Notes under the pieces: generated by a model
What the model saw: only the letters and a program-made list of their open reading frames with translations
What the model was told of the DNA's origin: nothing
The model's database searches: none
Translations under genes and position numbers: made by a program
Shown here: piece after piece, positions 1 to 64,000 of the stretch
Numbering within the stretch: position 1 is the stretch's first letter
Layout of the letters: every line of letters begins with the position of its first letter
Source of the DNA: Dehalococcoidia bacterium
Lineage (GTDB): Bacteria; Chloroflexota; Dehalococcoidia; DSTF01; JACRBR01
DNA length: 64,000 nucleotides
NCBI GenBank assembly: GCA_021731085.1
Contig: JAKFYB010000002.1
Coordinates: 1 to 64,000 of the forward strand
Direction of reading: 5' to 3'

Positions 1-64
1 TGCGCAGCGTGTTGCGCACGACCTTCAGGTTCGTCGGCAGGGGCCGCGCCCCGCGTACCGCCAT
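1..64 (-). CDS. Phage terminase small subunit (P27-like), N-terminal fragment cut by window edge
   Basis: Only the first 21 codons lie in the window. They read MAVRGRGPLPTNLKVVRNTL and onwards, which resembles the basic, Gly/Pro-rich start of P27-family terminase small subunits (pattern RGPxPxPTxLKxLRG). The ATG at 62-64 follows a purine-rich GGGAGGGTGGGGG stretch that can act as ribosome binding site. Family members recognise phage DNA and help the large subunit start packaging. The gene follows a primase-helicase on the same strand, which supports a phage-derived island continuing to the left of the window. Identification rests on a short stretch and is inference. Confidence 0.55.
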   Translation of the reverse strand, partial: MAVRGARPLPTNLKVVRNTLR

Positions 65-66
65 CG

Positions 67-315
67 TTACCCCCACCCTCCCTCAATCTGGCTGCGTGTG
101 TGTGGCACCGCCGCACGGTCCCGGTTTGCTGAGGTTGTAGAGATCAGACCCCCTACCCCCTCCGTCCGCTTGACGTCGCGGGTGACGAGCGACGAACACG
201 GTGCTAGGATCGAGACCAGCTCTCGCGTCCAGCCCCCAAGCAAGACGTGGCGAGCCCGTTCAGGGGTCGGCGACTGCGGTTGAGACGCCGACCCCTCTCC
301 ACACCATTTGGTCAT
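67..315 (-). CDS. Small hypothetical protein between primase and terminase
   Basis: An 82-residue frame starting MTKWCGEG. Its ATG overlaps the TGA of the primase gene as ATGA, a usual sign of translational coupling, and a GGAAGG ribosome binding site lies 7 nt upstream inside the primase gene. Its TAA is two bases before the terminase ATG. The position is typical of a small phage gene, and HNH endonucleases often sit here, but no HNH motif or any other domain can be seen. The sequence is rich in Ser, Arg and Gly. It may be a chance frame; the tight spacing on both sides is the main support. Confidence 0.35.
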   Translation of the reverse strand: MTKWCGEGSASQPQSPTPERARHVLLGGWTRELVSILAPCSSLVTRDVKRTEGVGGLISTTSANRDRAAVPHTRSQIEGGWG

Positions 316-2729
316 CGTGTTGCCTTCCATTTCGCCACGGCCGCGTCAGCGCAGGGCGAACACTTTCGGCCAGCTGCCACTTGCGTTCCGCAACCGCCGC
401 GGCACGGTTCGCCCGCTGGCTCTGTGACGCGGTGAAGGGTTGTGAAGGGTTGTTGTAGGTTTTCTTGCGTAACGCTGTTCTCTAGAGAGAAAACCTGAAT
501 TTCCGTGTCGACAGATTCCAAACCCTTCACCGAACCCTTCACATCGCCTGCACCAGGCACTTCCGGAACGTCCTCCGGCGTCGATGAAGCATTTTCCAGG
601 GGCGGTGGTGAAGGGTCTGGGCGTTCTGAGAGAAGACCGATCCCGACGTACCGATTGCCGGCGCGCGTGTGTTTCTTCTCAAACTTTGAAGCGACGCGCT
701 TGCCGAAGATCGTGGACGTGAGCGTCTCCCTGTCCTTCATACCCTGCTCGCAGCACCACGCCTGGTACGCCTTGAAAAGCTCCGACGACCCGCAGCTGTA
801 CGCAGCACCAATAAGACACCGATCTTCGAGGAACCCGGCCAGTGGATCTGATTCCAGCCGATAGGAGTCCGTGGCTCGGCGAACCATCTCGGCGTTGCCA
901 AGTCCCTGCGTGCGCCAGACAACTGCTCCCAGGACCGCCCACGCCAAGATGCCAGGAAGTTCGGCCTCCAGTGCTTCGCGCAGGCCGCGATCCTGCCGCT
1001 CGGCGGTGAACTGCTGCAGGAACGGGATCAGACGGACACGGCGCCACATGCCTTCCGACTCGTCCAGCACATGCGGCTTATGGTTGACCGCCAACCAGTA
1101 CTTCGCGACAGGCTCGAACGTAAACCACTCGGCGTGCAGGAACCTCGCCGAGATCGCGTCGCTCCCAGTGAGCGCCTTGAATCTTGCTTCGTTGAGGCGC
1201 GTACCCTCGTTGGTCTCAGAGGAAGTCACCAGCCGCCGGTCCACGAGAGCCGCAAGATCGTTCGGGATCTGCGTGCGGTTGTTCAACTCGAAGAGCGAGA
1301 ACGGCGCGTTGTGACCGTAGTCGCCGGCCATCGCCCTGAGCACCGAGAGAAAGACACTCTTCCCGTTGGCGCCCTTCCCGTGGCACAGGAACACGCATTG
1401 CTCCGTCGTAAGTCCTGTCAGGCTGTACCCAACGGCTCGATGGATGAAGCCAATCAGCTCTGCGTCAGCACTGAACACCTCGTCCAGGAACTGGAGCCAG
1501 CGAGGGCAAACCGCCGAAGGATCGAATGACACGCTTGAATGGAACGTGATGCGGTCTGTCGGACGACCAGGACGAAGTTCGCCGGTTCTCAGGTCGACGA
1601 CACCATTGGCGACGCCGAGCAGCATCGGGTCGAGGTTCCAGCGGTCACCGCGATCGGCAATCGCGACCTCCGACTGGGCGAGGGCAAGCATGGCGTCTTG
1701 CCGTTGCCGGTTCTCGCTCTGAATCGCGAAACGAGCCGCAGCCTGCCTCTCGAGAAGGTCCTCGATCGTGGTTGTGGATAGCATGCGGTGACGGGCGGCC
1801 AGTTTGGCGAGCCGCCGCACCTCCGCGTCTGCATCGGCGCTCCACCAGTTCCCTCGCCAGGTAAAGAAGATCCTCCTCCGGTGATCGAACCGGACGCGAT
1901 CGCTGTAGAGATGTGCGAACAGTTCCCCGTTCCCTGCATCACTTCGAGGGAACGACGCTGGTTCGACGATGACGTCCGACGGCTCGAAGAGAGGCGCGGT
2001 CCTTGCCAGATCGAGAAGTTCGGCTGCCTTCCCGCCGGCGTCGAGCCAATCGCTCAGGTCGCCCTTTTCCGGCAAGCCGCGCAGCTCCACGATGCGAACC
2101 TCCTCGGCCACACCATGAAGGGATCGTGCGACTTGCTCCGCATGCTTGCGGCCAGCATCGTCGTTGTCGGGCAGAATGACGACGACTCTATTTCGCAGGT
2201 GAGTGCTGAATTCGTCGCGCCATTTCCCAGCGCCCATTGGATTGGTGGTGGCAGGAACGCCCAGCGACCACAGTCGGTCGGCATCCTTCTCGCCTTCTAC
2301 GACAAAAAGGGCCTGATCTGCGGCCGACAGTACCTCCGGCAGCCGGTAGAGGACGACCCTTGTGTTCTTGAGACTCCAGACCCAACCGCCACGATCGTCG
2401 GGACGCCGCTGCTTGAATCGTTTCGGATTCTCGTAGCGCACCGTCTGATGAAGCAGAGCGCCTTCTTCGTCGACGTAGTCGTACGCGACGAAGGACGATG
2501 GAACGAATCCATCGGTGAGCCCGAGCGCCTCGGCAAGCTGGCGCAAGGAGCCGTGGGCATCGCACGATAGGCACTTGAAGCCTTCGGAGGTGACGCCGAG
2601 GTTTGGCCGTTTGCCATCGGGATGGAAGATGCACGCAGCGGTGTACCACCCGCGGCTGTCAGGGCCTTTTACGCGGTCTAGCGCGTCGAGAATACGCGCG
2701 AGGTCCGGCGCGGCGATCGTCGTTGTCAT
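312..2729 (-). CDS. Phage/plasmid-type DNA primase-helicase (D5/P4-like)
   Basis: An 805-residue replication protein. A CHC2-like zinc motif lies at about residues 33-56 (CIFH then CLSC). A Toprim domain follows (FVVEGEKDAD at about 143, then LPDNDDAGRKH at about 186). A D5_N-like middle region precedes a superfamily 3 helicase domain with Walker A GKGANGKS at about 450. The C-terminus ends in a possible zinc knuckle (CRGGCG...CSPC). Such proteins prime and unwind DNA at phage or plasmid origins. The start at 2729 (MTTTIAAPD) is preferred over the frame start at 2756 because GGGAAG lies 6 nt upstream. The next frame overlaps it by ATGA and a terminase start follows, so it belongs to a prophage or satellite element. 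Confidence 0.9.
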   Translation of the reverse strand: MTTTIAAPDLARILDALDRVKGPDSRGWYTAACIFHPDGKRPNLGVTSEGFKCLSCDAHGSLRQLAEALGLTDGFVPSSFVAYDYVDEEGALLHQTVRYENPKRFKQRRPDDRGGWVWSLKNTRVVLYRLPEVLSAADQALFVVEGEKDADRLWSLGVPATTNPMGAGKWRDEFSTHLRNRVVVILPDNDDAGRKHAEQVARSLHGVAEEVRIVELRGLPEKGDLSDWLDAGGKAAELLDLARTAPLFEPSDVIVEPASFPRSDAGNGELFAHLYSDRVRFDHRRRIFFTWRGNWWSADADAEVRRLAKLAARHRMLSTTTIEDLLERQAAARFAIQSENRQRQDAMLALAQSEVAIADRGDRWNLDPMLLGVANGVVDLRTGELRPGRPTDRITFHSSVSFDPSAVCPRWLQFLDEVFSADAELIGFIHRAVGYSLTGLTTEQCVFLCHGKGANGKSVFLSVLRAMAGDYGHNAPFSLFELNNRTQIPNDLAALVDRRLVTSSETNEGTRLNEARFKALTGSDAISARFLHAEWFTFEPVAKYWLAVNHKPHVLDESEGMWRRVRLIPFLQQFTAERQDRGLREALEAELPGILAWAVLGAVVWRTQGLGNAEMVRRATDSYRLESDPLAGFLEDRCLIGAAYSCGSSELFKAYQAWCCEQGMKDRETLTSTIFGKRVASKFEKKHTRAGNRYVGIGLLSERPDPSPPPLENASSTPEDVPEVPGAGDVKGSVKGLESVDTEIQVFSLENSVTQENLQQPFTTLHRVTEPAGEPCRGGCGTQVAAGRKCSPCADAAVAKWKATR

Positions 2730-2784
2730 GGCGCTTCCCGCCACGCGACGGCCCACGCACGAGGGTCAGGTAGATTCGGGAAGG

Positions 2785-3846
2785 CTACTCGGTATCGGTG
2801 GACATCTTGGAGGTGGGTTCTCCCCCGTCTCCACCAGCATCACGCTCAAGCTGCGGCGTGGCGGTCGCTTGTGCGTTCGTGCGATGAGCAAGCACCTGCG
2901 TGTATTCCCAACTGAGCACGCGCCACTCCTCGAGACTAGCCTCAACTTCAGCGATCCGTTGCGGAACATCATCCAGCCCGGCGCCTTCCGTGCGGATCAG
3001 TCGCTCCAGCTCGCGCGCGGGCTCCGACTGTGTAAGCCATAGCCCCTCTGGCGGCATGCGCCCGATGAGTCCCACTCGAACCCTGCTGGTCAATCCACGT
3101 GTGGCGACCGCATCGATCAGGCCATCGAACACCAGCAAGCTGTACCCCTCGCCGACGATGCGTTTTGCCTCATAGTCTGCCTTCGGTCGCAACATCGGTG
3201 GCCCTAGTCTTTGCAAGAGCGTGCGCGAGAATCGCACTGGAATTGGCAGCGAGACGATCGTTGCATCAAGACCTGCGTTCTGGAGCGCCGCTACTAGCGC
3301 CTGCGTCACGGAGTCGTACTTGTCGAGATCGATATCGAGGCGAAGCTGCTCCTCTTTCTTACGCTGGACCAATTTCGTCGCGAAGCGCCAGACAATCCAC
3401 GGGAGGAGGATTGCCAGCGCGAGCGCGATACCGACGACGTGCACGAACGCACGTGGCACCATCGACAAACGGTGGGCGATCGAGCCGCTAGAAAAGTAGA
3501 ACTCGACTGCACCCAGAACGAGTGGTATGCCAATGACGAGGAGCCAAAGCTCGATGACGATGATGAACCGGACAAGGCCCCCGGGAAACGGCAGCACCTG
3601 CGGCGCCCAGAACGTCAGCGGCGAGTAGATCGCCCCGGCGACGACCAGCACCCACATGAAGCACGCGCCCGCAAAGATCGTCGCGACCGCGCGCCGAGAA
3701 CCCGTCAGGGAACTGAAAAGCGCTGTGGATGTCCACGTGTACACACTGCGTATCGCGCGCGGGATCAGTTGGACGGCTCCGAAGACGATCCACGTGACGG
3801 CAAAGCCCCAGAGGATGGGCCACTCAACCGAACCCAAATTGCCCAC
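2785..3846 (-). CDS. Hypothetical multi-spanning membrane protein
   Basis: A 353-residue protein with a GTG start. The first 155 residues hold about four hydrophobic segments (WGFAVTWIVFGAVQLI, a segment near 55-75, one near 90-115, one near 135-155). A charged linker KLVQRKKEEQ follows, then a soluble domain of about 190 residues with repeated arginines and a low-complexity tail. No family is recognised. It sits 56 bp upstream of the primase start on the same strand, so it could be the chromosomal neighbour of the phage-derived block or part of it. The membrane topology is read directly from hydrophobicity; function is unknown. Confidence 0.7.
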   Translation of the reverse strand: MGNLGSVEWPILWGFAVTWIVFGAVQLIPRAIRSVYTWTSTALFSSLTGSRRAVATIFAGACFMWVLVVAGAIYSPLTFWAPQVLPFPGGLVRFIIVIELWLLVIGIPLVLGAVEFYFSSGSIAHRLSMVPRAFVHVVGIALALAILLPWIVWRFATKLVQRKKEEQLRLDIDLDKYDSVTQALVAALQNAGLDATIVSLPIPVRFSRTLLQRLGPPMLRPKADYEAKRIVGEGYSLLVFDGLIDAVATRGLTSRVRVGLIGRMPPEGLWLTQSEPARELERLIRTEGAGLDDVPQRIAEVEASLEEWRVLSWEYTQVLAHRTNAQATATPQLERDAGGDGGEPTSKMSTDTE

Positions 3847-3957
3847 CCGTCATTGCGCAATTCTCGACGCGTAGAGGCCTATCCCAAGTCTCGAGACGCA
3901 GTCATCAGCAAGACTGGGGTTTCCCCATCGCCTCGATTCCACGCCATTGTCCCGTCC

Positions 3958-5763
3958 CTAGAAGCGCCACACCAGCGGTACAAGAACAATGGCCACAACG
4001 AAGTACAGGGCCATCAACGGGAGGCCGAACTTCCAATAGTCACCGAACCGGTAACCTCCCGGCTCGAGCACCATCAGGTTCGGCGTGGTCGCGATGGGTG
4101 TTAGAAACGACGCGCTTGATGCCACGTTGACGGCCATGAGTACCGGCTGTACCGACACGTCCAATTCGAGCGCGGCTGCGACAGCAATCGGGATCACGAT
4201 GAGCGCGGTCGCGGTGTTGCTCAGTATCTGGCCCATGATCGCTACGAGCACGAAGAGCGCGATGATGAGCAGATAGGGGCTGCCTCCCCCGACGCTATCG
4301 ACGATCAGAGATGCGATATCGTCGGCCGCCCCCGTGGTCGTCATCGCCGTGGAGAGTGGGATCATCGCACCGATCAGAATGACGATCGTCCAAGATATTG
4401 CTCGGTAGGCCTGTTGCACGGTAATGACGCGCAACAGGAGCAGGGATGTCGCAGCAAGCAGCGTTGCAATGGCCGGAGCGATGATCCCGGTCGCGAGCAA
4501 TGCAACCATACCCGCCATGACGGCTAGCGTGACCTTCGCACGCGGCCCGAGTGGGACAAGCTGCCGGCGAATGCGATCAGGCTCATCGACGACGAGCACG
4601 TTCGGGTCGCTTAAGTTTTCGTCCAGCGCTTCCCATCGCCCACGCAACAGCAACGTGTCGCCCGCAGCCAGTACTGTCTTGCGGGGTCGCTCCTCGCCAC
4701 TTCGACTGACCGCGAGGATCACGAGGTCGCCGCTGTCGGTCACCATCCCCGGGAACACCGTCTCCCCGATCGATGTAGATCGAGGTGGAATGACAACCTC
4801 CGCTACACCTGATTCACGCGTGAACAAGTCCTCAGCGCTCTTCGATACGACCAACCGAGCTTTTTCGAGGCGATTCGCGGCCGCGAATTGGTCTACGTCC
4901 GTCGTGCTACCCCTAAGCACGAGAAAGTCATTCATCTCGAGTGTGCTGCGACCTACAGGCCCGCTCACGCCTGCTTCCTGTGCCGAAATGACTGTCAAGG
5001 AAGGATAAGCTGCGAGATCGATCTCCAGATCTGTGAGTCCGATGAGCGGCGAATCACGAAGCACTTGAAGCCTGTACACACGATCCTCGATCGAATACTG
5101 CGCGAGGAGCATCCGCGCGTGCTGACTGAAGTCGGCGGGCATGGACTGCGGCTTGCGCCGCGGAAGCAGGCGGGGCCCGAGGAACACGGCGATGGCCACC
5201 GTTCCGAAGAACAGCGGAACGCCGACAATTCCAAACTCGAAGAACCCGAAGCCGCCCCCACCGGCCTCGTGTGAAGCCTCCGAGACGATGACGTTGACCG
5301 GGGATCCCGTCAGTGTGAACAACGCGCCCGAAAAAGACGCGAAACACATCGGCAAGAGCATCTCCGATGGCGATTTGCCCATGCGCAGCGCAAGGACGAC
5401 GACGACCGGGACGAGCGCGGCGACAGCGCCGTTCGGCGTGATCAGCGCACTCATCACGGCAACAAGCGCCATAGTGAGGACAAGCAGGCGCGTTGGGCTC
5501 TCACCCGCGCGCTGAGTGAGTTGCTGGCTGGCCCAAGCGGTGACGCCGGTTGCCTCCATCGCTTCGCTCATCACGAACAGTGATGCAATGAAAATGACCG
5601 TCGGATTGCCAAAGCCGGCGAGGATCTGCTCCACCGTCAACACGTCGCTCAGATAAAGGGCTAGCGCACCACAGATTGCGACCAACTCCACCGGAAACTT
5701 GTTCACGATGAAGGCGGCGACGACTCCCGCAAGCACGAGATAGACGATCGTGGCGTCGCTCAA
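3958..5763 (-). CDS. SLC13/DASS-type anion permease with two RCK_C (TrkA-C) domains
   Basis: A 601-residue transporter. N-terminal membrane segments contain the family signature around TLTGSPVNVIVS (about 155-165), and a second half carries SNTATALIVIPIAVA and TPIATTPNLMVLEPGG. These are the paired SNT/TP-type motifs of divalent anion:Na+ symporters. Two RCK_C-like domains of about 80 residues (about 215-385) split the halves, as in SLC13-like bacterial proteins annotated as sulfate, silicate or carboxylate carriers. Substrate cannot be told from sequence. The start is TTG at 5763, preceded by GGAG; the ATG further upstream is out of frame. The next gene upstream, pepA, is on the same strand 65 bp away. 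Confidence 0.9.
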   Translation of the reverse strand: MSDATIVYLVLAGVVAAFIVNKFPVELVAICGALALYLSDVLTVEQILAGFGNPTVIFIASLFVMSEAMEATGVTAWASQQLTQRAGESPTRLLVLTMALVAVMSALITPNGAVAALVPVVVVLALRMGKSPSEMLLPMCFASFSGALFTLTGSPVNVIVSEASHEAGGGGFGFFEFGIVGVPLFFGTVAIAVFLGPRLLPRRKPQSMPADFSQHARMLLAQYSIEDRVYRLQVLRDSPLIGLTDLEIDLAAYPSLTVISAQEAGVSGPVGRSTLEMNDFLVLRGSTTDVDQFAAANRLEKARLVVSKSAEDLFTRESGVAEVVIPPRSTSIGETVFPGMVTDSGDLVILAVSRSGEERPRKTVLAAGDTLLLRGRWEALDENLSDPNVLVVDEPDRIRRQLVPLGPRAKVTLAVMAGMVALLATGIIAPAIATLLAATSLLLLRVITVQQAYRAISWTIVILIGAMIPLSTAMTTTGAADDIASLIVDSVGGGSPYLLIIALFVLVAIMGQILSNTATALIVIPIAVAAALELDVSVQPVLMAVNVASSASFLTPIATTPNLMVLEPGGYRFGDYWKFGLPLMALYFVVAIVLVPLVWRF

Positions 5764-5828
5764 GCTGCGCTCCGTATCGTTTGCATGTAGTTGAACCTGG
5801 GCCCGAACAAAGCGGCTCGGGTTATCGT

Positions 5829-7337
5829 CTAGGGTTGTGGCGAGCTGAAGTTCAGCGCGAGGTCAATCAGCAGGCGCGTTCCAAACCCACTGCAACCTGG
5901 CGTGTACCACGAAGTGTCTGCGTGAGACAGCGCCGTTCCAGCGATGTCGATGTGCGCCCAGGGAACGCTGCCGACGAACTCGGACAGGAACAAGGCAGCG
6001 TGCAGCGCTCCACCGTTCGGCGTGATGCCGATGTTTCGCAGGTCGGCGATCGCCGACGCATTCTCCTTGCGGTACCGTTCCTCCAGGGGCAGCTGCCAAA
6101 CGGGCTCATCTGTGGCATCCGCCGCCGAGCGAATCTGATCGACCACGTCCTGATTGTTGCCAATCACGCCCGCGATCTGTGTCCCGAGCGCCCGCATGCA
6201 AGCTCCTGTGAGTGTGGCGATATTGACGATTGCGTCATGCGATTCTTCCGTCGCGAGCACGAGCGCGTCGGCCATAACCAGGCGCCCTTCCGCGTCCGTG
6301 TTTATCACCTCAACCGTCTTGCCCCCACGAATGGTAATTACGTCGCCGAGCGCCATCGCTGTGGCCGACGGGATGTTGTCGGTGCACATCAAGAAACCCG
6401 TCACAGCGACCGGGCAGTTCAGTTCTGGCAAGGCAAGCATCGCAGCGAGGATCGCGCCCGCGCCCGACATGTCATTCTTCATCGCAGCATGCACTTCGTC
6501 GCCAGGCTTCAGTGCAAGCCCGCCAGAGTCGTACATGATCCCTTTACCAACGAGGGCCAGCGACGGCAACCGCTTCTTTCCAGACGTTGTCTTGGGCGTG
6601 TACGTGAGCTTGATCATGCGCGGCGGCTCGACGCTTCCAGCATTTACCCCAAGCAAACCGCCACAACCAAGCTTGATGAGCGCCGGCTTGTCGAACGTCT
6701 CCACCTTGAGGCCAACCGCTTTGCCCATGCGGACGGCAATGTTGGCCATCGTCGTGGCGGACAGGAGATTGTGCGGCGAGTTCGCGAGGTCTCGCGCGAG
6801 CTTGGCCGCACCCGCCGTCGCGCGACCGCGCGCGATTCCTTGGCGCACTGCGGTTGACTGATTCGCGGGGGCCACGAGCGTTAGGCTCTTCAAAGCAGGC
6901 GTTGCCGGCGCCGACTTGTAAGCTCGGAACCTGTAGCGTGCCAACAAGGCGCCTTCGACAATCGCCTGTGCCGCTTCGGCCGCGCTTACGCTGTCGAGGC
7001 CTGCAAGTGATATTGCGATTGCAGTGTTCGTGCCGGACGCGCGAGCAAATGCAGCGGCCGCGTGGCGAACGCCGGTCGCGCCGAGCTTCTTGCTGTCGCC
7101 GATGCCGAAGGCAACGATCGCTGGCCCACTCGACTTCGATACCACGAATGTTTGGCCGATGTTTCCCGTGAACCCGAGGCTGGCGAGCGCCTTGCGGTCC
7201 ATGCCGACTTGACGCGGGACGGCACCTGTAGCGGTCACGGCGATGCCAAGCACAGCAGCCCTTGCCGGTGAGGATGTTGCTGTGTTGATCGTGACCTCAG
7301 TCGCATCGTCGATAGTTGGGATCGGTGTCCTAGCCAT
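5829..7337 (-). CDS. pepA: Cytosolic leucyl aminopeptidase (M17)
   Basis: A 502-residue M17 peptidase, the normal length. The catalytic C-terminal domain shows the two-metal site: LVGKGIMYDSGGLALKPGD (Lys and Asp ligands), MKNDMSGAG (catalytic Lys, Asp), and the family signature NTDAEGRLVMADAL. It removes N-terminal residues from peptides in the cytoplasm. One departure from common members is GIMYDSGG in place of GITFDSGG. AGGAG lies 5 nt before the ATG. It is followed on the opposite side by an AbgT transporter gene, 77 bp apart and in the same direction, which suggests linked use of peptides or p-aminobenzoyl-glutamate-like substrates; that link is inference. Confidence 0.95.
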   Translation of the reverse strand: MARTPIPTIDDATEVTINTATSSPARAAVLGIAVTATGAVPRQVGMDRKALASLGFTGNIGQTFVVSKSSGPAIVAFGIGDSKKLGATGVRHAAAAFARASGTNTAIAISLAGLDSVSAAEAAQAIVEGALLARYRFRAYKSAPATPALKSLTLVAPANQSTAVRQGIARGRATAGAAKLARDLANSPHNLLSATTMANIAVRMGKAVGLKVETFDKPALIKLGCGGLLGVNAGSVEPPRMIKLTYTPKTTSGKKRLPSLALVGKGIMYDSGGLALKPGDEVHAAMKNDMSGAGAILAAMLALPELNCPVAVTGFLMCTDNIPSATAMALGDVITIRGGKTVEVINTDAEGRLVMADALVLATEESHDAIVNIATLTGACMRALGTQIAGVIGNNQDVVDQIRSAADATDEPVWQLPLEERYRKENASAIADLRNIGITPNGGALHAALFLSEFVGSVPWAHIDIAGTALSHADTSWYTPGCSGFGTRLLIDLALNFSSPQP

Positions 7338-7414
7338 GAGGTCTCCTTCGTAGTCGCGTGATCGTTCGCGGCGCAGTCGTGCGGTAGATGGATCGTTCTA
7401 ATCTGGCATCTCGC

Positions 7415-9106
7415 CTAGATCTCGACGGGGTAACCCGGCCCAAGTGGAACGCCGAGCAAGTACCAGACGATGAACAGAATGATCCACGACACCGCGACCA
7501 CCAGTGTGTACGGGATCATCAGCGACATGATCGTACCCATGCCAGCTTCCGGTTGATACCGTTGGGCGACGATGATGATCAGCGGCAGATATACCATCAG
7601 CGGAGTGATCACGTTCATCGGCGAGTCGCCGATCCTGTACGCGGCGAGCACTGTCTGAGGTGCCACATCAAGTTCGATGAAGATCGGGATGAAGATCGGC
7701 GCGAAGATCGCCCATTTCGGTAGTACGCCAGGCATGATGATGTCGAGCACCATGATGACGAGAATGAATCCGATCAAGAGCGGTAGCGCGCCGACGTCTG
7801 CCCGCTCAAGTAGGTCTGCCATGCCCGTGGCGAGCAGGACCGGCATGTTGGTGTAGTTGAACTGGGCGATGAACTGGCTGATGATCAATAGCATGAATAC
7901 CAGCCCCGCCAGGCCCGCGAACGTCCGCGTCACGCCCCGGATCACGTCGTCGCTCGATTTGATGGTTTTGGCCCCGATCCCGAACCCGATGCCCGCCGCA
8001 AGGAAAACGAGCGTGATGAGGAAGATAAGACTGTCCATGAACGGCGACGTGCCAATAATGTCGCCCGTTTCCGAATCTCGGAGAGGCGCGTCAGGGAACG
8101 CTGTGAGCAGCACAATCACGACGGCGGCAGCAAGCGTGGCGTAGAGCGCGTACTTCAGTCCCCGTGCCTCAGCCGTCGGCTCGATCTCAACCTCGGAGCC
8201 CGCGGAGCTCGTTGGCGTACCGGCATCGATGCCGACCGCCGGCACTTGGACGTATTTCCCGAGTCGTGGCTCGATCAGGCGTTCGGTCACGATGGTGATA
8301 ACCAGTGCCATAGCAAATGTCGACACGATGTTGAAGTAGAGATTGGCGACGATCGAAATGCCATCATCTCCGGGTCTGGCAATTTGAATCGCCTCATTTG
8401 TCATTTCCGTGACAAGCGCGTCGGCAGGAGTGATGAGAGCATTTACTGCGAACGCCGCGCTCACGCCGGCGTAAGCGGCGGCCAACCCGGCAAGCGGATG
8501 GCGGCCGACGCTAAGGAATGCCGCAGCACCAAGAGGGATGAGTATCAGGTATCCAGCGTCCGTGGCGATGCTCGACAGCCCGCCGACAAGGATGATGATG
8601 AATCCGAGCGCCCACTTCGGCGACACTTTCACGAGTTTTCTGATGAGGGCTCCCATCAGCCCGGCCTCTTCGGCCACGCCGACGCCGATCATCGCGACGA
8701 AGATTGTTGCGACTACCGTGAAGTTAGCGAAATTCCTGACAAATGAAGAGAATATGAATGCAATACCGTCGGATGTCAGTAAGCCATTGACTTCGATGGT
8801 CTGCGTTTCGATGACGTAGTCACTCTCATTGAGGTTCGGCGGCGGCGGATGCTGGATGGGATCCTCGTTCTCCACCACCGGTAGGTCGCCAGCATCGCCG
8901 TCCAGGTCAGGAATGAGCTGATCCTGATGAACGGCGATTTCCGTTGTCACGCTTACGTCGAACCAGTAGAGGATCTGCGAGAGGATAATCACGAACGCGA
9001 TCAGATAGAGGAACATCAGGACGGGGTGCGGAACCTTGTTCCCCACCTTTTCGATGAATCCGAGCATGCCGCCTGGAGACTGAAGGGGCGAAGCAGCCTG
9101 CGCCAT
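7415..9106 (-). CDS. AbgT family transporter
   Basis: A 563-residue inner-membrane protein with about 11 hydrophobic segments. Family features are the N-terminal GFIEKVGNKVPHPVLMFLYL, the long periplasmic loop after the first segment, and DAGYLILIPLGAAAF and GDSPMNVITPLMVYLPLII in the two re-entrant regions. AbgT proteins import p-aminobenzoyl-glutamate or export sulfonamides/p-aminobenzoate by cation coupling. The gene lies upstream of pepA on the same strand and is likely co-transcribed with it. A peptidase next to AbgT is a common arrangement, although the classical partners are M20 peptidases. Confidence 0.93.
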   Translation of the reverse strand: MAQAASPLQSPGGMLGFIEKVGNKVPHPVLMFLYLIAFVIILSQILYWFDVSVTTEIAVHQDQLIPDLDGDAGDLPVVENEDPIQHPPPPNLNESDYVIETQTIEVNGLLTSDGIAFIFSSFVRNFANFTVVATIFVAMIGVGVAEEAGLMGALIRKLVKVSPKWALGFIIILVGGLSSIATDAGYLILIPLGAAAFLSVGRHPLAGLAAAYAGVSAAFAVNALITPADALVTEMTNEAIQIARPGDDGISIVANLYFNIVSTFAMALVITIVTERLIEPRLGKYVQVPAVGIDAGTPTSSAGSEVEIEPTAEARGLKYALYATLAAAVVIVLLTAFPDAPLRDSETGDIIGTSPFMDSLIFLITLVFLAAGIGFGIGAKTIKSSDDVIRGVTRTFAGLAGLVFMLLIISQFIAQFNYTNMPVLLATGMADLLERADVGALPLLIGFILVIMVLDIIMPGVLPKWAIFAPIFIPIFIELDVAPQTVLAAYRIGDSPMNVITPLMVYLPLIIIVAQRYQPEAGMGTIMSLMIPYTLVVAVSWIILFIVWYLLGVPLGPGYPVEI

Positions 9107-9278
9107 GGGTTCATCTTCCCTTCTGAATCCGCTGTTGCAACCGCCCCTCAGGAGGATGCACTAGCGAAGCTCTGGCTGGAGCTTCCATCGGGTAGATCAT
9201 CAGCCGGTGTGCACCCTGTGTCAACCCGAGGTCGAGCTGCGGCTGAGGTGCTTTCTGACTATGGACTAAGATGGCCAC

Positions 9279-11240
9279 GTGTCGAGAGCTAAGCGATCAT
9301 TCGCAATAGTCACTGTGCTGGTACTTGGCTTCCTATGTTGTGTCGCGATTCGCCAAGCTGCAGACGCCGCGCCACAATGCGCGGACTGCGCGACCTCAAC
9401 CGGGCAAGCGGTCGCCGCCCAATCCGACTCAGAGCAGCAGCTTGTGGACAAGTACGCACCCGTTGTCTACATCCGAAACCAGGAAGGCTCCTGCGATCGT
9501 CGAGGAAGTCCATTCTTGCCCGTCCCTGTCGAATTCCTGTTCGAGCAAGAGGACGTCGTTCTCTATCGGCATGAATCAGGTCGGAACATTGAAGTCTCAC
9601 GGTCGTTCGATGCTGCGGATCTCTACGGGTTGGATGGCAGCTACTTCATCGACACACCCGGAAACCCCAAACGGCCAGGATGTGTGTACGAACAAGACTT
9701 CTTAAACAGGGTCGACGACTACCAGCCAGTTGTCTACGCGCACGTCGCGACGGAGGACGGTCGCGACGGCATCGCGATTCAATACTGGTTCTATTACTAC
9801 TTCAACGATTGGAACAACACCCACGAAGGCGATTGGGAGATGATCCAGCTCACGTTCGCAGGCCCAACGGTCGGGGACGCCTTGAGTCAGGAGCCCTTGG
9901 GTGCTGGCTACTCCCAGCACGCTGGTGGCGAACGATCGACGTGGGACGATTCGAAACTCCACAGAGAAGGATCGCGACCGATTACCTACGCCGCGGCCGG
10001 CGCGAATGCCAATCAGTTCGAACCCAACATCATCCTGGGGCGAGGCGACAACGGTACCGGCTTCGGCTGTGATGATGCGTCGAAGCCTTCGCGGCGCGTT
10101 TCCCTCGAAGCCATCCTCGTAGAGGAACCTACGAGCGCCGAAAGCGAGTTCGCTTGGCTCGCCTTCGATGGCCGATGGGGAGAACGCGCGCCATGGGAGT
10201 TCAACGGCCCGACGGGGCCCAACGACAAGCTCGCCTGGACACAGCCCTTCACATGGCAGGAACGATTGCGCCCGAGCAGCATCATCGTCCCCAGTCGTGC
10301 CACCCTCGGCCCAAACGCAGTCAACTTCTTTTGCGATGCGGTCTGGTATCTCTCAGCGCCGTTTAGCGTGCTTGTTCGGCTTCCGCCGGTCGTCTTCCTC
10401 GGCGGTTTTCTTGCGATGCTCGGAGGGGTGGGTTTCACGCTCAGCCGCACTCGCTATCGACCCATCGTCGACACTCCGCTCCGGCGGCAGCGACGCCTCG
10501 GACAAATGTTGAGTGCTTCCGTGCGCCTGTATCGCAAGAACCTGTTTCTGTTCCTCGGCACAGGCATTATCTATTTACCGATGGCCCTGATCGCCATGGG
10601 GGTGCAGCGGCTACTATCGAAGCCGCCTTTTCTCGACACGATCGCGCACTTCTTCTCGGAGAGCAGGGGTGTTGAAGCTGTCATCGCACTCACCATCGGC
10701 AACGTGACGTCCAGTCTTGTGTACTGGTTTGTGCTGGCGGCAGCCACGGCGGCCGTTGGACGTATTGAGCGCGGTCAACGAGGTGACGCAATCGCTAGTG
10801 ATCGCGAAGTGATTCGCTTACTCCCTGCTCTGGCGATCCCACGGCTAAAGTCGCTTGCAATAGTCATCGCCCTGGCGATCAGTGTCGTCGGGATCCCGTG
10901 GGCATTTCGTTTTTCCGTGCGGTGGGCATTCATCGAAGAAGCGATTCTTCTCGACGGCACTGCTTCAAAAAGCGCCATGGCAGCGAGCCAGCGCGCCGTC
11001 GACGGGCGGTGGTGGTACACGGCCGCCTGCCTGCTAGCACTTTCCGCAATTGGCTTTCTGCTAGGGCCAGCAATAGCCTTTCTGATGCTATTCCTCACAT
11101 CGACTTCTGTGTATGTCGTGAACGTGGTGAGTTCGCTCGTCTTCGTTGCCGTCGTTCCCTTCGTCGCTGTCGCACAGGCGTTACTGTATTTCGACCTGAC
11201 TGGTGGGCGACGATCCGATGCGCCCCAAGACGACTCCTAG
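9279..11240 (+). CDS. Vps62-like ectodomain protein with C-terminal membrane domain
   Basis: A 653-residue protein with a GTG start. An N-terminal signal or anchor (AIVTVLVLGFLCCVAI) is followed by an exported domain of about 330 residues. That domain has DKYAPVVYIRNQEG, IQYWFYYYFNDW, THEGDWEMIQL and AAGANANQF, which resemble Vps62/DUF946-type domains. A membrane segment near 365-385 leads to a second hydrophobic domain with four or five more segments in the last 220 residues. A TAAGAT hexamer lies 6 nt before the GTG with no ribosome binding site, which suggests a leaderless transcript. It is followed by an MmpL transporter gene. Function is unknown; a surface role is inferred from topology. 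Confidence 0.8.
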   Translation: MSRAKRSFAIVTVLVLGFLCCVAIRQAADAAPQCADCATSTGQAVAAQSDSEQQLVDKYAPVVYIRNQEGSCDRRGSPFLPVPVEFLFEQEDVVLYRHESGRNIEVSRSFDAADLYGLDGSYFIDTPGNPKRPGCVYEQDFLNRVDDYQPVVYAHVATEDGRDGIAIQYWFYYYFNDWNNTHEGDWEMIQLTFAGPTVGDALSQEPLGAGYSQHAGGERSTWDDSKLHREGSRPITYAAAGANANQFEPNIILGRGDNGTGFGCDDASKPSRRVSLEAILVEEPTSAESEFAWLAFDGRWGERAPWEFNGPTGPNDKLAWTQPFTWQERLRPSSIIVPSRATLGPNAVNFFCDAVWYLSAPFSVLVRLPPVVFLGGFLAMLGGVGFTLSRTRYRPIVDTPLRRQRRLGQMLSASVRLYRKNLFLFLGTGIIYLPMALIAMGVQRLLSKPPFLDTIAHFFSESRGVEAVIALTIGNVTSSLVYWFVLAAATAAVGRIERGQRGDAIASDREVIRLLPALAIPRLKSLAIVIALAISVVGIPWAFRFSVRWAFIEEAILLDGTASKSAMAASQRAVDGRWWYTAACLLALSAIGFLLGPAIAFLMLFLTSTSVYVVNVVSSLVFVAVVPFVAVAQALLYFDLTGGRRSDAPQDDS

Positions 11241-11305
11241 TTCACCCCCTTGCAATGCATTGCCTAGACGTGCGACGAACTAGCCAATTGCGGAAACTTC
11301 AATAG

Positions 11306-11345
11306 TTCACGCGGGAGACTGCAATGGTTCTCCTGCTAGTGTGAA
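11306..11345. promoter_or_regulatory. Imperfect inverted repeat upstream of the MmpL gene
   Basis: TTCACGCGGGAGA and TCTCCTGCTAGTGTGAA face each other around a 10-nt centre, 34 bp before the MmpL ATG. The arms pair with a few bulges. It could be a regulator binding site for the transporter or a weak hairpin after the upstream gene. There is no run of T, so a terminator is less likely. Confidence 0.35.
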
Positions 11346-11378
11346 TCACACATCGATCGGTAGGCCATAGAGGATCCC

Positions 11379-13598
11379 ATGCTCTCATTCACTGAACACG
11401 TTTCGCGCTGGTGCGCATCACACCCGTGGCTGACGCTAGCGTTCTGCCTCGCCGTCCTCGTAGGTGGCGGCTATCTCGCCAGCGGTATCGGCGACTCGCT
11501 CACGACTGACGCAGGCAACACCGTGGAGCTTGAGTCCGATAAGGCGGAGCGCCTCATCGAGGAACGAATCGGCGCCGGCACCGGGCCGACCGAGCTTGTT
11601 GTAGTGCGATCGAACAATCTAGCAGTTGAAGACCTAACTTTCCGCAGGTACGTAGAACGCATCCAGGCGGGGCTGAAGGAGCTCCAACCCGGCACCATCT
11701 CCGCCACCCTTTCCTTCTACGACACTGGCGACGGGTCTCTGGTATCGCCCAGTCGCAAGGCCACCATTATTCCCGTAGTCCTCGCTGGTCCGGATGACGA
11801 CCTCGAATCCCAGGCCGGCGATGTCCGCGACGCCGTAGCCGCGATTCGCGATCCAGCGTTCGAGACGTATGTAACGGGCGAAGAGAGCATCGGCCTCACG
11901 TTCACCGAGATTGCCGAGGCCGACCTCCAAACAGCCGAACTCTTCGGGCTGCCGATTGCGTTCGTCATCCTTGCGATTGTCTTCGGTGCCCTCGTGGCCG
12001 CCGGTATTCCGGTGATCGTCGCCCTGTTGTCGATTCTCGTATCGGTTGGCATCACGGCCGTCATCGGGCAACAATTCACCCTGTCCATCTTCGTTGTCAA
12101 TGTTGCGACGATGATTGGATTGGCGGTCGGCATTGACTACACCTTGTTCATTGTCGAGCGCTTTCGCGATGAGAGGGCCCGCGGGCTCGACAAGGTTGAC
12201 GCAATTGCCCGCGGTGGGGCCACAGCGGGCCGCACCGTGCTGTTCTCCGGATTGACCGTTATCGTCGCGCTCGCGGGCATGCTGATCATTCCCGACACGA
12301 TCTTCCGCAGCATCGCCATCGGCGCAATCATCGTCGTGGTCGTGACGATCGCGGCCTCCATGACATTGCTTCCCGCCATCCTCAGCCTCTTGGGCGACAA
12401 GGTGAACGCAATACGTATCCCCTTTACGGGCAGGGAGCGTTCATCGGAAAAAGAAGGAGGCTTCTGGGATCGGACCTCGCGATTCGTCATGAGGCATCCC
12501 ATTGCAAGCGTGGTCGTCTCTGTGACGATCCTTGTGATTGCGGCTGTCCCCTATCTCGGAATTGAGCTCGGGTTTGCGGGCGTTAGCACGTTGCCCAACG
12601 ACACGGATGTGTACCGAGGTTTCGTGATCCTCGAAGAAGAGTTCACGGCCGGCCTGATTGAGCAGACTGACGTTGTCATCGATGCACCGGACGTTGGGGC
12701 ACCGGAAGTGCAAGGAGGTATCTCGCGGCTGCGCGAACTGCTGGCGTCGGATGAGGCGTTCGGAGCGACGACAGTCACGATCTCCGAACGGAGCGATCTG
12801 GTCGTCGTCTCAATGCCGATCAATGGCGACCCGACCGGAGAAGCCGCGTTCGATGCGCTCAACCGCCTGCGAACCGAACACATCGCTAGCGCATTTCAGG
12901 GGGTCGACGTTGATATCTACGTCGGAGGCGAAACGGCCGGGAGTGACGACTACTTCGAACTCATCCAGCAGTACACGCCAATCGTCTTCGCGTTCGTGCT
13001 CGGATTGAGTTTTCTTGTGCTGCTCGTCGTGTTCAGATCCGTCGTCGTTCCCATAAAAGCACTGCTCATGAACCTGCTGTCGGTGGGTGCTGCGTATGGC
13101 CTGCTCGTCCTTGTGTTTCAGGAGGGCATCGGTGCGGAACTTCTTGGGTTCCAGCAGGTCGACCGCATCGAGGCCTGGGTGCCATTGTTCCTGTTCGCAG
13201 TGCTTTTCGGATTGTCGATGGACTACCACGTCTTCCTGCTCAGCCGAGTCCGCGAGCGATACGACGAGACGCACGACAACCGCGAGTCGATCGCCTTCGG
13301 TGTACGCTCAACGGCAAGCATCATCACTGGCGCAGCGCTGATCATGGTCGCCGTGTTTGCCGGATTCGCGATGGGCGACCTCGTGATGTTCCAGCAGATG
13401 GGCTTCGGGCTGGCGATCGCCGTGCTTATTGATGCGACATTGGTTCGCACCGTGCTTGTGCCCGCCAGCATGGTTCTGCTTGGCGACGCCAATTGGTATC
13501 TACCATCATGGTTGCAGTGGCTGCCGCGTGTCAGTGTCGAAGGAACGACGTCATCCGAAGCACCAGCTTTGCAAGGCGAACCCGTCGCAGGTGGTTAG
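11379..13598 (+). CDS. MmpL/RND-type membrane transporter
   Basis: A 739-residue protein with the duplicated RND layout: one N-terminal helix, an external domain, then a five-helix bundle, repeated. The proton-relay Asp-Tyr pairs of the MmpL family are present in both halves: GLAVGIDYTLFIVERFRDE (near 245-265) and FGLSMDYHVFLLSRVRERY (near 610-630). These transporters export lipids or hydrophobic compounds using the proton gradient. AGAGG lies 7 nt before the ATG. The gene stands alone, convergent with an ABC-F gene, and an inverted repeat upstream may be an operator. Substrate is unknown. Confidence 0.93.
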   Translation: MLSFTEHVSRWCASHPWLTLAFCLAVLVGGGYLASGIGDSLTTDAGNTVELESDKAERLIEERIGAGTGPTELVVVRSNNLAVEDLTFRRYVERIQAGLKELQPGTISATLSFYDTGDGSLVSPSRKATIIPVVLAGPDDDLESQAGDVRDAVAAIRDPAFETYVTGEESIGLTFTEIAEADLQTAELFGLPIAFVILAIVFGALVAAGIPVIVALLSILVSVGITAVIGQQFTLSIFVVNVATMIGLAVGIDYTLFIVERFRDERARGLDKVDAIARGGATAGRTVLFSGLTVIVALAGMLIIPDTIFRSIAIGAIIVVVVTIAASMTLLPAILSLLGDKVNAIRIPFTGRERSSEKEGGFWDRTSRFVMRHPIASVVVSVTILVIAAVPYLGIELGFAGVSTLPNDTDVYRGFVILEEEFTAGLIEQTDVVIDAPDVGAPEVQGGISRLRELLASDEAFGATTVTISERSDLVVVSMPINGDPTGEAAFDALNRLRTEHIASAFQGVDVDIYVGGETAGSDDYFELIQQYTPIVFAFVLGLSFLVLLVVFRSVVVPIKALLMNLLSVGAAYGLLVLVFQEGIGAELLGFQQVDRIEAWVPLFLFAVLFGLSMDYHVFLLSRVRERYDETHDNRESIAFGVRSTASIITGAALIMVAVFAGFAMGDLVMFQQMGFGLAIAVLIDATLVRTVLVPASMVLLGDANWYLPSWLQWLPRVSVEGTTSSEAPALQGEPVAGG

Positions 13599-13614
13599 CC
13601 GTGCGTTCTGCTTC

Positions 13615-13628
13615 GATCCCATGGGATC
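13615..13628. repeat. Perfect 14-bp palindrome in a convergent gap
   Basis: GATCCCATGGGATC fills part of the 38-bp gap between the stops of the MmpL and ABC-F genes. It could form a short hairpin or be a protein site. No T-run follows on either strand, so a terminator role is weak. Confidence 0.3.
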
Positions 13629-13636
13629 AGCGAGTC

Positions 13637-15208
13637 TTAGTCCCTGCGGCGCTCGAGAATCTCGACACACTGGGTATCCGCGACTTCGTAGACACGCGTG
13701 GCGACGCCGTCGAGAATGCCCGGATCATGGCTCGCGCAGATGATCGTGCCTTCGTACTTCTCCAGCGCCTCGATCAACTTTCGCCTCGTCGTCCGATCGA
13801 GGTGGTTCGTCGGTTCGTCCAACAGCAGGACGTTCGTCGGCTGCAACAGGAATTTGGCGAGCGCCAACCTACTGCGCTCCCCGCCTGAGAGCACGCTCAC
13901 GCTCTTGAACGCATCGTCTCCCGTGAACAGGAACTGACCGAGGACGGAGCGAAGTCGGGTATCGGGCTCGTTCGGTGCGACGGACTGGACTTCACCGAGC
14001 ACCGTACTCGCGCCGTCCAACACTTCGTCTTGGTGCTGATCGTAGTAGCCGATGCGTGCTCGTCCCGCCCACTCGACCTCACCATCACTCGGGTCGAGCA
14101 CTCCGGCCGCGATCCTGAGAAGCGTGCTCTTTCCGCTTCCGTTCGGGCCAATCAGCACTACCTTCTGCCCGCGTTCGACATGAAGGTTCACGTCAATCAG
14201 GACGACCTGCTCGCCATAAGCGTGGCTGATGTCCCGCAGGAAGAGCACGTCGCGCTCCGTCCGCCCGTGCGCGGCAATCTGGAAACTCACGCTGCGCTCG
14301 GCCCGCGGGCGCTCGATGCGCTCGATTTTCGCGATGGCTTTTTCTCGGCTCTTCACTGCGGTCGCCTTCGAGGACTTCGCGCGGAAACGTTCGATGAAGC
14401 GCTCTTGGCGGGCAAGTTCGCGATCCTGACGGGACGCGTCCCGATCGATCTGCTTGAGTTTGTCGGCCTTTTGTCGCTGGTATTCGGTGTAGTTGCCCGT
14501 GTAACTTTCGACCCGCCCGTCCCGCAGTTCCAAAATGCGCGTCGCGAGTGCGTCGAGAAAAGGCGCGTCGTGTGTCACCATCAACACTGCGCCCTTGTGC
14601 TTTGCCAGATCCTCCGCCAGCCATGACTTCGCTGCTCCATCGAGGTGGTTTGTGGGCTCGTCGAGGAGAATGTTCTCCGGCCGCCGCACGAGTATCTTCG
14701 CGAGCGCGATCCGCATCTGCCAGCCACCGCTGAAGTCACCACAGGCCTTTTGCAGATCATCAGGAGCGAAACCAAGGCCATCGAGAACGCGCCCGATTCG
14801 GTGTTCGATCCGATAACCATCGAGCGCCTCAAAATGCTCAAGAAGGTCGGCTTGGCGCGCTATCAACGCATCGAGATTGCCATCGCCGCGTTCGATGGCG
14901 CTTGCAACAAGAAGTAACTCGACTTCAATTTCGCGGGCCTCCGGGAATGTCGTCCACATCTCGTCCAGAAGCTGTCGCGCAGCGTCGTGGCCGGCTTCCT
15001 GCTTTAAGTACCCGAGTTCTCCGGCCCTCACACCAGAGCGGCCCTCGTCGGCTTTGTCTTCTCCGGCGAGAATACGGAGGAGCGTCGACTTACCCGCACC
15101 GTTTGGCCCAACAAGGCCGACACGCTCGCCCGCCGACACGTTGAAGCTAACGTCCACGAGCACGTCAACCGGGCCAAAACTGCGTGCAATTGTCTCCGCA
15201 TAGAACAT
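13637..15208 (-). CDS. ABC-F family ATPase (ribosome-associated type)
   Basis: A 523-residue soluble protein with two ABC domains and no membrane segments. Domain 1 has Walker A GPNGAGKST (about 35) and signature FSGGWQMRIALAK; domain 2 has GPNGSGKST (about 355) and LSGGERSRLALAKFLL. Both have a Walker B followed by DEPTNHLD. The highly charged linker between the domains (about 235-310) is the ABC-F hallmark. Members bind the ribosome E site, modulate translation or give target protection against antibiotics. A TACCAT hexamer lies 6 nt upstream of the ATG and no clear ribosome binding site is seen. Which subfamily it belongs to cannot be settled by eye. Confidence 0.93.
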   Translation of the reverse strand: MFYAETIARSFGPVDVLVDVSFNVSAGERVGLVGPNGAGKSTLLRILAGEDKADEGRSGVRAGELGYLKQEAGHDAARQLLDEMWTTFPEAREIEVELLLVASAIERGDGNLDALIARQADLLEHFEALDGYRIEHRIGRVLDGLGFAPDDLQKACGDFSGGWQMRIALAKILVRRPENILLDEPTNHLDGAAKSWLAEDLAKHKGAVLMVTHDAPFLDALATRILELRDGRVESYTGNYTEYQRQKADKLKQIDRDASRQDRELARQERFIERFRAKSSKATAVKSREKAIAKIERIERPRAERSVSFQIAAHGRTERDVLFLRDISHAYGEQVVLIDVNLHVERGQKVVLIGPNGSGKSTLLRIAAGVLDPSDGEVEWAGRARIGYYDQHQDEVLDGASTVLGEVQSVAPNEPDTRLRSVLGQFLFTGDDAFKSVSVLSGGERSRLALAKFLLQPTNVLLLDEPTNHLDRTTRRKLIEALEKYEGTIICASHDPGILDGVATRVYEVADTQCVEILERRRD

Positions 15209-15373
15209 GCCGTCATGGTATCAGCACGTCAGAGTCACCCGAGTCTTCGCAATCGGCTCCACCTACGATCGGCACCGAACTCGTCGTCGCTTGCTATCCT
15301 AGGCCGCGCGAATAGCACTAACCGTGCAACAAACCAGGATCGCGTGTGACTTTGAACGAGATAGGGAAACTTC

Positions 15374-16225
15374 ATGAAGCTGGCAACATTTCGTCACGAT
15401 GGCGCAACAAGGACAGGCGCAGTGGTCGACGAGAGCATCGTGGATCTCGCCGTTGCTGACTCGGCCATACCGTCTGACATGCTGGAGCTTCTGCGTGGTG
15501 GCGAGCCAACGATGGCGCGCGTTGAAAATGCGGTCGCATCCGGCGCCGCGCGGCATCCCCTGGGCGACGTGACGTTGCTCGCCCCAATCCCCCGTCCGGG
15601 CAAAGCGCTAGCAATCGGCCTCAACTACCGCGATCACGCCGAAGAATCGGGGCAGCAACTACCGAAGTATCCCGTCGTCTTCTCGAAGGTATCGAGCTGC
15701 ATCACCGGTCCCGGCGCATCGATCCAGCGACCGCGCGCCAGCACCTCCGTGGACTGGGAAGCCGAATTGGTGTTCGTGATCGGCAAGGAAGGCCGTCACA
15801 TTCCTGCAGCGAGCGCACTGGATCACATCGCCGGGTTCATGTGTGGCAACGACGTGTCCGTTCGCGACTGGCAATTCCACAACCCGACATGGATGATTGG
15901 CAAGGGTTTCGACACGCATGGCCCAACGGGACCATGGCTGGTGACCAAGGATGAAGTAGACGCCTCAAGCCTTGACATCGCGTGCTACGTCAATGGCGAG
16001 CGCGTGCAGTCGTCGAACACCAAGAACCTGATATTCGGCATTGGTGAGCTCGTCGAATACCTATCGACCGCCTTCACATTGGAGCCCGGCGACATCGTCT
16101 TCACGGGCACGCCCGCCGGCGTCGGCGTTTCACGCAGGCCGCCCGTATTCCTGAAGCACGGAGACATCGTGAGGGTTGAAATTGAGGGCCTCGGCGCGCT
16201 TGAGAACCCGGTCGTGGACGAGTAG
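15374..16225 (+). CDS. Fumarylacetoacetate hydrolase family protein
   Basis: A 283-residue protein. The N-terminal 60 residues form the small domain (MKLATFRHDGATRTGAVVD), and the catalytic core has KALAIGLNYRDHAEE, the metal-binding acidic pair in WEAELVFVIGKEGRHI, and GFMCGNDVSVRDWQ. The C-terminus has the usual GDIVFTGTPAGVG. Members cleave or decarboxylate acyl-pyruvates and 2-oxo-acids with Mg2+ (for example in aromatic meta-cleavage routes). AGGGAA precedes the ATG. No pathway genes lie beside it, so the exact substrate is open. Confidence 0.93.
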   Translation: MKLATFRHDGATRTGAVVDESIVDLAVADSAIPSDMLELLRGGEPTMARVENAVASGAARHPLGDVTLLAPIPRPGKALAIGLNYRDHAEESGQQLPKYPVVFSKVSSCITGPGASIQRPRASTSVDWEAELVFVIGKEGRHIPAASALDHIAGFMCGNDVSVRDWQFHNPTWMIGKGFDTHGPTGPWLVTKDEVDASSLDIACYVNGERVQSSNTKNLIFGIGELVEYLSTAFTLEPGDIVFTGTPAGVGVSRRPPVFLKHGDIVRVEIEGLGALENPVVDE

Positions 16226-16286
16226 GCGAGACTGTGAAGGCCCTGTCGGCTCCGCCGAGACGTCTCAAATCACAACCGTTCTGAAG

Positions 16287-16466
16287 CTATGCGGCGCGTC
16301 GTACGTTCTCTGTTGTCGGTTCGGGCGCGACCTGAATCCGCGGTCGCGGTCGTCGCCGCTCAAGGTGCCAGCCGACAAAGCAGGCGAACATCAGTAGCCA
16401 ACCCGCGCCCGCCAACAGCAGCCAATGCAGCGTCGGGATCGACTGAACCGACTCAAGTGGAATCAT
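16287..16466 (-). CDS. Small single-pass membrane protein (59 aa)
   Basis: A short frame starting MIPLESVQSIPTLHWLLLAG. One hydrophobic segment spans about residues 14-34 (WLLLAGAGWLLMFACFVGW), followed by the strongly basic stretch HLERRRPRPR, so the C-terminus should stay in the cytoplasm by the positive-inside rule. An AGAGGGA ribosome binding site lies 5 nt before the ATG. It is divergent from the polymerase IV gene (start 16558) and convergent with the fumarylacetoacetase-like gene. No family is recognised. The signal-like topology and good ribosome binding site argue that it is real although short. Confidence 0.6.
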   Translation of the reverse strand: MIPLESVQSIPTLHWLLLAGAGWLLMFACFVGWHLERRRPRPRIQVAPEPTTENVRRAA

Positions 16467-16557
16467 CGATGTCCCTCTGTGTTCATGTCGGCCGCACCCA
16501 AGACCGTCCGAAGGCTCCCTGAGACGAAACTGGACGATGTGGGCTAGGATCAGGGAG

Positions 16558-17631
16558 ATGCCGACGATAATCCATGCGGATCTCGACGCATTTTACGCTT
16601 CTGTTGAGCAGCTCGACGACCCGCGCCTCCGAGGGAAGCCGGTCGTAGTAGGCGGATCCGCTGACGGCCGCGGCGTGGTCGCCGCTGCGTCGTATGAAGC
16701 TCGCGCCTTCGGAGTACGCTCAGCCATGCCAATGGCTCGTGCCCTACGCCTCTGCCTCCACGCCGTGCGCGTAAGTCCGCGCTTCGCACGCTACGGTGAG
16801 TGTTCGGCGTCCGTCTTCCGACTGTTTCGTGCCCTCACGCCGCTCGTTGAACCTCTGTCTCTCGATGAGGCGTTCCTGGATGTAACTGGATGGGTCGAAG
16901 ACGGCGCCTCACCACGACAGATCGCCGCCGACCTGAAGGATGAGGTTCGCGCCCAAACCGGGCTCACGCTGTCCTGCGGAGTTGCGACATCCAAAAGCGT
17001 CGCGAAGATCGCTTCTGACCTGGAAAAGCCTGACGGCCTCGTCGTGGTGGCGCAGGGCGCCGAACGGACGTTTCTCGCACCGATGCCTGTGCGTGCCCTC
17101 TGGGGTGTCGGCCCGAAGACGGACGAGGGCCTGGCACAGGCAGGCATTCGAACCATTGGCGACCTCGCAAGCTGCGCCGACGGTCAGGCCCTTCGACTGT
17201 TGGGGACGCACGGCGTCGGAATTCGTGACATGGCACGCGGCATCGACCAGCGGCCTGTCGTCCCTGAGCGCGAACGAAAGTCAGTCGGCGCCGAGACGAC
17301 CTTCGCTCACGATCTCGTCGACGGTCCTGAACTGCGAGCGATCTTGCGCCAGAGCGCGGAGACGGTTGCGCGTCGCCTGGAACACGCTGGTGCGCGCGCT
17401 TCAACGGTCGCAATCAAGGTGCGTTACGCCGACTTCACAACGGTCACGCGCCAGACGACCTTGGCCGCACCGTCGTCTAGCGCCAACACCATCGCCACCG
17501 CCAGCACGGAACTGTTGGACCAACTGGCACTTGATGGCGCTCAGCTGCGCCTGTTCGGCATCCAGTGCTCCAAACTCGTAGATACGGCCGGAAGCCAGGG
17601 TGTCCTGTGGGAGGGTGATCTGCGCGATTAG
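16558..17631 (+). CDS. dinB: DNA polymerase IV (Y family)
   Basis: A 357-residue translesion polymerase. It shows the family start PTIIHADLDAFYASVEQ with the first catalytic Asp, the finger motif ASYEARAFGVRSAMP, the second acidic motif EPLSLDEAFLDVTG (about 100), and the helix-hairpin-helix region ALWGVGPKT. The little-finger domain runs to the C-terminus. There is no obvious C-terminal beta-clamp peptide. The start at 16558 matches the family and has TAGGAT seven bases upstream, fitting a leaderless transcript; an in-frame ATG at 16537 would add seven residues. The gene overlaps the convergent methyltransferase gene by 4 bp at the stop codons. Confidence 0.95.
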   Translation: MPTIIHADLDAFYASVEQLDDPRLRGKPVVVGGSADGRGVVAAASYEARAFGVRSAMPMARALRLCLHAVRVSPRFARYGECSASVFRLFRALTPLVEPLSLDEAFLDVTGWVEDGASPRQIAADLKDEVRAQTGLTLSCGVATSKSVAKIASDLEKPDGLVVVAQGAERTFLAPMPVRALWGVGPKTDEGLAQAGIRTIGDLASCADGQALRLLGTHGVGIRDMARGIDQRPVVPERERKSVGAETTFAHDLVDGPELRAILRQSAETVARRLEHAGARASTVAIKVRYADFTTVTRQTTLAAPSSSANTIATASTELLDQLALDGAQLRLFGIQCSKLVDTAGSQGVLWEGDLRD

Positions 17632-18467
17632 CCTGCCGCCGCGAGCCTTCTGCCAGCGATGTCCACGTAGGCCTGATCCTTCTCAATCAACAGCCAGTCC
17701 CGGCCGTGCTTCGCGGCAGCCAATGCGAGGGTTCCAGATCCGCCGAACGGATCCAGGATGAGCTCACCAGGCTTGGACGCGAGAAGCACTGCGCGTTCAA
17801 GAAGGCCAAGGGGTTTCTGTGAAGGGTGCTTGCCCTCCGCTCGTTCTCGCTTAGCCGTGACAGGGAATTCCCAGACGTTGCGCATCTGCTTCCCGCCGTT
17901 CATTTCCTTGGCATCCCAGTAGTTGAATGTCCAACCCGTCGCCTTCGCCGGGGTGTTGTTCACGGCCCAGATCACCTGCTCAGTGCTCTCCGTGAGCATC
18001 CTGGCGGTGATATTGGGTTGAGCGTTCGGCTTCGACCAGATCACCGAGTTCAGCACCCGACGCTCCAGTACGTCTTGAATGATGAAACCGAGTTGGTAGA
18101 TGTTATGGTAGGTACCAAAGACGAGGATGTTCCCATTCGGCTTCACCACGCGCGAGACCTCGCGCAGCCATTCGACGTTGAACGCGAAAAACTCGTCCTT
18201 CCCGTATGCGTCCCACTGCTCTGCCATCGTCACGTGCGACGAGAACGCCCAGCCGAGACCTGCTTTTCCCTTCCTGCCGCTGCCTGAGCCAATGTTGAAG
18301 GGCGGATCCACGATGCAGTGATCGACGCTCGCTGCAGGCCACGACCTCATCTCCGCAAGGCAGTCGCCGACCAAAATCCTGTTGCGCGGGATCTCTTCTC
18401 CGTGGATTGGCGTTGGGCGTGTCGCAGGTCGCTTCTTTCGATCAGGCTTGGCAGATGATTCGAGCAT
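17628..18467 (-). CDS. DNA methyltransferase, beta-class amino-methylase (orphan)
   Basis: A 279-residue N6-adenine or N4-cytosine methylase. Motif IV DPPFNIGSG (about residue 50) comes before motif I DPFGGSGTLALAAAK (about 240), the order of beta-class enzymes. KHPSQKPLGLLERA lies just before motif I, as in MboII/HinfI-like methylases. A GTG two codons upstream (18473) is an alternative start. No restriction endonuclease gene is next to it, so it is probably a solitary methylase with a regulatory or protective role. The basic N-terminus (PDRKKRPATRP) may help DNA binding. It overlaps dinB by 4 bp at the 3' end. Confidence 0.92.
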   Translation of the reverse strand: MLESSAKPDRKKRPATRPTPIHGEEIPRNRILVGDCLAEMRSWPAASVDHCIVDPPFNIGSGSGRKGKAGLGWAFSSHVTMAEQWDAYGKDEFFAFNVEWLREVSRVVKPNGNILVFGTYHNIYQLGFIIQDVLERRVLNSVIWSKPNAQPNITARMLTESTEQVIWAVNNTPAKATGWTFNYWDAKEMNGGKQMRNVWEFPVTAKRERAEGKHPSQKPLGLLERAVLLASKPGELILDPFGGSGTLALAAAKHGRDWLLIEKDQAYVDIAGRRLAAAG

Positions 18468-18563
18468 GCGCACATTAGATCAACCGGCTGATCTCACGCC
18501 CATAGGGAGAATCCCTAGTATTCTCGCGCCTGCTCCGAACGCCATCTCAGGTTAGAATTGACC

Positions 18564-18869
18564 ATGCCAGAACCTTCGCCCTCATCCAACATGAATGTCG
18601 CTACCGTGCGCAACGGCCTCGTTTGCGGCCGATGCGGACGTTATGTAGGCAACCTCAGCGACACTCAGTACCTGCCTCCCATATACCCCATTGCGATGCG
18701 GGGCGAAGGAGACGACGAAGGCCGCGCCCTCCTCGAGTTCGAGTGGCACCTCTTGGGCATGCTCCGTCAGGGGAACTTCAGCCTCGTTCATCCGGAGCAG
18801 GACGGTGTGTGCGTATCCCTGGATGAATGGGCGGAATCGGACGATATCGACACTGACAAGCCCGAGTAG
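18564..18869 (+). CDS. Hypothetical protein with one CxxC knuckle
   Basis: A 101-residue acidic protein. Near the N-terminus LVCGRCGRYVG gives a single CxxC pair like half of a zinc ribbon, and there is one more Cys near the C-terminus (DGVCVSLDEW). The tail is acidic (AESDDIDTDKPE). A TAGAAT hexamer is five bases before the ATG without a ribosome binding site, pointing to leaderless transcription; TTG at 18558 is an alternative start. No family is recognised. The gene precedes another small zinc-ribbon gene and the sigma factor gene on the same strand. Confidence 0.65.
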   Translation: MPEPSPSSNMNVATVRNGLVCGRCGRYVGNLSDTQYLPPIYPIAMRGEGDDEGRALLEFEWHLLGMLRQGNFSLVHPEQDGVCVSLDEWAESDDIDTDKPE

Positions 18870-18961
18870 ACTCTTCAGGCCAACCTTTGTCTCGTCCTGG
18901 CGCGAAATGCGCCAATAACCGGTCGCGCAGGCTATAGAAGACAACGCCCGAAGGTTGTAGA

Positions 18962-19162
18962 ATGGCCTCACAGATGGTAATGAGCGGCCCTCCCGAGAAA
19001 ACCCCTTCCCAGGTTAGCCCAGTGCGAGAGGTTCGGATGGGAGACGCGGAGTGTCCGCGCTGCCGTAAGACCTTCACGGCGAGCTATTTGAGCAACGGCG
19101 TACTCGTTCAAGCACGGTGCCTGAGCTGTGATCTCAAGTGGCCGCTGCCGGATGTGGTTTAG
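18962..19162 (+). CDS. Small zinc-ribbon protein
   Basis: A 66-residue protein with a four-cysteine zinc ribbon: ECPRCRKTF and then RCLSCDLKWPLP at the C-terminus. The first 27 residues look disordered. GAAGG lies 7 nt before the ATG. Proteins of this kind often bind nucleic acid or RNA polymerase, but no partner can be named from sequence. It lies 87 bp before the sigma factor gene in the same direction, which may be meaningful. Confidence 0.7.
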   Translation: MASQMVMSGPPEKTPSQVSPVREVRMGDAECPRCRKTFTASYLSNGVLVQARCLSCDLKWPLPDVV

Positions 19163-19249
19163 CGGCGAGGCGAGTCATCACACACTCGATGGGCTTCTAG
19201 TGCGACGGTGTAGGATCCGCAGTTTAAGCGTGGATTGGAGAGTTGGAGC

Positions 19250-20740
19250 ATGGTAAGAGCGAAGGAACGTCAGCGTGCAGGTGAGAAATCCGACATCGTG
19301 GCCAGCGCCAAGGATGACGCTCTAACCGAACAAACGAAGATTCCGGTCCCGACCATCAAAACCGACGAAGAGACGATCGGCGACACGCCTGACTCTGTCG
19401 AGCTGTACCTGAATGAGATCGCCCGCTACAAACTCCTTCGCCCTGAGGAGGAAGTCTCTCTCGCCAAGGAAATCGAGAACGGTAGGATCCTCGACGAACT
19501 GAGCGACACTTTCATGGAGGAGCACCTCACGGTGCCCACCGCGGAACAGCTTGCTTCTGCCCTGGTCGATCAGATCCTCGCCGGGCTTTCGCTCGTGCGT
19601 CGAGCAAAAGCGATCAAGAGCTACCCTACCCGCCCTCCTTACGTGCATCAGCTATTTTTCCCGCAGCTTGTCGAAAACATCCAGGATCGCCTCGACGAAA
19701 CCTTCGAGGAGGGTGTCGCGACCTCCACCAAGCAGAACGCCGCGTACGTGCGAAATCTACTGATTACGCTGGCTGTCGCTCAGCGCATCTTCCCAGAAAG
19801 CAGCCACAAGACACTCGAGTCCGTGATGCAGCATCTGCACGCGCCTCCCAAGGTACCGGACGCTAAGTCACTCGAGACCCGCCCTGGTCGCCCACTGAGC
19901 AAGAAGGCACAGTCTGAACTCAAAGAGGCGCAGACCCTCGCTCGCAAAGCAACAAGGGACTTCGACGCGAACATCAAGCTCCTGGTGCAGAACATCAGGG
20001 CCGCTCGGCAGGTCGCCCAGCGTGCTGAGGAGCACATGGTGAACGCCAACCTTCGTCTCGTGGTCAGTGTGGCGAAGAAGTACGCCGGTCGCGGCATGCC
20101 CCTCATGGACCTCATCCAGGAGGGAAACGGCGGCCTCATGCGGGCCGTCGAAAAATTCGAGCACCGGCGTGGATTCAGATTTAGCACATACGCTACGTGG
20201 TGGATTCGTCAGGCAGTTGGGCGGGCGATCGCCGACAAGGGCCGCACAATTCGCCTCCCAATCCACATCACTGAGCTGATCTCGAAGTACTCTCAGGCCC
20301 GAGAACGTCTCTTTCAGCGACTTGGACGCGAGCCCAAGACGTCAGAGCTCTCGAAGCTCATGGGTATGCCACCAGACAAGGTCCGCGAAGCCGCGCGAGC
20401 CCTGCGCCAGTCAGTTGTCTCGCTCGAAACGCCCGTCGGCGAGGAAGAGGAAGGCACACTCGGCAGCGTATTGGAAGACGTCATGGCCCCCTCTCCCGAG
20501 GAGGAAGCGTCCCGCCAGCTCCTTCGCGAGCGCGTAAGGTCTGCATTGGACGTCCTCACACCCCGCGAACGAACCGTGATCGAACTTCGATTCGGAATCA
20601 AGGATGGTCGGCCGCGGACGTTGGACATCGTTGGCAACGAGCTAGGCGTCACCCGGGAACGGGCACGCCAGATCGAAGCCCAGGCGCTCGAGAAGCTTCG
20701 CCGATCCAATGGGAACCTCCGGGGCGAAGGCGATTTCTAG
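19250..20740 (+). CDS. RNA polymerase sigma-70 factor, primary type
   Basis: A 496-residue sigma factor. Region 1.2 is seen in DSVELYLNEIARYKLLRPEEEVSLAKEIENG; a nonconserved insert of about 150 residues follows. Region 2 is NLRLVVSVAKKYAGRGMPLMDLIQEG then RGFRFSTYATWWIRQAVGRAI; region 4 is LTPRERTVIELRFG and GVTRERARQIEAQALEKLRR. These are features of RpoD/SigA-like factors. Differences from the usual sequence are EGNGGL where EGNIGL is standard and RERARQ where RERIRQ is standard, so it may be a group 2 factor. ATG at 19250 after GGAGAG is preferred to TTG at 19235. Confidence 0.93.
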   Translation: MVRAKERQRAGEKSDIVASAKDDALTEQTKIPVPTIKTDEETIGDTPDSVELYLNEIARYKLLRPEEEVSLAKEIENGRILDELSDTFMEEHLTVPTAEQLASALVDQILAGLSLVRRAKAIKSYPTRPPYVHQLFFPQLVENIQDRLDETFEEGVATSTKQNAAYVRNLLITLAVAQRIFPESSHKTLESVMQHLHAPPKVPDAKSLETRPGRPLSKKAQSELKEAQTLARKATRDFDANIKLLVQNIRAARQVAQRAEEHMVNANLRLVVSVAKKYAGRGMPLMDLIQEGNGGLMRAVEKFEHRRGFRFSTYATWWIRQAVGRAIADKGRTIRLPIHITELISKYSQARERLFQRLGREPKTSELSKLMGMPPDKVREAARALRQSVVSLETPVGEEEEGTLGSVLEDVMAPSPEEEASRQLLRERVRSALDVLTPRERTVIELRFGIKDGRPRTLDIVGNELGVTRERARQIEAQALEKLRRSNGNLRGEGDF

Positions 20741-20835
20741 CCACTTGCGTGCACCCGTTGCTCCTAGCCCGGCAGCATGATGGTTCATTCGCACCTGCCT
20801 TGTCGTGTCCCGCCTCGCTAGGATGCAGTATCGGT

Positions 20836-20862
20836 GCGTTCAACCCGGTTTACGGTGAACGC
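20836..20862. promoter_or_regulatory. Inverted repeat upstream of the acyl-CoA synthetase gene
   Basis: GCGTTCA and TGAACGC form a perfect 7-bp inverted repeat around 13 bp, located 53 bp before the GTG start. The spacing fits an operator for a regulator such as a TetR-type fatty acid repressor, though no such gene is adjacent. It could also be a leader hairpin. Confidence 0.4.
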
Positions 20863-20914
20863 GCCTAAGCGGTTAGACTCATCAAGTTTAGCGTCGCCGC
20901 AAGGAGGCTTCTTC

Positions 20915-22840
20915 GTGGTTCTCGAAAGCACAACCGCCCAAGTGCCATCTGCCGCCCCGATTCGCGACGAGGATGGTGCGCCCCTGACTTTTCCGGTCTT
21001 CCTGTCTGATGTCGTCAAGCTTTGGGGCGACAAGGTCGCATATCAACAAAAGATTCGGGGCAACTGGCAGCGCGCCACGTATCGAGAAGTTCTCGACAGG
21101 AGCCGAGATGTCGCGGCCGGGCTCGCGACCGCAGGCGTCCGTAAGGGCGACCGCGTCGCCGTTATCGCGGAAAACAGCGTCGAATGGGTGTGCGCCTACA
21201 ACGGCATCGTGCTGCTCGGCGCCATTGCTGTTCCAGTCTACTACGACCTTCAACCGCTCGAGGTCGAGCACGCGTTGACCCACAGCGGCGCCGTAGCCGC
21301 GTTCGCTTCAACACGCTCGCTTCGCCGGTTCAAGGAAGCACTCGCCAGCATGGGAACCTTGGTCATAGTCGGCGAAGCCGAGAAAGCGGCCGAGGATCCC
21401 CCACCTGAATTCACAACGCCTAACGCCTTCGCCTGCACCATGGCTGAACTAACCGCAAGAGTCACGCCCGATGGCCGCGCACTGTCCGAAAACGCAGTTG
21501 TGGAACCCGACAACCTTGCTTCGATCGTGTTCACGTCGGGCACTTCGGGCGGGAGCAAGGGCGTCATGCTCACCCATCGCAACTTCATGGCGAATCTCCA
21601 ACAGGTTCGGCGCTCCATCCCGCTAAACGAGAAGGATCGGATTGCGCTCGTCCTGCCCCTACACCATGCCTTTCCGTTTACGATGTCCATGGTTGTTGCC
21701 CCGTACATCGGTGGCGAAGTCACATTCGAGAACGACCTTCGACGCATTCGCGATCGCATGGCGGAAGTGAAACCCACAATCTTCCTTGGCGTTCCGCAAC
21801 TCTTCGAAGTGATGTGGCGAAACATCCTTCACAGCATCGAGGTCCAAGGGCGCATGGAAACCTTCAAGAAGGGTATGCGCATCGCCGAGGCGACGAAGAA
21901 GCGCACTGGCGTCAACATCGGGCGGATCGTCTTCCGCGAATTGCACGCCAAGCTCGGCGGAAGCATTCGATTCGCCGTGAATGGCGGTGCGGCTCTCAAT
22001 CCTCAGGTTGGCCTCAACTTCGCGAAGATCGGCCTGCCGATCATTCAGGGCTGGGGCCTCACCGAGGCCGCCCCCTGTCTCGCCGCACAGCGCTGGAACC
22101 CGCGTAAGTTCTACATGTCGAGCTACTACGAAGAGCGGCTCGGAACCGTCGGGCCCGCGTTGGACGGTGTCGAAATCGCCCTTATCGATGTTCCGGAGAA
22201 GGAGCTGTACGTCCACCTCCATGGCGAAGGTGAGCTGGTGGCGCGCGGCGACAACGTGATGCCCGGATACTGGCAGGCCGAAGAAGCCACTGAAAACGCA
22301 AAGGTCGGTGAGTGGCTACGTACGGGTGATGTTGGGCGCATCGATGCAGAAGGCAACGTCTGGATCACCGGACGCAGCAAGTTCGTCATCGTGCTTGACT
22401 CAGGGGAAAAGGTTCACCCCGACGAGGTCGAGGAAAAGTTAGAGCGAAGCCCTTTGATTGAAGATATCGCGGTGATCGGTCGCAAGATCCGTGGGAAGAC
22501 CCAGGCGTGGGCGATTGTCTATCCAAACCGCGATGCCATTCTGGAACGACTTGGCGAAGGTGGCCTCGGCGACGCCGATCGCGTGCGCACCCTCGTCCAG
22601 GAAGAGATCGAGCGACACGAGGAAGACATCGCGCCCTACAAGCGCCCGGTCGACTTCATGCTCACAGACCTCCCAATGCCGCGCACACTCCCTCTGCGAA
22701 AGCTGGCCCGCGGCCAAATCTCGGACAGCTACACATTCGAACCGGAGCAGTGGGCGCAGTCGTGGCCGCAGCATCTCGAAGACATTGCAACGCCAGGTAG
22801 CTCGAATACATCTGATGACGAGTCGGACGGTCAGGCGTAG
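20915..22840 (+). CDS. Long-chain acyl-CoA synthetase (AMP-forming)
   Basis: A 641-residue adenylate-forming enzyme of the FAA1/long-chain type. It shows the P-loop SIVFTSGTSGGSKGVMLTH (about 205-225), GWGLTEAAP (about 380), the WLRTGDVGRID hinge motif, and ITGRSKFVIVLDSGEKV. It activates fatty acids to acyl-CoA through acyl-AMP. The frame is open to 20834, but AAGGAGG sits seven bases before the GTG at 20915, which decides the start. It faces the pyrophosphatase gene, whose removal of pyrophosphate would pull the reaction forward; that is general chemistry, not proof of coupling. Confidence 0.94.
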   Translation: MVLESTTAQVPSAAPIRDEDGAPLTFPVFLSDVVKLWGDKVAYQQKIRGNWQRATYREVLDRSRDVAAGLATAGVRKGDRVAVIAENSVEWVCAYNGIVLLGAIAVPVYYDLQPLEVEHALTHSGAVAAFASTRSLRRFKEALASMGTLVIVGEAEKAAEDPPPEFTTPNAFACTMAELTARVTPDGRALSENAVVEPDNLASIVFTSGTSGGSKGVMLTHRNFMANLQQVRRSIPLNEKDRIALVLPLHHAFPFTMSMVVAPYIGGEVTFENDLRRIRDRMAEVKPTIFLGVPQLFEVMWRNILHSIEVQGRMETFKKGMRIAEATKKRTGVNIGRIVFRELHAKLGGSIRFAVNGGAALNPQVGLNFAKIGLPIIQGWGLTEAAPCLAAQRWNPRKFYMSSYYEERLGTVGPALDGVEIALIDVPEKELYVHLHGEGELVARGDNVMPGYWQAEEATENAKVGEWLRTGDVGRIDAEGNVWITGRSKFVIVLDSGEKVHPDEVEEKLERSPLIEDIAVIGRKIRGKTQAWAIVYPNRDAILERLGEGGLGDADRVRTLVQEEIERHEEDIAPYKRPVDFMLTDLPMPRTLPLRKLARGQISDSYTFEPEQWAQSWPQHLEDIATPGSSNTSDDESDGQA

Positions 22841-22870
22841 CTCCTCGCGACGCGCAAAGGACAGGAACAA

Positions 22871-22905
22871 GAGAGAGCCCCTCCGAAGAACAGAGGAGCT
22901 CTCTC
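22871..22905. terminator. Hairpin between convergent acyl-CoA synthetase and pyrophosphatase genes
   Basis: GAGAGAGCCCCTC and GAGGAGCTCTCTC form a near-perfect stem with a 9-nt loop. It lies 30 bp after one stop and 34 bp before the other, in the gap between two convergent genes. It has no long T-run but is symmetrical, so it could stop transcription from both sides. Confidence 0.65.
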
Positions 22906-22939
22906 AACTAGTTGTGGTTGGCGGCCCGCCAGCAGCCGT

Positions 22940-25243
22940 TTATGACGCTATGAACAATGGTGCGAGCACCAGCGAGATCGTCGCGAGTAGCTTGATCAAA
23001 ACGTGAAGCGAGGGACCAGCGGTGTCCTTGAACGGGTCGCCGATCGTGTCTCCGACAACGGCCGCCTTGTGAGCCTCGCTCCCCTTGCCGAGCACATTGC
23101 CCTGCTCGTCCTTCAGGCCGCCAGACTCGATGAACTTCTTCGCGTTGTCCCAGGCCCCACCGCCGTTGTTGAGCACGGTAGCCATCAGGATGCCACCGAT
23201 GGTGCCGATGATGAGCATGCCGGACACGGCCAGCCACCCTGACGCATCACTGAATTGGCAGGCTCCTTCGATGAATTGACCCGCAGAGCTTGCACATGCC
23301 GACTCGTCAAGGGCGACGGTCACAACTGAATCGCGTGTGAATCGGAAGATGAGGCCAACGGCGACCGGCAGGCCGACCGCGAGGATGCCCGGAAGAATCA
23401 TCTCGCGGAGTGCCGCCTTGGCGGTGATATCGACGGCCCGGCCGTAGTCAGGCCGCGATGTTCCAGCAAGAATTCCCGGGTCGGAGCGAAACTGGCGCCG
23501 AACTTCCTCGATAATCGCCCCGGCAGCGCTGCCTACCGCCCGAATAGCCAACGAAGCGAAGACGAACACCAACATCACACCGAGAAGGCCGCCGGCGAAC
23601 ACATCAACATTGGCAAGGTCGATCGGAAGTTCCGCTGTCAGCGGGACACCAAGACGTTCCTTGATCTTGTCGAGATAGGCCGAAAACAGTAGGAACGCTG
23701 CCAGACCGGCCGAGGCCACCGCGTATCCCTTCGTAAGTGCCTTCGTTGTATTGCCGACTGAGTCCAACTTGTCCGTTATCTCCCGGGCGCTCTCAGGCGC
23801 GCCGGCCATTTCCGTAATGCCGCCAGCGTTGTCTGTGATTGGACCAAAGGTATCCATCGCCAGGATGTAGGCCGCGGACATGAGCATCGCCATCGTCGCC
23901 ACTGCGGTACCGAAGATTCCCACGGTGAAGGGCGGGATGCCCTCGATGTCGGCTTGCGCTCCCAACGAGAACGAAATCACGAGCGCTAACGCGATGGAAA
24001 TGGCAGTGGCCGCCGTTGTTTCGAATCCGACAGCGGTGCCGATGATGACGTTCGTTGCCGGACCCGTTCGCGAAGCCTGTGCGATCTCCTGAACTGGCCG
24101 CCAAGAACCCGCCGTGTAGTACTGGGTGATATAGACGAACGCGATGCCCGTGACGATGCCGACGAGACCGCAGAAGAAGAACCAATACCACTCGGAGTCG
24201 AGCATGATGTACGTCGTGATGAAGAGCCCGACCACAGAGAGCGCGGAAACGATGTAAAACCCGTAGTTTAGGGGCTGCATCGGATCCTGATTGCTCTTAG
24301 GGTCTGTGCTGACGAAGAACGGCACAGAGATGAGCCCGACCATCGCGGCAAGAATGCCGAACGACCGCAGAATGAGCGGGAACATGATCCATTCGATATT
24401 CCCAGTGACTGTGTAGATGGCGACACCCAGAATCATCGCACCGATGTTCTCAGCCGACATGGATTCGAACAAGTCGGCGCCACGGCCGGCACAGTCGCCG
24501 ACGTTGTCCCCGACGAGGTCGGCGACGACGGCCGCATTGCGAGGGTCATCTTCGGGGATTCCAGCTTCGACCTTGCCGACGAGGTCAGCACCTACATCAG
24601 CAGCCTTGGTGTAGATTCCTCCGCCGAGCTGGGCAAACAGGGCCACAAAGCTGGCGCCAAACCCAAATCCGATGATGAGGAACGGCGTGATGCTGTACGG
24701 ATTGCCGAGCACCTTGCTGTAAAAAAAGAAAATGCCGGAAACGCCGAGAAGGCTCAATGCTACGACGAGGAAGCCGGATACGGCCCCGCCGCGAAGCGAG
24801 ACGGTAATTGCTTCTTTGAGACTGATTTGTGCCGCCGCTGCTGTCCGGATGTTCGACCGCACCGCGATGAACATGCCGATGTAGCCCGCCAACGCGGAGC
24901 AGAATGCCCCAACCAGGAATGCGACTCCGGTGAGGACACCTTCCTCCCAGCGATCGACAACCACGTCACCGAAGCCAACGCCGCCGTCGACCGGAATGAT
25001 GTCCCGGACACCCTCAGAAATCACCCCGACAAGAGCCGTCACGCCAACCGCCGTGACCACCGCCAGGATGCCAATCGTTTTGTATTGTCGCGACAGGAAC
25101 GCCATCGCGCCTTCAAAGATCATGTCGGCGATTTCCTGCATCGCCGGTGTGCCTGTGTCTCGGACGAGCACGTCCCGAGCCAGCCACATTGCGAAAAGTA
25201 CCGCCATGGCTCCCGTTATGGGCACTATCCAAATCAGTTCCAT
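22940..25243 (-). CDS. hppA: Membrane-bound proton-translocating pyrophosphatase, K+-independent type
   Basis: A 767-residue membrane protein with about 16 helices. The pyrophosphate site is seen in GKVEAGIPEDDPRNAAVVAD and VGDNVGDCAGRGADLFE. The residue that tells the two classes apart lies in GNTTKALTKGYA: Lys at this site marks K+-independent enzymes, while K+-dependent ones have Ala. It hydrolyses pyrophosphate and pumps H+ across the cytoplasmic membrane. GGGAGGAG lies 6 nt upstream of the ATG, a strong ribosome binding site. It may recycle pyrophosphate from the acyl-CoA synthetase and macromolecule synthesis. Confidence 0.96.
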   Translation of the reverse strand: MELIWIVPITGAMAVLFAMWLARDVLVRDTGTPAMQEIADMIFEGAMAFLSRQYKTIGILAVVTAVGVTALVGVISEGVRDIIPVDGGVGFGDVVVDRWEEGVLTGVAFLVGAFCSALAGYIGMFIAVRSNIRTAAAAQISLKEAITVSLRGGAVSGFLVVALSLLGVSGIFFFYSKVLGNPYSITPFLIIGFGFGASFVALFAQLGGGIYTKAADVGADLVGKVEAGIPEDDPRNAAVVADLVGDNVGDCAGRGADLFESMSAENIGAMILGVAIYTVTGNIEWIMFPLILRSFGILAAMVGLISVPFFVSTDPKSNQDPMQPLNYGFYIVSALSVVGLFITTYIMLDSEWYWFFFCGLVGIVTGIAFVYITQYYTAGSWRPVQEIAQASRTGPATNVIIGTAVGFETTAATAISIALALVISFSLGAQADIEGIPPFTVGIFGTAVATMAMLMSAAYILAMDTFGPITDNAGGITEMAGAPESAREITDKLDSVGNTTKALTKGYAVASAGLAAFLLFSAYLDKIKERLGVPLTAELPIDLANVDVFAGGLLGVMLVFVFASLAIRAVGSAAGAIIEEVRRQFRSDPGILAGTSRPDYGRAVDITAKAALREMILPGILAVGLPVAVGLIFRFTRDSVVTVALDESACASSAGQFIEGACQFSDASGWLAVSGMLIIGTIGGILMATVLNNGGGAWDNAKKFIESGGLKDEQGNVLGKGSEAHKAAVVGDTIGDPFKDTAGPSLHVLIKLLATISLVLAPLFIAS

Positions 25244-25472
25244 CGGCGATCTCCTCCCGCTCGCGCTTCAGCGAGCCACGTCGTGCTGACATCTGCGACA
25301 GCTTGTCAAGTCTGGTTGAATCTCGGACACACAAAAGGAGGTGCGAGGCACCCCCTCAAAGCGCGGCAAGTCTAACGTGGGACTGGCGCATGATCAAGAA
25401 ATCGCGTCTTGTCATCGCCTCCGGTTCGTTGACGCTACGGGTGGCCGGTCGTATCATCTCGAAGCTCTGCAC

Positions 25473-25488
25473 CTCACGTTCACGTGAG
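25473..25488 (+). promoter_or_regulatory. Inverted repeat just before the ribosome binding site of the MaoC/SDR operon
   Basis: CTCACG, a TTCA loop and CGTGAG make a perfect 6-bp hairpin that ends five bases before the GGGAGG ribosome binding site at 25494-25499. It may be a repressor operator or a small RNA hairpin that modulates translation of the first gene. Confidence 0.4.
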
Positions 25489-25508
25489 ATTTCGGGAGGT
25501 CGCGACTC

Positions 25509-26006
25509 GTGACGACAACAAACCCCTCTGTTATCACCGATGAGATGCGCGCCATAGTCGGGGTCGAAGGCGCCCCCGCCACGCTGGAAGTCGAGCGCAC
25601 GAACTGCCGCATGTTCGCCCGCTCGGTTGGCCACGCCGACCCGATCTTCTACGACGTCGATGCAGCGAAGGCGGCGGGGTACCGCGACATTGTCGCTTCG
25701 CCCGGCTTCCTTGGCACACCCATCTTCAACCCCAACCGCCCACCTGCGGGGCCTGCCGAAATGTCCGGCCGCGGTTACAGCATCCCCTACAAGCGCGTCC
25801 TAAACGGCGGCACAGAATACGAATACTTCCCAGAAAACGACGTGATCTGCGCCGGCGACACCATCACCGTTCGCGGCAAGATCGCCGGCTTCGAAGAGAC
25901 GACGGGCTCGATCGGACCGATGCTCATCACGAAGCGCGAGACCACGTACACAAACCAGGACGGCAAGGTCGTCGCCAAGATGTACGGCACGACGATCCAG
26001 TACTAG
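25509..26006 (+). CDS. FAS1-dehydratase-like hotdog protein (MaoC-N type), copy 1
   Basis: A 165-residue hotdog-fold protein with a GTG start after GGGAGG. It resembles the N-terminal half of double-hotdog hydratases. In the active-site strip it reads VGHADPIFYD, so the catalytic His of MaoC hydratases is replaced by Phe and the Asp five positions before it is His. It is therefore likely the structural half of a heterodimer with the MaoC protein encoded 14 bp downstream. Similar pairs dehydrate or hydrate (R)-hydroxyacyl-thioesters. It is homologous to the third gene of this operon, which keeps the His. Confidence 0.85.
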   Translation: MTTTNPSVITDEMRAIVGVEGAPATLEVERTNCRMFARSVGHADPIFYDVDAAKAAGYRDIVASPGFLGTPIFNPNRPPAGPAEMSGRGYSIPYKRVLNGGTEYEYFPENDVICAGDTITVRGKIAGFEETTGSIGPMLITKRETTYTNQDGKVVAKMYGTTIQY

Positions 26007-26020
26007 TACCGGGGGCGCTT

Positions 26021-26449
26021 ATGTCACAGGTGTTCTTCGAAGACGTCGCCGAAGGTCTGGAGATACCGGAACTCAAGAAGAACTGCTCGACGCAGCAACT
26101 TGTGCTGTGGGCGGCAGGCTCCGGCGACTTCTACCAGATTCACTATGACAAGGACTTCGCCCAGGGCACGGGGCTTCCCGGGCTCATCGTTCACGGCGCT
26201 CTCAAGCACGCATTCCTCGGTCAGCTCGTCCATGACTGGATGGGGCCGAAGGGCGAACTACGGAAGTTTGGCTGCAGTTATCGCGGCATGGACTACCCCA
26301 ACGAAGACATTCGCTGTCGTGGAGTCGTCACGAAGAAGTACACCGAGAACGGCAAGAATTTCGTCGAGCTAGACATCTGGACCGAGAATCCAGCCGGAAA
26401 GAAGACTTCCCCAGGTACCGCTACCGTTGCGCTGCCCAGCAAGAACTGA
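26021..26449 (+). CDS. MaoC-like (R)-specific enoyl-CoA hydratase, copy 1
   Basis: A 142-residue hotdog protein with the R-hydratase active-site pattern GSGDFYQIHYD: Asp and His five apart, followed by GLIVHGALKHAFLGQLV. This is the catalytic subunit type. It is predicted to add water to trans-2-enoyl-CoA to give (3R)-hydroxyacyl-CoA, or the reverse, in the cytoplasm. It pairs with the preceding FAS1-like protein. The C-terminal half (SYRGMDYPNEDIRCRGVVTKKY) is closely echoed in the fourth gene, showing duplication of the pair. Confidence 0.9.
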   Translation: MSQVFFEDVAEGLEIPELKKNCSTQQLVLWAAGSGDFYQIHYDKDFAQGTGLPGLIVHGALKHAFLGQLVHDWMGPKGELRKFGCSYRGMDYPNEDIRCRGVVTKKYTENGKNFVELDIWTENPAGKKTSPGTATVALPSKN

Positions 26450-26494
26450 GTCACTCCGGGTCGCCTAGCCCCGGCACGAACAGGAGAAACCCCT

Positions 26495-26983
26495 TTGGCA
26501 GAAGTATTTGAAGTCACAGACGAGGTTAAGGCCCAGTACGGCGTCGAAGGCCCCCCTTGGACCTACGAAGCGACCACGACGAGCATCCGCATGTATGCGC
26601 GTGGCATCGGCTCCGTCGATCCCATCCACTACGACGTGGACTTCGCGAAGTCGCAGGGCTTCCGCAGCATCGTCGCGCCCCTCGGCTATATTGGAACACC
26701 GACGTTCCACCCCGACACCAACGACGGCACCTTCGGCTTCCCACGGCGTGCCGGCGGCGGCGCCCGGCTCAACCTCCCGACGAAGGGACTCCTCGACGGC
26801 GGCACCGAAACTGAGTACCTCGACTACATCTGCGCCGGGGACATGCTCGTCGAGACATCGTCACTCGCCGATGTGCGGGTGCGGGGCAACATGGTCTTCG
26901 TCACCAACGAAGCCGTCTACAAGAATCAGGAGTCTGGCAAGGTGGTCGCCAAGCAGCGCCTCACCTCGATTCACATCGGCTAG
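26495..26983 (+). CDS. FAS1-dehydratase-like hotdog protein, copy 2
   Basis: A 162-residue protein with a TTG start after AGGAG. It is a paralogue of the first gene: both share YDVD, the IVAPLGYIGTPTF/IVASPGFLGTPIF block and a CAGD motif. Here the strip reads GSVDPIHYD, so the His is present although the canonical Asp five positions before it is Ser. A second Asp lies three positions before the His. Whether this half is catalytic is unclear. The C-terminus has KNQESGKVVAKQRL, matching NQDGKVVAKMYG of copy 1. Confidence 0.85.
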   Translation: MAEVFEVTDEVKAQYGVEGPPWTYEATTTSIRMYARGIGSVDPIHYDVDFAKSQGFRSIVAPLGYIGTPTFHPDTNDGTFGFPRRAGGGARLNLPTKGLLDGGTETEYLDYICAGDMLVETSSLADVRVRGNMVFVTNEAVYKNQESGKVVAKQRLTSIHIG

Positions 26984-27011
26984 ACAGTCCGCTGCGAAAG
27001 GAACATCACAC

Positions 27012-27449
27012 ATGGCAGAGCAGACGTACTTCGACGACGTGAAGGAAGGCCAAGAACTGCCGGAGTTCACGATTCAGCCGGACAAGCAGCAGCTCGTGAA
27101 GTTCGCGGCGGGCAGTGGAGACTTCAACCCGCTCCATTTCGATGAGAAGTTCCCGATGCTCAAGGGCATGGGCATCGCTGACAACATCGTCCACGGTCGC
27201 TTCAAGTACGCGCAGGTCGGCCGCATCGTCTTCGCGTTTGCCGGCTACAAGGGGCGCGTGAAGAAGTTCGGCGTGAGCTACCGTGGCATGGACCTCATCA
27301 ACACGCCGATCAAGGTCAAAGGCGTCGTCACCGCCAAGAAGCAGGAGGGTGGCGAGAACATCGTCGAGCTCGACGTCTGGACGGAAGACGCGGACGGCAA
27401 AAAGACGACGCCGGGCACGGCTGTCGTCGCGCTGCCGAGCAAGGGATAA
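27012..27449 (+). CDS. MaoC-like (R)-specific enoyl-CoA hydratase, copy 2
   Basis: A 145-residue hotdog protein starting MAEQTYFDDVKEGQELPEF. The active-site strip GSGDFNPLHFDEKFP keeps Asp and His. It is a close paralogue of the second gene (SYRGMDLINTPIKVKGVVTAKK and a shared TPGTA-VALPSK ending). The open frame runs further upstream inside copy 2 of the FAS1-like gene, but the homologous start and GAAAGGAACATC before the ATG fix the start at 27012. It should work with the 26495-26983 product. Confidence 0.9.
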   Translation: MAEQTYFDDVKEGQELPEFTIQPDKQQLVKFAAGSGDFNPLHFDEKFPMLKGMGIADNIVHGRFKYAQVGRIVFAFAGYKGRVKKFGVSYRGMDLINTPIKVKGVVTAKKQEGGENIVELDVWTEDADGKKTTPGTAVVALPSKG

Positions 27450-27458
27450 CGCACCAAC

Positions 27459-28424
27459 ATGGGCGCGCTTGAAGGCAAGGTTGCCGTCATCACAGGCGCC
27501 GGTCGCGGCATCGGCCGTGGTATGGCGCTGCTCTTCGCCCAGGAAGGCGCGAAGGTCATCGTGAACGACCCTGGCGTCCATCCCGACGGCACAGGCACAG
27601 ACGCGGGACCCGCTGACCAGGTTGTCGCGGAGATCAGGGCCGCTGGCGGCGAAGCCTTCGCGAACCACGACACGGTCGCCGACGCTGCTGCCGCCGAGCG
27701 CATGATCCAGACCGCACTCGACGCGTTCGGTCAGCTCGACATTCTGGTAAACAACGCCGGTATCCTCCGCGACCGCATGATCTTCAACCTGTCCGAAGAG
27801 GACTGGGACGCCGTCATCGCCGTCCACCTCAAGGGTCACTTCAACTGCACGAAGCCCGCGTCCATCATCATGCGCCAGCAGCGTCATGGCCGCATCATCA
27901 ACATGTCGTCGACGTCGGGCATCATCGGCAACGCCGGGCAGGCGAACTACGGTGCGGCGAAAAGCGGCATCGCTGGCTTCACCCGCGTCGTCGCTAAGGA
28001 CCTCGGCCGCTACGGCGTCACCTGCAACGCCATCGCACCGGGCGCGGCGACGCGCCTGACCGCTACCGTCCCCGACTCCGCGCGGCAGCTACGAGCCCGG
28101 GCCGGGATAACGGGCGCCGCCTCCAATCGCCCGCCTTCCGCCGCGATGCAACTCCGCGAACCGGAATACGTCGCGCCAATGGCCGCGTATCTCGCGACAG
28201 ACGACGCGTGGAACGTCAACGGCCAGATCTTCCACGTCGCCGGCGGCAGCGTCGGACTCGCCTGGCACCCGACGCCGATGCGGACGATCTGGAAGCCCGA
28301 CATGTGGACGCTCGACGAACTGTGCGAAATTGTGCCCGGACAACTTATGGCCGGAACATCGAACCCTGCGCCACCGCCACCCGACCTCGAAGTACCAGGG
28401 CGACCTGTGCAGGCGGAGGCGTAA
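27459..28424 (+). CDS. SDR (3R)-hydroxyacyl-CoA dehydrogenase-like protein, copy 1
   Basis: A 321-residue short-chain dehydrogenase. It has the nucleotide site VITGAGRGIGRGMA, the structural motif LVNNAG (about 100), the Ser of MSSTSG and the catalytic YGAAKSG (about 168). The stretch VIVNDPGVHPDG after beta 2 resembles the dehydrogenase part of peroxisomal multifunctional enzyme type 2, which oxidises (3R)-hydroxyacyl-CoA with NAD+. A C-terminal extension of about 45 residues ends in a Pro-rich tail (NPAPPPPDLEVPGRP). It follows the hydratase genes by 9 bp, consistent with a split version of that enzyme. Confidence 0.9.
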   Translation: MGALEGKVAVITGAGRGIGRGMALLFAQEGAKVIVNDPGVHPDGTGTDAGPADQVVAEIRAAGGEAFANHDTVADAAAAERMIQTALDAFGQLDILVNNAGILRDRMIFNLSEEDWDAVIAVHLKGHFNCTKPASIIMRQQRHGRIINMSSTSGIIGNAGQANYGAAKSGIAGFTRVVAKDLGRYGVTCNAIAPGAATRLTATVPDSARQLRARAGITGAASNRPPSAAMQLREPEYVAPMAAYLATDDAWNVNGQIFHVAGGSVGLAWHPTPMRTIWKPDMWTLDELCEIVPGQLMAGTSNPAPPPPDLEVPGRPVQAEA

Positions 28425-28426
28425 CC

Positions 28427-29398
28427 ATGGGACGACTTGATGGTCGCGTAGCGGTCGTCACCGGTGCCGGGCGCGGCATTGGCCGTGGCGTCGCAAAGCT
28501 CCTCGCCCAGGAAGGCGCCGCCGTCGTCGTCAACGACTTCGGTGTCAACGTCGATGGCTCGAAGCCTGACAGCGGCCCCGCCGCGGAGGTCGTCGACGAG
28601 ATCAAGTCTGCGGGCGGCAAAGCAGCGCCGAACTTCGATACCGTTGCTACCGTCGATGGCGGTGAGCGCATGATCCAGCAGGCGCTCGACGAGTTCGGGC
28701 GACTGGACATTCTGGTGAATGTCGCGGGCATCCTCCGCGACCGCATGATCTTCAATATGGCCGAGCAGGAGTGGGACGACGTCATCGCCGTGCACCTCAA
28801 GGGCCACTACGCGACGACCAAACCGGCTTCGATCATCTTTCGCCAGCAGCGCTACGGGCGCATCATCAACTTCTCGTCCATCTCCGGCCTCGGTGGCCTG
28901 CCCGGGCAATCGAACTACGGAGCGGCGAAGGCCGGCATCGCAGGATTCACGCGCGTCGTCGCGCGCGATCTCGGGCGCTACGGCGTAACCTGCAATGCGA
29001 TCTCTCCCGGTGCGGCGACCCGCATGACGGCGACGATCCCGCAGAACGCCAGCCAGCTCCGCGCGCGAGCCGGTACTGCATCTCCGGCGCCGCGCCCGGC
29101 GCCACGTGAGTCGACGGTGCCGCCGATGCGCGAGCCGGAGTATGTCGCGCCAATGACGGTATTCCTCGCCTGTGACGAGGCGTGGAACGTGAACGGGAAG
29201 GTGTTCTACGTCGCCGGTGGTCGCATCTCTCTGGCGCATGAGGAGACGGCGATGCGCCAGATCCAGAAGCAAGGCATGTGGACGATCGACGAACTGCGTG
29301 AGCAGGTCCCCTCGAACCTGATGTACGGCCTCACAAACCCTGCCCCGCCGGCGCCTGACCTGGATCTGCCTGGACGGCCGGTCGCGGCAATGCAGTAG
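28427..29398 (+). CDS. SDR (3R)-hydroxyacyl-CoA dehydrogenase-like protein, copy 2
   Basis: A 323-residue paralogue of the preceding gene, two bases downstream. It has VVTGAGRGIGRGVA, the catalytic YGAAKAG and the same Pro-rich tail (NPAPPAPDLDLPGRP). The NNAG motif is changed to NVAG, and the Ser region reads FSSISGLGG. The frame is open further upstream, but ATG at 28427 matches the start of copy 1 (MGRLDGRV versus MGALEGKV). The two copies may serve different chain lengths or form a heteromer with the two hydratases. Confidence 0.9.
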   Translation: MGRLDGRVAVVTGAGRGIGRGVAKLLAQEGAAVVVNDFGVNVDGSKPDSGPAAEVVDEIKSAGGKAAPNFDTVATVDGGERMIQQALDEFGRLDILVNVAGILRDRMIFNMAEQEWDDVIAVHLKGHYATTKPASIIFRQQRYGRIINFSSISGLGGLPGQSNYGAAKAGIAGFTRVVARDLGRYGVTCNAISPGAATRMTATIPQNASQLRARAGTASPAPRPAPRESTVPPMREPEYVAPMTVFLACDEAWNVNGKVFYVAGGRISLAHEETAMRQIQKQGMWTIDELREQVPSNLMYGLTNPAPPAPDLDLPGRPVAAMQ

Positions 29399-29641
29399 GT
29401 TCGGGCGTCCGCTGGAAAAAGTGCTCCCGAAAAAAGTTTCCGAATACTAAGTCGTCAAGTGATCAATTACCTTACCCTCTCTCGGGGCTGCTCGAACTCC
29501 GCCGTCTCCGAGCAGATACTGGATCAGGCTGCCAATCGAAGACCAAGCGTGACGTGGCACTCGGCACGAGAAATATCGCCCGGTGGACTTCACCTGCGGA
29601 ACACCACCCCACTGGCATGTGCCGCCGTCGCTGGTGAGCCC

Positions 29642-29661
29642 AAGCCAGTAAGCTTTGGCTT
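29642..29661. repeat. Short inverted repeat abutting a start codon; rest of gap empty
   Basis: AAGCCA and TGGCTT face each other across 8 nt and end directly at the ATG of the next gene. A TAAGCT hexamer within it lies 7 nt before the ATG and could be a -10 element of a leaderless promoter. The rest of the gap 29399-29641 shows no gene, tRNA or clear terminator. Confidence 0.3.
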
Positions 29662-30189
29662 ATGGAACAGGAACCGATTCCTGCCGGACGAGCCTTCTGG
29701 GAAGACCTGCTGCTGCCCGCGCTGCCTGAATTCTCTGATACGTACGCGAAAGAACTTGACTTCTACGGCGACTCGTTTCTGGATCATCTGATGTTCGCGG
29801 CTCTCGGGCGCTTCGTCGTGCAGCTGTGGCGCTCAGAACAGGTCGCGCGCAAAGCTCCGACCGGCACGAAGGGAGCTAACCGACGGAACACCAAGGCGCG
29901 CGTTGCGCCCGCGAGCGAGCGAGCGTTCGGAGCACTCGAAGAAGGCCTTCTACGTGGGAGTCACGATCTTCGTGAGCCGATCATCGTTTCGTTCGTTGAG
30001 AATCTGCCGATGGATCTTGATGAGTCGGAAGTGTCCCGCTTTCGAGCGTCCCTTCCACCCAACCTCATGAGTGCATGGGGCGCCGTTGAGTGCTGGAGAA
30101 ATCAACCGCATCGGACCGACCCAGAGATTCCATACAAGCGCATCCATTGGGAACCCCTCGGAACGACCAAACGGACATCACGTCCTTAG
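29662..30189 (+). CDS. Hypothetical soluble protein
   Basis: A 175-residue protein starting MEQEPIPAGRAFWEDLLLPA. It is predicted soluble: acidic and aromatic at the N-terminus (ELDFYGDSFLDHLMFAALGRFV), a basic linker (KAPTGTKGANRRNTKARV), then a mixed region with SFVENLPMDLDESEVSRF. No family is recognised; it has the general look of a DUF7674/immunity-like small domain but that is only an impression. There is no ribosome binding site. It is followed 49 bp later by a recombinase gene on the same strand. Confidence 0.6.
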   Translation: MEQEPIPAGRAFWEDLLLPALPEFSDTYAKELDFYGDSFLDHLMFAALGRFVVQLWRSEQVARKAPTGTKGANRRNTKARVAPASERAFGALEEGLLRGSHDLREPIIVSFVENLPMDLDESEVSRFRASLPPNLMSAWGAVECWRNQPHRTDPEIPYKRIHWEPLGTTKRTSRP

Positions 30190-30238
30190 GGGTTCTTCCC
30201 AATAGCCGCGACCTCGTCGCGCGTGCGATGATCGCACT

Positions 30239-31321
30239 ATGCGACACTACCCTGCACCGGCGTCTGCGGGCGCGCCAAGCGGCGCCCCTACATCGGCCAT
30301 TGCGGCCGACACCGACGACCGAAGACCGGCGACCGACGACCGGAACAACGTCCTCCTCGCGCGCTACATCGCCGACCTCAAGGGTGGGCGGAATCTCTCT
30401 GACTTCACACTCCGCAACTACCGCAGCGACCTGCAGCACTACTTTGGGTGGCTCGACGAGAATGCGATCTCACTGACTGGCATCGTCCGCTCGCGCTTCC
30501 GCTCCTACATCGCCGAGATGCAGGAAGCCGGCGTTGCGCAGGGTTCGGTGTCACGACGGGTCAGCACCGTGAAGTCGTTCTATCGGTGGCTGCGGCTCGT
30601 AGGCGAGATGCGCGATGATCCGCTTGCTCTCGTCAGCGGCCCCAAACAGGCGAAGCGCCTCCCACACATCCTCACGCTCGACCACGTGACCGCGCTTCTC
30701 GACGCAGCAAAAGGAACCAAGCCGGCGCAACTCCGCGACCGGGCACTGCTCGAAGTGATGTACGCTAGCGGTCTCCGCGTGTCAGAAGCTCACGGCCTCG
30801 ACACCGGCGACATCGACATCGAACACCTCGCGCTGCGGGTGCGCGGCAAAGGCAACAAAGAGCGCATCGTCGTAATCGGCGAGCCTGCGCGCGTCGCACT
30901 CGAGCGCTACCTCGCGGACGGGCGACCATTGCTGCTCGAACGAAAAGGAAACGTCGCGACCGGCGATTCCAACATCCAACATCCAACATCCAACATTCAA
31001 ATCGCCGTCTTCATCAACCGCTTCGGTTCACGATTGACGCAGCGCGCCATCCAGATACTCGTACGCAAGTACGCGCTCAAAGCCGGCATCGATGAGCGTG
31101 TTCATCCCCACCTCCTGCGCCACTCGTTCGCCACGCACCTCCTCGACAACGGAGCAGAACTGCGTGTCGTACAAGAACTCCTCGGCCACACGAACCCCAA
31201 CACGACGCAGATCTACCTTCACGTCACGGAGACGCGCCAGCGCACGGTCATGGATTCTTCGCAGGACGAACTGGCGGCGGTCGAGATCGCGCAGCGGTCG
31301 TTGCGTAACTCGCGCGCCTGA
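30239..31321 (+). CDS. Tyrosine recombinase, XerC/XerD-type
   Basis: A 360-residue recombinase. A SAM-like N-terminal domain (NLSDFTLRNYRSDLQHYFGWL) is followed by the catalytic domain with all active residues: Arg in YASGLRVSEAHG, Lys in VRGKGNKERIV, HPHLLRHSFATHLLDNG (His and Arg), LLGHTNPNTTQIYLHV (His and nucleophile Tyr). It probably resolves chromosome dimers, although an integrase role cannot be excluded. Two low-complexity inserts are unusual: TDDRRPATDDRN near residue 25 and SNIQHPTSNIQ near residue 245, both lacking in typical XerC. Neither disrupts a catalytic motif. Confidence 0.92.
   Translation: MRHYPAPASAGAPSGAPTSAIAADTDDRRPATDDRNNVLLARYIADLKGGRNLSDFTLRNYRSDLQHYFGWLDENAISLTGIVRSRFRSYIAEMQEAGVAQGSVSRRVSTVKSFYRWLRLVGEMRDDPLALVSGPKQAKRLPHILTLDHVTALLDAAKGTKPAQLRDRALLEVMYASGLRVSEAHGLDTGDIDIEHLALRVRGKGNKERIVVIGEPARVALERYLADGRPLLLERKGNVATGDSNIQHPTSNIQIAVFINRFGSRLTQRAIQILVRKYALKAGIDERVHPHLLRHSFATHLLDNGAELRVVQELLGHTNPNTTQIYLHVTETRQRTVMDSSQDELAAVEIAQRSLRNSRA
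30971..30998 (+). repeat. Heptamer tandem repeat inside the recombinase gene
   Basis: AACATCC occurs three times in a row (30971-30991), followed by a variant AACATTC. It is translated as part of SNIQHPTSNIQ in the recombinase, in a loop between catalytic blocks. The repeat unit is not a multiple of three, so a change in copy number would shift the frame. Confidence 0.85.
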
Positions 31322-31369
31322 TGGCCGTTGTGCGACAATGTATTGAACGACCAGCGCAAGGGAGCCCCA

Positions 31370-31660
31370 ATGCCGCTCTATTACGTCGAACACACGCACA
31401 CCGCCGAGACATGCCCGACGCAGAAGCCTGACTTGATGCGCATGCTTGGCTCGCACGTCTCGCAGGAATCCGCCGACAAGTTCGGCATCAAGATCGTGTC
31501 GGACATCGTGCATCCTGGTGAGCACCGTATGATGCTCGTCCTCGAAGCCGACGACCAGTCGAAGGTCGATGACTTCGCGAAGCCGTTCGGCATGGTCGGC
31601 ACCGTCGAGGTGAAGGAAGTCTCGACCTGCGAGCAAGTCGTCGCGACGGCGAACTGCTAG
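31370..31660 (+). CDS. Small DUF3303-like alpha/beta protein
   Basis: A 96-residue soluble protein starting MPLYYVEHTHTAETCP. Its pattern (a strand, a helix with MLGSHVSQESADKFGIKI, a His-rich turn HPGEHRMMLVLEADD, and a final strand VEVKEVSTCE) fits a ferredoxin-like dimeric fold as in DUF3303 proteins. Three Cys residues are present, two of them near the C-terminus (STCEQVVATANC). AAGGGA lies 5 nt before the ATG, so the upstream extension of the frame is not used. Function unknown. Confidence 0.75.
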   Translation: MPLYYVEHTHTAETCPTQKPDLMRMLGSHVSQESADKFGIKIVSDIVHPGEHRMMLVLEADDQSKVDDFAKPFGMVGTVEVKEVSTCEQVVATANC

Positions 31661-31797
31661 CTCCGTCCAACAAACGACCCTATCGAACGGATGTGTTAGC
31701 ATTTGCCCCAGACTGGGCATGAGGCCGATGTTGGAGCGCGGGCACGTCGCCCGGGAAACGCCACGTTGGGCGGCCGGACGGTCTGAGGTTGAGCGCG

Positions 31798-32577
31798 GTG
31801 GTCATGAACCGGCAGGCTCGAAGAGCCTACGATCTGCTGTATCTCCTGACGTTCCGCGAACTAAAACTCCGGTACCAGGACACGTTCTTCGGCTACCTGT
31901 GGTCGCTTGTGCGGCCGCTTCTTCAAGGCGCTGTCCTCTATGTCGTCTTCAGCAAGATCATCCGCCTCGACGTCGAAGATTACGGCCTCGTGCTGCTCGC
32001 GGGTCTCTTCGCGTGGACGTGGTTCCATACATCTCTCACGCTGTGCGTCGGCTCCTTTGCATCCAACGGCGCGCTGATTAAAAAGGTCTACTTCCCGCGC
32101 TTCGTCCTGCCGTTCGCGACTGTCCTCAACAACGGCATCCAGTTTGCGCTTTCCATCCCTGTGCTCATCATCCTGCTGCTCTGGCGAGGCTATGTGCCCG
32201 ACTGGACCTGGCTCATCGGCATCCCATATCTGGTCGCCGTGCAGGGCCTCCTTATCATGGGCATCGTGTTGTTACTCGCGTCTTTCAACGTCTACTTCCG
32301 CGACCTCGAGCACCTCACGGACGTGTTCGTGGGCCTCATCTGGTTCTATCTGACTCCAGTCATCTATCCACTCTCCATCGTCCCGGAGCGCTACCAGGAT
32401 TGGCTGCTAATTCTCAATCCGATGGCATCCATCATTGAGGGATGGCGAGACGTATTCCTTCAGAATCAGATTCCCGGCCTTTCGCTCTTGCCCGCGATTG
32501 TCTTCGCGATTATCTTTGCCGCGCTCGGATCGTTCTCATTCCGCCAAATGCAGGGGGGCTTTGCCGATGCCCTCTGA
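31798..32577 (+). CDS. ABC-2 type permease for surface polysaccharide export
   Basis: A 259-residue inner-membrane protein with six hydrophobic helices and the ABC-2 pattern of Wzm/TagG-like permeases: an N-terminal cytoplasmic amphipathic stretch (FRELKLRYQDTFFGYLWSLVRP), KKVYFPRFVLP after the second helix, and FYLTPVIYPLSIVP before the fifth. It should export a lipid-linked polymer with the ATPase encoded by the overlapping next gene. GAGG lies nine bases before GTG at 31798; TTG at 31789 and ATG at 31804 are other choices. Confidence 0.92.
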   Translation: MVMNRQARRAYDLLYLLTFRELKLRYQDTFFGYLWSLVRPLLQGAVLYVVFSKIIRLDVEDYGLVLLAGLFAWTWFHTSLTLCVGSFASNGALIKKVYFPRFVLPFATVLNNGIQFALSIPVLIILLLWRGYVPDWTWLIGIPYLVAVQGLLIMGIVLLLASFNVYFRDLEHLTDVFVGLIWFYLTPVIYPLSIVPERYQDWLLILNPMASIIEGWRDVFLQNQIPGLSLLPAIVFAIIFAALGSFSFRQMQGGFADAL

Positions 32578-33388
32578 CATCCACGCCGATACCGCCATAG
32601 CCTTCGAGAGCGTCTCGAAGCACTACTCCCTCTCGCTCCAGAAGGAAGCAACAGACGTGAAATCGATGCTGCTGCATCTGCCACGCTTTCTTTCGAATGC
32701 GCGGCGGCCCTTCGTCGCCCTCGACAACGTATCCCTACGCATCAAGCGTGGTGAGAGCGTCGGTATCGTCGGCCCGAACGGCAGCGGTAAGAGCACGACC
32801 CTCCGCATCATGGCGGGGATCGCGCCACCGACTTCAGGCAAGGTGATCGCCAACGGCCGCGTTGTAGGCCTACTCGAACTCGGCTCCGGCTTCCATCCGC
32901 AGATCACCGGACGCGAGAACGCGCTGCTCAATGCCGTGCTGCTCGGGCTGACGCTCGCTGAGGCGCGCGAGGTGTTGCCAGAGATCATCGAGTTTTCCCA
33001 GCTCGGGCAGTTCATCGACCAGCCCATGCGGACATACTCGTCAGGCATGTTCTTTCGCCTCGGCTTTTCCGTCGCCGTACACGTGAAGCCGGAGGTGCTC
33101 CTGATCGACGAGGTCCTCGCTGTCGGCGACGCGCAGTTTCAAGAGAAATGCATGAATCACATCCACGGCTTGCGATCGCAAGGCGTGACTCTCGTGCTCG
33201 TCACCCACGACATGCTCAGCGTGCCCAAGTTCTGTGATCGTGCAGTGCTGTTGGAGCAGGGTCGCATCACTGACGAAGGCACGCCACAACAAGTCGTCCA
33301 CGGATATCTCGCGCGTGTTGAAGCGCTGCTCGCACTCCAGGTCGAAGAACGGCAGCGGCTCAAGTCTGCGCAGGCGGTCGCGACATGA
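32567..33388 (+). CDS. ABC transporter ATP-binding protein (Wzt/TagH-like)
   Basis: A 273-residue ATPase overlapping the permease gene by 11 bp. It has Walker A GPNGSGKST (about 65), the Q-loop region LLELGSGFHPQITGREN typical of polysaccharide exporters, signature YSSGMFFRLGFSVAV and Walker B LLIDEVLAVGD followed by the switch His in LVTHD. Its C-terminus is too short for a carbohydrate-binding Wzt tail. It powers export of a surface polymer. GGGGGG before the ATG acts as ribosome binding site. Confidence 0.93.
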   Translation: MPSDIHADTAIAFESVSKHYSLSLQKEATDVKSMLLHLPRFLSNARRPFVALDNVSLRIKRGESVGIVGPNGSGKSTTLRIMAGIAPPTSGKVIANGRVVGLLELGSGFHPQITGRENALLNAVLLGLTLAEAREVLPEIIEFSQLGQFIDQPMRTYSSGMFFRLGFSVAVHVKPEVLLIDEVLAVGDAQFQEKCMNHIHGLRSQGVTLVLVTHDMLSVPKFCDRAVLLEQGRITDEGTPQQVVHGYLARVEALLALQVEERQRLKSAQAVAT

Positions 33389-34023
33389 TGGTGCGCCTCG
33401 ACTTCACGGGCCGCGCGCGTCGCTCCTCGCGCGCGATTCGCGTCGGCCCCGCCGCGCTGCCCGGTGTCGCGATGATTTCCGAGTGCAGCCCACGATTACC
33501 ACTGAAGGCCAGCGTCGTCGATGAGATGTACGTAGACGACGCCATCGGGCGACGAGGCGACATCTCGGCCACGCTCGATGAGCTGTGGCGCGTGAGCAAA
33601 CCCGGCGCACTCATCCACCTTCGGCTGCCGCATGCGTCTTCGGCACTCGCGGTCTCGCGTGACCCGAGGCCGAAGCCGCTCCTCACGCTCAACACCTTCA
33701 ACTACTACGACCCGAAGTCGAAGCCGTGGGATGCCCACTCCCCTGCCACGTTCACCGTCGAGCGAGCGCGGCTTCGCGTTGCGGCAGGGCGTGGCGACGG
33801 TGATGGTGGCCTTGCCCTCGCACGCGGCCCTTTCGCGCAGTTCATCGAGAAGCTGGCGAACGGCAGCCGCGGCAGCCAGTATCGCTTCGAGCGCTGGTTC
33901 GCCCCGCTGTTCGGTGGGTTCGAGGAGTTTGAAGTCGTGCTAGGTGTCGTGAAGGAAGACTCTGCCCCGCGGCCACTACACGTCGCAACGGCGGTTGGCT
34001 CCAACGGCACTTCCGAAACGTAG
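33385..34023 (+). CDS. Degenerate class I methyltransferase-like protein
   Basis: A 212-residue protein overlapping the ATPase gene by 4 bp (ATGA). The stretch LPLKASVVDEMYVDDA, then LDELWRVSKPGALIHLRLPHASS, resembles the second half of small SAM-dependent methyltransferases found in polysaccharide loci. The SAM-binding GxGxG motif is missing: the N-terminus reads RAIRVGPAALPGVAMIS. It may have lost catalysis, or bind another ligand, or act as a partner for the methyltransferase encoded next. The close coupling to the transporter suggests a role in polymer modification. Confidence 0.7.
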   Translation: MMVRLDFTGRARRSSRAIRVGPAALPGVAMISECSPRLPLKASVVDEMYVDDAIGRRGDISATLDELWRVSKPGALIHLRLPHASSALAVSRDPRPKPLLTLNTFNYYDPKSKPWDAHSPATFTVERARLRVAAGRGDGDGGLALARGPFAQFIEKLANGSRGSQYRFERWFAPLFGGFEEFEVVLGVVKEDSAPRPLHVATAVGSNGTSET

Positions 34024-34040
34024 CCGGTACCATAGGGACA

Positions 34041-34841
34041 ATGACCGTCGAAACCGCACCTTCACCCACGACGCCGGAGTTCGATCTCACGTATTCGATC
34101 GATGACTTCCTCGCGGGCACCACGCGAGACTCGGTGTGGATCTATGAAGCTATCGAGAACGCGATGGTGGATCTCGCTACCGAAGTGCCTGGCGGCCTTG
34201 TCCTCGACGTTGCCTGCGGAACAGGCAAGGTCGCAATGCGGATCGCTGAGGGCGGATGTGCCGCCGTTGGGGCCGAAGCGTCTCAGGAGATGATTGGCCT
34301 CGGACGGTACATCCAACCCGAGAGCGGGGCAGTCATGGTTCGTAGCATCGCGGAGAGCCTGCCCTTCCCCGACAGCACATTCGACCGAGTGATCTGCCAG
34401 GGTTCACTTGACCACTTCGTGGATGGCCATGCATTCATGCGCGAAGCGGCCCGCGTCACCAAGCCTGACGGCCGCGTGGTCATCGCGCTGGCGAACTTCG
34501 AGAGCCTGTCCTGCAGACTGGGCCGAAACGTCGATCGCCTGAAGTGGAGGCTTGGCAGACCTCGTCCGCCGTGGCGACGCTACTGGGAGACACCGGAAGA
34601 CCACAACGTGAAGGGCGATCTGCCGTATGTTCGTTCGCTCGGCGGTGAAGTTCTCGAGCTCGATCGTTGCTTCGGGCTTTCGATGTTTTGGCTGATGTTT
34701 GGCTGGGGTTCATTGCTGGATCGTCTGCCCGAAGGCCTGTCACGCAGCGTATGGACGAGGCTCAATGCCTACGCGAATCGTCGCCCGTGGCATTCCGACA
34801 TGATCATCTCCGTCTGGCGCCGGACGGATGCGCCGAATTGA
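34041..34841 (+). CDS. Class I SAM-dependent methyltransferase
   Basis: A 266-residue enzyme. Motif I is VLDVACGTGKVAMRIAE (about 55-70), followed by VGAEASQEMI (the acidic motif II has Glu), FPDSTFDRVICQGSLDHF (motif IV) and EAARVTKPDGRVVIAL. It is complete, unlike the preceding protein. Context with a polysaccharide exporter and an acyltransferase suggests methylation of a sugar or lipid carrier, but no substrate is visible. AGGGA precedes the ATG. It overlaps the next gene by 14 bp. Confidence 0.88.
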   Translation: MTVETAPSPTTPEFDLTYSIDDFLAGTTRDSVWIYEAIENAMVDLATEVPGGLVLDVACGTGKVAMRIAEGGCAAVGAEASQEMIGLGRYIQPESGAVMVRSIAESLPFPDSTFDRVICQGSLDHFVDGHAFMREAARVTKPDGRVVIALANFESLSCRLGRNVDRLKWRLGRPRPPWRRYWETPEDHNVKGDLPYVRSLGGEVLELDRCFGLSMFWLMFGWGSLLDRLPEGLSRSVWTRLNAYANRRPWHSDMIISVWRRTDAPN

Positions 34842-35676
34842 GCACGGCATGCCGGGCGACCTGACGCAAGACTTCGACGCGCACGTGCCCTTCTCGTTCA
34901 CGGCAATTCCGGATGCACCGTTCTGGGCGAACCGGAACGCGCGCGTGCGACGCTGGCTCTTTGTCGCGTTCGCGGAATCCTGGTTGGCGGTGTTCCTCTT
35001 TCGTCTGAAGATGCGGCTGCGCGCCTCGCATTTGCCGATCCTACCCGGCTTCTGCGACACCGTCTCTCGCATGCTGTTCGGCGTGTCCATCGGCAACGCC
35101 GTCGAAGTGGGACCTGGCCTGATGATGACTCACGGCAACGTCGTGATCGATGGCCAAACGAAGATCGGCAAGCACTGCCAAATTAATCCATGGGTGACGA
35201 TCGGGCTCTCCAACAGCCGCAAGCTGGGGTTTAGCGCGCAAGGACCAACGATCGGTGATGAAGTACATATTGGCACAGGCGCCAAGATTCTCGGGCCCGT
35301 GACGGTCGGTGACCACGCGCGTATCGGCGCTAATGCCGTTGTCATCGACGACGTGCCCGCGAACACGACGGTTGTCGGCGCTCCTGCGCGAATTGTCGGC
35401 GGCGGTACGGTACGAAGTGAGACTCGCACCGACGCGGACTTGCTCGCAGAGATGCGGCTGGCGATCATCGATTACAAACTGCGACGGCGGTCGCTGACGT
35501 CGTTGGTTGAGATCGTCGAGGGAGGCTTCAACAGCGGTTCACCCGCCATGTGGACGATCCACGAACGCGCGCGCGAAGGACTAGTCGCGCTCTCACGGGT
35601 CAATGATGGCGACGCGGAGCCGGCGTCAGTCGCGGCAGCAATCGCCGTCATCGAGTCGGCGATCGAAGCACACTAG
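34828..35676 (+). CDS. Hexapeptide-repeat acyltransferase (serine acetyltransferase-like)
   Basis: A 282-residue protein with a left-handed beta-helix of hexapeptide repeats at about 90-190 (GNAVEVGPGLMMTHGNVVIDGQ, IGDEVHIGTGAKILGPVTVGD, IGANAVVIDDVPANTTVVG). The catalytic His lies in MMTHGNVVI. The N-terminal 60 residues contain an amphipathic helix (WLAVFLFRLKMRL). It resembles CysE-like O-acetyltransferases but sits in a surface-polymer cluster, so sugar O-acetylation is more likely than cysteine synthesis. Its 3' end overlaps the convergent hydrolase gene by 4 bp. ATG at 34849 is another possible start. Confidence 0.87.
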   Translation: MRRIEHGMPGDLTQDFDAHVPFSFTAIPDAPFWANRNARVRRWLFVAFAESWLAVFLFRLKMRLRASHLPILPGFCDTVSRMLFGVSIGNAVEVGPGLMMTHGNVVIDGQTKIGKHCQINPWVTIGLSNSRKLGFSAQGPTIGDEVHIGTGAKILGPVTVGDHARIGANAVVIDDVPANTTVVGAPARIVGGGTVRSETRTDADLLAEMRLAIIDYKLRRRSLTSLVEIVEGGFNSGSPAMWTIHERAREGLVALSRVNDGDAEPASVAAAIAVIESAIEAH

Positions 35677-36530
35677 CCAGCGAGGGCGTCCCAAGCAGCC
35701 TTGCCCAATCGCCCCACCATTCGGTTGCCCTCGGACCCGCGACCGGTGCCGGGGCCTGTGCCACCCTCGCAGAAAGCGGCCATCGCGAATTCCCCGCTGG
35801 GGCCGTGCATGACTGCACCGCCGGTGCGGACGCCGTTCAGGAACGAGCCGCCCTTTTCGGCGACCCAGGCTGTGCGCGGGTCGGGCGGGAGCATGTTCAT
35901 CTCGTTCCACGGGAGTTCAGCGGAGAGCTCATGCCGGTAGTCGCTGCGGCGCATGATGCGGAGCATGTCCTCTGACGCTTCGATAGAGACGGCTTCGTGA
36001 CGGGCGATGAGCGCGAATAGGGCGCACATGTCCGCCGCCGACGATACGGACATCTTCCGCGGGTCGACGCCGGCGGAACGATCGCCAAGGCGCAGAAACA
36101 GGCGCGTATTGTGGAGCGCGAGGCGCTCCATCAGCCCGTTGACTTCGTTCAGACCTGCCATGTCGACGCACATGTTTGTTGCGCTGTTGTCGGAGATGAT
36201 CATCATCAGTGTCGCAGCGTCGCGGACCGTCATCTCGACGCCGAACGAGAGTTTGCTCAGGACTCCGGAGCCGAGCACGCGATGCTCCTCGCCGTAAGCC
36301 ACGCGGTCGTCGAGACGCAGTTTCCCGTCGTGGACGGCCTGATAGAGGGCTACGAGCACAGGCACCTTGATCAGTGACGCCGTCGGCATCACCGCGCCTT
36401 CGTTGTGGCCGATGTGTTCGCCCGAGACGAGATCCGTCAGCGCCCACGTGCAGGTGCCGGTGTACTCGTCGCTTATCGAGCGGAGGTCGTCCGCGAGAGC
36501 ACGCACAGCGGCGACACGCGCGGCGGTCAC
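35673..36530 (-). CDS. Class A beta-lactamase-like serine hydrolase
   Basis: A 285-residue protein of the beta-lactamase 2 type. The SxxK motif is ASLIK (about 52), SDN is in ISDNSATN (about 112), and the third motif is KGG in VAEKGGSFLNG instead of KTG. No signal peptide is present, so it would act in the cytoplasm, unlike true beta-lactamases. It may be a peptidase or esterase. It starts with GTG that overlaps the stop of the upstream cupin gene (GTGA), so the two are probably translated together. Calling it an antibiotic resistance gene would not be justified. Confidence 0.85.
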   Translation of the reverse strand: MTAARVAAVRALADDLRSISDEYTGTCTWALTDLVSGEHIGHNEGAVMPTASLIKVPVLVALYQAVHDGKLRLDDRVAYGEEHRVLGSGVLSKLSFGVEMTVRDAATLMMIISDNSATNMCVDMAGLNEVNGLMERLALHNTRLFLRLGDRSAGVDPRKMSVSSAADMCALFALIARHEAVSIEASEDMLRIMRRSDYRHELSAELPWNEMNMLPPDPRTAWVAEKGGSFLNGVRTGGAVMHGPSGEFAMAAFCEGGTGPGTGRGSEGNRMVGRLGKAAWDALAG

Positions 36531-36961
36531 TTCACGACTCCGGTTTCAAGTTCAGCCTGGGAGTACTCGACCTGCTCGTCTTTGAGGCTGGGGTCGTAGG
36601 GCGGATCTGGATAGTTGATGAGCCAGCCTTCTTCGTCGCCGATGTTCTCGAGTCCCGTCGCAATATCGATCGGGATGAACAGCCGCGTGGGAGTGGCGGC
36701 GTCGAGGATGTGCTCCTCGCGCTTCCAGTCCGGGCCGCCGCTGTAGAGGATGATGCGCATCCGCCCGCGGACACAGACGTAGCGGGCGACTCGTACGCGA
36801 TGGAGGTGATATCCCTTGAACGCGCCAGGCGCCGCAACCGTCAGGTAGGCGACGGTCTTGTCACCGTCCTTGAACAGCTCCTGCAGCCAGCCGTTCTCCT
36901 TGCCGTCATGGTCAAACGTCGTGACCCGCTTCGCAGGTTCGGTGCTGATCCTGTCGATCAT
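36527..36961 (-). CDS. RmlC-like cupin (dTDP-sugar epimerase-type fold)
   Basis: A 144-residue single-domain cupin. GAFKGYHLHRVRVARYVCVRGRMRIILY gives the first beta-hairpin with His residues, and ATPTRLFIPIDIATGLENIGDEEGWLINYPD the second, as in dTDP-4-dehydrorhamnose 3,5-epimerase-like proteins. True epimerases are longer (about 180), so the substrate is uncertain. AGGAAG lies before the ATG. It forms a two-gene unit with the beta-lactamase-like gene. Confidence 0.8.
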   Translation of the reverse strand: MIDRISTEPAKRVTTFDHDGKENGWLQELFKDGDKTVAYLTVAAPGAFKGYHLHRVRVARYVCVRGRMRIILYSGGPDWKREEHILDAATPTRLFIPIDIATGLENIGDEEGWLINYPDPPYDPSLKDEQVEYSQAELETGVVK

Positions 36962-36991
36962 GAGCGCTTCCTATGTGGCCCGAACGGGGCG

Positions 36992-37492
36992 CTAGGCCTT
37001 GGAGACAACCGGCGAAGGCCCGCGGCTGATGACGCTCATCGGCGACGCGGGGAACATGCTGCGGACGGGCTTCAAAATGATGTTGGTCTCGGCTTTCAGG
37101 ATGCCCTGGATGCCGGCCAGCGTCTTTGTCATGAAGTCCGTAAGGTCGTCGTTGCTCGGGAAGAACGCGAGCGCGATGATATCGGCGTTTCCGGTGGTGT
37201 ATCCGACATACACAACACCGTCCGCCTCGGCGATTTGTTCAGCGATTTCAGTGATCCGCGCAAGTTCACCGGAGATGCTGATGACCGCGGCCGTATTAAG
37301 GCCAAGCCGTGCCGGGTTAGTCACCCCGACGATGCGCAGGACATCGTCCCGGATGAGGCGCTCAATGCGGTTGCGGACCGTGCCCTCGGAGACGCCGACG
37401 GACTCTGCTATCTCGCGGTTGGTCGCACGGCCGTTGTGCTCCAATATGCTGAGAATGTGGTGATCAACGGCGTCTGGCTTCAGAAACGGCAA
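36992..37492 (-). CDS. Lrp/AsnC family transcriptional regulator
   Basis: A 166-residue regulator: winged helix (ILSILEHNGRATNREIAESVGVSEGTVRNRIERLI) at about 10-45, then an RAM ligand domain (VVYVGYTTGNADIIALAFF). The frame is open to 37555, but the first 21 codons contain a promoter (TTGACA at 37550-37555, TATCGT at 37528-37533). AAAGG lies 8 nt before the TTG at 37490-37492, giving a product of normal length. It is divergent from the substrate-binding protein gene (37647) and may control it. Ligand, probably an amino acid, is unknown. Confidence 0.9.
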   Translation of the reverse strand: MPFLKPDAVDHHILSILEHNGRATNREIAESVGVSEGTVRNRIERLIRDDVLRIVGVTNPARLGLNTAAVISISGELARITEIAEQIAEADGVVYVGYTTGNADIIALAFFPSNDDLTDFMTKTLAGIQGILKAETNIILKPVRSMFPASPMSVISRGPSPVVSKA

Positions 37493-37508
37493 CGTTTTGG
37501 CCTTTCCC

Positions 37509-37524
37509 CTGACAGTTTCGTCAG
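37509..37524. promoter_or_regulatory. Inverted repeat between promoter and start of the Lrp gene
   Basis: CTGAC and GTCAG face each other across AGTTTC, immediately downstream of the -10 box of the Lrp promoter and before its ribosome binding site. The position suits an autoregulatory operator. Arms are only 5 bp. Confidence 0.4.
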
Positions 37525-37527
37525 CGC

Positions 37528-37555
37528 ACGATAGCACGGGGTATTCCAATGTCAA
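37528..37555 (-). promoter_or_regulatory. Sigma-70-type promoter of the Lrp gene
   Basis: TTGACA (37550-37555) and TATCGT (37528-37533) on the minus strand with a 16-bp spacer. It lies inside the apparent longer frame of the regulator and so argues for a start at 37492. Confidence 0.6.
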
Positions 37556-37646
37556 GCGAGATCTGGCCCCTTCGTCGGACGACGTGAGCGATACAATGGC
37601 GTCAAGTTCAGGGCACTAAGATCCACACCACGAGGGCCACGACTCG

Positions 37647-39290
37647 ATGACGCAAGCGGAGCACGGCTTCTGGTCGAAGTACGGACTTCGTCGCGTGTCC
37701 AGACGGCGCGCGCTTGCCGGTGGCGCCGCCATCTCAATCGCCAGCGTCGCCTTGGCTGCCTGCGGGGCTGACGAGCCAGACTCGACGCAACCTCAAGAAG
37801 GCGGCGTGCTGCGGACAGGCACAACTAGTCCGTTCTCCGGGCTCGATCCGCAAACGGAAGCTGGTACCGGCCTCGCGATTACGGCGAGACTCTACGGCTA
37901 CCTCCTGCACATTGATCCGCGTGATGAGGCCGTGATCTATGACCAGGCGGACGAGGTCGAGCAGCCGGACGAAACGACGTACGTGTTTCACCTCCGAGAC
38001 GACGTCGTATTTCAAGATGTCGAGCCGACGAACGGCCGTGACCTAAGCGCCGAAGACGCAGCCGCATCAATCGAGCGTTTTCGCAAGAACGCCCTCGCGC
38101 CGACCCGCACGTTTCACACGGAAATCCTCGACAGCACCGAGGTCGTCGATGCAGTCACCTTAAAGGTGACCACGAAGCGGCCATACCGGTACAGCCTAGG
38201 CTACCTCGGTGACATCTCAGCGGGCGCCATCATTCCGACTGAGTTCATCGAATCTAGCGCCAGCCTCTACACACAGGCCGCCGGGACTGGTCCGTTTCAG
38301 CTCTCCTCGGCAGATCCAACGAACCGTGTGACCCTGACTCGTCACGACAAGTACTACCGATCGCCGATTCCCTACCTGGATGCGATGGAGTGGCAGGTCT
38401 ACGGAGACAACGCAGCGAAACTCGATGCCATGCGAGAACACGAGGTGGACCTCGTCACCGCCGGATCGCGACAAGAGCTCGAGGTCCTCAGCGATGAGAA
38501 CTCCGATATAGAACTCACGCCCGAAATCAGCCTCTCGTCCACAGCTCTGGGCTTCAGGATCGACCGCCCACCATTCGTCGACCCCCGCGTACGACAAGCG
38601 ATTGACCTCGCGCTCGATCGTGAAACCCTGATCCGCAACGTCGCTGCGGGCGATGGCACAATACTTGGTGCCGTCAATCCGGCCCTTGGCGAAGGCTCGT
38701 GGTCCTTGCCGAGTTCGGATCTGATCGCTGCCTCCGGCGCCGACGAACCCATCGAAGAACGACGAACGCAGGCGCGCCAGCTGCTGGCTGCCGCCGGCGC
38801 CTCTGGCGCGACCATTGAGCTTCAGGTGGCCGATGTCCCACAGATGAAACGCCTCGCCGAAGAGATCTCGGTTCTACTCGCATCGGTCGGATTGCCAGCC
38901 ACGCTCAAACTGCTCGATGTCCTGACATGGTTCTCCAACTTTCGCGGCGGCAACTTCGACGCCACGTTGATCGCCCATCTGCCATACGAATCGCCAGACG
39001 TCCCCCTGCGCTTTTACCACTCGCGCGGCCCCGATGGCACGGCGAGTCCGTTCGCGTTCGCCGACGGAGAAATGGATGCCCTGATCGAACGGTCATGGGG
39101 AGAAGGCGACAAGGCCATTGCGGCTAGCACGATTCTGGACGTCCAGCGCAAAGCCCTCGATGCACGACCGCTGCTCCCGCTGTTCACCGCGAGCGCATAT
39201 TCAGCCGCGTGGAAGCAGGTCCAGAACCGGCGGCCGGGCCTGCTCGGCAGTCTCGCGCAGTACAACTACGAACAGTGGCTTTCGACCTAG
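37647..39290 (+). CDS. Extracellular solute-binding lipoprotein, family 5 (peptide/nickel type), Tat-like signal
   Basis: A 547-residue binding protein. The N-terminus has RRVSRRRALAGGAAISIASV followed by ALAAC: twin-arginine and a lipobox, so it is probably a Tat-exported lipoprotein. The mature part has the SBP_bac_5 fold with GVLRTGTTSPFSGLDPQ, a central YRSPIPYLDAMEWQVYGD and repeated hinge regions. It captures peptides or other oligomers for an ABC importer, but no permease or ATPase is adjacent, so it is an orphan binding protein. It is divergent from an Lrp regulator. Confidence 0.92.
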   Translation: MTQAEHGFWSKYGLRRVSRRRALAGGAAISIASVALAACGADEPDSTQPQEGGVLRTGTTSPFSGLDPQTEAGTGLAITARLYGYLLHIDPRDEAVIYDQADEVEQPDETTYVFHLRDDVVFQDVEPTNGRDLSAEDAAASIERFRKNALAPTRTFHTEILDSTEVVDAVTLKVTTKRPYRYSLGYLGDISAGAIIPTEFIESSASLYTQAAGTGPFQLSSADPTNRVTLTRHDKYYRSPIPYLDAMEWQVYGDNAAKLDAMREHEVDLVTAGSRQELEVLSDENSDIELTPEISLSSTALGFRIDRPPFVDPRVRQAIDLALDRETLIRNVAAGDGTILGAVNPALGEGSWSLPSSDLIAASGADEPIEERRTQARQLLAAAGASGATIELQVADVPQMKRLAEEISVLLASVGLPATLKLLDVLTWFSNFRGGNFDATLIAHLPYESPDVPLRFYHSRGPDGTASPFAFADGEMDALIERSWGEGDKAIAASTILDVQRKALDARPLLPLFTASAYSAAWKQVQNRRPGLLGSLAQYNYEQWLST

Positions 39291-39345
39291 TTCGGTCGCG
39301 CGATTGACACCCTCCACAGTCGCTTCTAGACTGACAGTGCGCCGC

Positions 39346-39422
39346 GGCCCCGTGGTGTAGCGGTCTAACATGCCACCCTGTCACGGTGGAGATCGAGGGT
39401 TCGAATCCCTTCGGGGTCGCCA
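39346..39422 (+). tRNA. tRNA-Asp (anticodon GTC), CCA encoded
   Basis: A cloverleaf with acceptor GGCCCCG/CGGGGTC (one G-U pair), anticodon stem CCACC/GGTGG with loop CTGTCAC (anticodon GTC), and T-arm GAGGG TTCGAATCCC. The 3' CCA is in the gene. A rho-independent terminator follows 13 bp later. Confidence 0.95.
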
Positions 39423-39435
39423 TTACCCGCCATCT

Positions 39436-39459
39436 AAGCCCACCTGAGGTGGGCTTTTT
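39436..39459 (+). terminator. Rho-independent terminator after tRNA-Asp
   Basis: AAGCCCACC TGA GGTGGGCTT forms a 9-bp perfect stem with a 3-nt loop, followed by TTTTT on the plus strand. It is the clearest terminator in the window. Confidence 0.9.
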
Positions 39460-39485
39460 CGTATCCCCGGTCGAGGATCGACGAT

Positions 39486-40592
39486 TCAGGCCGGCAGGTA
39501 CGTGAGCGCGTTCGCGTCAGCTATCGAGCCGTTGAGCCGATTGTAAATCGCGCGGAACAGCGCAAGGCCGCGATCATTCGCCATGTCCAGAGTCGCCGCG
39601 TTGATCACAAAGATCGCGAGATACACAAGCAATGAGCGCGCGTAGTCGATATCGAACTGGCCGCGGTCGTAATTCCGAACGCCGTTCGTCGTAAGCGTTT
39701 CGTAGTAGAGGTCGCACAACGCGCTCTCGTGCTTGTGGCGAAGATCTGCGTCGAAACTGCCGCAGATGAAGTACGCGAGGTCGTATGCACCCCAGCCCTT
39801 GTTCGGCGACTGCCAATCTATGACCGCTACGTCATAGCCGCTGTTCGGCGTCCCGAAGAACAGATTGTCGGCGCGATAGTCGCCATGAGCGATCGTCATC
39901 GCGCCCTGCTCAACCTCATCGAGCGTCTTGAGCACGCGCTCGCCCAGCGACGGCACGACATCGAGCACGTCTTGCGAAAAGCAATCTGCGAATTGGTCCA
40001 GAAAGATGGGCCAGGATGCTTGATATGCCTGGGTGAGACCGGCTCGCACGAGATCGACGCCTGGGACCATCCACGGAGTCGTGTCGAGCGCCTTGTGTTG
40101 CCACCACTGCGCGTGGTGCTCGGCCAGGCCCCGAATTGCTCGTTCTGCCTGGTTGAGATCGCATCCGGCAAGCTGGTCGCCCATCGTTCCGGACGATGCC
40201 AGATCCTCGAGCAGGATGATGTATTCGATGGACTGCGCGTTGCCGTCGCCGTAGTAGAACCGCGGGGTACGAAAGGTTATCTCCTCAGCAAGGTGCCGGT
40301 AGAACTGCAACTCTCTTTCGTACATCCCATACATGGCCGCGACCTGGAGAGCGCCCGGCTCGCGTGAGGGAATTTTGGCGATGATCGTTCGTGGAGCATC
40401 ATCAGACGCGCCGTCGTACGTGGGAGTCAGGCGCAGCACCTGTCCCACGAACCCCACACCTTCCGACAGAGCGACCGCGTCAATGGCCTGAACCGCGCCG
40501 TTCGGAAGGACGCCGCTCTTCTTTAGCGCGCCAGTCAGCCACTCAGGAGTAATGTCGACTGCATCGTGTGGAATCGTATTCGTAGTGCCCAT
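39486..40592 (-). CDS. EcKL/APH-like phosphotransferase family protein
   Basis: A 368-residue kinase-fold protein. The Brenner-like catalytic loop is IAHGDYRADNLFFG (about 240), the metal-binding motif is VIDWQSPNKGWGAYDLAYFI (about 265), and the ATP-binding Lys is in IIAKIPS (about 73). These fit ecdysteroid-kinase-like/aminoglycoside phosphotransferase proteins, which phosphorylate small hydroxylated molecules; some relatives serve in acyl-CoA dehydrogenase-linked metabolism. The substrate is not known. A strong promoter ends 5 bp before the ATG, so the mRNA is likely leaderless. Confidence 0.9.
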   Translation of the reverse strand: MGTTNTIPHDAVDITPEWLTGALKKSGVLPNGAVQAIDAVALSEGVGFVGQVLRLTPTYDGASDDAPRTIIAKIPSREPGALQVAAMYGMYERELQFYRHLAEEITFRTPRFYYGDGNAQSIEYIILLEDLASSGTMGDQLAGCDLNQAERAIRGLAEHHAQWWQHKALDTTPWMVPGVDLVRAGLTQAYQASWPIFLDQFADCFSQDVLDVVPSLGERVLKTLDEVEQGAMTIAHGDYRADNLFFGTPNSGYDVAVIDWQSPNKGWGAYDLAYFICGSFDADLRHKHESALCDLYYETLTTNGVRNYDRGQFDIDYARSLLVYLAIFVINAATLDMANDRGLALFRAIYNRLNGSIADANALTYLPA

Positions 40593-40597
40593 GCAGA

Positions 40598-40626
40598 AAA
40601 ATACTCGCGCCCTGAACCGCGGTCAA
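40598..40626 (-). promoter_or_regulatory. Leaderless promoter of the EcKL-like gene
   Basis: TTGACC (40621-40626) and TATTTT (40598-40603) on the minus strand with a 17-bp spacer. Only TCTGC separates the -10 from the ATG, so transcription should start at or next to the A of ATG. No ribosome binding site is possible. Confidence 0.65.
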
Positions 40627-40634
40627 TGAGGTAG

Positions 40635-40664
40635 AAAGGGCCGAGCATGAAGCTCGGCCCTTTT
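40635..40664 (-). terminator. Rho-independent terminator after the YceI gene
   Basis: AAAGGGCCGAGC and GCTCGGCCCTTT form a perfect 12-bp stem around ATGAA. It lies 27 bp beyond the YceI stop codon on the minus strand and just before the promoter of the next gene. The T tail is short on both strands. Confidence 0.85.
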
Positions 40665-40690
40665 GGTCGGACATGGACTGGCTTCGGCGA

Positions 40691-41434
40691 CTAGCTCGCC
40701 ACCGTCGCAACGATGTCCATCTGCAGCGTCACATTGTCCTCCACGGACACGAAGCCGCCGATGTTGGGCGGTGTGATGCCGAAGTCGGCGTAGAGGATGT
40801 TGATCGTCGCCAGTGCCGTCATGATGTCACCCTCGCGGCGGGCCTTCACTTCCCAAGTCACTTCCTTCTCCACGCCGTGCAGCGTCATGATGCCTGTCAT
40901 CTGGAAGGTGCGCTCCTGGTCGAGCGGAATCGACTCATCGATCTCCGAAACGCTCGTTGCCACGAAGGTCGCCTCCGGGAAATTCGCCACGTCCAATGCT
41001 TCACGGACGCGATTGTCACGACGGTCCTCGTCGGTCTTCAGATTCGCGAGTTGTACGGTAACCTTCGTCTCGTTTGCAGGGTCAAGCGCGTAGCCATCCG
41101 CCGTGAGGTACAGCGTACCGGCGATCTCCTGCGTCACGCCCTCGGCTTTCGACGGAAGACCCACGTTCGCCAGCGTTTCCCCAGCGAGGTACGTAGCTTC
41201 GGACTGCTCCGGGACAATCACAAAGGCGAGGCCGTCGGCAGAGGCCGCTGGGGTTTCGCCCGTTGCTGCTGGTGTGTCTGCGACGGATGTCGCAACGGCG
41301 GTCTTGAGTTCGTCCGAGATTGTCTGAGAGTTGGTCTTTGGTTCGGCGTCCTCCCTGATGAGGAACCACCAACCGGCTACAGCAGCGACCACGGCGACGG
41401 CCGCGATTCCAACTATTGCGAGTATCCTCGACAT
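40691..41434 (-). CDS. Membrane-anchored YceI-family protein
   Basis: A 247-residue protein starting MSRILAIVGIAAVAVVAAVAG: one N-terminal membrane anchor, a Thr/Ala-rich linker, and a YceI domain of about 170 residues (FVIVPEQSEATYLAGE..., VREALDVANFPEATFVATSV, MTGIMTLHGVEKEV). YceI domains bind isoprenoid or other hydrophobic ligands in a lipocalin-like barrel. The frame extends to 41470, but the anchor at 41434 marks the start. It is a single-gene unit ended by a strong terminator. Confidence 0.92.
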   Translation of the reverse strand: MSRILAIVGIAAVAVVAAVAGWWFLIREDAEPKTNSQTISDELKTAVATSVADTPAATGETPAASADGLAFVIVPEQSEATYLAGETLANVGLPSKAEGVTQEIAGTLYLTADGYALDPANETKVTVQLANLKTDEDRRDNRVREALDVANFPEATFVATSVSEIDESIPLDQERTFQMTGIMTLHGVEKEVTWEVKARREGDIMTALATINILYADFGITPPNIGGFVSVEDNVTLQMDIVATVAS

Positions 41435-41577
41435 ATGTCCTAGCCTTCCTTTGCACTCATAGCTGCCCAATGCATCTCAGGGCATGCCCGAATACACACA
41501 TGTTACGGTCGCGCAGTAACCAGCGATGTTGCGGTTCCGTTGTAGTCGCCTACGAGGGCGCACTCCTTAGGGGATTC

Positions 41578-42945
41578 TTAGTTCACGCAGACGACGCTGC
41601 AGTCGGCGCCCATCGTGGATTCTGCAAGACGAATGGCATCTTCAACTGTGGGTGCAGTCTCGAATCCGATGTGTTGGGGGACGGCAGGATCGTTCGCACC
41701 GGCCACCACGACGCGGCCCGCATGCTTCATCCGACGCATGGGATGCGTCGCCAGAACGGCATGTACAGGGTGGAACGCTACGGCGTTTCGGTAGCGGTCG
41801 ATGTACCCCGTGTGCGTCGCGAATTGTTCGCCGAACCGGTGCATGATCTCGTACGGGTCTCTCGTGACAGGCAGCACGTCGGTCCAGCAGTCACGATACG
41901 ACGGGTGATGCTCCATGTCCCACTGCTCGGGTGTCGGCGTCGCCAGCACGACCGTGCATCCCGGTCTGCCGAGGGCTTCGATATAACCACCAAGGTATCC
42001 AAGCCCCGACGAGATCAGCGTCAGAATGGGGTTCAGCGTGCCGAACACCGCGTACGGGCTCCAGGCCGGAAGCCCGTACACGACAACATCAGATGGCTCT
42101 GACTGTGAACGTCGTGGTGGATTTCGCGATGCCATGACTTTCAGCGCCGCTGCCCTCGTTTCAGAGACCCCGCCCGCCCAAACATGCGCGATCTTAGTGG
42201 GCGACGACTGCACACACTCGATCTTGTAGAACCGCTTTGCGAGGATTGCTTCGGCGTGATCACCCATCTCGTTGAGCACCTCGTGCATACGGTTGTTCAG
42301 CACGGACATCGACATGCCGTCCGGGTGATGGGTGTGCCGGATCGACTTCCACGTCGACAGGCCGACGGCAATTGACTTCCATCCTCCACTGAAGCCCAGG
42401 TGGAGGCCCGCGTTGATGTAGATGCAGAGGTCTGCTTCAACTGCGAAACGACTCAGCTCGACGTCGTAACCACGCGGTGTTACGCCCAGGTTGACGATGT
42501 TCTCCACATCCTCGGCGTCATGGCAAAACAGCCGGTCGCCGAATCGTGCGACATGGTCAGGTCCGATGATCGTCGCCAGCTCCTCATGCGAAAACTTGCG
42601 ATGCAGGGCGTTCGCGCAGATCAGCAGGACGTTTGCATCGGGGACGCCGGCCTCCGCCAGTTGTTCGAGGATAGCGTCGATCGCAACGCGGCGAATCGGC
42701 CCGAATGACGTGACAGTGGGGTCATCGAAAGCGATGACCACGCGAGACGAAGGCGAGACGATCTCTCGAATCGGCGGCAGTCCAAGCGGGGCGTCGAGAG
42801 CTGCCCGAACGGCCGCATCCAGGTCCCCGACCGGCTGCAGCCCGCCTCCAGTACCGGCGCCGCCGCTGCGAGAGATGACGGTGGCCCGAGCGGGAAGCTC
42901 CGCATCAACGGTTTCGTCGCCGAACGGCAAGGTGACTGTGACCAT
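41578..42945 (-). CDS. LarA-like protein (lactate racemase family, DUF2088)
   Basis: A 455-residue protein. The N-terminal domain has RVVIAFDDPTVTSFG and LICANALHRKFSHEELATIIG, and the region INAGLHLGFSGGWKSIAVG corresponds to the part of LarA that holds the lysine (here GGWKS) linked to the nickel pincer cofactor. The family isomerises 2-hydroxy acids in the cytoplasm. None of larB, larC or larE, which make the cofactor, is nearby, so either they are elsewhere or the protein works without it. Length is slightly above the usual 425. Confidence 0.88.
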   Translation of the reverse strand: MVTVTLPFGDETVDAELPARATVISRSGGAGTGGGLQPVGDLDAAVRAALDAPLGLPPIREIVSPSSRVVIAFDDPTVTSFGPIRRVAIDAILEQLAEAGVPDANVLLICANALHRKFSHEELATIIGPDHVARFGDRLFCHDAEDVENIVNLGVTPRGYDVELSRFAVEADLCIYINAGLHLGFSGGWKSIAVGLSTWKSIRHTHHPDGMSMSVLNNRMHEVLNEMGDHAEAILAKRFYKIECVQSSPTKIAHVWAGGVSETRAAALKVMASRNPPRRSQSEPSDVVVYGLPAWSPYAVFGTLNPILTLISSGLGYLGGYIEALGRPGCTVVLATPTPEQWDMEHHPSYRDCWTDVLPVTRDPYEIMHRFGEQFATHTGYIDRYRNAVAFHPVHAVLATHPMRRMKHAGRVVVAGANDPAVPQHIGFETAPTVEDAIRLAESTMGADCSVVCVN

Positions 42946-43037
42946 GCTCGATGGTGTATCACGCCGCTGACTCCGTCGCCAGAAACCCGGATGCGCATCG
43001 AAGCGAGACCGCTAGACTAGGTGCGGAGGATGAGCAC

Positions 43038-43877
43038 ATGCCCGAGAACGGACTATTAGCAATTTTCGCCCACCCGGACGACGAGACATTTGGCGTTGGC
43101 GCGACGATGGCCCGCTATGCCGCGAAAGGCATACCTGTAACGATGGCGTGCGCCACGCGAGGTGAGGTCGGCGAGATAGCGCCCGGTTCGGATGCGACGC
43201 CGGAAAACCTCATGCTCTATCGTGCACAGGAGTTGCGCGACGCCATGGCCATCCTTGGCGTCGACGACGTGCGATTCTTCGGGTTCCGCGACTCCGGCAT
43301 GCAAGGCACGGAGGACAACGAAGACCCGCGCGCCTTCATGAACGCGCACGCTGACGGTGTCGTACATCTCATGGTGCGACTCATCCGCGAGCTCAAACCG
43401 GCCGTCGTGGTGACCTGGGACAAGAGCGGCGGATACGGACACCCGGATCACGTCGCGTGCCACCACCACGCGACAGCCGCGTTTCATGCTGCCGCCGATC
43501 CTTCGAAGTACCCAACGTCAGGACAGCCGTGGCAGGCGAAGGCGCTGTTCTACACGTCCATCCCGATCGATGAGTTCATGAAGATGGCGGCGGAACTACG
43601 CGAGCGTGGCATCGAACTGGGTGGCCCGACGGAGGATGACACCGACATGATGCAGCTCGAGCGTGTGCCCGTAAACTGCAAGATCGATGTCAGCGACCTC
43701 TACGATCGGAAGATGCAGGCGCTGTTCGCCCACAAGACGCAGATTAGCGACAGCGACGGCTTAGCCAAGGCGCCTGACGACATTCGGCGGCGCTTCTTTG
43801 CGAACGAATACTTTCACCGCGCGTATCCGACGCTCGATGATGGCAAGGTGCTCGACGATCTGTTCGCCGGGCTGTAA
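43038..43877 (+). CDS. LmbE/PIG-L family deacetylase
   Basis: A 279-residue metal hydrolase. The zinc-binding motif is FAHPDDETFGVG (about 10-20), with the third His in GYGHPDHVACHHHATAAF (about 145). It resembles N-acetylglucosamine-linked deacetylases such as MshB and Mca-type amidases, which act on mycothiol-like conjugates. GGAGG lies 8 nt before the ATG at 43038, which rejects the longer open frame. No mycothiol or bacillithiol genes are adjacent, so the substrate stays open. Confidence 0.93.
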   Translation: MPENGLLAIFAHPDDETFGVGATMARYAAKGIPVTMACATRGEVGEIAPGSDATPENLMLYRAQELRDAMAILGVDDVRFFGFRDSGMQGTEDNEDPRAFMNAHADGVVHLMVRLIRELKPAVVVTWDKSGGYGHPDHVACHHHATAAFHAAADPSKYPTSGQPWQAKALFYTSIPIDEFMKMAAELRERGIELGGPTEDDTDMMQLERVPVNCKIDVSDLYDRKMQALFAHKTQISDSDGLAKAPDDIRRRFFANEYFHRAYPTLDDGKVLDDLFAGL

Positions 43878-43900
43878 GGCCAAGAGGCGACCGCCCGCAG

Positions 43901-44122
43901 TTACGCGGACGGCGCCCCTCCCGCTGGCTGCAACATTCCCCCCCGGCGCTCGGCACGCCGTTCTGGAGTAGATTCGACCGGCGCTCGGCGCTCGAACACC
44001 GCAACACGCTGGCGTGCGCGGCCGTGCAGCAGATCCAGACCCGCCTCAGGGTTCAATGCCGGATCCGCGGCCGCGAGTGCGAGCATCCGTTCGACGGCCT
44101 TGTGCTTATCGAGAATCAGCAT
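43901..44122 (-). CDS. Possible small protein overlapping the HTH gene
   Basis: A 73-residue frame starting MLILDKHKAVERML and rich in Ala and Arg (ALNPEAGLDLLHGRARQRVAVFERR). It overlaps the end of the preceding HTH gene by 17 bp in another frame, so the two may be coupled or one may be a frameshifted continuation. AGGAG is 15 bases before the ATG, which is far. It may also be a chance frame. Confidence 0.35.
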   Translation of the reverse strand: MLILDKHKAVERMLALAAADPALNPEAGLDLLHGRARQRVAVFERRAPVESTPERRAERRGGMLQPAGGAPSA

Positions 44123-44345
44123 TCTGGGAGTTGATCTCCTGGCGTACGATCTGGCTGACGCGTTGCCTTGTAACGCCGAAGTGCTCGGCGAGACGCGACT
44201 GCAAGCCCCAACGACCGCCGTTGCCGGCAACTCCCTTTTTGATAAGGACGCGTGCCGCGATGCGGATCTTCTCCGTACGCGTCAGGTCGTGAACGTCGAG
44301 GCCGACGTTTGCGGCCTCCATGTATGGGTGTACGTCCGTGGTCAT
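44106..44345 (-). CDS. Small helix-turn-helix DNA-binding protein
   Basis: A 79-residue protein with a clear HTH at about 45-68 (GLQSRLAEHFGVTRQRVSQIVRQE), including the turn FGVTRQRVSQ. The N-terminal part has TRTEKIRIAARVLIKKG, likely a leading helix. GGGAGGG precedes the ATG. It is probably a transcription factor or phage-like repressor without a ligand domain. The downstream overlapping frame could extend it if a frameshift exists. Confidence 0.75.
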   Translation of the reverse strand: MTTDVHPYMEAANVGLDVHDLTRTEKIRIAARVLIKKGVAGNGGRWGLQSRLAEHFGVTRQRVSQIVRQEINSQNADSR

Positions 44346-44565
44346 CCCTGCCCTCCCGTGAACGCCCAGCCATCAGTAGTGGATGGCCGAGCTGTGCCAA
44401 TGAACGCTCGCCTTGACGAGCCAACGAAAACGTACGTCAAGGCCTCTCACGGATCGGTTGCGCGGCTCTCACGGGTTTCTTGCATCGAATAACGAACCCT
44501 TAAGGAAACGGGCCGCACTGTTCGAATTTCGAATCTACGTTCGTCCCAGGTGCTACGATCGACGC

Positions 44566-45405
44566 ATGCATGGACGCCTGCTTTCAGTCATCACAGCGAG
44601 TGCCTCGATCATGCTGCTCGCGTGCTCAAGCAGTGAACCTTCTCCGACTCCCACGTCCTCCGCGACCCAGACAAACACGCCTGCACCAGCGACGTTCACT
44701 CCATTTCCGACCTTCACGCCAACACCCGAAGTCACGGCCAACCAGGCGATCGTCGTCGGCGGCGATCTGCGCGTCCGCAACGGCCCGAACACCAACGCTG
44801 AGGAGATCGGCGAGCTGCAGGACAAGGCTGTCGTCACAATCGACCGTGCCGAGCAAGGTGAAAACTGGCTCGTGGGCTCCCAGACGTGGGTCACGACGGC
44901 GCCCGACTGGACACGCACCTGGTTTCGCCTAGTCGACGGTTCGTATGTTTACGCCGCGTTCGTCTTCATCCTTCAGCCCGGAGAGGCATCGCCGCTGACC
45001 GATCCCGCCGGACAAGAGAAGTGGATCGACGTGAACGTCACGACGCAGGAGACCCGCGCGATGATCGGGGATACGCCCGTGTATTCGGCGCCCGTCTCGA
45101 CCGGCTCGCCGCAATTCCCCAGCCCGCTCGGCACGCACCGCATCGGCTACCGGACGCCTGTCGAGCGCATGACGGCCACGCAAGCCGGCTATACGCCAAA
45201 TCAAGCCACGTACGACGTGGAACGCGTGCTCTTCACTCAGTACTACGAAACCAGTGGCAACGCGCTCCACCTGAACTACTGGCGCCCGCAGTCCGTGTTC
45301 GGCAATCAGGCGACCAGCCACGGCTGCATCGGCATGCAGCTCCACGACGCCCAATGGTTCTGGCTCTTCGGCGAGGAAGGCATGCGCGTCGAGGTGCACA
45401 CGTGA
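44566..45405 (+). CDS. L,D-transpeptidase lipoprotein with SH3-like domain
   Basis: A 279-residue protein. The N-terminal signal ends in the lipobox LLAC (SVITASASIMLLACSSSE), followed by a Pro/Thr-rich linker, an SH3b-like domain (VVGGDLRVRNGPNTNAEEIGEL), and a YkuD domain whose active site is SHGCIGMQLHDAQWFW. It cross-links peptidoglycan stem peptides or attaches proteins. Presence of this enzyme implies peptidoglycan. A TACGAT hexamer lies 6 bp before the ATG and no ribosome binding site is seen. The frame continues upstream but lacks the signal. Confidence 0.93.
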   Translation: MHGRLLSVITASASIMLLACSSSEPSPTPTSSATQTNTPAPATFTPFPTFTPTPEVTANQAIVVGGDLRVRNGPNTNAEEIGELQDKAVVTIDRAEQGENWLVGSQTWVTTAPDWTRTWFRLVDGSYVYAAFVFILQPGEASPLTDPAGQEKWIDVNVTTQETRAMIGDTPVYSAPVSTGSPQFPSPLGTHRIGYRTPVERMTATQAGYTPNQATYDVERVLFTQYYETSGNALHLNYWRPQSVFGNQATSHGCIGMQLHDAQWFWLFGEEGMRVEVHT

Positions 45406-45485
45406 GATCTGCGGCCACTTTCGCTTAACTCGCCAATTCCCGATGCTATGGGCGCCGACAGTTCGAGCATCCACGGAGTGTCACC

Positions 45486-46724
45486 ATGTACGTCGAACTC
45501 AACAAAGGCCTGACCGACGAGCAGAAACTGCTCAAGACGACCATCCACGACTTCGCGCGCGATGTCGTCCGACCGGCCGGCATCGCACTCGACAAGATGA
45601 CGCCCGAGGAGACGATCGCCGAAGGCTCGCCGATGTGGCAGGTGCTCGGCAAGGCGTACGAGCAGGGCCTGCACCTTCGGAACTTCCCGGAGGCACTCGG
45701 CGGTGCGGCGCTTGGCCCGATCGAGTCGCACATCGTCAACGAAGAGATCGGGTGGGGCAACGCCGGGTTGGCGATCGCGCTCGCCGTCTGTTCGTTTCCG
45801 TTCGCCTTCGCCGCTGGCCGCCGCGACCCGCAGATGATGGAGGAGATCGTCACGCCCTTCCTCGAAGACCGCAAGGCCAAGTACATCGGCTGCTGGGCGA
45901 TTACGGAGCCGGGCCATGGGAGCGACACGCTCATGCCGGGCACCAAGTACTTCAACGACGACAAGATCTTCTACGGCCTCCAGGCGACGGCCGACGGCGA
46001 CGAATACGTCCTCAACGGCCAGAAGTCTGCATGGGTCTCGAACGGCACCATAGCCACCCACGCGCTTGCGTTCCTCGGCGTCGACCGGAGCAAAGGTATG
46101 GCCGGCGGCGGTGTCGCAATCGTGCCACTTAACCTACCCGGTGTCTCGAAAGGCGCACCTTTAAACAAGATCGGCCAGCGCGCCCTCAACCAGGGCGAGA
46201 TCTTCTTCGAGGACGTACGCATCCCGAAGTCGTATATGCTCGTTCCGCCCGAAGCATACGTAGGCGCCATCGATGCCGTGCTCGCCGGAGCAAACGCATA
46301 CATGGGTTCGACGTTCACCGGCGTCGCGCGCGCTGCGTTCGAGGAGGGCCTATCCTACGCGCGAAATCGCGTGCAGGGTGGCGTGCCGATCACCGAACAC
46401 CAGCTCGTCCAGAAGAAGATCTTCGACATGTTCGTGAAGGTAGAGACCGCGCGGCAGATGTCCCGCGCGACCGTCATCTACAACCAGGGCCAGAACCCGC
46501 CAGGCACGCTTTACTCGATCACGTCGAAGGTGTACTGCACGCAAGCGGCGTTCGACGTCGCCAGCGATGCGGTGCAACTCCATGGCGGCATGGGCCTGAC
46601 CAAGGAGATGCCCATCGAGATGATCTTCCGCGACGCCCGCGCCAGCATGATCGAGGATGGCTCCAACGACATCCTCTCGCTCACAGCGGCGAAGCGCATC
46701 ATCGACACTTATGCCATCAGCTAG
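45486..46724 (+). CDS. Acyl-CoA dehydrogenase
   Basis: A 412-residue flavoenzyme with the usual three domains. FAD and substrate motifs are seen in CWAITEPGHGSDT (about 140), TADGDEYVLNGQKSAWVSNG and the C-terminal QLHGGMGLTKEMPIEMIFRD. The segment after it is ASMIEDGSNDI: the residue before the Gly, normally the catalytic Glu of YEG(T/S) enzymes, is Asp here. It oxidises acyl-CoA in the cytoplasm. CGGAG precedes the ATG. The following gene starts 48 bp later in the same direction. Confidence 0.94.
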   Translation: MYVELNKGLTDEQKLLKTTIHDFARDVVRPAGIALDKMTPEETIAEGSPMWQVLGKAYEQGLHLRNFPEALGGAALGPIESHIVNEEIGWGNAGLAIALAVCSFPFAFAAGRRDPQMMEEIVTPFLEDRKAKYIGCWAITEPGHGSDTLMPGTKYFNDDKIFYGLQATADGDEYVLNGQKSAWVSNGTIATHALAFLGVDRSKGMAGGGVAIVPLNLPGVSKGAPLNKIGQRALNQGEIFFEDVRIPKSYMLVPPEAYVGAIDAVLAGANAYMGSTFTGVARAAFEEGLSYARNRVQGGVPITEHQLVQKKIFDMFVKVETARQMSRATVIYNQGQNPPGTLYSITSKVYCTQAAFDVASDAVQLHGGMGLTKEMPIEMIFRDARASMIEDGSNDILSLTAAKRIIDTYAIS

Positions 46725-46771
46725 CGGCACCGCCTTGCCTGAGCACCACTGAATCCTGCTAGGCTGATTGC

Positions 46772-48166
46772 ATGGATCTGAGTATCGAGTACGCCCGCAC
46801 CCCCGATGGCGTCATCATCGCTCATACCAGCTTTGGAAGTGGCGTCCCGCTGGTCAGCATTCCCCCCGCCCTGCCCTGGAGTAACATCGAGGAAGAGTGG
46901 GAAATTCCCGAGTGGCGCCACTACTACGAGCACCTGAGTGAGACCTTTCGCGTCGTGCGTTATGACAATCGTGGCGCGGGACTGTCTTCGCGCGACGTGC
47001 CTATCATCAATCTAGAGACCCATCTGCAGGACCTCGAAGCGGTCGTGGACAAATTGGGGCTCGATCGCTTCATCCTCTTTGGCCTCTACTTCAACGCCGA
47101 GATCGCCGTCGCCTACGCAGCCAAACATCCGGAGCGCGTGGAAGGACTTATCCTCTGGATCCCGGTCCTCCATGCCGAAGAGAGCACGCGCCCACAAGCC
47201 GAGCAAGAAGCACTCGACCGGCTTATGGACATCGACTACGCCATTTTCACCGAGACCCTCGCGCATACGATCTTCGGCTGGGAACAAGGCGAGTCCGCGC
47301 ACCGCATGGCGCAGTACATGCAGGGCAGCATGACGGCGGAAACCTTCAAGAATTGCTGGAAGCACGATGACGACGTCGACGTCCGCCCGTTGCTCAGCAA
47401 GATTCAAGCGCCAACCCTCGTAGTGCACCGTCGTGACTACAAGGCGACCAACCTTGAAGTGTCACGTCGAGTGGTGGCTGCGATGCCCAATGCGCGGCTC
47501 GCGATCCAACCCGGCAGCAGCCTGTCGCCCTACATGGGTGATGTCGGCGCAACCGTCGACCTGTTCAACGAGTTCGCCGGCGTCGATCGTGAGCGGGCCG
47601 ACAACCAGCGCTCCCTGCATGCACACGATCGAGACCCGCACGAGTCTGCGGTCGCGTTCCGAACGATCATGTTCACCGACATGGAAGAATCGACTGCAAT
47701 TACCCAGCGGCTCGGGGACGCCGGCGCTCAGGAATTGGTTCGCCTGCACAACGGCATCGTCGAGCAGGCGCTTGCTCGCTTCGGCGGAAGCCGCGTGAAG
47801 CACACCGGCGACGGCATCATGGCGTCCTTCCCAACGGCTTCCGGTGCGGTCGAGTGCGGCATCGAGATCCAACGCGCCTTCGGACGCCGGACAGACGACG
47901 AGCCCGAGACGGTTGTGTCCGTCCGCATCGGCATCAACGCGGGTGAACCCGTCGCAGAGGGTGACGACCTGTTTGGGACGGCCGTTCAGCTAGCCTCGCG
48001 CGTCTGCGCTCGCGCCGAAGCCGGGGAAATCCTCACGACGGACGTCGTTCGGCAGCTCGTCGCCGGCAAAGGCTTCCTCTTCTTTGACAAGGGTGCGGCT
48101 GAGCTCCGCGGATTCGAAGACCCCGTGCGTGTGTACGAAGTACGCTGGCGACCCGACCAGGCATGA
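46772..48166 (+). CDS. Alpha/beta hydrolase-like domain fused to class III adenylate/guanylate cyclase
   Basis: A 464-residue protein. Residues 1-265 form an alpha/beta hydrolase fold with oxyanion region RYDNRGAGLSSRD (about 72), but the nucleophile elbow is FGLYFNAEIA, where GxSxG is expected, so the nucleophile serine is missing. Residues 295-460 form a class III cyclase: metal Asp in FTDMEEST, Lys and second Asp in RVKHTGDGIMASF, and the AVQLASRV region with the transition-state Arg (the usual Asn there is Gln). The first domain may sense a ligand and control cyclic nucleotide formation. TAGGCT lies 6 bp before the ATG. The stop overlaps the next start by 4 bp. Confidence 0.92.
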   Translation: MDLSIEYARTPDGVIIAHTSFGSGVPLVSIPPALPWSNIEEEWEIPEWRHYYEHLSETFRVVRYDNRGAGLSSRDVPIINLETHLQDLEAVVDKLGLDRFILFGLYFNAEIAVAYAAKHPERVEGLILWIPVLHAEESTRPQAEQEALDRLMDIDYAIFTETLAHTIFGWEQGESAHRMAQYMQGSMTAETFKNCWKHDDDVDVRPLLSKIQAPTLVVHRRDYKATNLEVSRRVVAAMPNARLAIQPGSSLSPYMGDVGATVDLFNEFAGVDRERADNQRSLHAHDRDPHESAVAFRTIMFTDMEESTAITQRLGDAGAQELVRLHNGIVEQALARFGGSRVKHTGDGIMASFPTASGAVECGIEIQRAFGRRTDDEPETVVSVRIGINAGEPVAEGDDLFGTAVQLASRVCARAEAGEILTTDVVRQLVAGKGFLFFDKGAAELRGFEDPVRVYEVRWRPDQA

Positions 48167-49794
48167 CGGACCCAGTCCAGACGTTCGACCTGATCATCCG
48201 CAACGGGACGGTCTTCGATGGCAGCGGCGATCCACCCGTTCACACTGACATTGGCATAGCCGACGACCGCATCAGCGTGATCGGCCCTCTGCCGGACGCT
48301 CGTGGTGGCCTTGAGATCGACGCCTCAGGGCACGCTGTCGCGCCGGGCTTTATCAACATGCTCAGCCACTCCTACATGAGCATCCTCCAGGATCCACGGT
48401 CACTCGGCGAACTCAAGCAGGGCGTGACGTTGCAGATCTTCGGTGAGGGCAACTCGATGGGGCCACTCACGCCGCAGATGCACGAGCGCATGCGGACGAG
48501 CATGCTCGAAGGTGACATGCCCGTTGACGTCACCTGGCACACGCTCGCCGAGTATCTCATGCATGCGGAGTCATTTGGCATCTCGCAGAACGTTGCCTCC
48601 TACATCGGCGCCACGACGTTGCGCACGTATGCCGTCGGTCAGGACGACCGCCCCGCGACTGCGGCCGAAATGGACACGATGCGTGGCCTGGTCCGTGATG
48701 AGATGTCCGCCGGCGCACTCGGTATCGGATCGTCGCTGATATATCCGCCCGCGTTTTTCGCCTCGACCGAGGAACTGATCGAACTGTGCAAGGCATCGGC
48801 GCCATACGCAGGCAAGTACATCTCGCATATGCGCAGCGAGAGCAGCGACCTGATAGGCGCCGTCGAAGAGCTGATGCGGATCGGCGAAGAAGGTGGAGTG
48901 CCTGCCGAAATCTACCACCTGAAAGCCGCGGGCGCCGAAAACTGGCCGAAGATCGACCGCGTGATCGAGATGGTCGAAGGTGCGCGCGCGGATGGCCGCC
49001 CAGTCTCCGCGGATATGTACACGTACACGGCCGGCGCTACCGGCCTCTCGAACTGTATCCCGCCGTGGTTTCATGACGGTGGCCCCTCGAAATTGTTCGA
49101 GCGCTTGGCAGACCCATCGCAGCGCAAAGCCATGCGGGCGTCGATCGAGTCGTCCGACGAAGGCTGGGAGAATCTGTACGGTCGATGCTCGTCCGCAGAG
49201 GATGTGCTGATCCTGTCAGTCCGCAAGGAAGAGAACCGCATCTACCAGGGGAGGACCCTCGCAGCCATCGCGAACACGCTCGGCGTCGATCCCATCGAAG
49301 CAATCTTCACGCTCGTCGAGAAGGACCGCTCCCGCATCACGACGGCCTACTTCATGATTGGCGAGGAAAACGTACGTAAGCAGGTCGCTCTGCCGTGGAT
49401 GGCATTCGGGTCGGATTCTCCCTCGACGGCTGCTGAAGGCGCGTTCCTCCAAGGATCAACGCATCCCCGTGCATATGGGACATTCGCCCGCCTGCTTGGC
49501 CACTACGTGCGCGACAAGAGGCTCGTACCGCTGGCGAAAGCTATACGCAGGTTGACGCGGTTCCCGGCGGAGAACCTTGGCCTCGACCGGCGAGGGCGGA
49601 TCGAGGAGGGCTACTTTGCCGACATCGTCGTGTTCGATCCCGACACCATCGCCGACAACGCAACCTACCAGCAGCCTCACCAGTACGCCTCTGGCGTGCG
49701 CGATGTTGTCGTGAACGGCACGATGGCCTTGCGCGACGGTGAGCACACCGGCCGGTTCTCGGGACGTGCGGTCTACGGCCCCGGCCGGCGCTAG
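48163..49794 (+). CDS. Amidohydrolase (N-acyl-D-amino-acid deacylase-like)
   Basis: A 543-residue protein of the D-aminoacylase type. The N-terminal beta-sandwich is IIRNGTVFDGSG, and the barrel keeps YISHMRSESSD and IYHLKAAG (metal His residues) and the catalytic Asp in FGSDSPS. The HxH pair normally after PGFID is replaced by PGFINMLSHS, and the metal-binding Cys of GNCG is Ser in EGNSMGP. Such NML-type members are common but their activity is poorly known. The ATG overlaps the stop of the cyclase gene (ATGA), so they are co-translated. Confidence 0.9.
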   Translation: MTDPVQTFDLIIRNGTVFDGSGDPPVHTDIGIADDRISVIGPLPDARGGLEIDASGHAVAPGFINMLSHSYMSILQDPRSLGELKQGVTLQIFGEGNSMGPLTPQMHERMRTSMLEGDMPVDVTWHTLAEYLMHAESFGISQNVASYIGATTLRTYAVGQDDRPATAAEMDTMRGLVRDEMSAGALGIGSSLIYPPAFFASTEELIELCKASAPYAGKYISHMRSESSDLIGAVEELMRIGEEGGVPAEIYHLKAAGAENWPKIDRVIEMVEGARADGRPVSADMYTYTAGATGLSNCIPPWFHDGGPSKLFERLADPSQRKAMRASIESSDEGWENLYGRCSSAEDVLILSVRKEENRIYQGRTLAAIANTLGVDPIEAIFTLVEKDRSRITTAYFMIGEENVRKQVALPWMAFGSDSPSTAAEGAFLQGSTHPRAYGTFARLLGHYVRDKRLVPLAKAIRRLTRFPAENLGLDRRGRIEEGYFADIVVFDPDTIADNATYQQPHQYASGVRDVVVNGTMALRDGEHTGRFSGRAVYGPGRR

Positions 49795-49842
49795 CTCGAA
49801 ATCGCAGCCCGCCGTAGGCTGTCGCCGAATGGGAGGTTCCTG

Positions 49843-51333
49843 ATGCCGTCAAGCGATGCCGCAATGGAAGCGCGCGTTCGTGCAGCCGCAGAAGAAGTGC
49901 TGACTCAGTCCCGTATCCCTGGTCTGAGCATCGGCGTCGTAAAGGGCGATGACCTCGTCCTGTGCGAGAGCTTCGGTTACGCCGACATCGAAACGCGCGA
50001 ACCGATGACGCCAGACCGTCGGCAGCGCATCGCTTCAATCACGAAGACGATGGTTGGCTTTTGCTTGATGGGACTCGTTGAAGACGGCAAGCTCAGCCTC
50101 GACGATCGCGTCACCACATTGCTACCGGACGTCGGTTTCCATGGACCCGCCGAGACGATGACGCTCAAACACCTGCTGACCCACACGTCCGGCATCGGCG
50201 AAGCTCCGACGCGAGACCGTCTCGCCGACACGGCCAATCCCGATCGGGAGGCAGTCACCACGCCGGGTGATTTTTCAACCCTTTACCCCGACGGGATCGT
50301 TGTTGAAGTTGCCCCCGGGACGAAACACGCCTACTGCAACAACGGCTACGGACTGCTGGGAGAGATCATCTCACGTACCGAACTGGCCACCCTGCAGGAT
50401 GTCATGCAGAGGCGAATCTGGGCGCCGTTGGGCATGACGTCTACGGACATTCTCGACGAGAACGACGCACGCATCACGACCTGCTACCATCGCGCGCCCA
50501 ACGAAGACAACGTCTTTCAGCTCACGCGTGCGGGCGTAGCCATCAAGGAACAACCTACAGTCGATGGACTAAACATACGTGGTTCGTTTACAGCTGAGTT
50601 CAACCAGGGGATGCGAGCTGCCGGCGGCGTCCAATCCACCATCCCGGATATGGCGAAGTACGCGTCCGCATTCCTCCGCCGAGGTGGCGGCATCGTGAAC
50701 CCTGAGATGTTCGACGACATGACCTCGCCGCACGAGGGCGACGACCCGCGTATGGTCAGCTGGGGGCTTTCGATTGCCCGCACGCCGCTCCGCGTCTCAG
50801 GAGAGCAGCCGTCGCAATGGCATCAGGTTCTGGGGCATGGCGGCGCGTACTTCGGTGGGTGGAACTCGCATCTGGACGTCATCCCTGAGCTCGGCATCGG
50901 CATCGTTCAGCACATGAACATCATGATCGACGAGCCGGCGTCGATTTTTCGGAAGATCATTCGAGCGGTCATCGACGCCGAGCGCCCGGCGTACCCGGAC
51001 GCTCCAGTCGATCCTGGCCTCCTCCAAAGCGCACCCGGGACGTATGAGTTGCCGATGCCGGGCCCTCTGACGAACTTCCGCCCTCAAACGCGCATCGGAC
51101 GCGTACACATCAAGGGAGATGGCAAGTCGCTGACTCTGGAGTCGCGCTGGGGCAGCTGGAAGACTCCTGTGCAACTCACACCATGCGATCGCGACGACCC
51201 GACGTTCTTCGCGATTCAGCGCCCGGACGCCGATCCCGCGTTTCTAAGGCTTGAATGCGACTCGACTGGTGCTGTCGTCGCCTTGCACGTCGACGACCTG
51301 ACTAAGATGAACAAGCGCCCTGAGCGCATATAA
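49843..51333 (+). CDS. Class C beta-lactamase-like serine hydrolase
   Basis: A 496-residue protein. The SxxK motif is SITK (about 65), YxN is YCN in KHAYCNNGYGLLG (about 168), and the later HGGAYFGGWNS (about 330) sits where KTG-like HxG occurs in esterase/peptidase members. A C-terminal lipocalin-like domain of about 120 residues follows. No signal peptide is present. It may be an esterase or D-peptidase, which would fit the preceding D-aminoacylase-like gene. GGGAGG lies 7 nt before the ATG. Confidence 0.9.
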   Translation: MPSSDAAMEARVRAAAEEVLTQSRIPGLSIGVVKGDDLVLCESFGYADIETREPMTPDRRQRIASITKTMVGFCLMGLVEDGKLSLDDRVTTLLPDVGFHGPAETMTLKHLLTHTSGIGEAPTRDRLADTANPDREAVTTPGDFSTLYPDGIVVEVAPGTKHAYCNNGYGLLGEIISRTELATLQDVMQRRIWAPLGMTSTDILDENDARITTCYHRAPNEDNVFQLTRAGVAIKEQPTVDGLNIRGSFTAEFNQGMRAAGGVQSTIPDMAKYASAFLRRGGGIVNPEMFDDMTSPHEGDDPRMVSWGLSIARTPLRVSGEQPSQWHQVLGHGGAYFGGWNSHLDVIPELGIGIVQHMNIMIDEPASIFRKIIRAVIDAERPAYPDAPVDPGLLQSAPGTYELPMPGPLTNFRPQTRIGRVHIKGDGKSLTLESRWGSWKTPVQLTPCDRDDPTFFAIQRPDADPAFLRLECDSTGAVVALHVDDLTKMNKRPERI

Positions 51334-51343
51334 GCCACGCTTG

Positions 51344-51598
51344 TCACGCCGTTCCTTCGATCGCCGATTCAGGCACGGTGCACCTGTACGTCGCCTCTGC
51401 CCACGCGAACGTCAGCGTGTACTGCGCGTCCCCATGGGACGAGTCCCGCGAAATGATCTCCGCTATCGTCCATTCTGGAAGCGCGACCAACGCCAGGTTG
51501 CCGGCGACGACCTCGAGTACACCTCCAGCTTCCAAAATCACTACGACCTCCTCACCGACTTCATACCTGTGCATGGCGCGCTGCTCTGTGAGCGGCAT
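51344..51598 (-). CDS. Small hypothetical protein
   Basis: An 84-residue acidic protein with alternating strands (GEEVVVILEAGGVLEVVAGNLALVALPEW). It has AGGAG 8 nt before the ATG at 51598; ATG at 51604 is too close to that site. Its stop lies 10 bp from the stop of the convergent serine hydrolase gene. No family is recognised. A small beta-rich fold is likely. Confidence 0.6.
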   Translation of the reverse strand: MPLTEQRAMHRYEVGEEVVVILEAGGVLEVVAGNLALVALPEWTIAEIISRDSSHGDAQYTLTFAWAEATYRCTVPESAIEGTA

Positions 51599-51728
51599 CA
51601 ACATCTCTCCTCACCCATCGAATCACCCTCATGTTGGGCTCTGTAGCCGATTCTTGCAGCTCCACGCGTCAACCAGTGTCGTCAAGGCGACGTTCCTACG
51701 CGATTTGTCCGCCGGGTAGCATGACGCC

Positions 51729-52703
51729 ATGGATCCGATGCGCCGTTCGCTCCGCCTCAACCGCATCAAGGAGCTGTTCCGCGGCCGCCCCAAGGCCGGC
51801 TTCACCACGGCCGAGCTCGCCCGGGCGACCGGGGTCAGCCAGCGCACGATGCAGCGCGACATCGAAGTGCTTCAGAGGGAGGATGGATTCTTCCTTGACG
51901 CGAACACCGGCCGCTATTCCCTTCCAGTGGAGGAGCGACTGAGATCCCTCGACCTCAACCTCCAGGAGGCGCGCGCCATCCTTATCGCCACGCGCTTGTT
52001 TCTCCGCTACAGCGACGAGTCCGAGCCCCACGCCGCCGAGGCGTTGCGGAAGCTGGCGCAGATCATGCCCGAAGCAGTCCGCGCCCAGGTCAAGGCCGCT
52101 GCCGAGACGCTTGTCAACCGCCCGTTAGATCCAACCTTCACGAGGAATATCACGACCGTCACCGACGCCTGGGCGAAGGGCCGATCACTCCGCATGAGCT
52201 ACAGATCCGCGGGCGGCAAACGTCCGAAAGAGGTCATCCTAGACCCGTATGTGCTCGAACCAAGCGCGGCTGGTGCAGCCACGTATCTCATCGGCTATTC
52301 ACGCACGCATGGACAGATTCGGACGTTCAAGGTCGAACGCATCGTGTCGGCTGAAATGCTCGCGCAGCACTTCACCCTGCCGCCGGACTTCGCGGTCGAC
52401 GACCTGTTGTCGTCTGCCTGGGGCATCATCTGGGGTGAGGGCACGGAGGTGAAGCTTCGCTTCACCAAAGAGGTGTCCTGGCGCGTCCGCGAATCGCGGT
52501 GGCATCCGTCTCAATCGATCGAGGAACACGACGACGGTAGTTGTACGCTCACCATCAGCGTGGCCAGCGTCATGGAGCTTGGCCGTTGGGTGCGAAGCTG
52601 GGGCGACACCGTCGAAGCTCTTCGACCAAAGGCTCTTCGATCCGAACTGCGCAAGGAGGCCGAACGCCTCGCGCAACAGTACGCCTCGGATCCACGGATC
52701 TAG
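51729..52703 (+). CDS. WYL-domain transcriptional regulator with HTH_11
   Basis: A 324-residue regulator. The N-terminal winged helix is RLNRIKELFRGRPKAGFTTAELARATGVSQRTMQRDIEVL (about 8-50), followed by a WYL domain (LRMSYRSAGGKRPKEVILDPYVLEP to GQIRTFKVERIVSAEML, about 155-215) and a C-terminal WCX-like region with ESRWHPSQSIEEHDDGS. WYL domains bind ligands, often nucleic acid. TAGCAT is six bases before the ATG with no ribosome binding site. Its stop overlaps the convergent GH172-like gene by 4 bp. No CRISPR or defence genes are near. Confidence 0.93.
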   Translation: MDPMRRSLRLNRIKELFRGRPKAGFTTAELARATGVSQRTMQRDIEVLQREDGFFLDANTGRYSLPVEERLRSLDLNLQEARAILIATRLFLRYSDESEPHAAEALRKLAQIMPEAVRAQVKAAAETLVNRPLDPTFTRNITTVTDAWAKGRSLRMSYRSAGGKRPKEVILDPYVLEPSAAGAATYLIGYSRTHGQIRTFKVERIVSAEMLAQHFTLPPDFAVDDLLSSAWGIIWGEGTEVKLRFTKEVSWRVRESRWHPSQSIEEHDDGSCTLTISVASVMELGRWVRSWGDTVEALRPKALRSELRKEAERLAQQYASDPRI

Positions 52704-53752
52704 CGCGGCAGCCGGCTCGCCACATCCGGCATCGGTTTCGGCGGCGCGTGCGGTTCAAGTTGGTACCAGTACGCAGTGCTACTGTAGTCATTCGACAGAT
52801 CATTCGCGTGACCATGCTCGATGGTCACCTTGATCGATTCGCGGAAGTGAATCGGATCCTCGATGTGAAAGCGGTACATCGAGTTCTTGCCGGACCAAGG
52901 CCACTCGGGCGTGCCCTCGTACACGGTGATTCCGTGAAACGGCGTGCAAAACACGGTTTCGGGTGAAAAGGCTGTGTTGAAGTAGTCCTCCGTCCCGGTG
53001 CCCCGGATCGCGAGTTTCCCGTCTATCCAAATCATGTCGTCGCCTTCGCCATACCAGTCGTTCTGCTGCTTCTCGAAAACGTCGATATTCAGATTGCAAC
53101 CGACGTAGTGCCCGCGGCCTTTCGCCTCAAGGATGGTGTAGTTGCCGTCGCCCTCGAGGTTCGGACGCTGCCAGTACTCGGCGCGTTCATCGGCAGTATG
53201 TGCCGTACCTGTTTTGCCCCAGCCTTGAGTCGGCTGCTCGACGCGAAACTGAGCATGGAAGCACGCCTGGTCCGCGGCAGGCTTCTCGTACGTCTCGTAA
53301 TCAACGTAGAAGTACAGCATCATGCGCCGATCGCCTTCATTGGTAATCTCGATGCGCCCGTCCTGGCTGTATGGCATCGGAAAGAAACAATTGAAGCCTC
53401 GGCCATCGCGCGGGCTCATCGTGAGCGGCAAGGACCAGAAATCCGCCATCATCCCGTGGCCGATCCCGAAGAAGTCTCCGAGGGGCGCCTCTACACACGG
53501 TGTAACCGCCCCGTCCCAGAACATCCTCAGCACAACCTTGCGAAGGTACGCATCCTCACGCGACATCGTCGTCATCCAGATGTGTCGCACTGAACCCGGC
53601 CCGGTCAGTTCGGCTAAGGTACGAGTCTCGCCCGGATGCAACATCCAGAAGTCGAGGTTGCCGCCCTTCTCATCCCACGAGGACACCCGCCCGCGCGTAG
53701 CATCGCGAAGGGTCGCCAGATTGCCCAGTCCGCCAAGCACACTACCGCTCAT
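52700..53752 (-). CDS. DUF2961/GH172-like glycoside hydrolase
   Basis: A 350-residue protein. It has the DUF2961 pattern: VSSWDEKGGNLDFWMLHPGE, GSVRHIWMT, GDFFGIGHG, a central VGCNLNIDV, and the hallmark GTGTEDYFNTAF (about 250) with the acidic residue proposed as catalytic in GH172 enzymes that act on fructofuranosyl or arabinofuranosyl linkages. No signal peptide is present, so it would act in the cytoplasm. The gene starts three bases after the stop of the small ABM-domain gene. Confidence 0.9.
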   Translation of the reverse strand: MSGSVLGGLGNLATLRDATRGRVSSWDEKGGNLDFWMLHPGETRTLAELTGPGSVRHIWMTTMSREDAYLRKVVLRMFWDGAVTPCVEAPLGDFFGIGHGMMADFWSLPLTMSPRDGRGFNCFFPMPYSQDGRIEITNEGDRRMMLYFYVDYETYEKPAADQACFHAQFRVEQPTQGWGKTGTAHTADERAEYWQRPNLEGDGNYTILEAKGRGHYVGCNLNIDVFEKQQNDWYGEGDDMIWIDGKLAIRGTGTEDYFNTAFSPETVFCTPFHGITVYEGTPEWPWSGKNSMYRFHIEDPIHFRESIKVTIEHGHANDLSNDYSSTAYWYQLEPHAPPKPMPDVASRLPR

Positions 53753-53755
53753 CGC

Positions 53756-54073
53756 CTAGGCGCTCACGTTTGCATACTCTTCGGCCAGCAGTGCCTCGAA
53801 CATCTTGGGGTGTGGCGGCGATTCGAGGATGCCCATCATCGAGCTCCCCTTGTGCCCTGCCGCGAATGCGGGGCTCTGCATCCACGCGAAAAATGCGTCG
53901 CGGCTCTCCCACGTGCTCAGGCTGATGTACTCGCCTTCGCTGTCGCCACGAAGGAGTGCGAACCGAATGACGCCCGCCACTTCCTTCAAGTAGCTATCGC
54001 GATCCCGCCAGATGCGCTCGAATTCCTCGCCCTTACCGGGCACTACGTTGAAGTTGTTCATCGCGACAAACAT
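53756..54073 (-). CDS. ABM-domain (antibiotic biosynthesis monooxygenase-like) protein
   Basis: A 105-residue dimeric alpha/beta barrel-type protein. MFVAMNNFNVVPGKGEEFERIWRDRDSYLKEVAG and YISLSTWESRDAFFAWMQSPAF are typical of the ABM/IsdG-like fold; some relatives degrade haem, others oxidise polyketides. The start at 54073 gives the normal length; GAGG lies 9 nt before it. It is followed by the DUF2961 gene, three bases later. Confidence 0.88.
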   Translation of the reverse strand: MFVAMNNFNVVPGKGEEFERIWRDRDSYLKEVAGVIRFALLRGDSEGEYISLSTWESRDAFFAWMQSPAFAAGHKGSSMMGILESPPHPKMFEALLAEEYANVSA

Positions 54074-54154
54074 GCGCAATTCCTCGATTTCGTCTCCACC
54101 TGGACCATCCTGGTGGCGGTCAGACTCGAACCGAGGCAATCATAACAGCAAGAA

Positions 54155-54182
54155 AAAGGACAGGCTCGCGAGCCTGCCCTTC
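54155..54182 (-). terminator. Rho-independent terminator after the Tad operon
   Basis: On the minus strand GGGCAGGCTCG and CGAGCCTGTCC form an 11-bp stem (one G-T pair), followed by TTTTTC. It lies 24 bp after the TadC stop. Confidence 0.85.
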
Positions 54183-54205
54183 GTCGTTCTTGGCGTAAAG
54201 GAAGT

Positions 54206-55138
54206 TTAGCCGGGGAAGTCCTGCATGATCGTGATAATTGCAGGTCCCAGAATGACGATGAAAAGCGTCGGGAAGATGCAGAGGACCAACGGAAAGAGCA
54301 TCTTCACCGGGGCCTTGTATGCCGCCTCCTCCGCGCGCTGGCGGCGGCGAACCCTCAGTGTGTCCGCCTGAACGCGAAGGACGGCGCCAATCGACGAACC
54401 CATCGCTTCTGCCTGAACGACAGCGTTGACGAACTGGATGAGGTCCGGCACTCCGGTCCGTTCCCCGAGTTCCTTCAATGCGTCGCGACGCGTCTTGCCC
54501 AGAGCCACGTCACGGATCGCACGATTGAGCTCGTCGGAGAACGGCCCTTCGACTTTCTCTGCAACACGCGCAAGAGCCGCATCCAATCCTAGTCCAGCCT
54601 CCACGCATGTCGTGATGAGGTCAAAGGCGTCGGGAAGCTTCTTGATGATCGAATGCTGGCGCTGCTTCGCCCGCGAGTTCACGAGGTAGAACGGCATGTA
54701 AAAGCCGATCAGCGCAAGGCCACCTAGAATGCCGGCTGTCATCAGGGAAATTGAGGCTCCTGTTGCAAACACAATGAGCACGCCGAGCCCCGTTGACAGC
54801 GCTGAAGCGACGACAACCATCGTGAGAAAGCCCTGAAGCGTCATCGGCTCGCCAGCGTAGATGAGCTTCTTTTCGACGCTCTTCAGTAGCGAAACCGGCA
54901 ACAGGCTCTTTAACGCGTCTGTGACACCTCGCAGCAGGGGAACGAGCACTCGTTCGCTCGCCGGAGCTCGCGTCGCTGCTTCGGTCTCAAGCTCGGGACC
55001 GCGCTTCCATCCCTCGAGTCGCTCGCGTGCGGCAACGGCAGTCTGCGACTGGCCCCCGGACACGATGCCCATGAGCGCCAGCACGATGGCGGTAAAGATC
55101 ATGAACGCAATGATCAGTGCGATTGGATCCAACGCCAT
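54206..55138 (-). CDS. tadC: Tad pilus inner-membrane protein TadC
   Basis: A 310-residue type II secretion F-domain protein. Helices occur near the N-terminus (PIALIIAFMIFTAIVLALMGI), at 115-155 and at the C-terminus (KMLFPLVLCIFPTLFIVILGPAIITIM). The F domain reads KKLPDAFDLITTCVEAGLGLDAALARVAE and RDALKELGERTGVPDLIQFVNAVVQAEAMGSSIGAVLRVQ. It forms the platform of the Tad (Flp) pilus machine with TadB. It starts two bases after TadB. Confidence 0.93.
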   Translation of the reverse strand: MALDPIALIIAFMIFTAIVLALMGIVSGGQSQTAVAARERLEGWKRGPELETEAATRAPASERVLVPLLRGVTDALKSLLPVSLLKSVEKKLIYAGEPMTLQGFLTMVVVASALSTGLGVLIVFATGASISLMTAGILGGLALIGFYMPFYLVNSRAKQRQHSIIKKLPDAFDLITTCVEAGLGLDAALARVAEKVEGPFSDELNRAIRDVALGKTRRDALKELGERTGVPDLIQFVNAVVQAEAMGSSIGAVLRVQADTLRVRRRQRAEEAAYKAPVKMLFPLVLCIFPTLFIVILGPAIITIMQDFPG

Positions 55139-55140
55139 AG

Positions 55141-56115
55141 CTATACCTCGATGTCCAGAATCCGTTGGATGACCAAGAGGCCGATAACCTCCATCACAAC
55201 GGCAATGACCAGCATGATCTTGCCGAGACCTGTCTCGAAGAGTGGGTTGATATATCCCGGACTGAGGACTGAAAACAGGATGCCAACGAACACCGGCAAC
55301 AGTCCGATCACGATACCTGTGAGCTTCTGCTGTGCAGTCAGCGTTTGAATCTCACCGCGAATACGAATACGCTCTCGCATCGTGCCCGCCACGGTGTCTA
55401 GAATCTCACCGAGATTGCCTCCGACCGTGCGCTGAACCAGGATGGCGGTCACGACGATGTCCAGGTCGTACGAGTCGTTCCGTTCGCTCAACGCCTGGAG
55501 GGCTTCCTCCGCTCCGGAACCGACGTTCATCTCGTGAATCGTGCGGCCAAACTCGGTCGAAATCGGGTGCGCCAGCTGTTCTGACGCGACGCTCAGCGCC
55601 TGGATAAGGCCAAACCCGGCCTTGAGCGAGTTCGAGATCATCGTCAGGGCCTCGGGCAGCTGCGCATTCAAGCTGGCAAGCCGTCCGTTCCGCCGCCGGT
55701 TCATGTACCACTTGGGTAGGTTGTAGCCGACGATGGCGGCCACAGCCATGATGCCCAGGCCGAACAGGCCCTGTACAAAGAAGAACGGGATGATAAACGC
55801 CACGCCAGCGAGCGCGAAGCGAATGACGATGTATTCACCTGGGCTGAGCGTCATGTCGGCGCGTTCAAGTTGGTGCGTGAGGCGTTCCGTGATGTTGGGC
55901 GAGGCGATCTTCGCCATCATGCCCGTATCTTGTCTCCCCGTGCGAAGCGCGGCGGCCTGGCCAACTTCAACGACCGATGTCCCAGACATCAGGCCTTCTA
56001 GCCGTCCTCGCACGTTCGACGCCGGCACCGTATTGCCGTAGAACGCGAACAGACCAACCACGACTGTGGCCATGACGGAAAGTGCTGCTACCGCTGCGAG
56101 AGGATCGAGAGCCAT
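55141..56115 (-). CDS. tadB: Tad pilus inner-membrane protein TadB
   Basis: A 324-residue paralogue of TadC. The F domain is LNAQLPEALTMISNSLKAGFGLIQALSVASEQL and NDSYDLDIVVTAILVQRTVGGNLGEILDTVA, with helices at both ends and near 95-135. It works with TadC and the ATPase TadA to assemble pili. Its ATG overlaps the TAA of the ATPase gene by one base (TAATG). Confidence 0.93.
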   Translation of the reverse strand: MALDPLAAVAALSVMATVVVGLFAFYGNTVPASNVRGRLEGLMSGTSVVEVGQAAALRTGRQDTGMMAKIASPNITERLTHQLERADMTLSPGEYIVIRFALAGVAFIIPFFFVQGLFGLGIMAVAAIVGYNLPKWYMNRRRNGRLASLNAQLPEALTMISNSLKAGFGLIQALSVASEQLAHPISTEFGRTIHEMNVGSGAEEALQALSERNDSYDLDIVVTAILVQRTVGGNLGEILDTVAGTMRERIRIRGEIQTLTAQQKLTGIVIGLLPVFVGILFSVLSPGYINPLFETGLGKIMLVIAVVMEVIGLLVIQRILDIEV

Positions 56116-57506
56116 TAGAACCCCGCTGCTGCGAACAGATCCGGCGGCAGGTGAATGCCTGAGACCTCAAACTTCTCTGAGAACCTTGGTCGGATACCCG
56201 TGGTGCGAAGCGCACCCATGATCCGCCCATCTGTGTCGACGCCTGTCTGCTCGAAGCGAAACAGATCCTGCATCGTGACCACTTGGCCTTCCATGCCCGC
56301 AATTTCGGACACGGTAGTCACCTTGCGCGTGCCGTCCGGAAAACGTGCAATCTGGATCACAAGGTGAATGGCCGACGATATCTGCTCGCGGATCGCCTTC
56401 ACCGGCAACTCGAAGCCCGCCATCAGCACCATGTTTTCGATACGGGCGAGGGCGTCTCGCGGCGTGTTCGCGTGAACGGTTCCCAACGAGCCCTCGTGAC
56501 CTGTGTTCATGGCCTGAAGCATGTCGAACGCTTCAGGCCCACGAACCTCACCGACGATGATGCGGTCAGGGCGCATGCGGAGCGAGTTGCGAACGAGATC
56601 GCGCTGCGTCACTTCACCCTTGCCTTCGAGTGAGGGTGGACGCGCTTCGAGCGTGACGACATGACCCTGCTGAAGCTGAAGCTCGGTCGGATCCTCAATC
56701 GTCACGATGCGCTCGGTATCCGGAATGAACGACGAGAGTGCGTTCAGCATCGTCGTCTTACCCGAACCAGTACCGCCGGAGATGATCGTGTTCAACTTCG
56801 CCTGAACGCAAGCTCGGAAGAACTCGCCTAACTCGTTCGTGAGGGCACCGGTGGCCACCAGGTCGTTGATGGTCATCTTGTCCTGGCGGAACTTTCGGAT
56901 CGTGATCGTAGGACTCTTCGGAGCCACCGGGGGGATGATTACGTTGACACGCGAACCATCCATCAATCGTGCGTCCACCATCGGCGACGATTCGTCGACC
57001 CGGCGCCCAAGTGGCGCGACGATGCGTTCGACGATGCGCATGATGTGTGGGTCGTCACGGAACCGAACGGAACTGAGGTACAGCCGGCCTTCCTTCTCGT
57101 AGAAGACTGTGTCTGGCGCATTCACCATGACCTCAGAGATGCTCCCGTCTCGAAGCAGCGGCTCGAGCGGACCCAGACCCAACACTTCATCAGCAACAGC
57201 CGCAACCAATTCGTCTCGCGTGGTGCCGACGATACCGGGCATCTCCTGCGCAATGAGAGTACGCGCCGCTTGCTCGACGGCCTCTCTCGCCTTGTCTTTG
57301 CCAAGGCCCTCCAGCTTGTTCGGGTCGAGTTCTTCGATGAGCCGCTGGTGCAGGGTGAACTTTAATTCGTTGAGAGCCACCACGTTTTGCGAGAGTTGGC
57401 CCGGGCGCGCGAAGTTGCCACCAGGCGCGCCACCGCCATTGGGGTTGGCTGGCGCTCCACCCTGGCCCGGCTGGATCCTCTTGGTTTGCCACTGAAACTG
57501 ACCCAT
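56115..57506 (-). CDS. tadA: Tad pilus assembly ATPase TadA/CpaF
   Basis: A 463-residue secretion ATPase. Walker A is [14 protein letters not shown] (about 245), Asp box and Walker B region are [14 protein letters not shown] and [22 protein letters not shown], and the His box is [16 protein letters not shown]. The N-terminal tail of 45 residues is Gly/Pro/Asn-rich. It powers extension of the Tad pilus. It is read after the TadZ gene, 24 bp away. Confidence 0.95.
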
Positions 57507-57530
57507 AACGTTGTCCTTCCGGAGTTCTCG

Positions 57531-58724
57531 CTAGGCTGAACGGCCGAGGAATCGGTCGAGGAATCCTCGCTTCTCCTGGCGAGTTCCCGTCAGGGCATGC
57601 GCCAGGTCGATGATCGAGCGCGAAACACGGGCGTACGGCTTCGCGATAACAATCGGCTGCCCAAGCTGCGTACTTGAGGACACGCTCAGGTCGTGCGGGA
57701 TGCGCCAGAACACGTCGTACTCCAGAACCCGAGCAACATCGTCCTCGCGAAGGCTGTTCGCAGCCGTCGAGTGGTTGATTGTCAGCTTGACCTTGTCCTC
57801 TGAGACCGCCGCCGCGCGGAGCATCTCCAGCGCCAAAGCTGTGTCCTTGATGCTTGCGATGTCCATGCTCGTGATGAGCAGAATCAGGTTGGCAAGCTCC
57901 AGCGTCGCCGCGATGAGCTCGTTGAACGTTCCAGGCGTGTCGATCACGACGTAGTCGTGTGTCTGAGCTACTAGCTCGACGATCTTCTCGATGTGCTGCG
58001 GCGTCATGTTGCGCCATTCGGTCGGGTGCAACGGCGCCGGAAGGATGTTCACGCCACTGTAGTGCTTGACCAGGTAGTCCTTGATGCTGTCGCGGTCGAT
58101 CTGGTCGATCTTCTTCGCCACGTCCGCGATGCTCGCCTCAACGGCGATGTCCATCATGATTGCGACGTCGCCAAAGCGCGTGTCCATGTCGAGGAGACAC
58201 ACGCTCGCGCCCGTGATCTTGGCCAGCGTGACCGCGAGGTTCGTCGAAATGGTTGTCTTGCCAATACCACCCTTCGCACCGAAGACCGTGATCACCGTGC
58301 CGCGGCCTGTCACCTCGGCTGCGCCACCCTCACTTCGAATACGCTTGCGCTCTTCCTGTTCAAGGACGCCGTAGACGGCGCGACTCAGCTCCTCTGGCTT
58401 CAGCGGCTTGACGATGTAGTCTCGTGCACCAGCGACCATCGCTCGGCGCACCGACTGCGCGTCTGTCAGTGAGGAATACACAATCGTGGGCGCGTTCGGC
58501 ACCGCGTCTGCGAGTTGCTCGATCGTCTGCAGTGCAAGCGCGACTGGCTCCTCCACGGAGACGACGAAGACATCGGGCGGCGTTTCCTTCGCCACCGTGA
58601 CAGCTTCGACGCCGTAGCCGGACTCGCCGATGACCTGGAAGTGCGCGAGCTGAACCGCGCGCTTTGTCTCGGCCCGACTCGACAGGTCGGGGTCAATGGT
58701 GACGATTTCTGGATTCCTCGCCAT
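57531..58724 (-). CDS. Tad pilus localisation protein TadZ/CpaE
   Basis: A 397-residue protein: an atypical receiver domain (about 5-115) and a ParA/MinD-like ATPase (about 140-370) with deviant Walker A VFGAKGGIGKTTISTNLA, then LLDMDTRFGDVAIMMDI. In the receiver the phospho-acceptor Asp site reads DVFVVSVEEP, so it should not be phosphorylated, as expected for TadZ. TadZ places the pilus machine at its site in the cell. Its N-terminus is longer than many TadZ proteins. Confidence 0.92.
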   Translation of the reverse strand: MARNPEIVTIDPDLSSRAETKRAVQLAHFQVIGESGYGVEAVTVAKETPPDVFVVSVEEPVALALQTIEQLADAVPNAPTIVYSSLTDAQSVRRAMVAGARDYIVKPLKPEELSRAVYGVLEQEERKRIRSEGGAAEVTGRGTVITVFGAKGGIGKTTISTNLAVTLAKITGASVCLLDMDTRFGDVAIMMDIAVEASIADVAKKIDQIDRDSIKDYLVKHYSGVNILPAPLHPTEWRNMTPQHIEKIVELVAQTHDYVVIDTPGTFNELIAATLELANLILLITSMDIASIKDTALALEMLRAAAVSEDKVKLTINHSTAANSLREDDVARVLEYDVFWRIPHDLSVSSSTQLGQPIVIAKPYARVSRSIIDLAHALTGTRQEKRGFLDRFLGRSA

Positions 58725-58777
58725 GGATTGCGTCTCCTACGACTTTCGAATCGGCCTATCCTGCTGGCCGCCTCACA

Positions 58778-59644
58778 TTACGGCTGGTTCGAGTAGATCT
58801 CTGGCCTCATCGATGCGGGCAACCGCGCCACATCGGACTCCGGGAGGACGTCAATCAAAATGCTGACACCGCCATCAACCGTCGCAAGGTCGCCGATGCC
58901 GCGAAGTCCCGCGCGCAACGAACCATTCCCCTCAGCGAGGACGATCTGCTGTGCCTGGATTGGCGTCAGCAAGAGGGTGATCGTCACCGCGTCTGGTACT
59001 GGTGGCGCCTGGTCTGCAGCGATTGGGGCCGTCGTGTCCGTAGGTGCGCCAGGCGTGGCGCTTGTTACCGGCCCGGAGCTCACAATCGTCTGCGCGACGG
59101 CAGCCACCTGCACATTGCTCAGGATGGTCTTAGAAATAACTTCGGTTCCCTCGCAGCACGTCCAAATCAGGTCGATGAAATCTCCGGGAAGAATCAACCC
59201 ACCGGCAGTTTGCACCTGCGAGGCATTGACCGACACCGCGCGCATGCCCGTGGGAACGACGAGGCTTAGAGCAGCGTCAGCTACAGGTCGCGACGTGTCC
59301 ACGACCGCGCCAAACGTGACCTGCTGATTCACTTCGATGGGGTACTTGGTCACCTTGCCAACCGCATCCTCGATCGATGTGAAGGCACCCACGGTGATGC
59401 CGTTCGCAGCGACATTCTTGATTTCGAGCATGTCTGGCGTGATGGTCGTTCGCTGCTTGATCGCGACCCGGGAGACAACGACGGGTTGGTCGCCGCCGGC
59501 GGCCGCGCCACCACCCGATCCTTCATCTGTCGCGGCGATGCGCGCGTACACCAACGCGGCGCTGAGGCCAGCGAGCAGAATCGCCACAAACAAGAAACGG
59601 CGGTTCAGGCGACCCTGTGTGCTACTTGCGGCTCGTTGTGCCAT
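58778..59644 (-). CDS. cpaB: Flp pilus assembly protein CpaB/RcpC
   Basis: A 288-residue protein with an N-terminal anchor (FLFVAILLAGLSAALVYARIA) and a SAF/AFP-like domain (VVSRVAIKQRTTITPDMLEIKNV, about 55-115), followed by the RcpC region (MRAVSVNASQVQTAGGLILPGDFIDLI). It is thought to modulate the pilus pore in the envelope. GGGGGA lies before the ATG. It begins the operon that continues with TadZ, TadA, TadB and TadC. Confidence 0.92.
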   Translation of the reverse strand: MAQRAASSTQGRLNRRFLFVAILLAGLSAALVYARIAATDEGSGGGAAAGGDQPVVVSRVAIKQRTTITPDMLEIKNVAANGITVGAFTSIEDAVGKVTKYPIEVNQQVTFGAVVDTSRPVADAALSLVVPTGMRAVSVNASQVQTAGGLILPGDFIDLIWTCCEGTEVISKTILSNVQVAAVAQTIVSSGPVTSATPGAPTDTTAPIAADQAPPVPDAVTITLLLTPIQAQQIVLAEGNGSLRAGLRGIGDLATVDGGVSILIDVLPESDVARLPASMRPEIYSNQP

Positions 59645-59813
59645 GGTCAGTCCCCCATGAAATGTCCGAATGCGGCCCAGCGGGCCAATGTGCTGTATAG
59701 ATATCGGCGGTGCGATACGCCGCTTTACGTGCCAGCAGGCCCCGCTTGCCAGCTATCGGCGCGAATAGTCCCCGTGACCCCTCCTGCTGCTCCACTCCCC
59801 TACCATCTTTCCC

Positions 59814-60389
59814 TTAGGTAGCCGGATCGAGCAGCTTCATTTGCTTCCGGAGCGAGTTCAGCGCGCGATGTTGAATCACGCGGATCGCCGCAACGCTCTT
59901 TCCGATAATCTCGGCAACTTCCTTGTAATCCAGATCCTCGATAAAGCGGAGGATGATCACCTGTCGTTGCTCCTCGCGAAGCAACAGGATGGCCGCATGG
60001 ACGAGTTCCCCGTCGGCCGTCTGCATATACGAGCTTTCCGGATCAATCCGCATTTTCTCATCGACGATGCCGTCATGAAGCTGCGACGACTCCTTCCTGG
60101 ACCGCAGATGACTTACGCCAAGGTTGTGCGCAATGCGTAGCAGCCAGGAGACGAACGGCGCTCCCCGGACCTGGTAGCGAGGTATCGCCTCCCATGCCCG
60201 AAGAAACGTCTGCGAGGTCAGATCCTCCGCTTCCGCGGCATTTCCAACCATGTAGTACAGATGGCGGTACACGCGTACGACGTGCCGGTCATAGAGCTCG
60301 GAGAACGCCTCTTCGTCGCGCTCGATCGCTCGAAAGACCAGCGGCGTGTCGTCGTTGGCACGCGGGATAGCGCTGTTAGCACCGACCAT
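59814..60389 (-). CDS. ECF-type RNA polymerase sigma factor
   Basis: A 191-residue sigma factor of two domains. Region 2 has EAFSELYDRHVVRVYRHLYYMVGNAAEAEDLTSQTFLRAWE, region 4 has REEQRQVIILRFIEDLDYKEVAEIIGKSVAAIRVIQHRALNSLR. The start at 60389 follows AGGAG at 10 bp; the longer frame to 60509 has no family support. It lies just upstream of the Tad operon and is the best candidate for its control. No anti-sigma gene is adjacent. Confidence 0.9.
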   Translation of the reverse strand: MVGANSAIPRANDDTPLVFRAIERDEEAFSELYDRHVVRVYRHLYYMVGNAAEAEDLTSQTFLRAWEAIPRYQVRGAPFVSWLLRIAHNLGVSHLRSRKESSQLHDGIVDEKMRIDPESSYMQTADGELVHAAILLLREEQRQVIILRFIEDLDYKEVAEIIGKSVAAIRVIQHRALNSLRKQMKLLDPAT

Positions 60390-60593
60390 GCGGAATGCAC
60401 TCCTGCAAGCTATGGGCGTCCATCGGGCAAGCTGGGATGGATTGACTGTCCGCCTGTTCCCGTAGGGCCGCGCTCTGCGTGCCCTTCGGGGATTCCCTGC
60501 TCGCTCCATGGAGGATCGGCAGTCGTACTAGGCTGCTTGAGGGTTAGACTCGGGAGGAGTCGGATTCTTACGGCCAGTCTGCGCGGCGCTGCA

Positions 60594-62627
60594 TTAGCTG
60601 GCGCGCTCGTCGGGCGAATCGACGTTCTGATGCCCGAATCCCATGTCTCGTGGCATCATCTCCGTCAGTCGCCGTGGACGGTCCTCGGAGGCGGTTCCGG
60701 GCTGCGGCAACACGAGGGGCACCTGCGGCGGTTCGGGCTTCTCACGCAAGACGTTGGGGACGTCCTCTGCTTGAGTCGGCGAAGATATTGGAGTTGGCGC
60801 GGGCCTGAGCTCGGCCAATGCTTCCTCGGTAGGCACGCCTTCCGGAAGCAACTTGAATTCGAAGGTGTGCCCGCCGATCGAGAAACTCTCGCCAGGCTCG
60901 AGCATTTGCCATCCGCCTGGAGCGCCTTCGAACGCTATGGTCGTCAGGCGCGTCATGCGGTGGTACATGAGCGTCCCCTTCCGAATCCACAAGCGGGCTT
61001 CTTCGGAAGCGAGTGAAGCATCGTCGATGTGCACCGCGCACGTGTCGCCGTTGCCCAAACTCACCGGTTTTCCACCCACGGGATAGAGGCTTCCCGCATC
61101 GGATCCAGACCGCGAAATCAACACACCCAGAGCCTCGCCGATGTCTTGCACAGTCGGAGCGCCCACGGCATCAGGCTCGACGCCGACTTCGTCCTCGGCT
61201 GCCGGAGTGCCGCGGCTAATGGTTCGGTGCTGCCCAGTCCAAGGGGTCACGCGCTGGTCAGGCGAGACCATGGCCAATGTCGGTCCGGAGGTCGTGCGAA
61301 TGCGCTGAATCACTGCGTAGCCGATGCCGATCAGCGCCACAACGGCCACGATCGCCGCTAACGGGAGGATCGGCAGGCCCCCGCCGTCGGTCGCTGACGC
61401 AGGATCATCCACCACCACAGGCACCGCTGGCACGGAGGTAAAGCTCACGCCATCGCCATCGATAATTTGATCGCCCACCGTGACGGCGACGCGCAAGGTG
61501 TGTGAGCTTTCGCCGAATTTGTCCGGATCGTACGTATAGGTGAAAGGCGCCTCAGTTGTTTCGAAGACGTTGACATCGTCAACGTAGAACGCAGCTTTCG
61601 TGATCGGCTGGGTACCGCCCGCGGTCACCGTTACATCACGCGGTTCGGTGATTGACTCACCAGCGGAGAGCCCCGTTACAACCACATTGGGCGCGACGAA
61701 GCCGGGCCCAGGTACGAACGGCGCCGTCGCTGAGCCAGTGCGCCCACCTGCGTTGACCTGCAGATCGATCGTCGATGAGGGCTTACCCGTAGCCGCTGCC
61801 GCGTCGATCGTAACGAGATACTGGTTCTGCAGGATGCGCCCGATGCTGGCGTACACACCCTGCAAGTCTCCGGATCCGGGAGCCTCCAGGTACTGACCGT
61901 TCGTTGCGTTCGCGAGTTCGATGAGGAACGAGGAATCCTCAATCGCAGCGCCCTGCGCGATTGTAAACACGGGCACGCCGGACAGCGAAGCCGTCGTAAG
62001 GGCGTCCTGCGCGGTGATGCCGGTGACGATTGCGTCAGCAGCGCCGTCAGTCAGCATGATCATCGCGCGTCGTAGCGAGGTCGAGGTGGCCGCCTGGCGA
62101 ATCGCAGCGTCCGTTGCCTTGTACGTTTCCGTCTGCCCGCTCGAGGTTAGTGAATTGATCGCAGCAATCGCCGTTTCCTTGTCTGTCGTGTAGTCCTGCT
62201 GCAACGTTACTGAGTTCGCGAAACGCATGACGGCGACCCGGTCCTCGGGCGCAAGCCCGCGGATAAAGGAGATGGCTGCGGCCTTCGCCTGCGCCAGTCC
62301 TTCGCCCTCAGTGCTTCCGCTCGTGTCCATGAGCATCAGCACATCAAGCGGAATCGTCTGACTGGAGGCGAGCTCAGCTTCTGTGACAGCGGCCGGCTGG
62401 CCATCAACCGTCGCGACAAAGCTGTCCTTGGTGAGACTGCCGGGCGTTGTCGCGGTTGTGTCTTCAATGTTTACTACCGCTTGCACCAGGGGGTATTCGA
62501 GCTCAGTGATATTGGCAACAGTGACTCGGACAGCGTCCTGACCGCTGACAACTGACGCAAACGTCAGCGCCGCTGCACCTGCGATGGCGCTACAAAACAC
62601 GGACCGCAGCCGTCGGGTGCCAACCAT
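60594..62627 (-). CDS. Membrane protein with external VWA domain and cytoplasmic FHA-like domain
   Basis: A 677-residue protein. A signal peptide (SVFCSAIAGAAALTFASVVS) is followed by a VWA domain with intact MIDAS (MLMDTSGSTEGEG), then Ig-like regions (about 300-420), one membrane segment (ILPLAAIVAVVALIGIGYAVI, about 420-440), and a cytoplasmic FHA-like fold (SLGNGDTCAVHIDD). The phosphothreonine-binding Arg and Ser/His of FHA domains are absent. A Pro-rich tail ends it. AGGGG precedes ATG at 62627. It may connect surface adhesion to the inside of the cell and is placed next to Tad pilus genes. Confidence 0.88.
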   Translation of the reverse strand: MVGTRRLRSVFCSAIAGAAALTFASVVSGQDAVRVTVANITELEYPLVQAVVNIEDTTATTPGSLTKDSFVATVDGQPAAVTEAELASSQTIPLDVLMLMDTSGSTEGEGLAQAKAAAISFIRGLAPEDRVAVMRFANSVTLQQDYTTDKETAIAAINSLTSSGQTETYKATDAAIRQAATSTSLRRAMIMLTDGAADAIVTGITAQDALTTASLSGVPVFTIAQGAAIEDSSFLIELANATNGQYLEAPGSGDLQGVYASIGRILQNQYLVTIDAAAATGKPSSTIDLQVNAGGRTGSATAPFVPGPGFVAPNVVVTGLSAGESITEPRDVTVTAGGTQPITKAAFYVDDVNVFETTEAPFTYTYDPDKFGESSHTLRVAVTVGDQIIDGDGVSFTSVPAVPVVVDDPASATDGGGLPILPLAAIVAVVALIGIGYAVIQRIRTTSGPTLAMVSPDQRVTPWTGQHRTISRGTPAAEDEVGVEPDAVGAPTVQDIGEALGVLISRSGSDAGSLYPVGGKPVSLGNGDTCAVHIDDASLASEEARLWIRKGTLMYHRMTRLTTIAFEGAPGGWQMLEPGESFSIGGHTFEFKLLPEGVPTEEALAELRPAPTPISSPTQAEDVPNVLREKPEPPQVPLVLPQPGTASEDRPRRLTEMMPRDMGFGHQNVDSPDERAS

Positions 62628-62768
62628 CACATTCGCCCCTTCTGTCGCCACCGGAGACCTACTCACGAGTCTCTTCGGTGCATCTGTCAAGAACGCATTG
62701 GGCGACCTTGACACCACCTTGTGCCGGTGGCAGGATCAACGCCTCAGCCGAGGGCGTACCGAAGCGAC

Positions 62769-62958
62769 GGGCCATCAAACGGCCCACGCTCTCAGAATCA
62801 GTATCGACAGTTCTGGCGACGCGTTGAGCGTCGCCGCGCGCCAGGCAAGGATGCGAGGCACGCAGCTCTTCCTCTCCGCCAGGCGGAGAGTCTTACATCG
62901 GGGCTACGGGCCCAGGGGACGCGCGTTCAGGAGGCGGGGCCTGGTTCGCGTCCCCTGG
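62769..62958. other. Cluster of hairpins in the divergent 512-bp intergenic region 62628-63139
   Basis: The gap between the VWA gene and the AAA ATPase gene holds no convincing gene. Four inverted repeats follow each other: GGGCC/GGCCC (62769-62785), GGCGACGC/GCGTCGCC (62815-62835), CTCTCCG/CGGAGAG (62872-62890) and CCAGGGGACGCG/CGCGTCCCCTGG (62912-62958, 12 bp perfect). It could be a structured leader RNA or a regulatory region; the strand cannot be decided. No confident match to a known riboswitch is seen. Confidence 0.5.
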
Positions 62959-63139
62959 CCCCAACCCGCTTCCAACCTCTGAGACTTACTCGCCAACGCG
63001 CTTCACCTTTGCTTCCCTCAACCGATACTTCCTTCGGAGGACGCTGGAAGAGCCGCTGCTCGTCTGTCTGTTCGTGCGTCAACCAGGTTTGCCCAAGAGG
63101 ATGATCCGCATTGTCGCTGCCCAATGAGGGGACACCTGT

Positions 63140-64000
63140 ATGACGACAGAAACCGCCACCACGCGCTCCCTCGTTGATGCCGCCGACAACGTGAGCGGCC
63201 GCGCCGAAGACGTCGGGGGCGCTCCATTCGTCCCGCAGCCACAGACCGTCGACGAAACCGGCCTCGATTTCTCGATGATCCTCGATCTCGTTGTGAAGTC
63301 GATCTACTTCGCCGGACGGCCGGCGGCCCGCCAGATCTCTGCGCAAATAGCACTGCCATTTCCGGTTGTCGATGAGATTCTGACGTTCATGAAGCGCGAA
63401 CAAATGGCCGAAGTCGTCGGCAGCTCGGGCATGGGCGAGCAGTTGTATCAGTACTCTCTGTCTGCCAAGGGCATGGAAAAAGCCGAGGAAGCCCTCTCCC
63501 GTAATCACTACGTCGGCCCGGCCCCGGTGCCATTCGAGCTTTACCTCGAAGTCCTGAAGGCACAGTCGATCCGGAACATTCGCCTCACGCCCGAAAGCGT
63601 TGGCCGTGCCGTGTCCCACCTCGTCCTCGACGACTCGGTGACGGAGGCACTTGGCCCCGCCGTTAACTCTGGCCGCTCGATGCTCATTTACGGTGGCTCG
63701 GGTAACGGCAAGAGCACCATCACGGGCGCCGTCGGACGAATGCTCCCGGGTGAAGTCCTGATCCCGTACGCCATCGACATCAACGGCATCATCGTCAAAC
63801 TGTACGACCCACGCATCCACCAGGAGATCGCGCCGGATAAGGCGGACCGGCGCAACATGGAGCCGAATGGCGCGAGTGCTGAACGCCGCCGCGACCGCCG
63901 CTGGGTCGTCGCAAGGCGCCCAATGATTACGGCCGGCGGTGAGCTCACCTTGGCTGAACTCGAACTGAAGTACTCGCAGCAGTCCAAGTTCTACATCGCG
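63140..64000 (+). CDS. AAA-type ATPase next to Tad genes, C-terminus cut by window edge
   Basis: The first 287 residues are present. A winged-helix-like N-terminal region (about 45-110) with LVVKSIYFAGRPAARQISAQ is followed by an ATPase domain with Walker A IYGGSGNGKST (about 185-195) and then VGRMLPGEVLIPYAIDINGI. Similar ATPases occur with Tad-type loci in several phyla and are mostly uncharacterised. GAGGGGA lies 8 nt before the ATG. It is transcribed away from the VWA gene and continues beyond the window. Confidence 0.85.
   Translation, partial: MTTETATTRSLVDAADNVSGRAEDVGGAPFVPQPQTVDETGLDFSMILDLVVKSIYFAGRPAARQISAQIALPFPVVDEILTFMKREQMAEVVGSSGMGEQLYQYSLSAKGMEKAEEALSRNHYVGPAPVPFELYLEVLKAQSIRNIRLTPESVGRAVSHLVLDDSVTEALGPAVNSGRSMLIYGGSGNGKSTITGAVGRMLPGEVLIPYAIDINGIIVKLYDPRIHQEIAPDKADRRNMEPNGASAERRRDRRWVVARRPMITAGGELTLAELELKYSQQSKFYIA

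Follow-up and report, generated by a model that had tools for sequence, protein, structure and literature searches.

What is encoded in the gap between two divergent genes of a Tad pilus locus, where four inverted repeats follow one another within 190 bp? The gap lies near the end of the window, the whole 64,000-nt stretch of Dehalococcoidia DNA that was analysed, and is flanked by a minus-strand VWA gene and a plus-strand ATPase-like gene. The preliminary description had named its neighbours, from sequence inspection, as a VWA membrane protein gene and an AAA ATPase gene in a Tad locus, and this is correct: the first has the expected Pfam domain, a Walker motif was seen in the product of the second (a Pfam search of which gave no match), and tadA/B/C/Z/rcpC-like genes adjoin the gap, with T2SSE, T2SSF, RcpC and ParA/response-regulator domains. 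The true start of the VWA gene is likely the ATG at 62628, ahead of the signal peptide. The Tad locus also contains an ECF sigma factor gene (59814–60509, minus strand), nearest to the BldN family at a score below the cut-off. A second copy of the ATPase-like protein, 45% identical, is encoded in the same genome (G000:C6:81531-82778), without the hairpin described below.

All four of the repeats are present, the first two with perfect arms of 5 and 8 bp as described. The arm of the third, given as 7 bp, is actually 8 bp with a loop of 3 nt, and the 12-bp arm of the fourth lies within a repeat of 16 nt matching at 94% (62908–62962). RNA folding of 62769–62965 gave −103.3 kcal/mol on the plus strand (z −4.05; 0 of 200 shuffles were as low) and a z of −4.48 on the minus strand. 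In a scan across the 64 kb, this segment ranked third among 427 windows of 197 nt, in line with the claim of much more structure than in other gaps, though four other 197-nt windows (37051, 52351, 24451 and 50101) have fold z values of −4.4 to −5.3, comparable to that of the segment. The features of the region are collected in Table 1.

Table 1. Features in and beside the gap between the VWA and ATPase-like genes (positions in the window)
Feature	Position	Strand	Basis or remark
VWA domain membrane protein gene	60594..62717	-	Pfam PF00092
Sigma70-type promoter TTGACA-N17-CAGGAT, start expected near 62743	62708..62736	+	Sequence pattern
First hairpin, GGGCC/GGCCC, 5 bp	62769..62785	+	Inspection
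Promoter-like element CTCAAC-N15-TCGATACT of the divergent VWA gene	62800..62829	-	Overlaps second hairpin
Second hairpin, GGCGACGC/GCGTCGCC, 8 bp	62815..62835	unassigned	Inverted-repeat search
CAAGGATG in the loop of a small hairpin, fits CsrA/RsmE consensus CANGGANG	62846..62853	+	Motif match
Third hairpin, CTCTCCGCC/GGCGGAGAG, directly 5' of core	62872..62890	+	Inverted-repeat search
Core hairpin: internal loop CUAC, long stem, apical hairpin CAGG-AGGCGGGG-CCUG	62900..62968	+	DNA and covariance-model search
Promoter-like element TTCACC-N14/15-CCGATACT just 5' of the ATPase-like gene	63002..63029	+	Sequence pattern
ATPase-like gene, next gene 3' of the core hairpin	63140..64000, on to 64558 beyond the window	+	

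When the 500-base gap was searched against the DNA of 40 relatives, matches fell almost only on 62900–62972, at 78–96% identity and within the same order. Of the four hairpins, the last, here termed the core, is kept across all families of the order and the others are not so kept. The first has no recognisable counterpart in the relatives, and at the position of the third they carry a hairpin of differing sequence; a consensus fold of f4-type sequences (A6) contained 4 double-change pairs, the majority of which belong to the upstream stem. Two covariance models of the core, the second built from 16 sequences, were both used for searches. The core was found in 16 of the 18 genomes of the window's order, including all 12 that are at least 90% complete. 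It is single-copy in each genome, weak second matches being the same hairpin read on the opposite strand, and its neighbours in all loci are VWA and/or ATPase genes. The first DNA match in G009 (L020, 28 bases beside an unrelated gene) is not a core; the genuine copies of f3 lie at L049 and L052.

Outside the order, the class sample gave the core only in G283, a genome of another family, on a contig with an f4-like locus; this occurrence may stem from mis-binning or transfer. The phylum sample contained no genuine core beyond the order. A wider spread in the phylum was rejected, the G609 candidates being chance matches to GGGGACAGGGGACA-type repeats and that in G037 a similar G-rich repeat. 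Named records with the core are metagenome-assembled Chloroflexi/Dehalococcoidia. A search of Rfam 15 gave no family above the gathering score at the core and only a tRNA in the window, the best scores at the core being those of sub-threshold microRNA models; a limited literature search found no account of such an element.

The 8-nt loop of the core, A[GA][GA]CGGGG (ARRCGGGG), is invariant and closed by GG/CC, and the stem varies between families. The compensatory changes that had been proposed for homologous regions were found: double-sided changes occur in 11 of the 22 core pairs, whereas shuffling gave an expectation of 2.8 and none of 500 shuffles reached 11. The underlying alignment of 16 sequences had been fitted to the model, a procedure that itself promotes covariation, and the signal comes mainly from three divergent sequences. 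Sliding the pairing partner abolished this signal. Within families f1 and f4 alone the core barely varies and covariation is weak. In f2 and f3 the same apical hairpin sits on quite different, still pairing stems, with GGGACCGGA/UCCGGUCCC, GGGGCCGGA/UCCGGCCCC and GGGGCCGAGGGAC/GUCCCUCGGCCCC around the unchanged loop; the first two, from f3, can be read directly without a fitted alignment. Read on the plus strand, G-U outnumbers A-C in the core by 27:3, and an unfitted alignment also gave mostly G-C to G-U changes. This excess of G-U on the plus strand indicates an RNA directed toward the ATPase gene. A coding sequence was rejected, as on inspection the cores show no reading-frame pattern, and so was a G-quadruplex in the core loop, as the G-tracts are lost in G012–G014.

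Three promoter-like elements surround the core in the window. In all 17 loci the core is preceded, at a distance of 161–430 nt, by a sigma70-type promoter of the TTGACA kind with a −10 box to match, and in the window three further hairpins stand between the two. The other elements are divergent and of one type, TCAnC-N14/15-CGATACT. On the minus strand, the CGATA element is matched in 12 of the 13 loci of f1, f4 and f61, the 13th (G003) having TCGATAGT on inspection; its −35-like part is included in the loop region of the second hairpin (TTGAGC). The pattern just 5' of the ATPase gene occurs in all 13 of these loci. The −10-like part of the divergent elements resembles promoters of the FliA/WhiG type. 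The genome encodes a FliA/WhiG-like sigma factor ∼2 kb from a csrA gene. In the f2 and f3 loci the divergent elements are absent and the hairpin is kept. A long-range pairing of AGTATCG with CGATACT was also considered and dropped, since two divergent promoter-like elements explain these sequences better.

The preliminary description had also likened parts of the segment to the c-di-GMP-I riboswitch. For the window this fails: RF01051 has no match above the gathering score in the window, nor any with E ≤ 10 between 62640 and 63140, and neither the core nor any other part of the window is scored by a c-di-GMP model. Two c-di-GMP-I-GGC riboswitches are present elsewhere in the window's genome (G000:C6:130643-130737 and G000:C12:77693-77782). 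At the locus itself, none was found in f1, the window's family, or in f3, both of which keep the hairpin. Five relatives (G015, G017, G283, G010 and G008) have a c-di-GMP-I riboswitch over the RF01051 cut-off downstream of the core on the same strand. The spacing in the first four is some tens of nucleotides, three of these four continue into a strong intrinsic terminator, and the gene that follows encodes, on inspection, a small LPxTG-like or secreted protein. In G008 (L086:6326-6758, minus strand) riboswitches stand both before and after the core in one leader, which precedes a gene for a large secreted protein, and G010 seems on inspection to have a decayed copy of the upstream riboswitch. 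A pairing of GGAGG in the core loop with the P1 strand CUCC of the riboswitch is possible in f2 and f4; the idea was dropped because the loop is equally conserved where the riboswitch is absent. Intrinsic terminators 3' of the core or riboswitch were found in six genomes (G001, G002, G009, G017, G283 and G010), only about twice the 2.75 in shuffles. In the window region the terminator scan was at chance level only, with no clear terminator after the core.

An RNA-like pattern of conservation, the strand, the upstream promoter-like element, the constant location and the riboswitch neighbourhood together point to a structured cis-leader RNA on the plus strand, in which the core would be a new module acting with c-di-GMP-I riboswitches and terminators or alone. 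Judged from sequence, we hold this reading at slightly better than even confidence. The combination of compensatory changes with a constant position upstream of related genes is that of a structured cis-regulatory leader RNA. The earlier proposal of a new structured leader RNA or riboswitch is upheld as far as it concerns a structured, pilus-linked RNA that shares the strand of the ATPase gene and shows compensatory changes; the conserved part is narrower than the run of hairpins, since only the last is conserved order-wide.

The RNA would start at the sigma70-type promoter and extend at least through the core, an interchangeable stem presenting the invariant loop. It would act in cis as the leader part of the next gene or genes, joined by c-di-GMP-I riboswitches and intrinsic terminators where relatives keep these; in the window's family the core would stand alone upstream of the ATPase gene. 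An exchangeable stem with a fixed loop is the usual look of protein- or RNA-binding hairpins, and the core is probably such a docking hairpin. We infer that the region is transcribed and that docking of a protein or another RNA at the loop alters read-through into the ATPase gene or, in the relatives, into c-di-GMP-controlled genes. Leader read-through may not be the main source of ATPase gene expression, because this gene appears to own a promoter-like element downstream of the core.

The main rival, which we consider fairly unlikely, is a stand-alone small RNA of ∼200–300 nt that would end at or just after the core and act in trans via the G-rich loop. It would account for the dedicated sigma70-type promoter at every locus, for the hairpin or terminator that G001, G002 and G009 have no more than ∼50 nt beyond the core, for the U-rich tails directly after the core in G003, G004, G008 and G011, and for the separate promoter-like element of the ATPase gene in f1, f4 and f61. 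Several f1 and f3 genomes are among those with such terminator-like sequences. A trans-acting RNA is, however, hard to reconcile with a core that is continuous with the riboswitch leader in f2, f4 and f61 and that is found in cis with this one locus throughout.

An improbable alternative is that the RNA is a target or sponge of CsrA (RsmA), which would bind both the CANGGANG loop and the core GGA, thereby linking carbon-storage control to pili. CANGGANG is a tested Rsm-binding motif (PMC6849547); it occurs in 9 of the 16 transcripts tested and is visible in G008 too, and an apical hairpin with GGA is present in all loci. csrA was found in all 18 genomes of the order, against 48 of 393 in the class sample, with mostly two to four PF02599 matches per genome in the order and at least two in all but three. 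The two copies in the window's genome lie at G000:C7:63880-64029 and G000:C5:146510-146662 (L079 and L080), and the reading frames around them include no obvious FliW or flagellar gene. A sponge of the CsrB/RsmZ type was rejected, since GGA is near the shuffle means in most transcripts and higher in only a few. In the core, moreover, the GG is base-paired and the A alone lies in the loop. CsrA does not account for the invariant CGGGGCC; the core is missing from ∼30 genomes of other families that do have CsrA, and G283 (76% complete) has the core and no CsrA match. Given the lack of GGA enrichment and the additional invariant bases of the core loop, CsrA is at most a weak candidate partner of the RNA, a lead only.

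A double-stranded DNA operator is very unlikely: in f1 and f4 the block does have a divergent promoter-like element on either side, but the stem changes track RNA pairing and show G-U on just one of the strands, f2 and f3 keep the hairpin with a wholly replaced stem sequence and without the divergent elements, and the G008 core is inside a riboswitch leader. That the core is itself a new small-molecule aptamer is equally hard to credit, for although it adjoins riboswitches and terminators in relatives and its internal loop CUAC and apical loop are conserved in f1 and f4, it is a single hairpin with a replaceable stem, no junction or pseudoknot was found in it, and the internal loop varies in f2 and f3. 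The suggestion of a new riboswitch class finds little favour, as a single stem with an invariant loop resembles a docking hairpin more than it does a ligand-binding pocket.

The core hairpin is a candidate for a new RNA family, narrowly distributed and placed in a setting that is itself known. Its closest known counterpart is the c-di-GMP-I riboswitch (RF01051, GEMM-I), its same-strand neighbour in the five relatives; the 5' side of the core in f1 and f4 (GGGCUACGGG) resembles part of the riboswitch P2, whereas the core forms a single long hairpin and lacks the three-helix aptamer. The two c-di-GMP-I riboswitches in the G008 leader recall tandem riboswitch leaders, such as the tandem c-di-GMP riboswitches of Bacillus that appear among the references of PMC11218506; here, a distinct conserved hairpin lies between the riboswitches and persists where they are absent. 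CsrA/Rsm-binding RNAs (CsrB, RsmX/Y/Z and CsrA-bound mRNA leaders) share the CANGGANG hairpin loop, and the order's genomes have CsrA, but here GGA motifs are scarce and show no enrichment, and additional bases of the core loop are invariant.

How Tad pili are regulated in Chloroflexota, and c-di-GMP signalling there, have been little studied, and an RNA module linked to c-di-GMP riboswitches would offer a handle on attachment control in uncultured bacteria, with an invariant loop sequence usable for partner capture. The locus may also illustrate how a riboswitch leader loses its aptamer while retaining another part. We propose tentatively, at somewhat less than even chance, that a new RNA receptor module binding a protein or RNA partner combines with c-di-GMP-I riboswitches in a two-input control of Tad pili. 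If so, the window's family would have the new module without the riboswitch.
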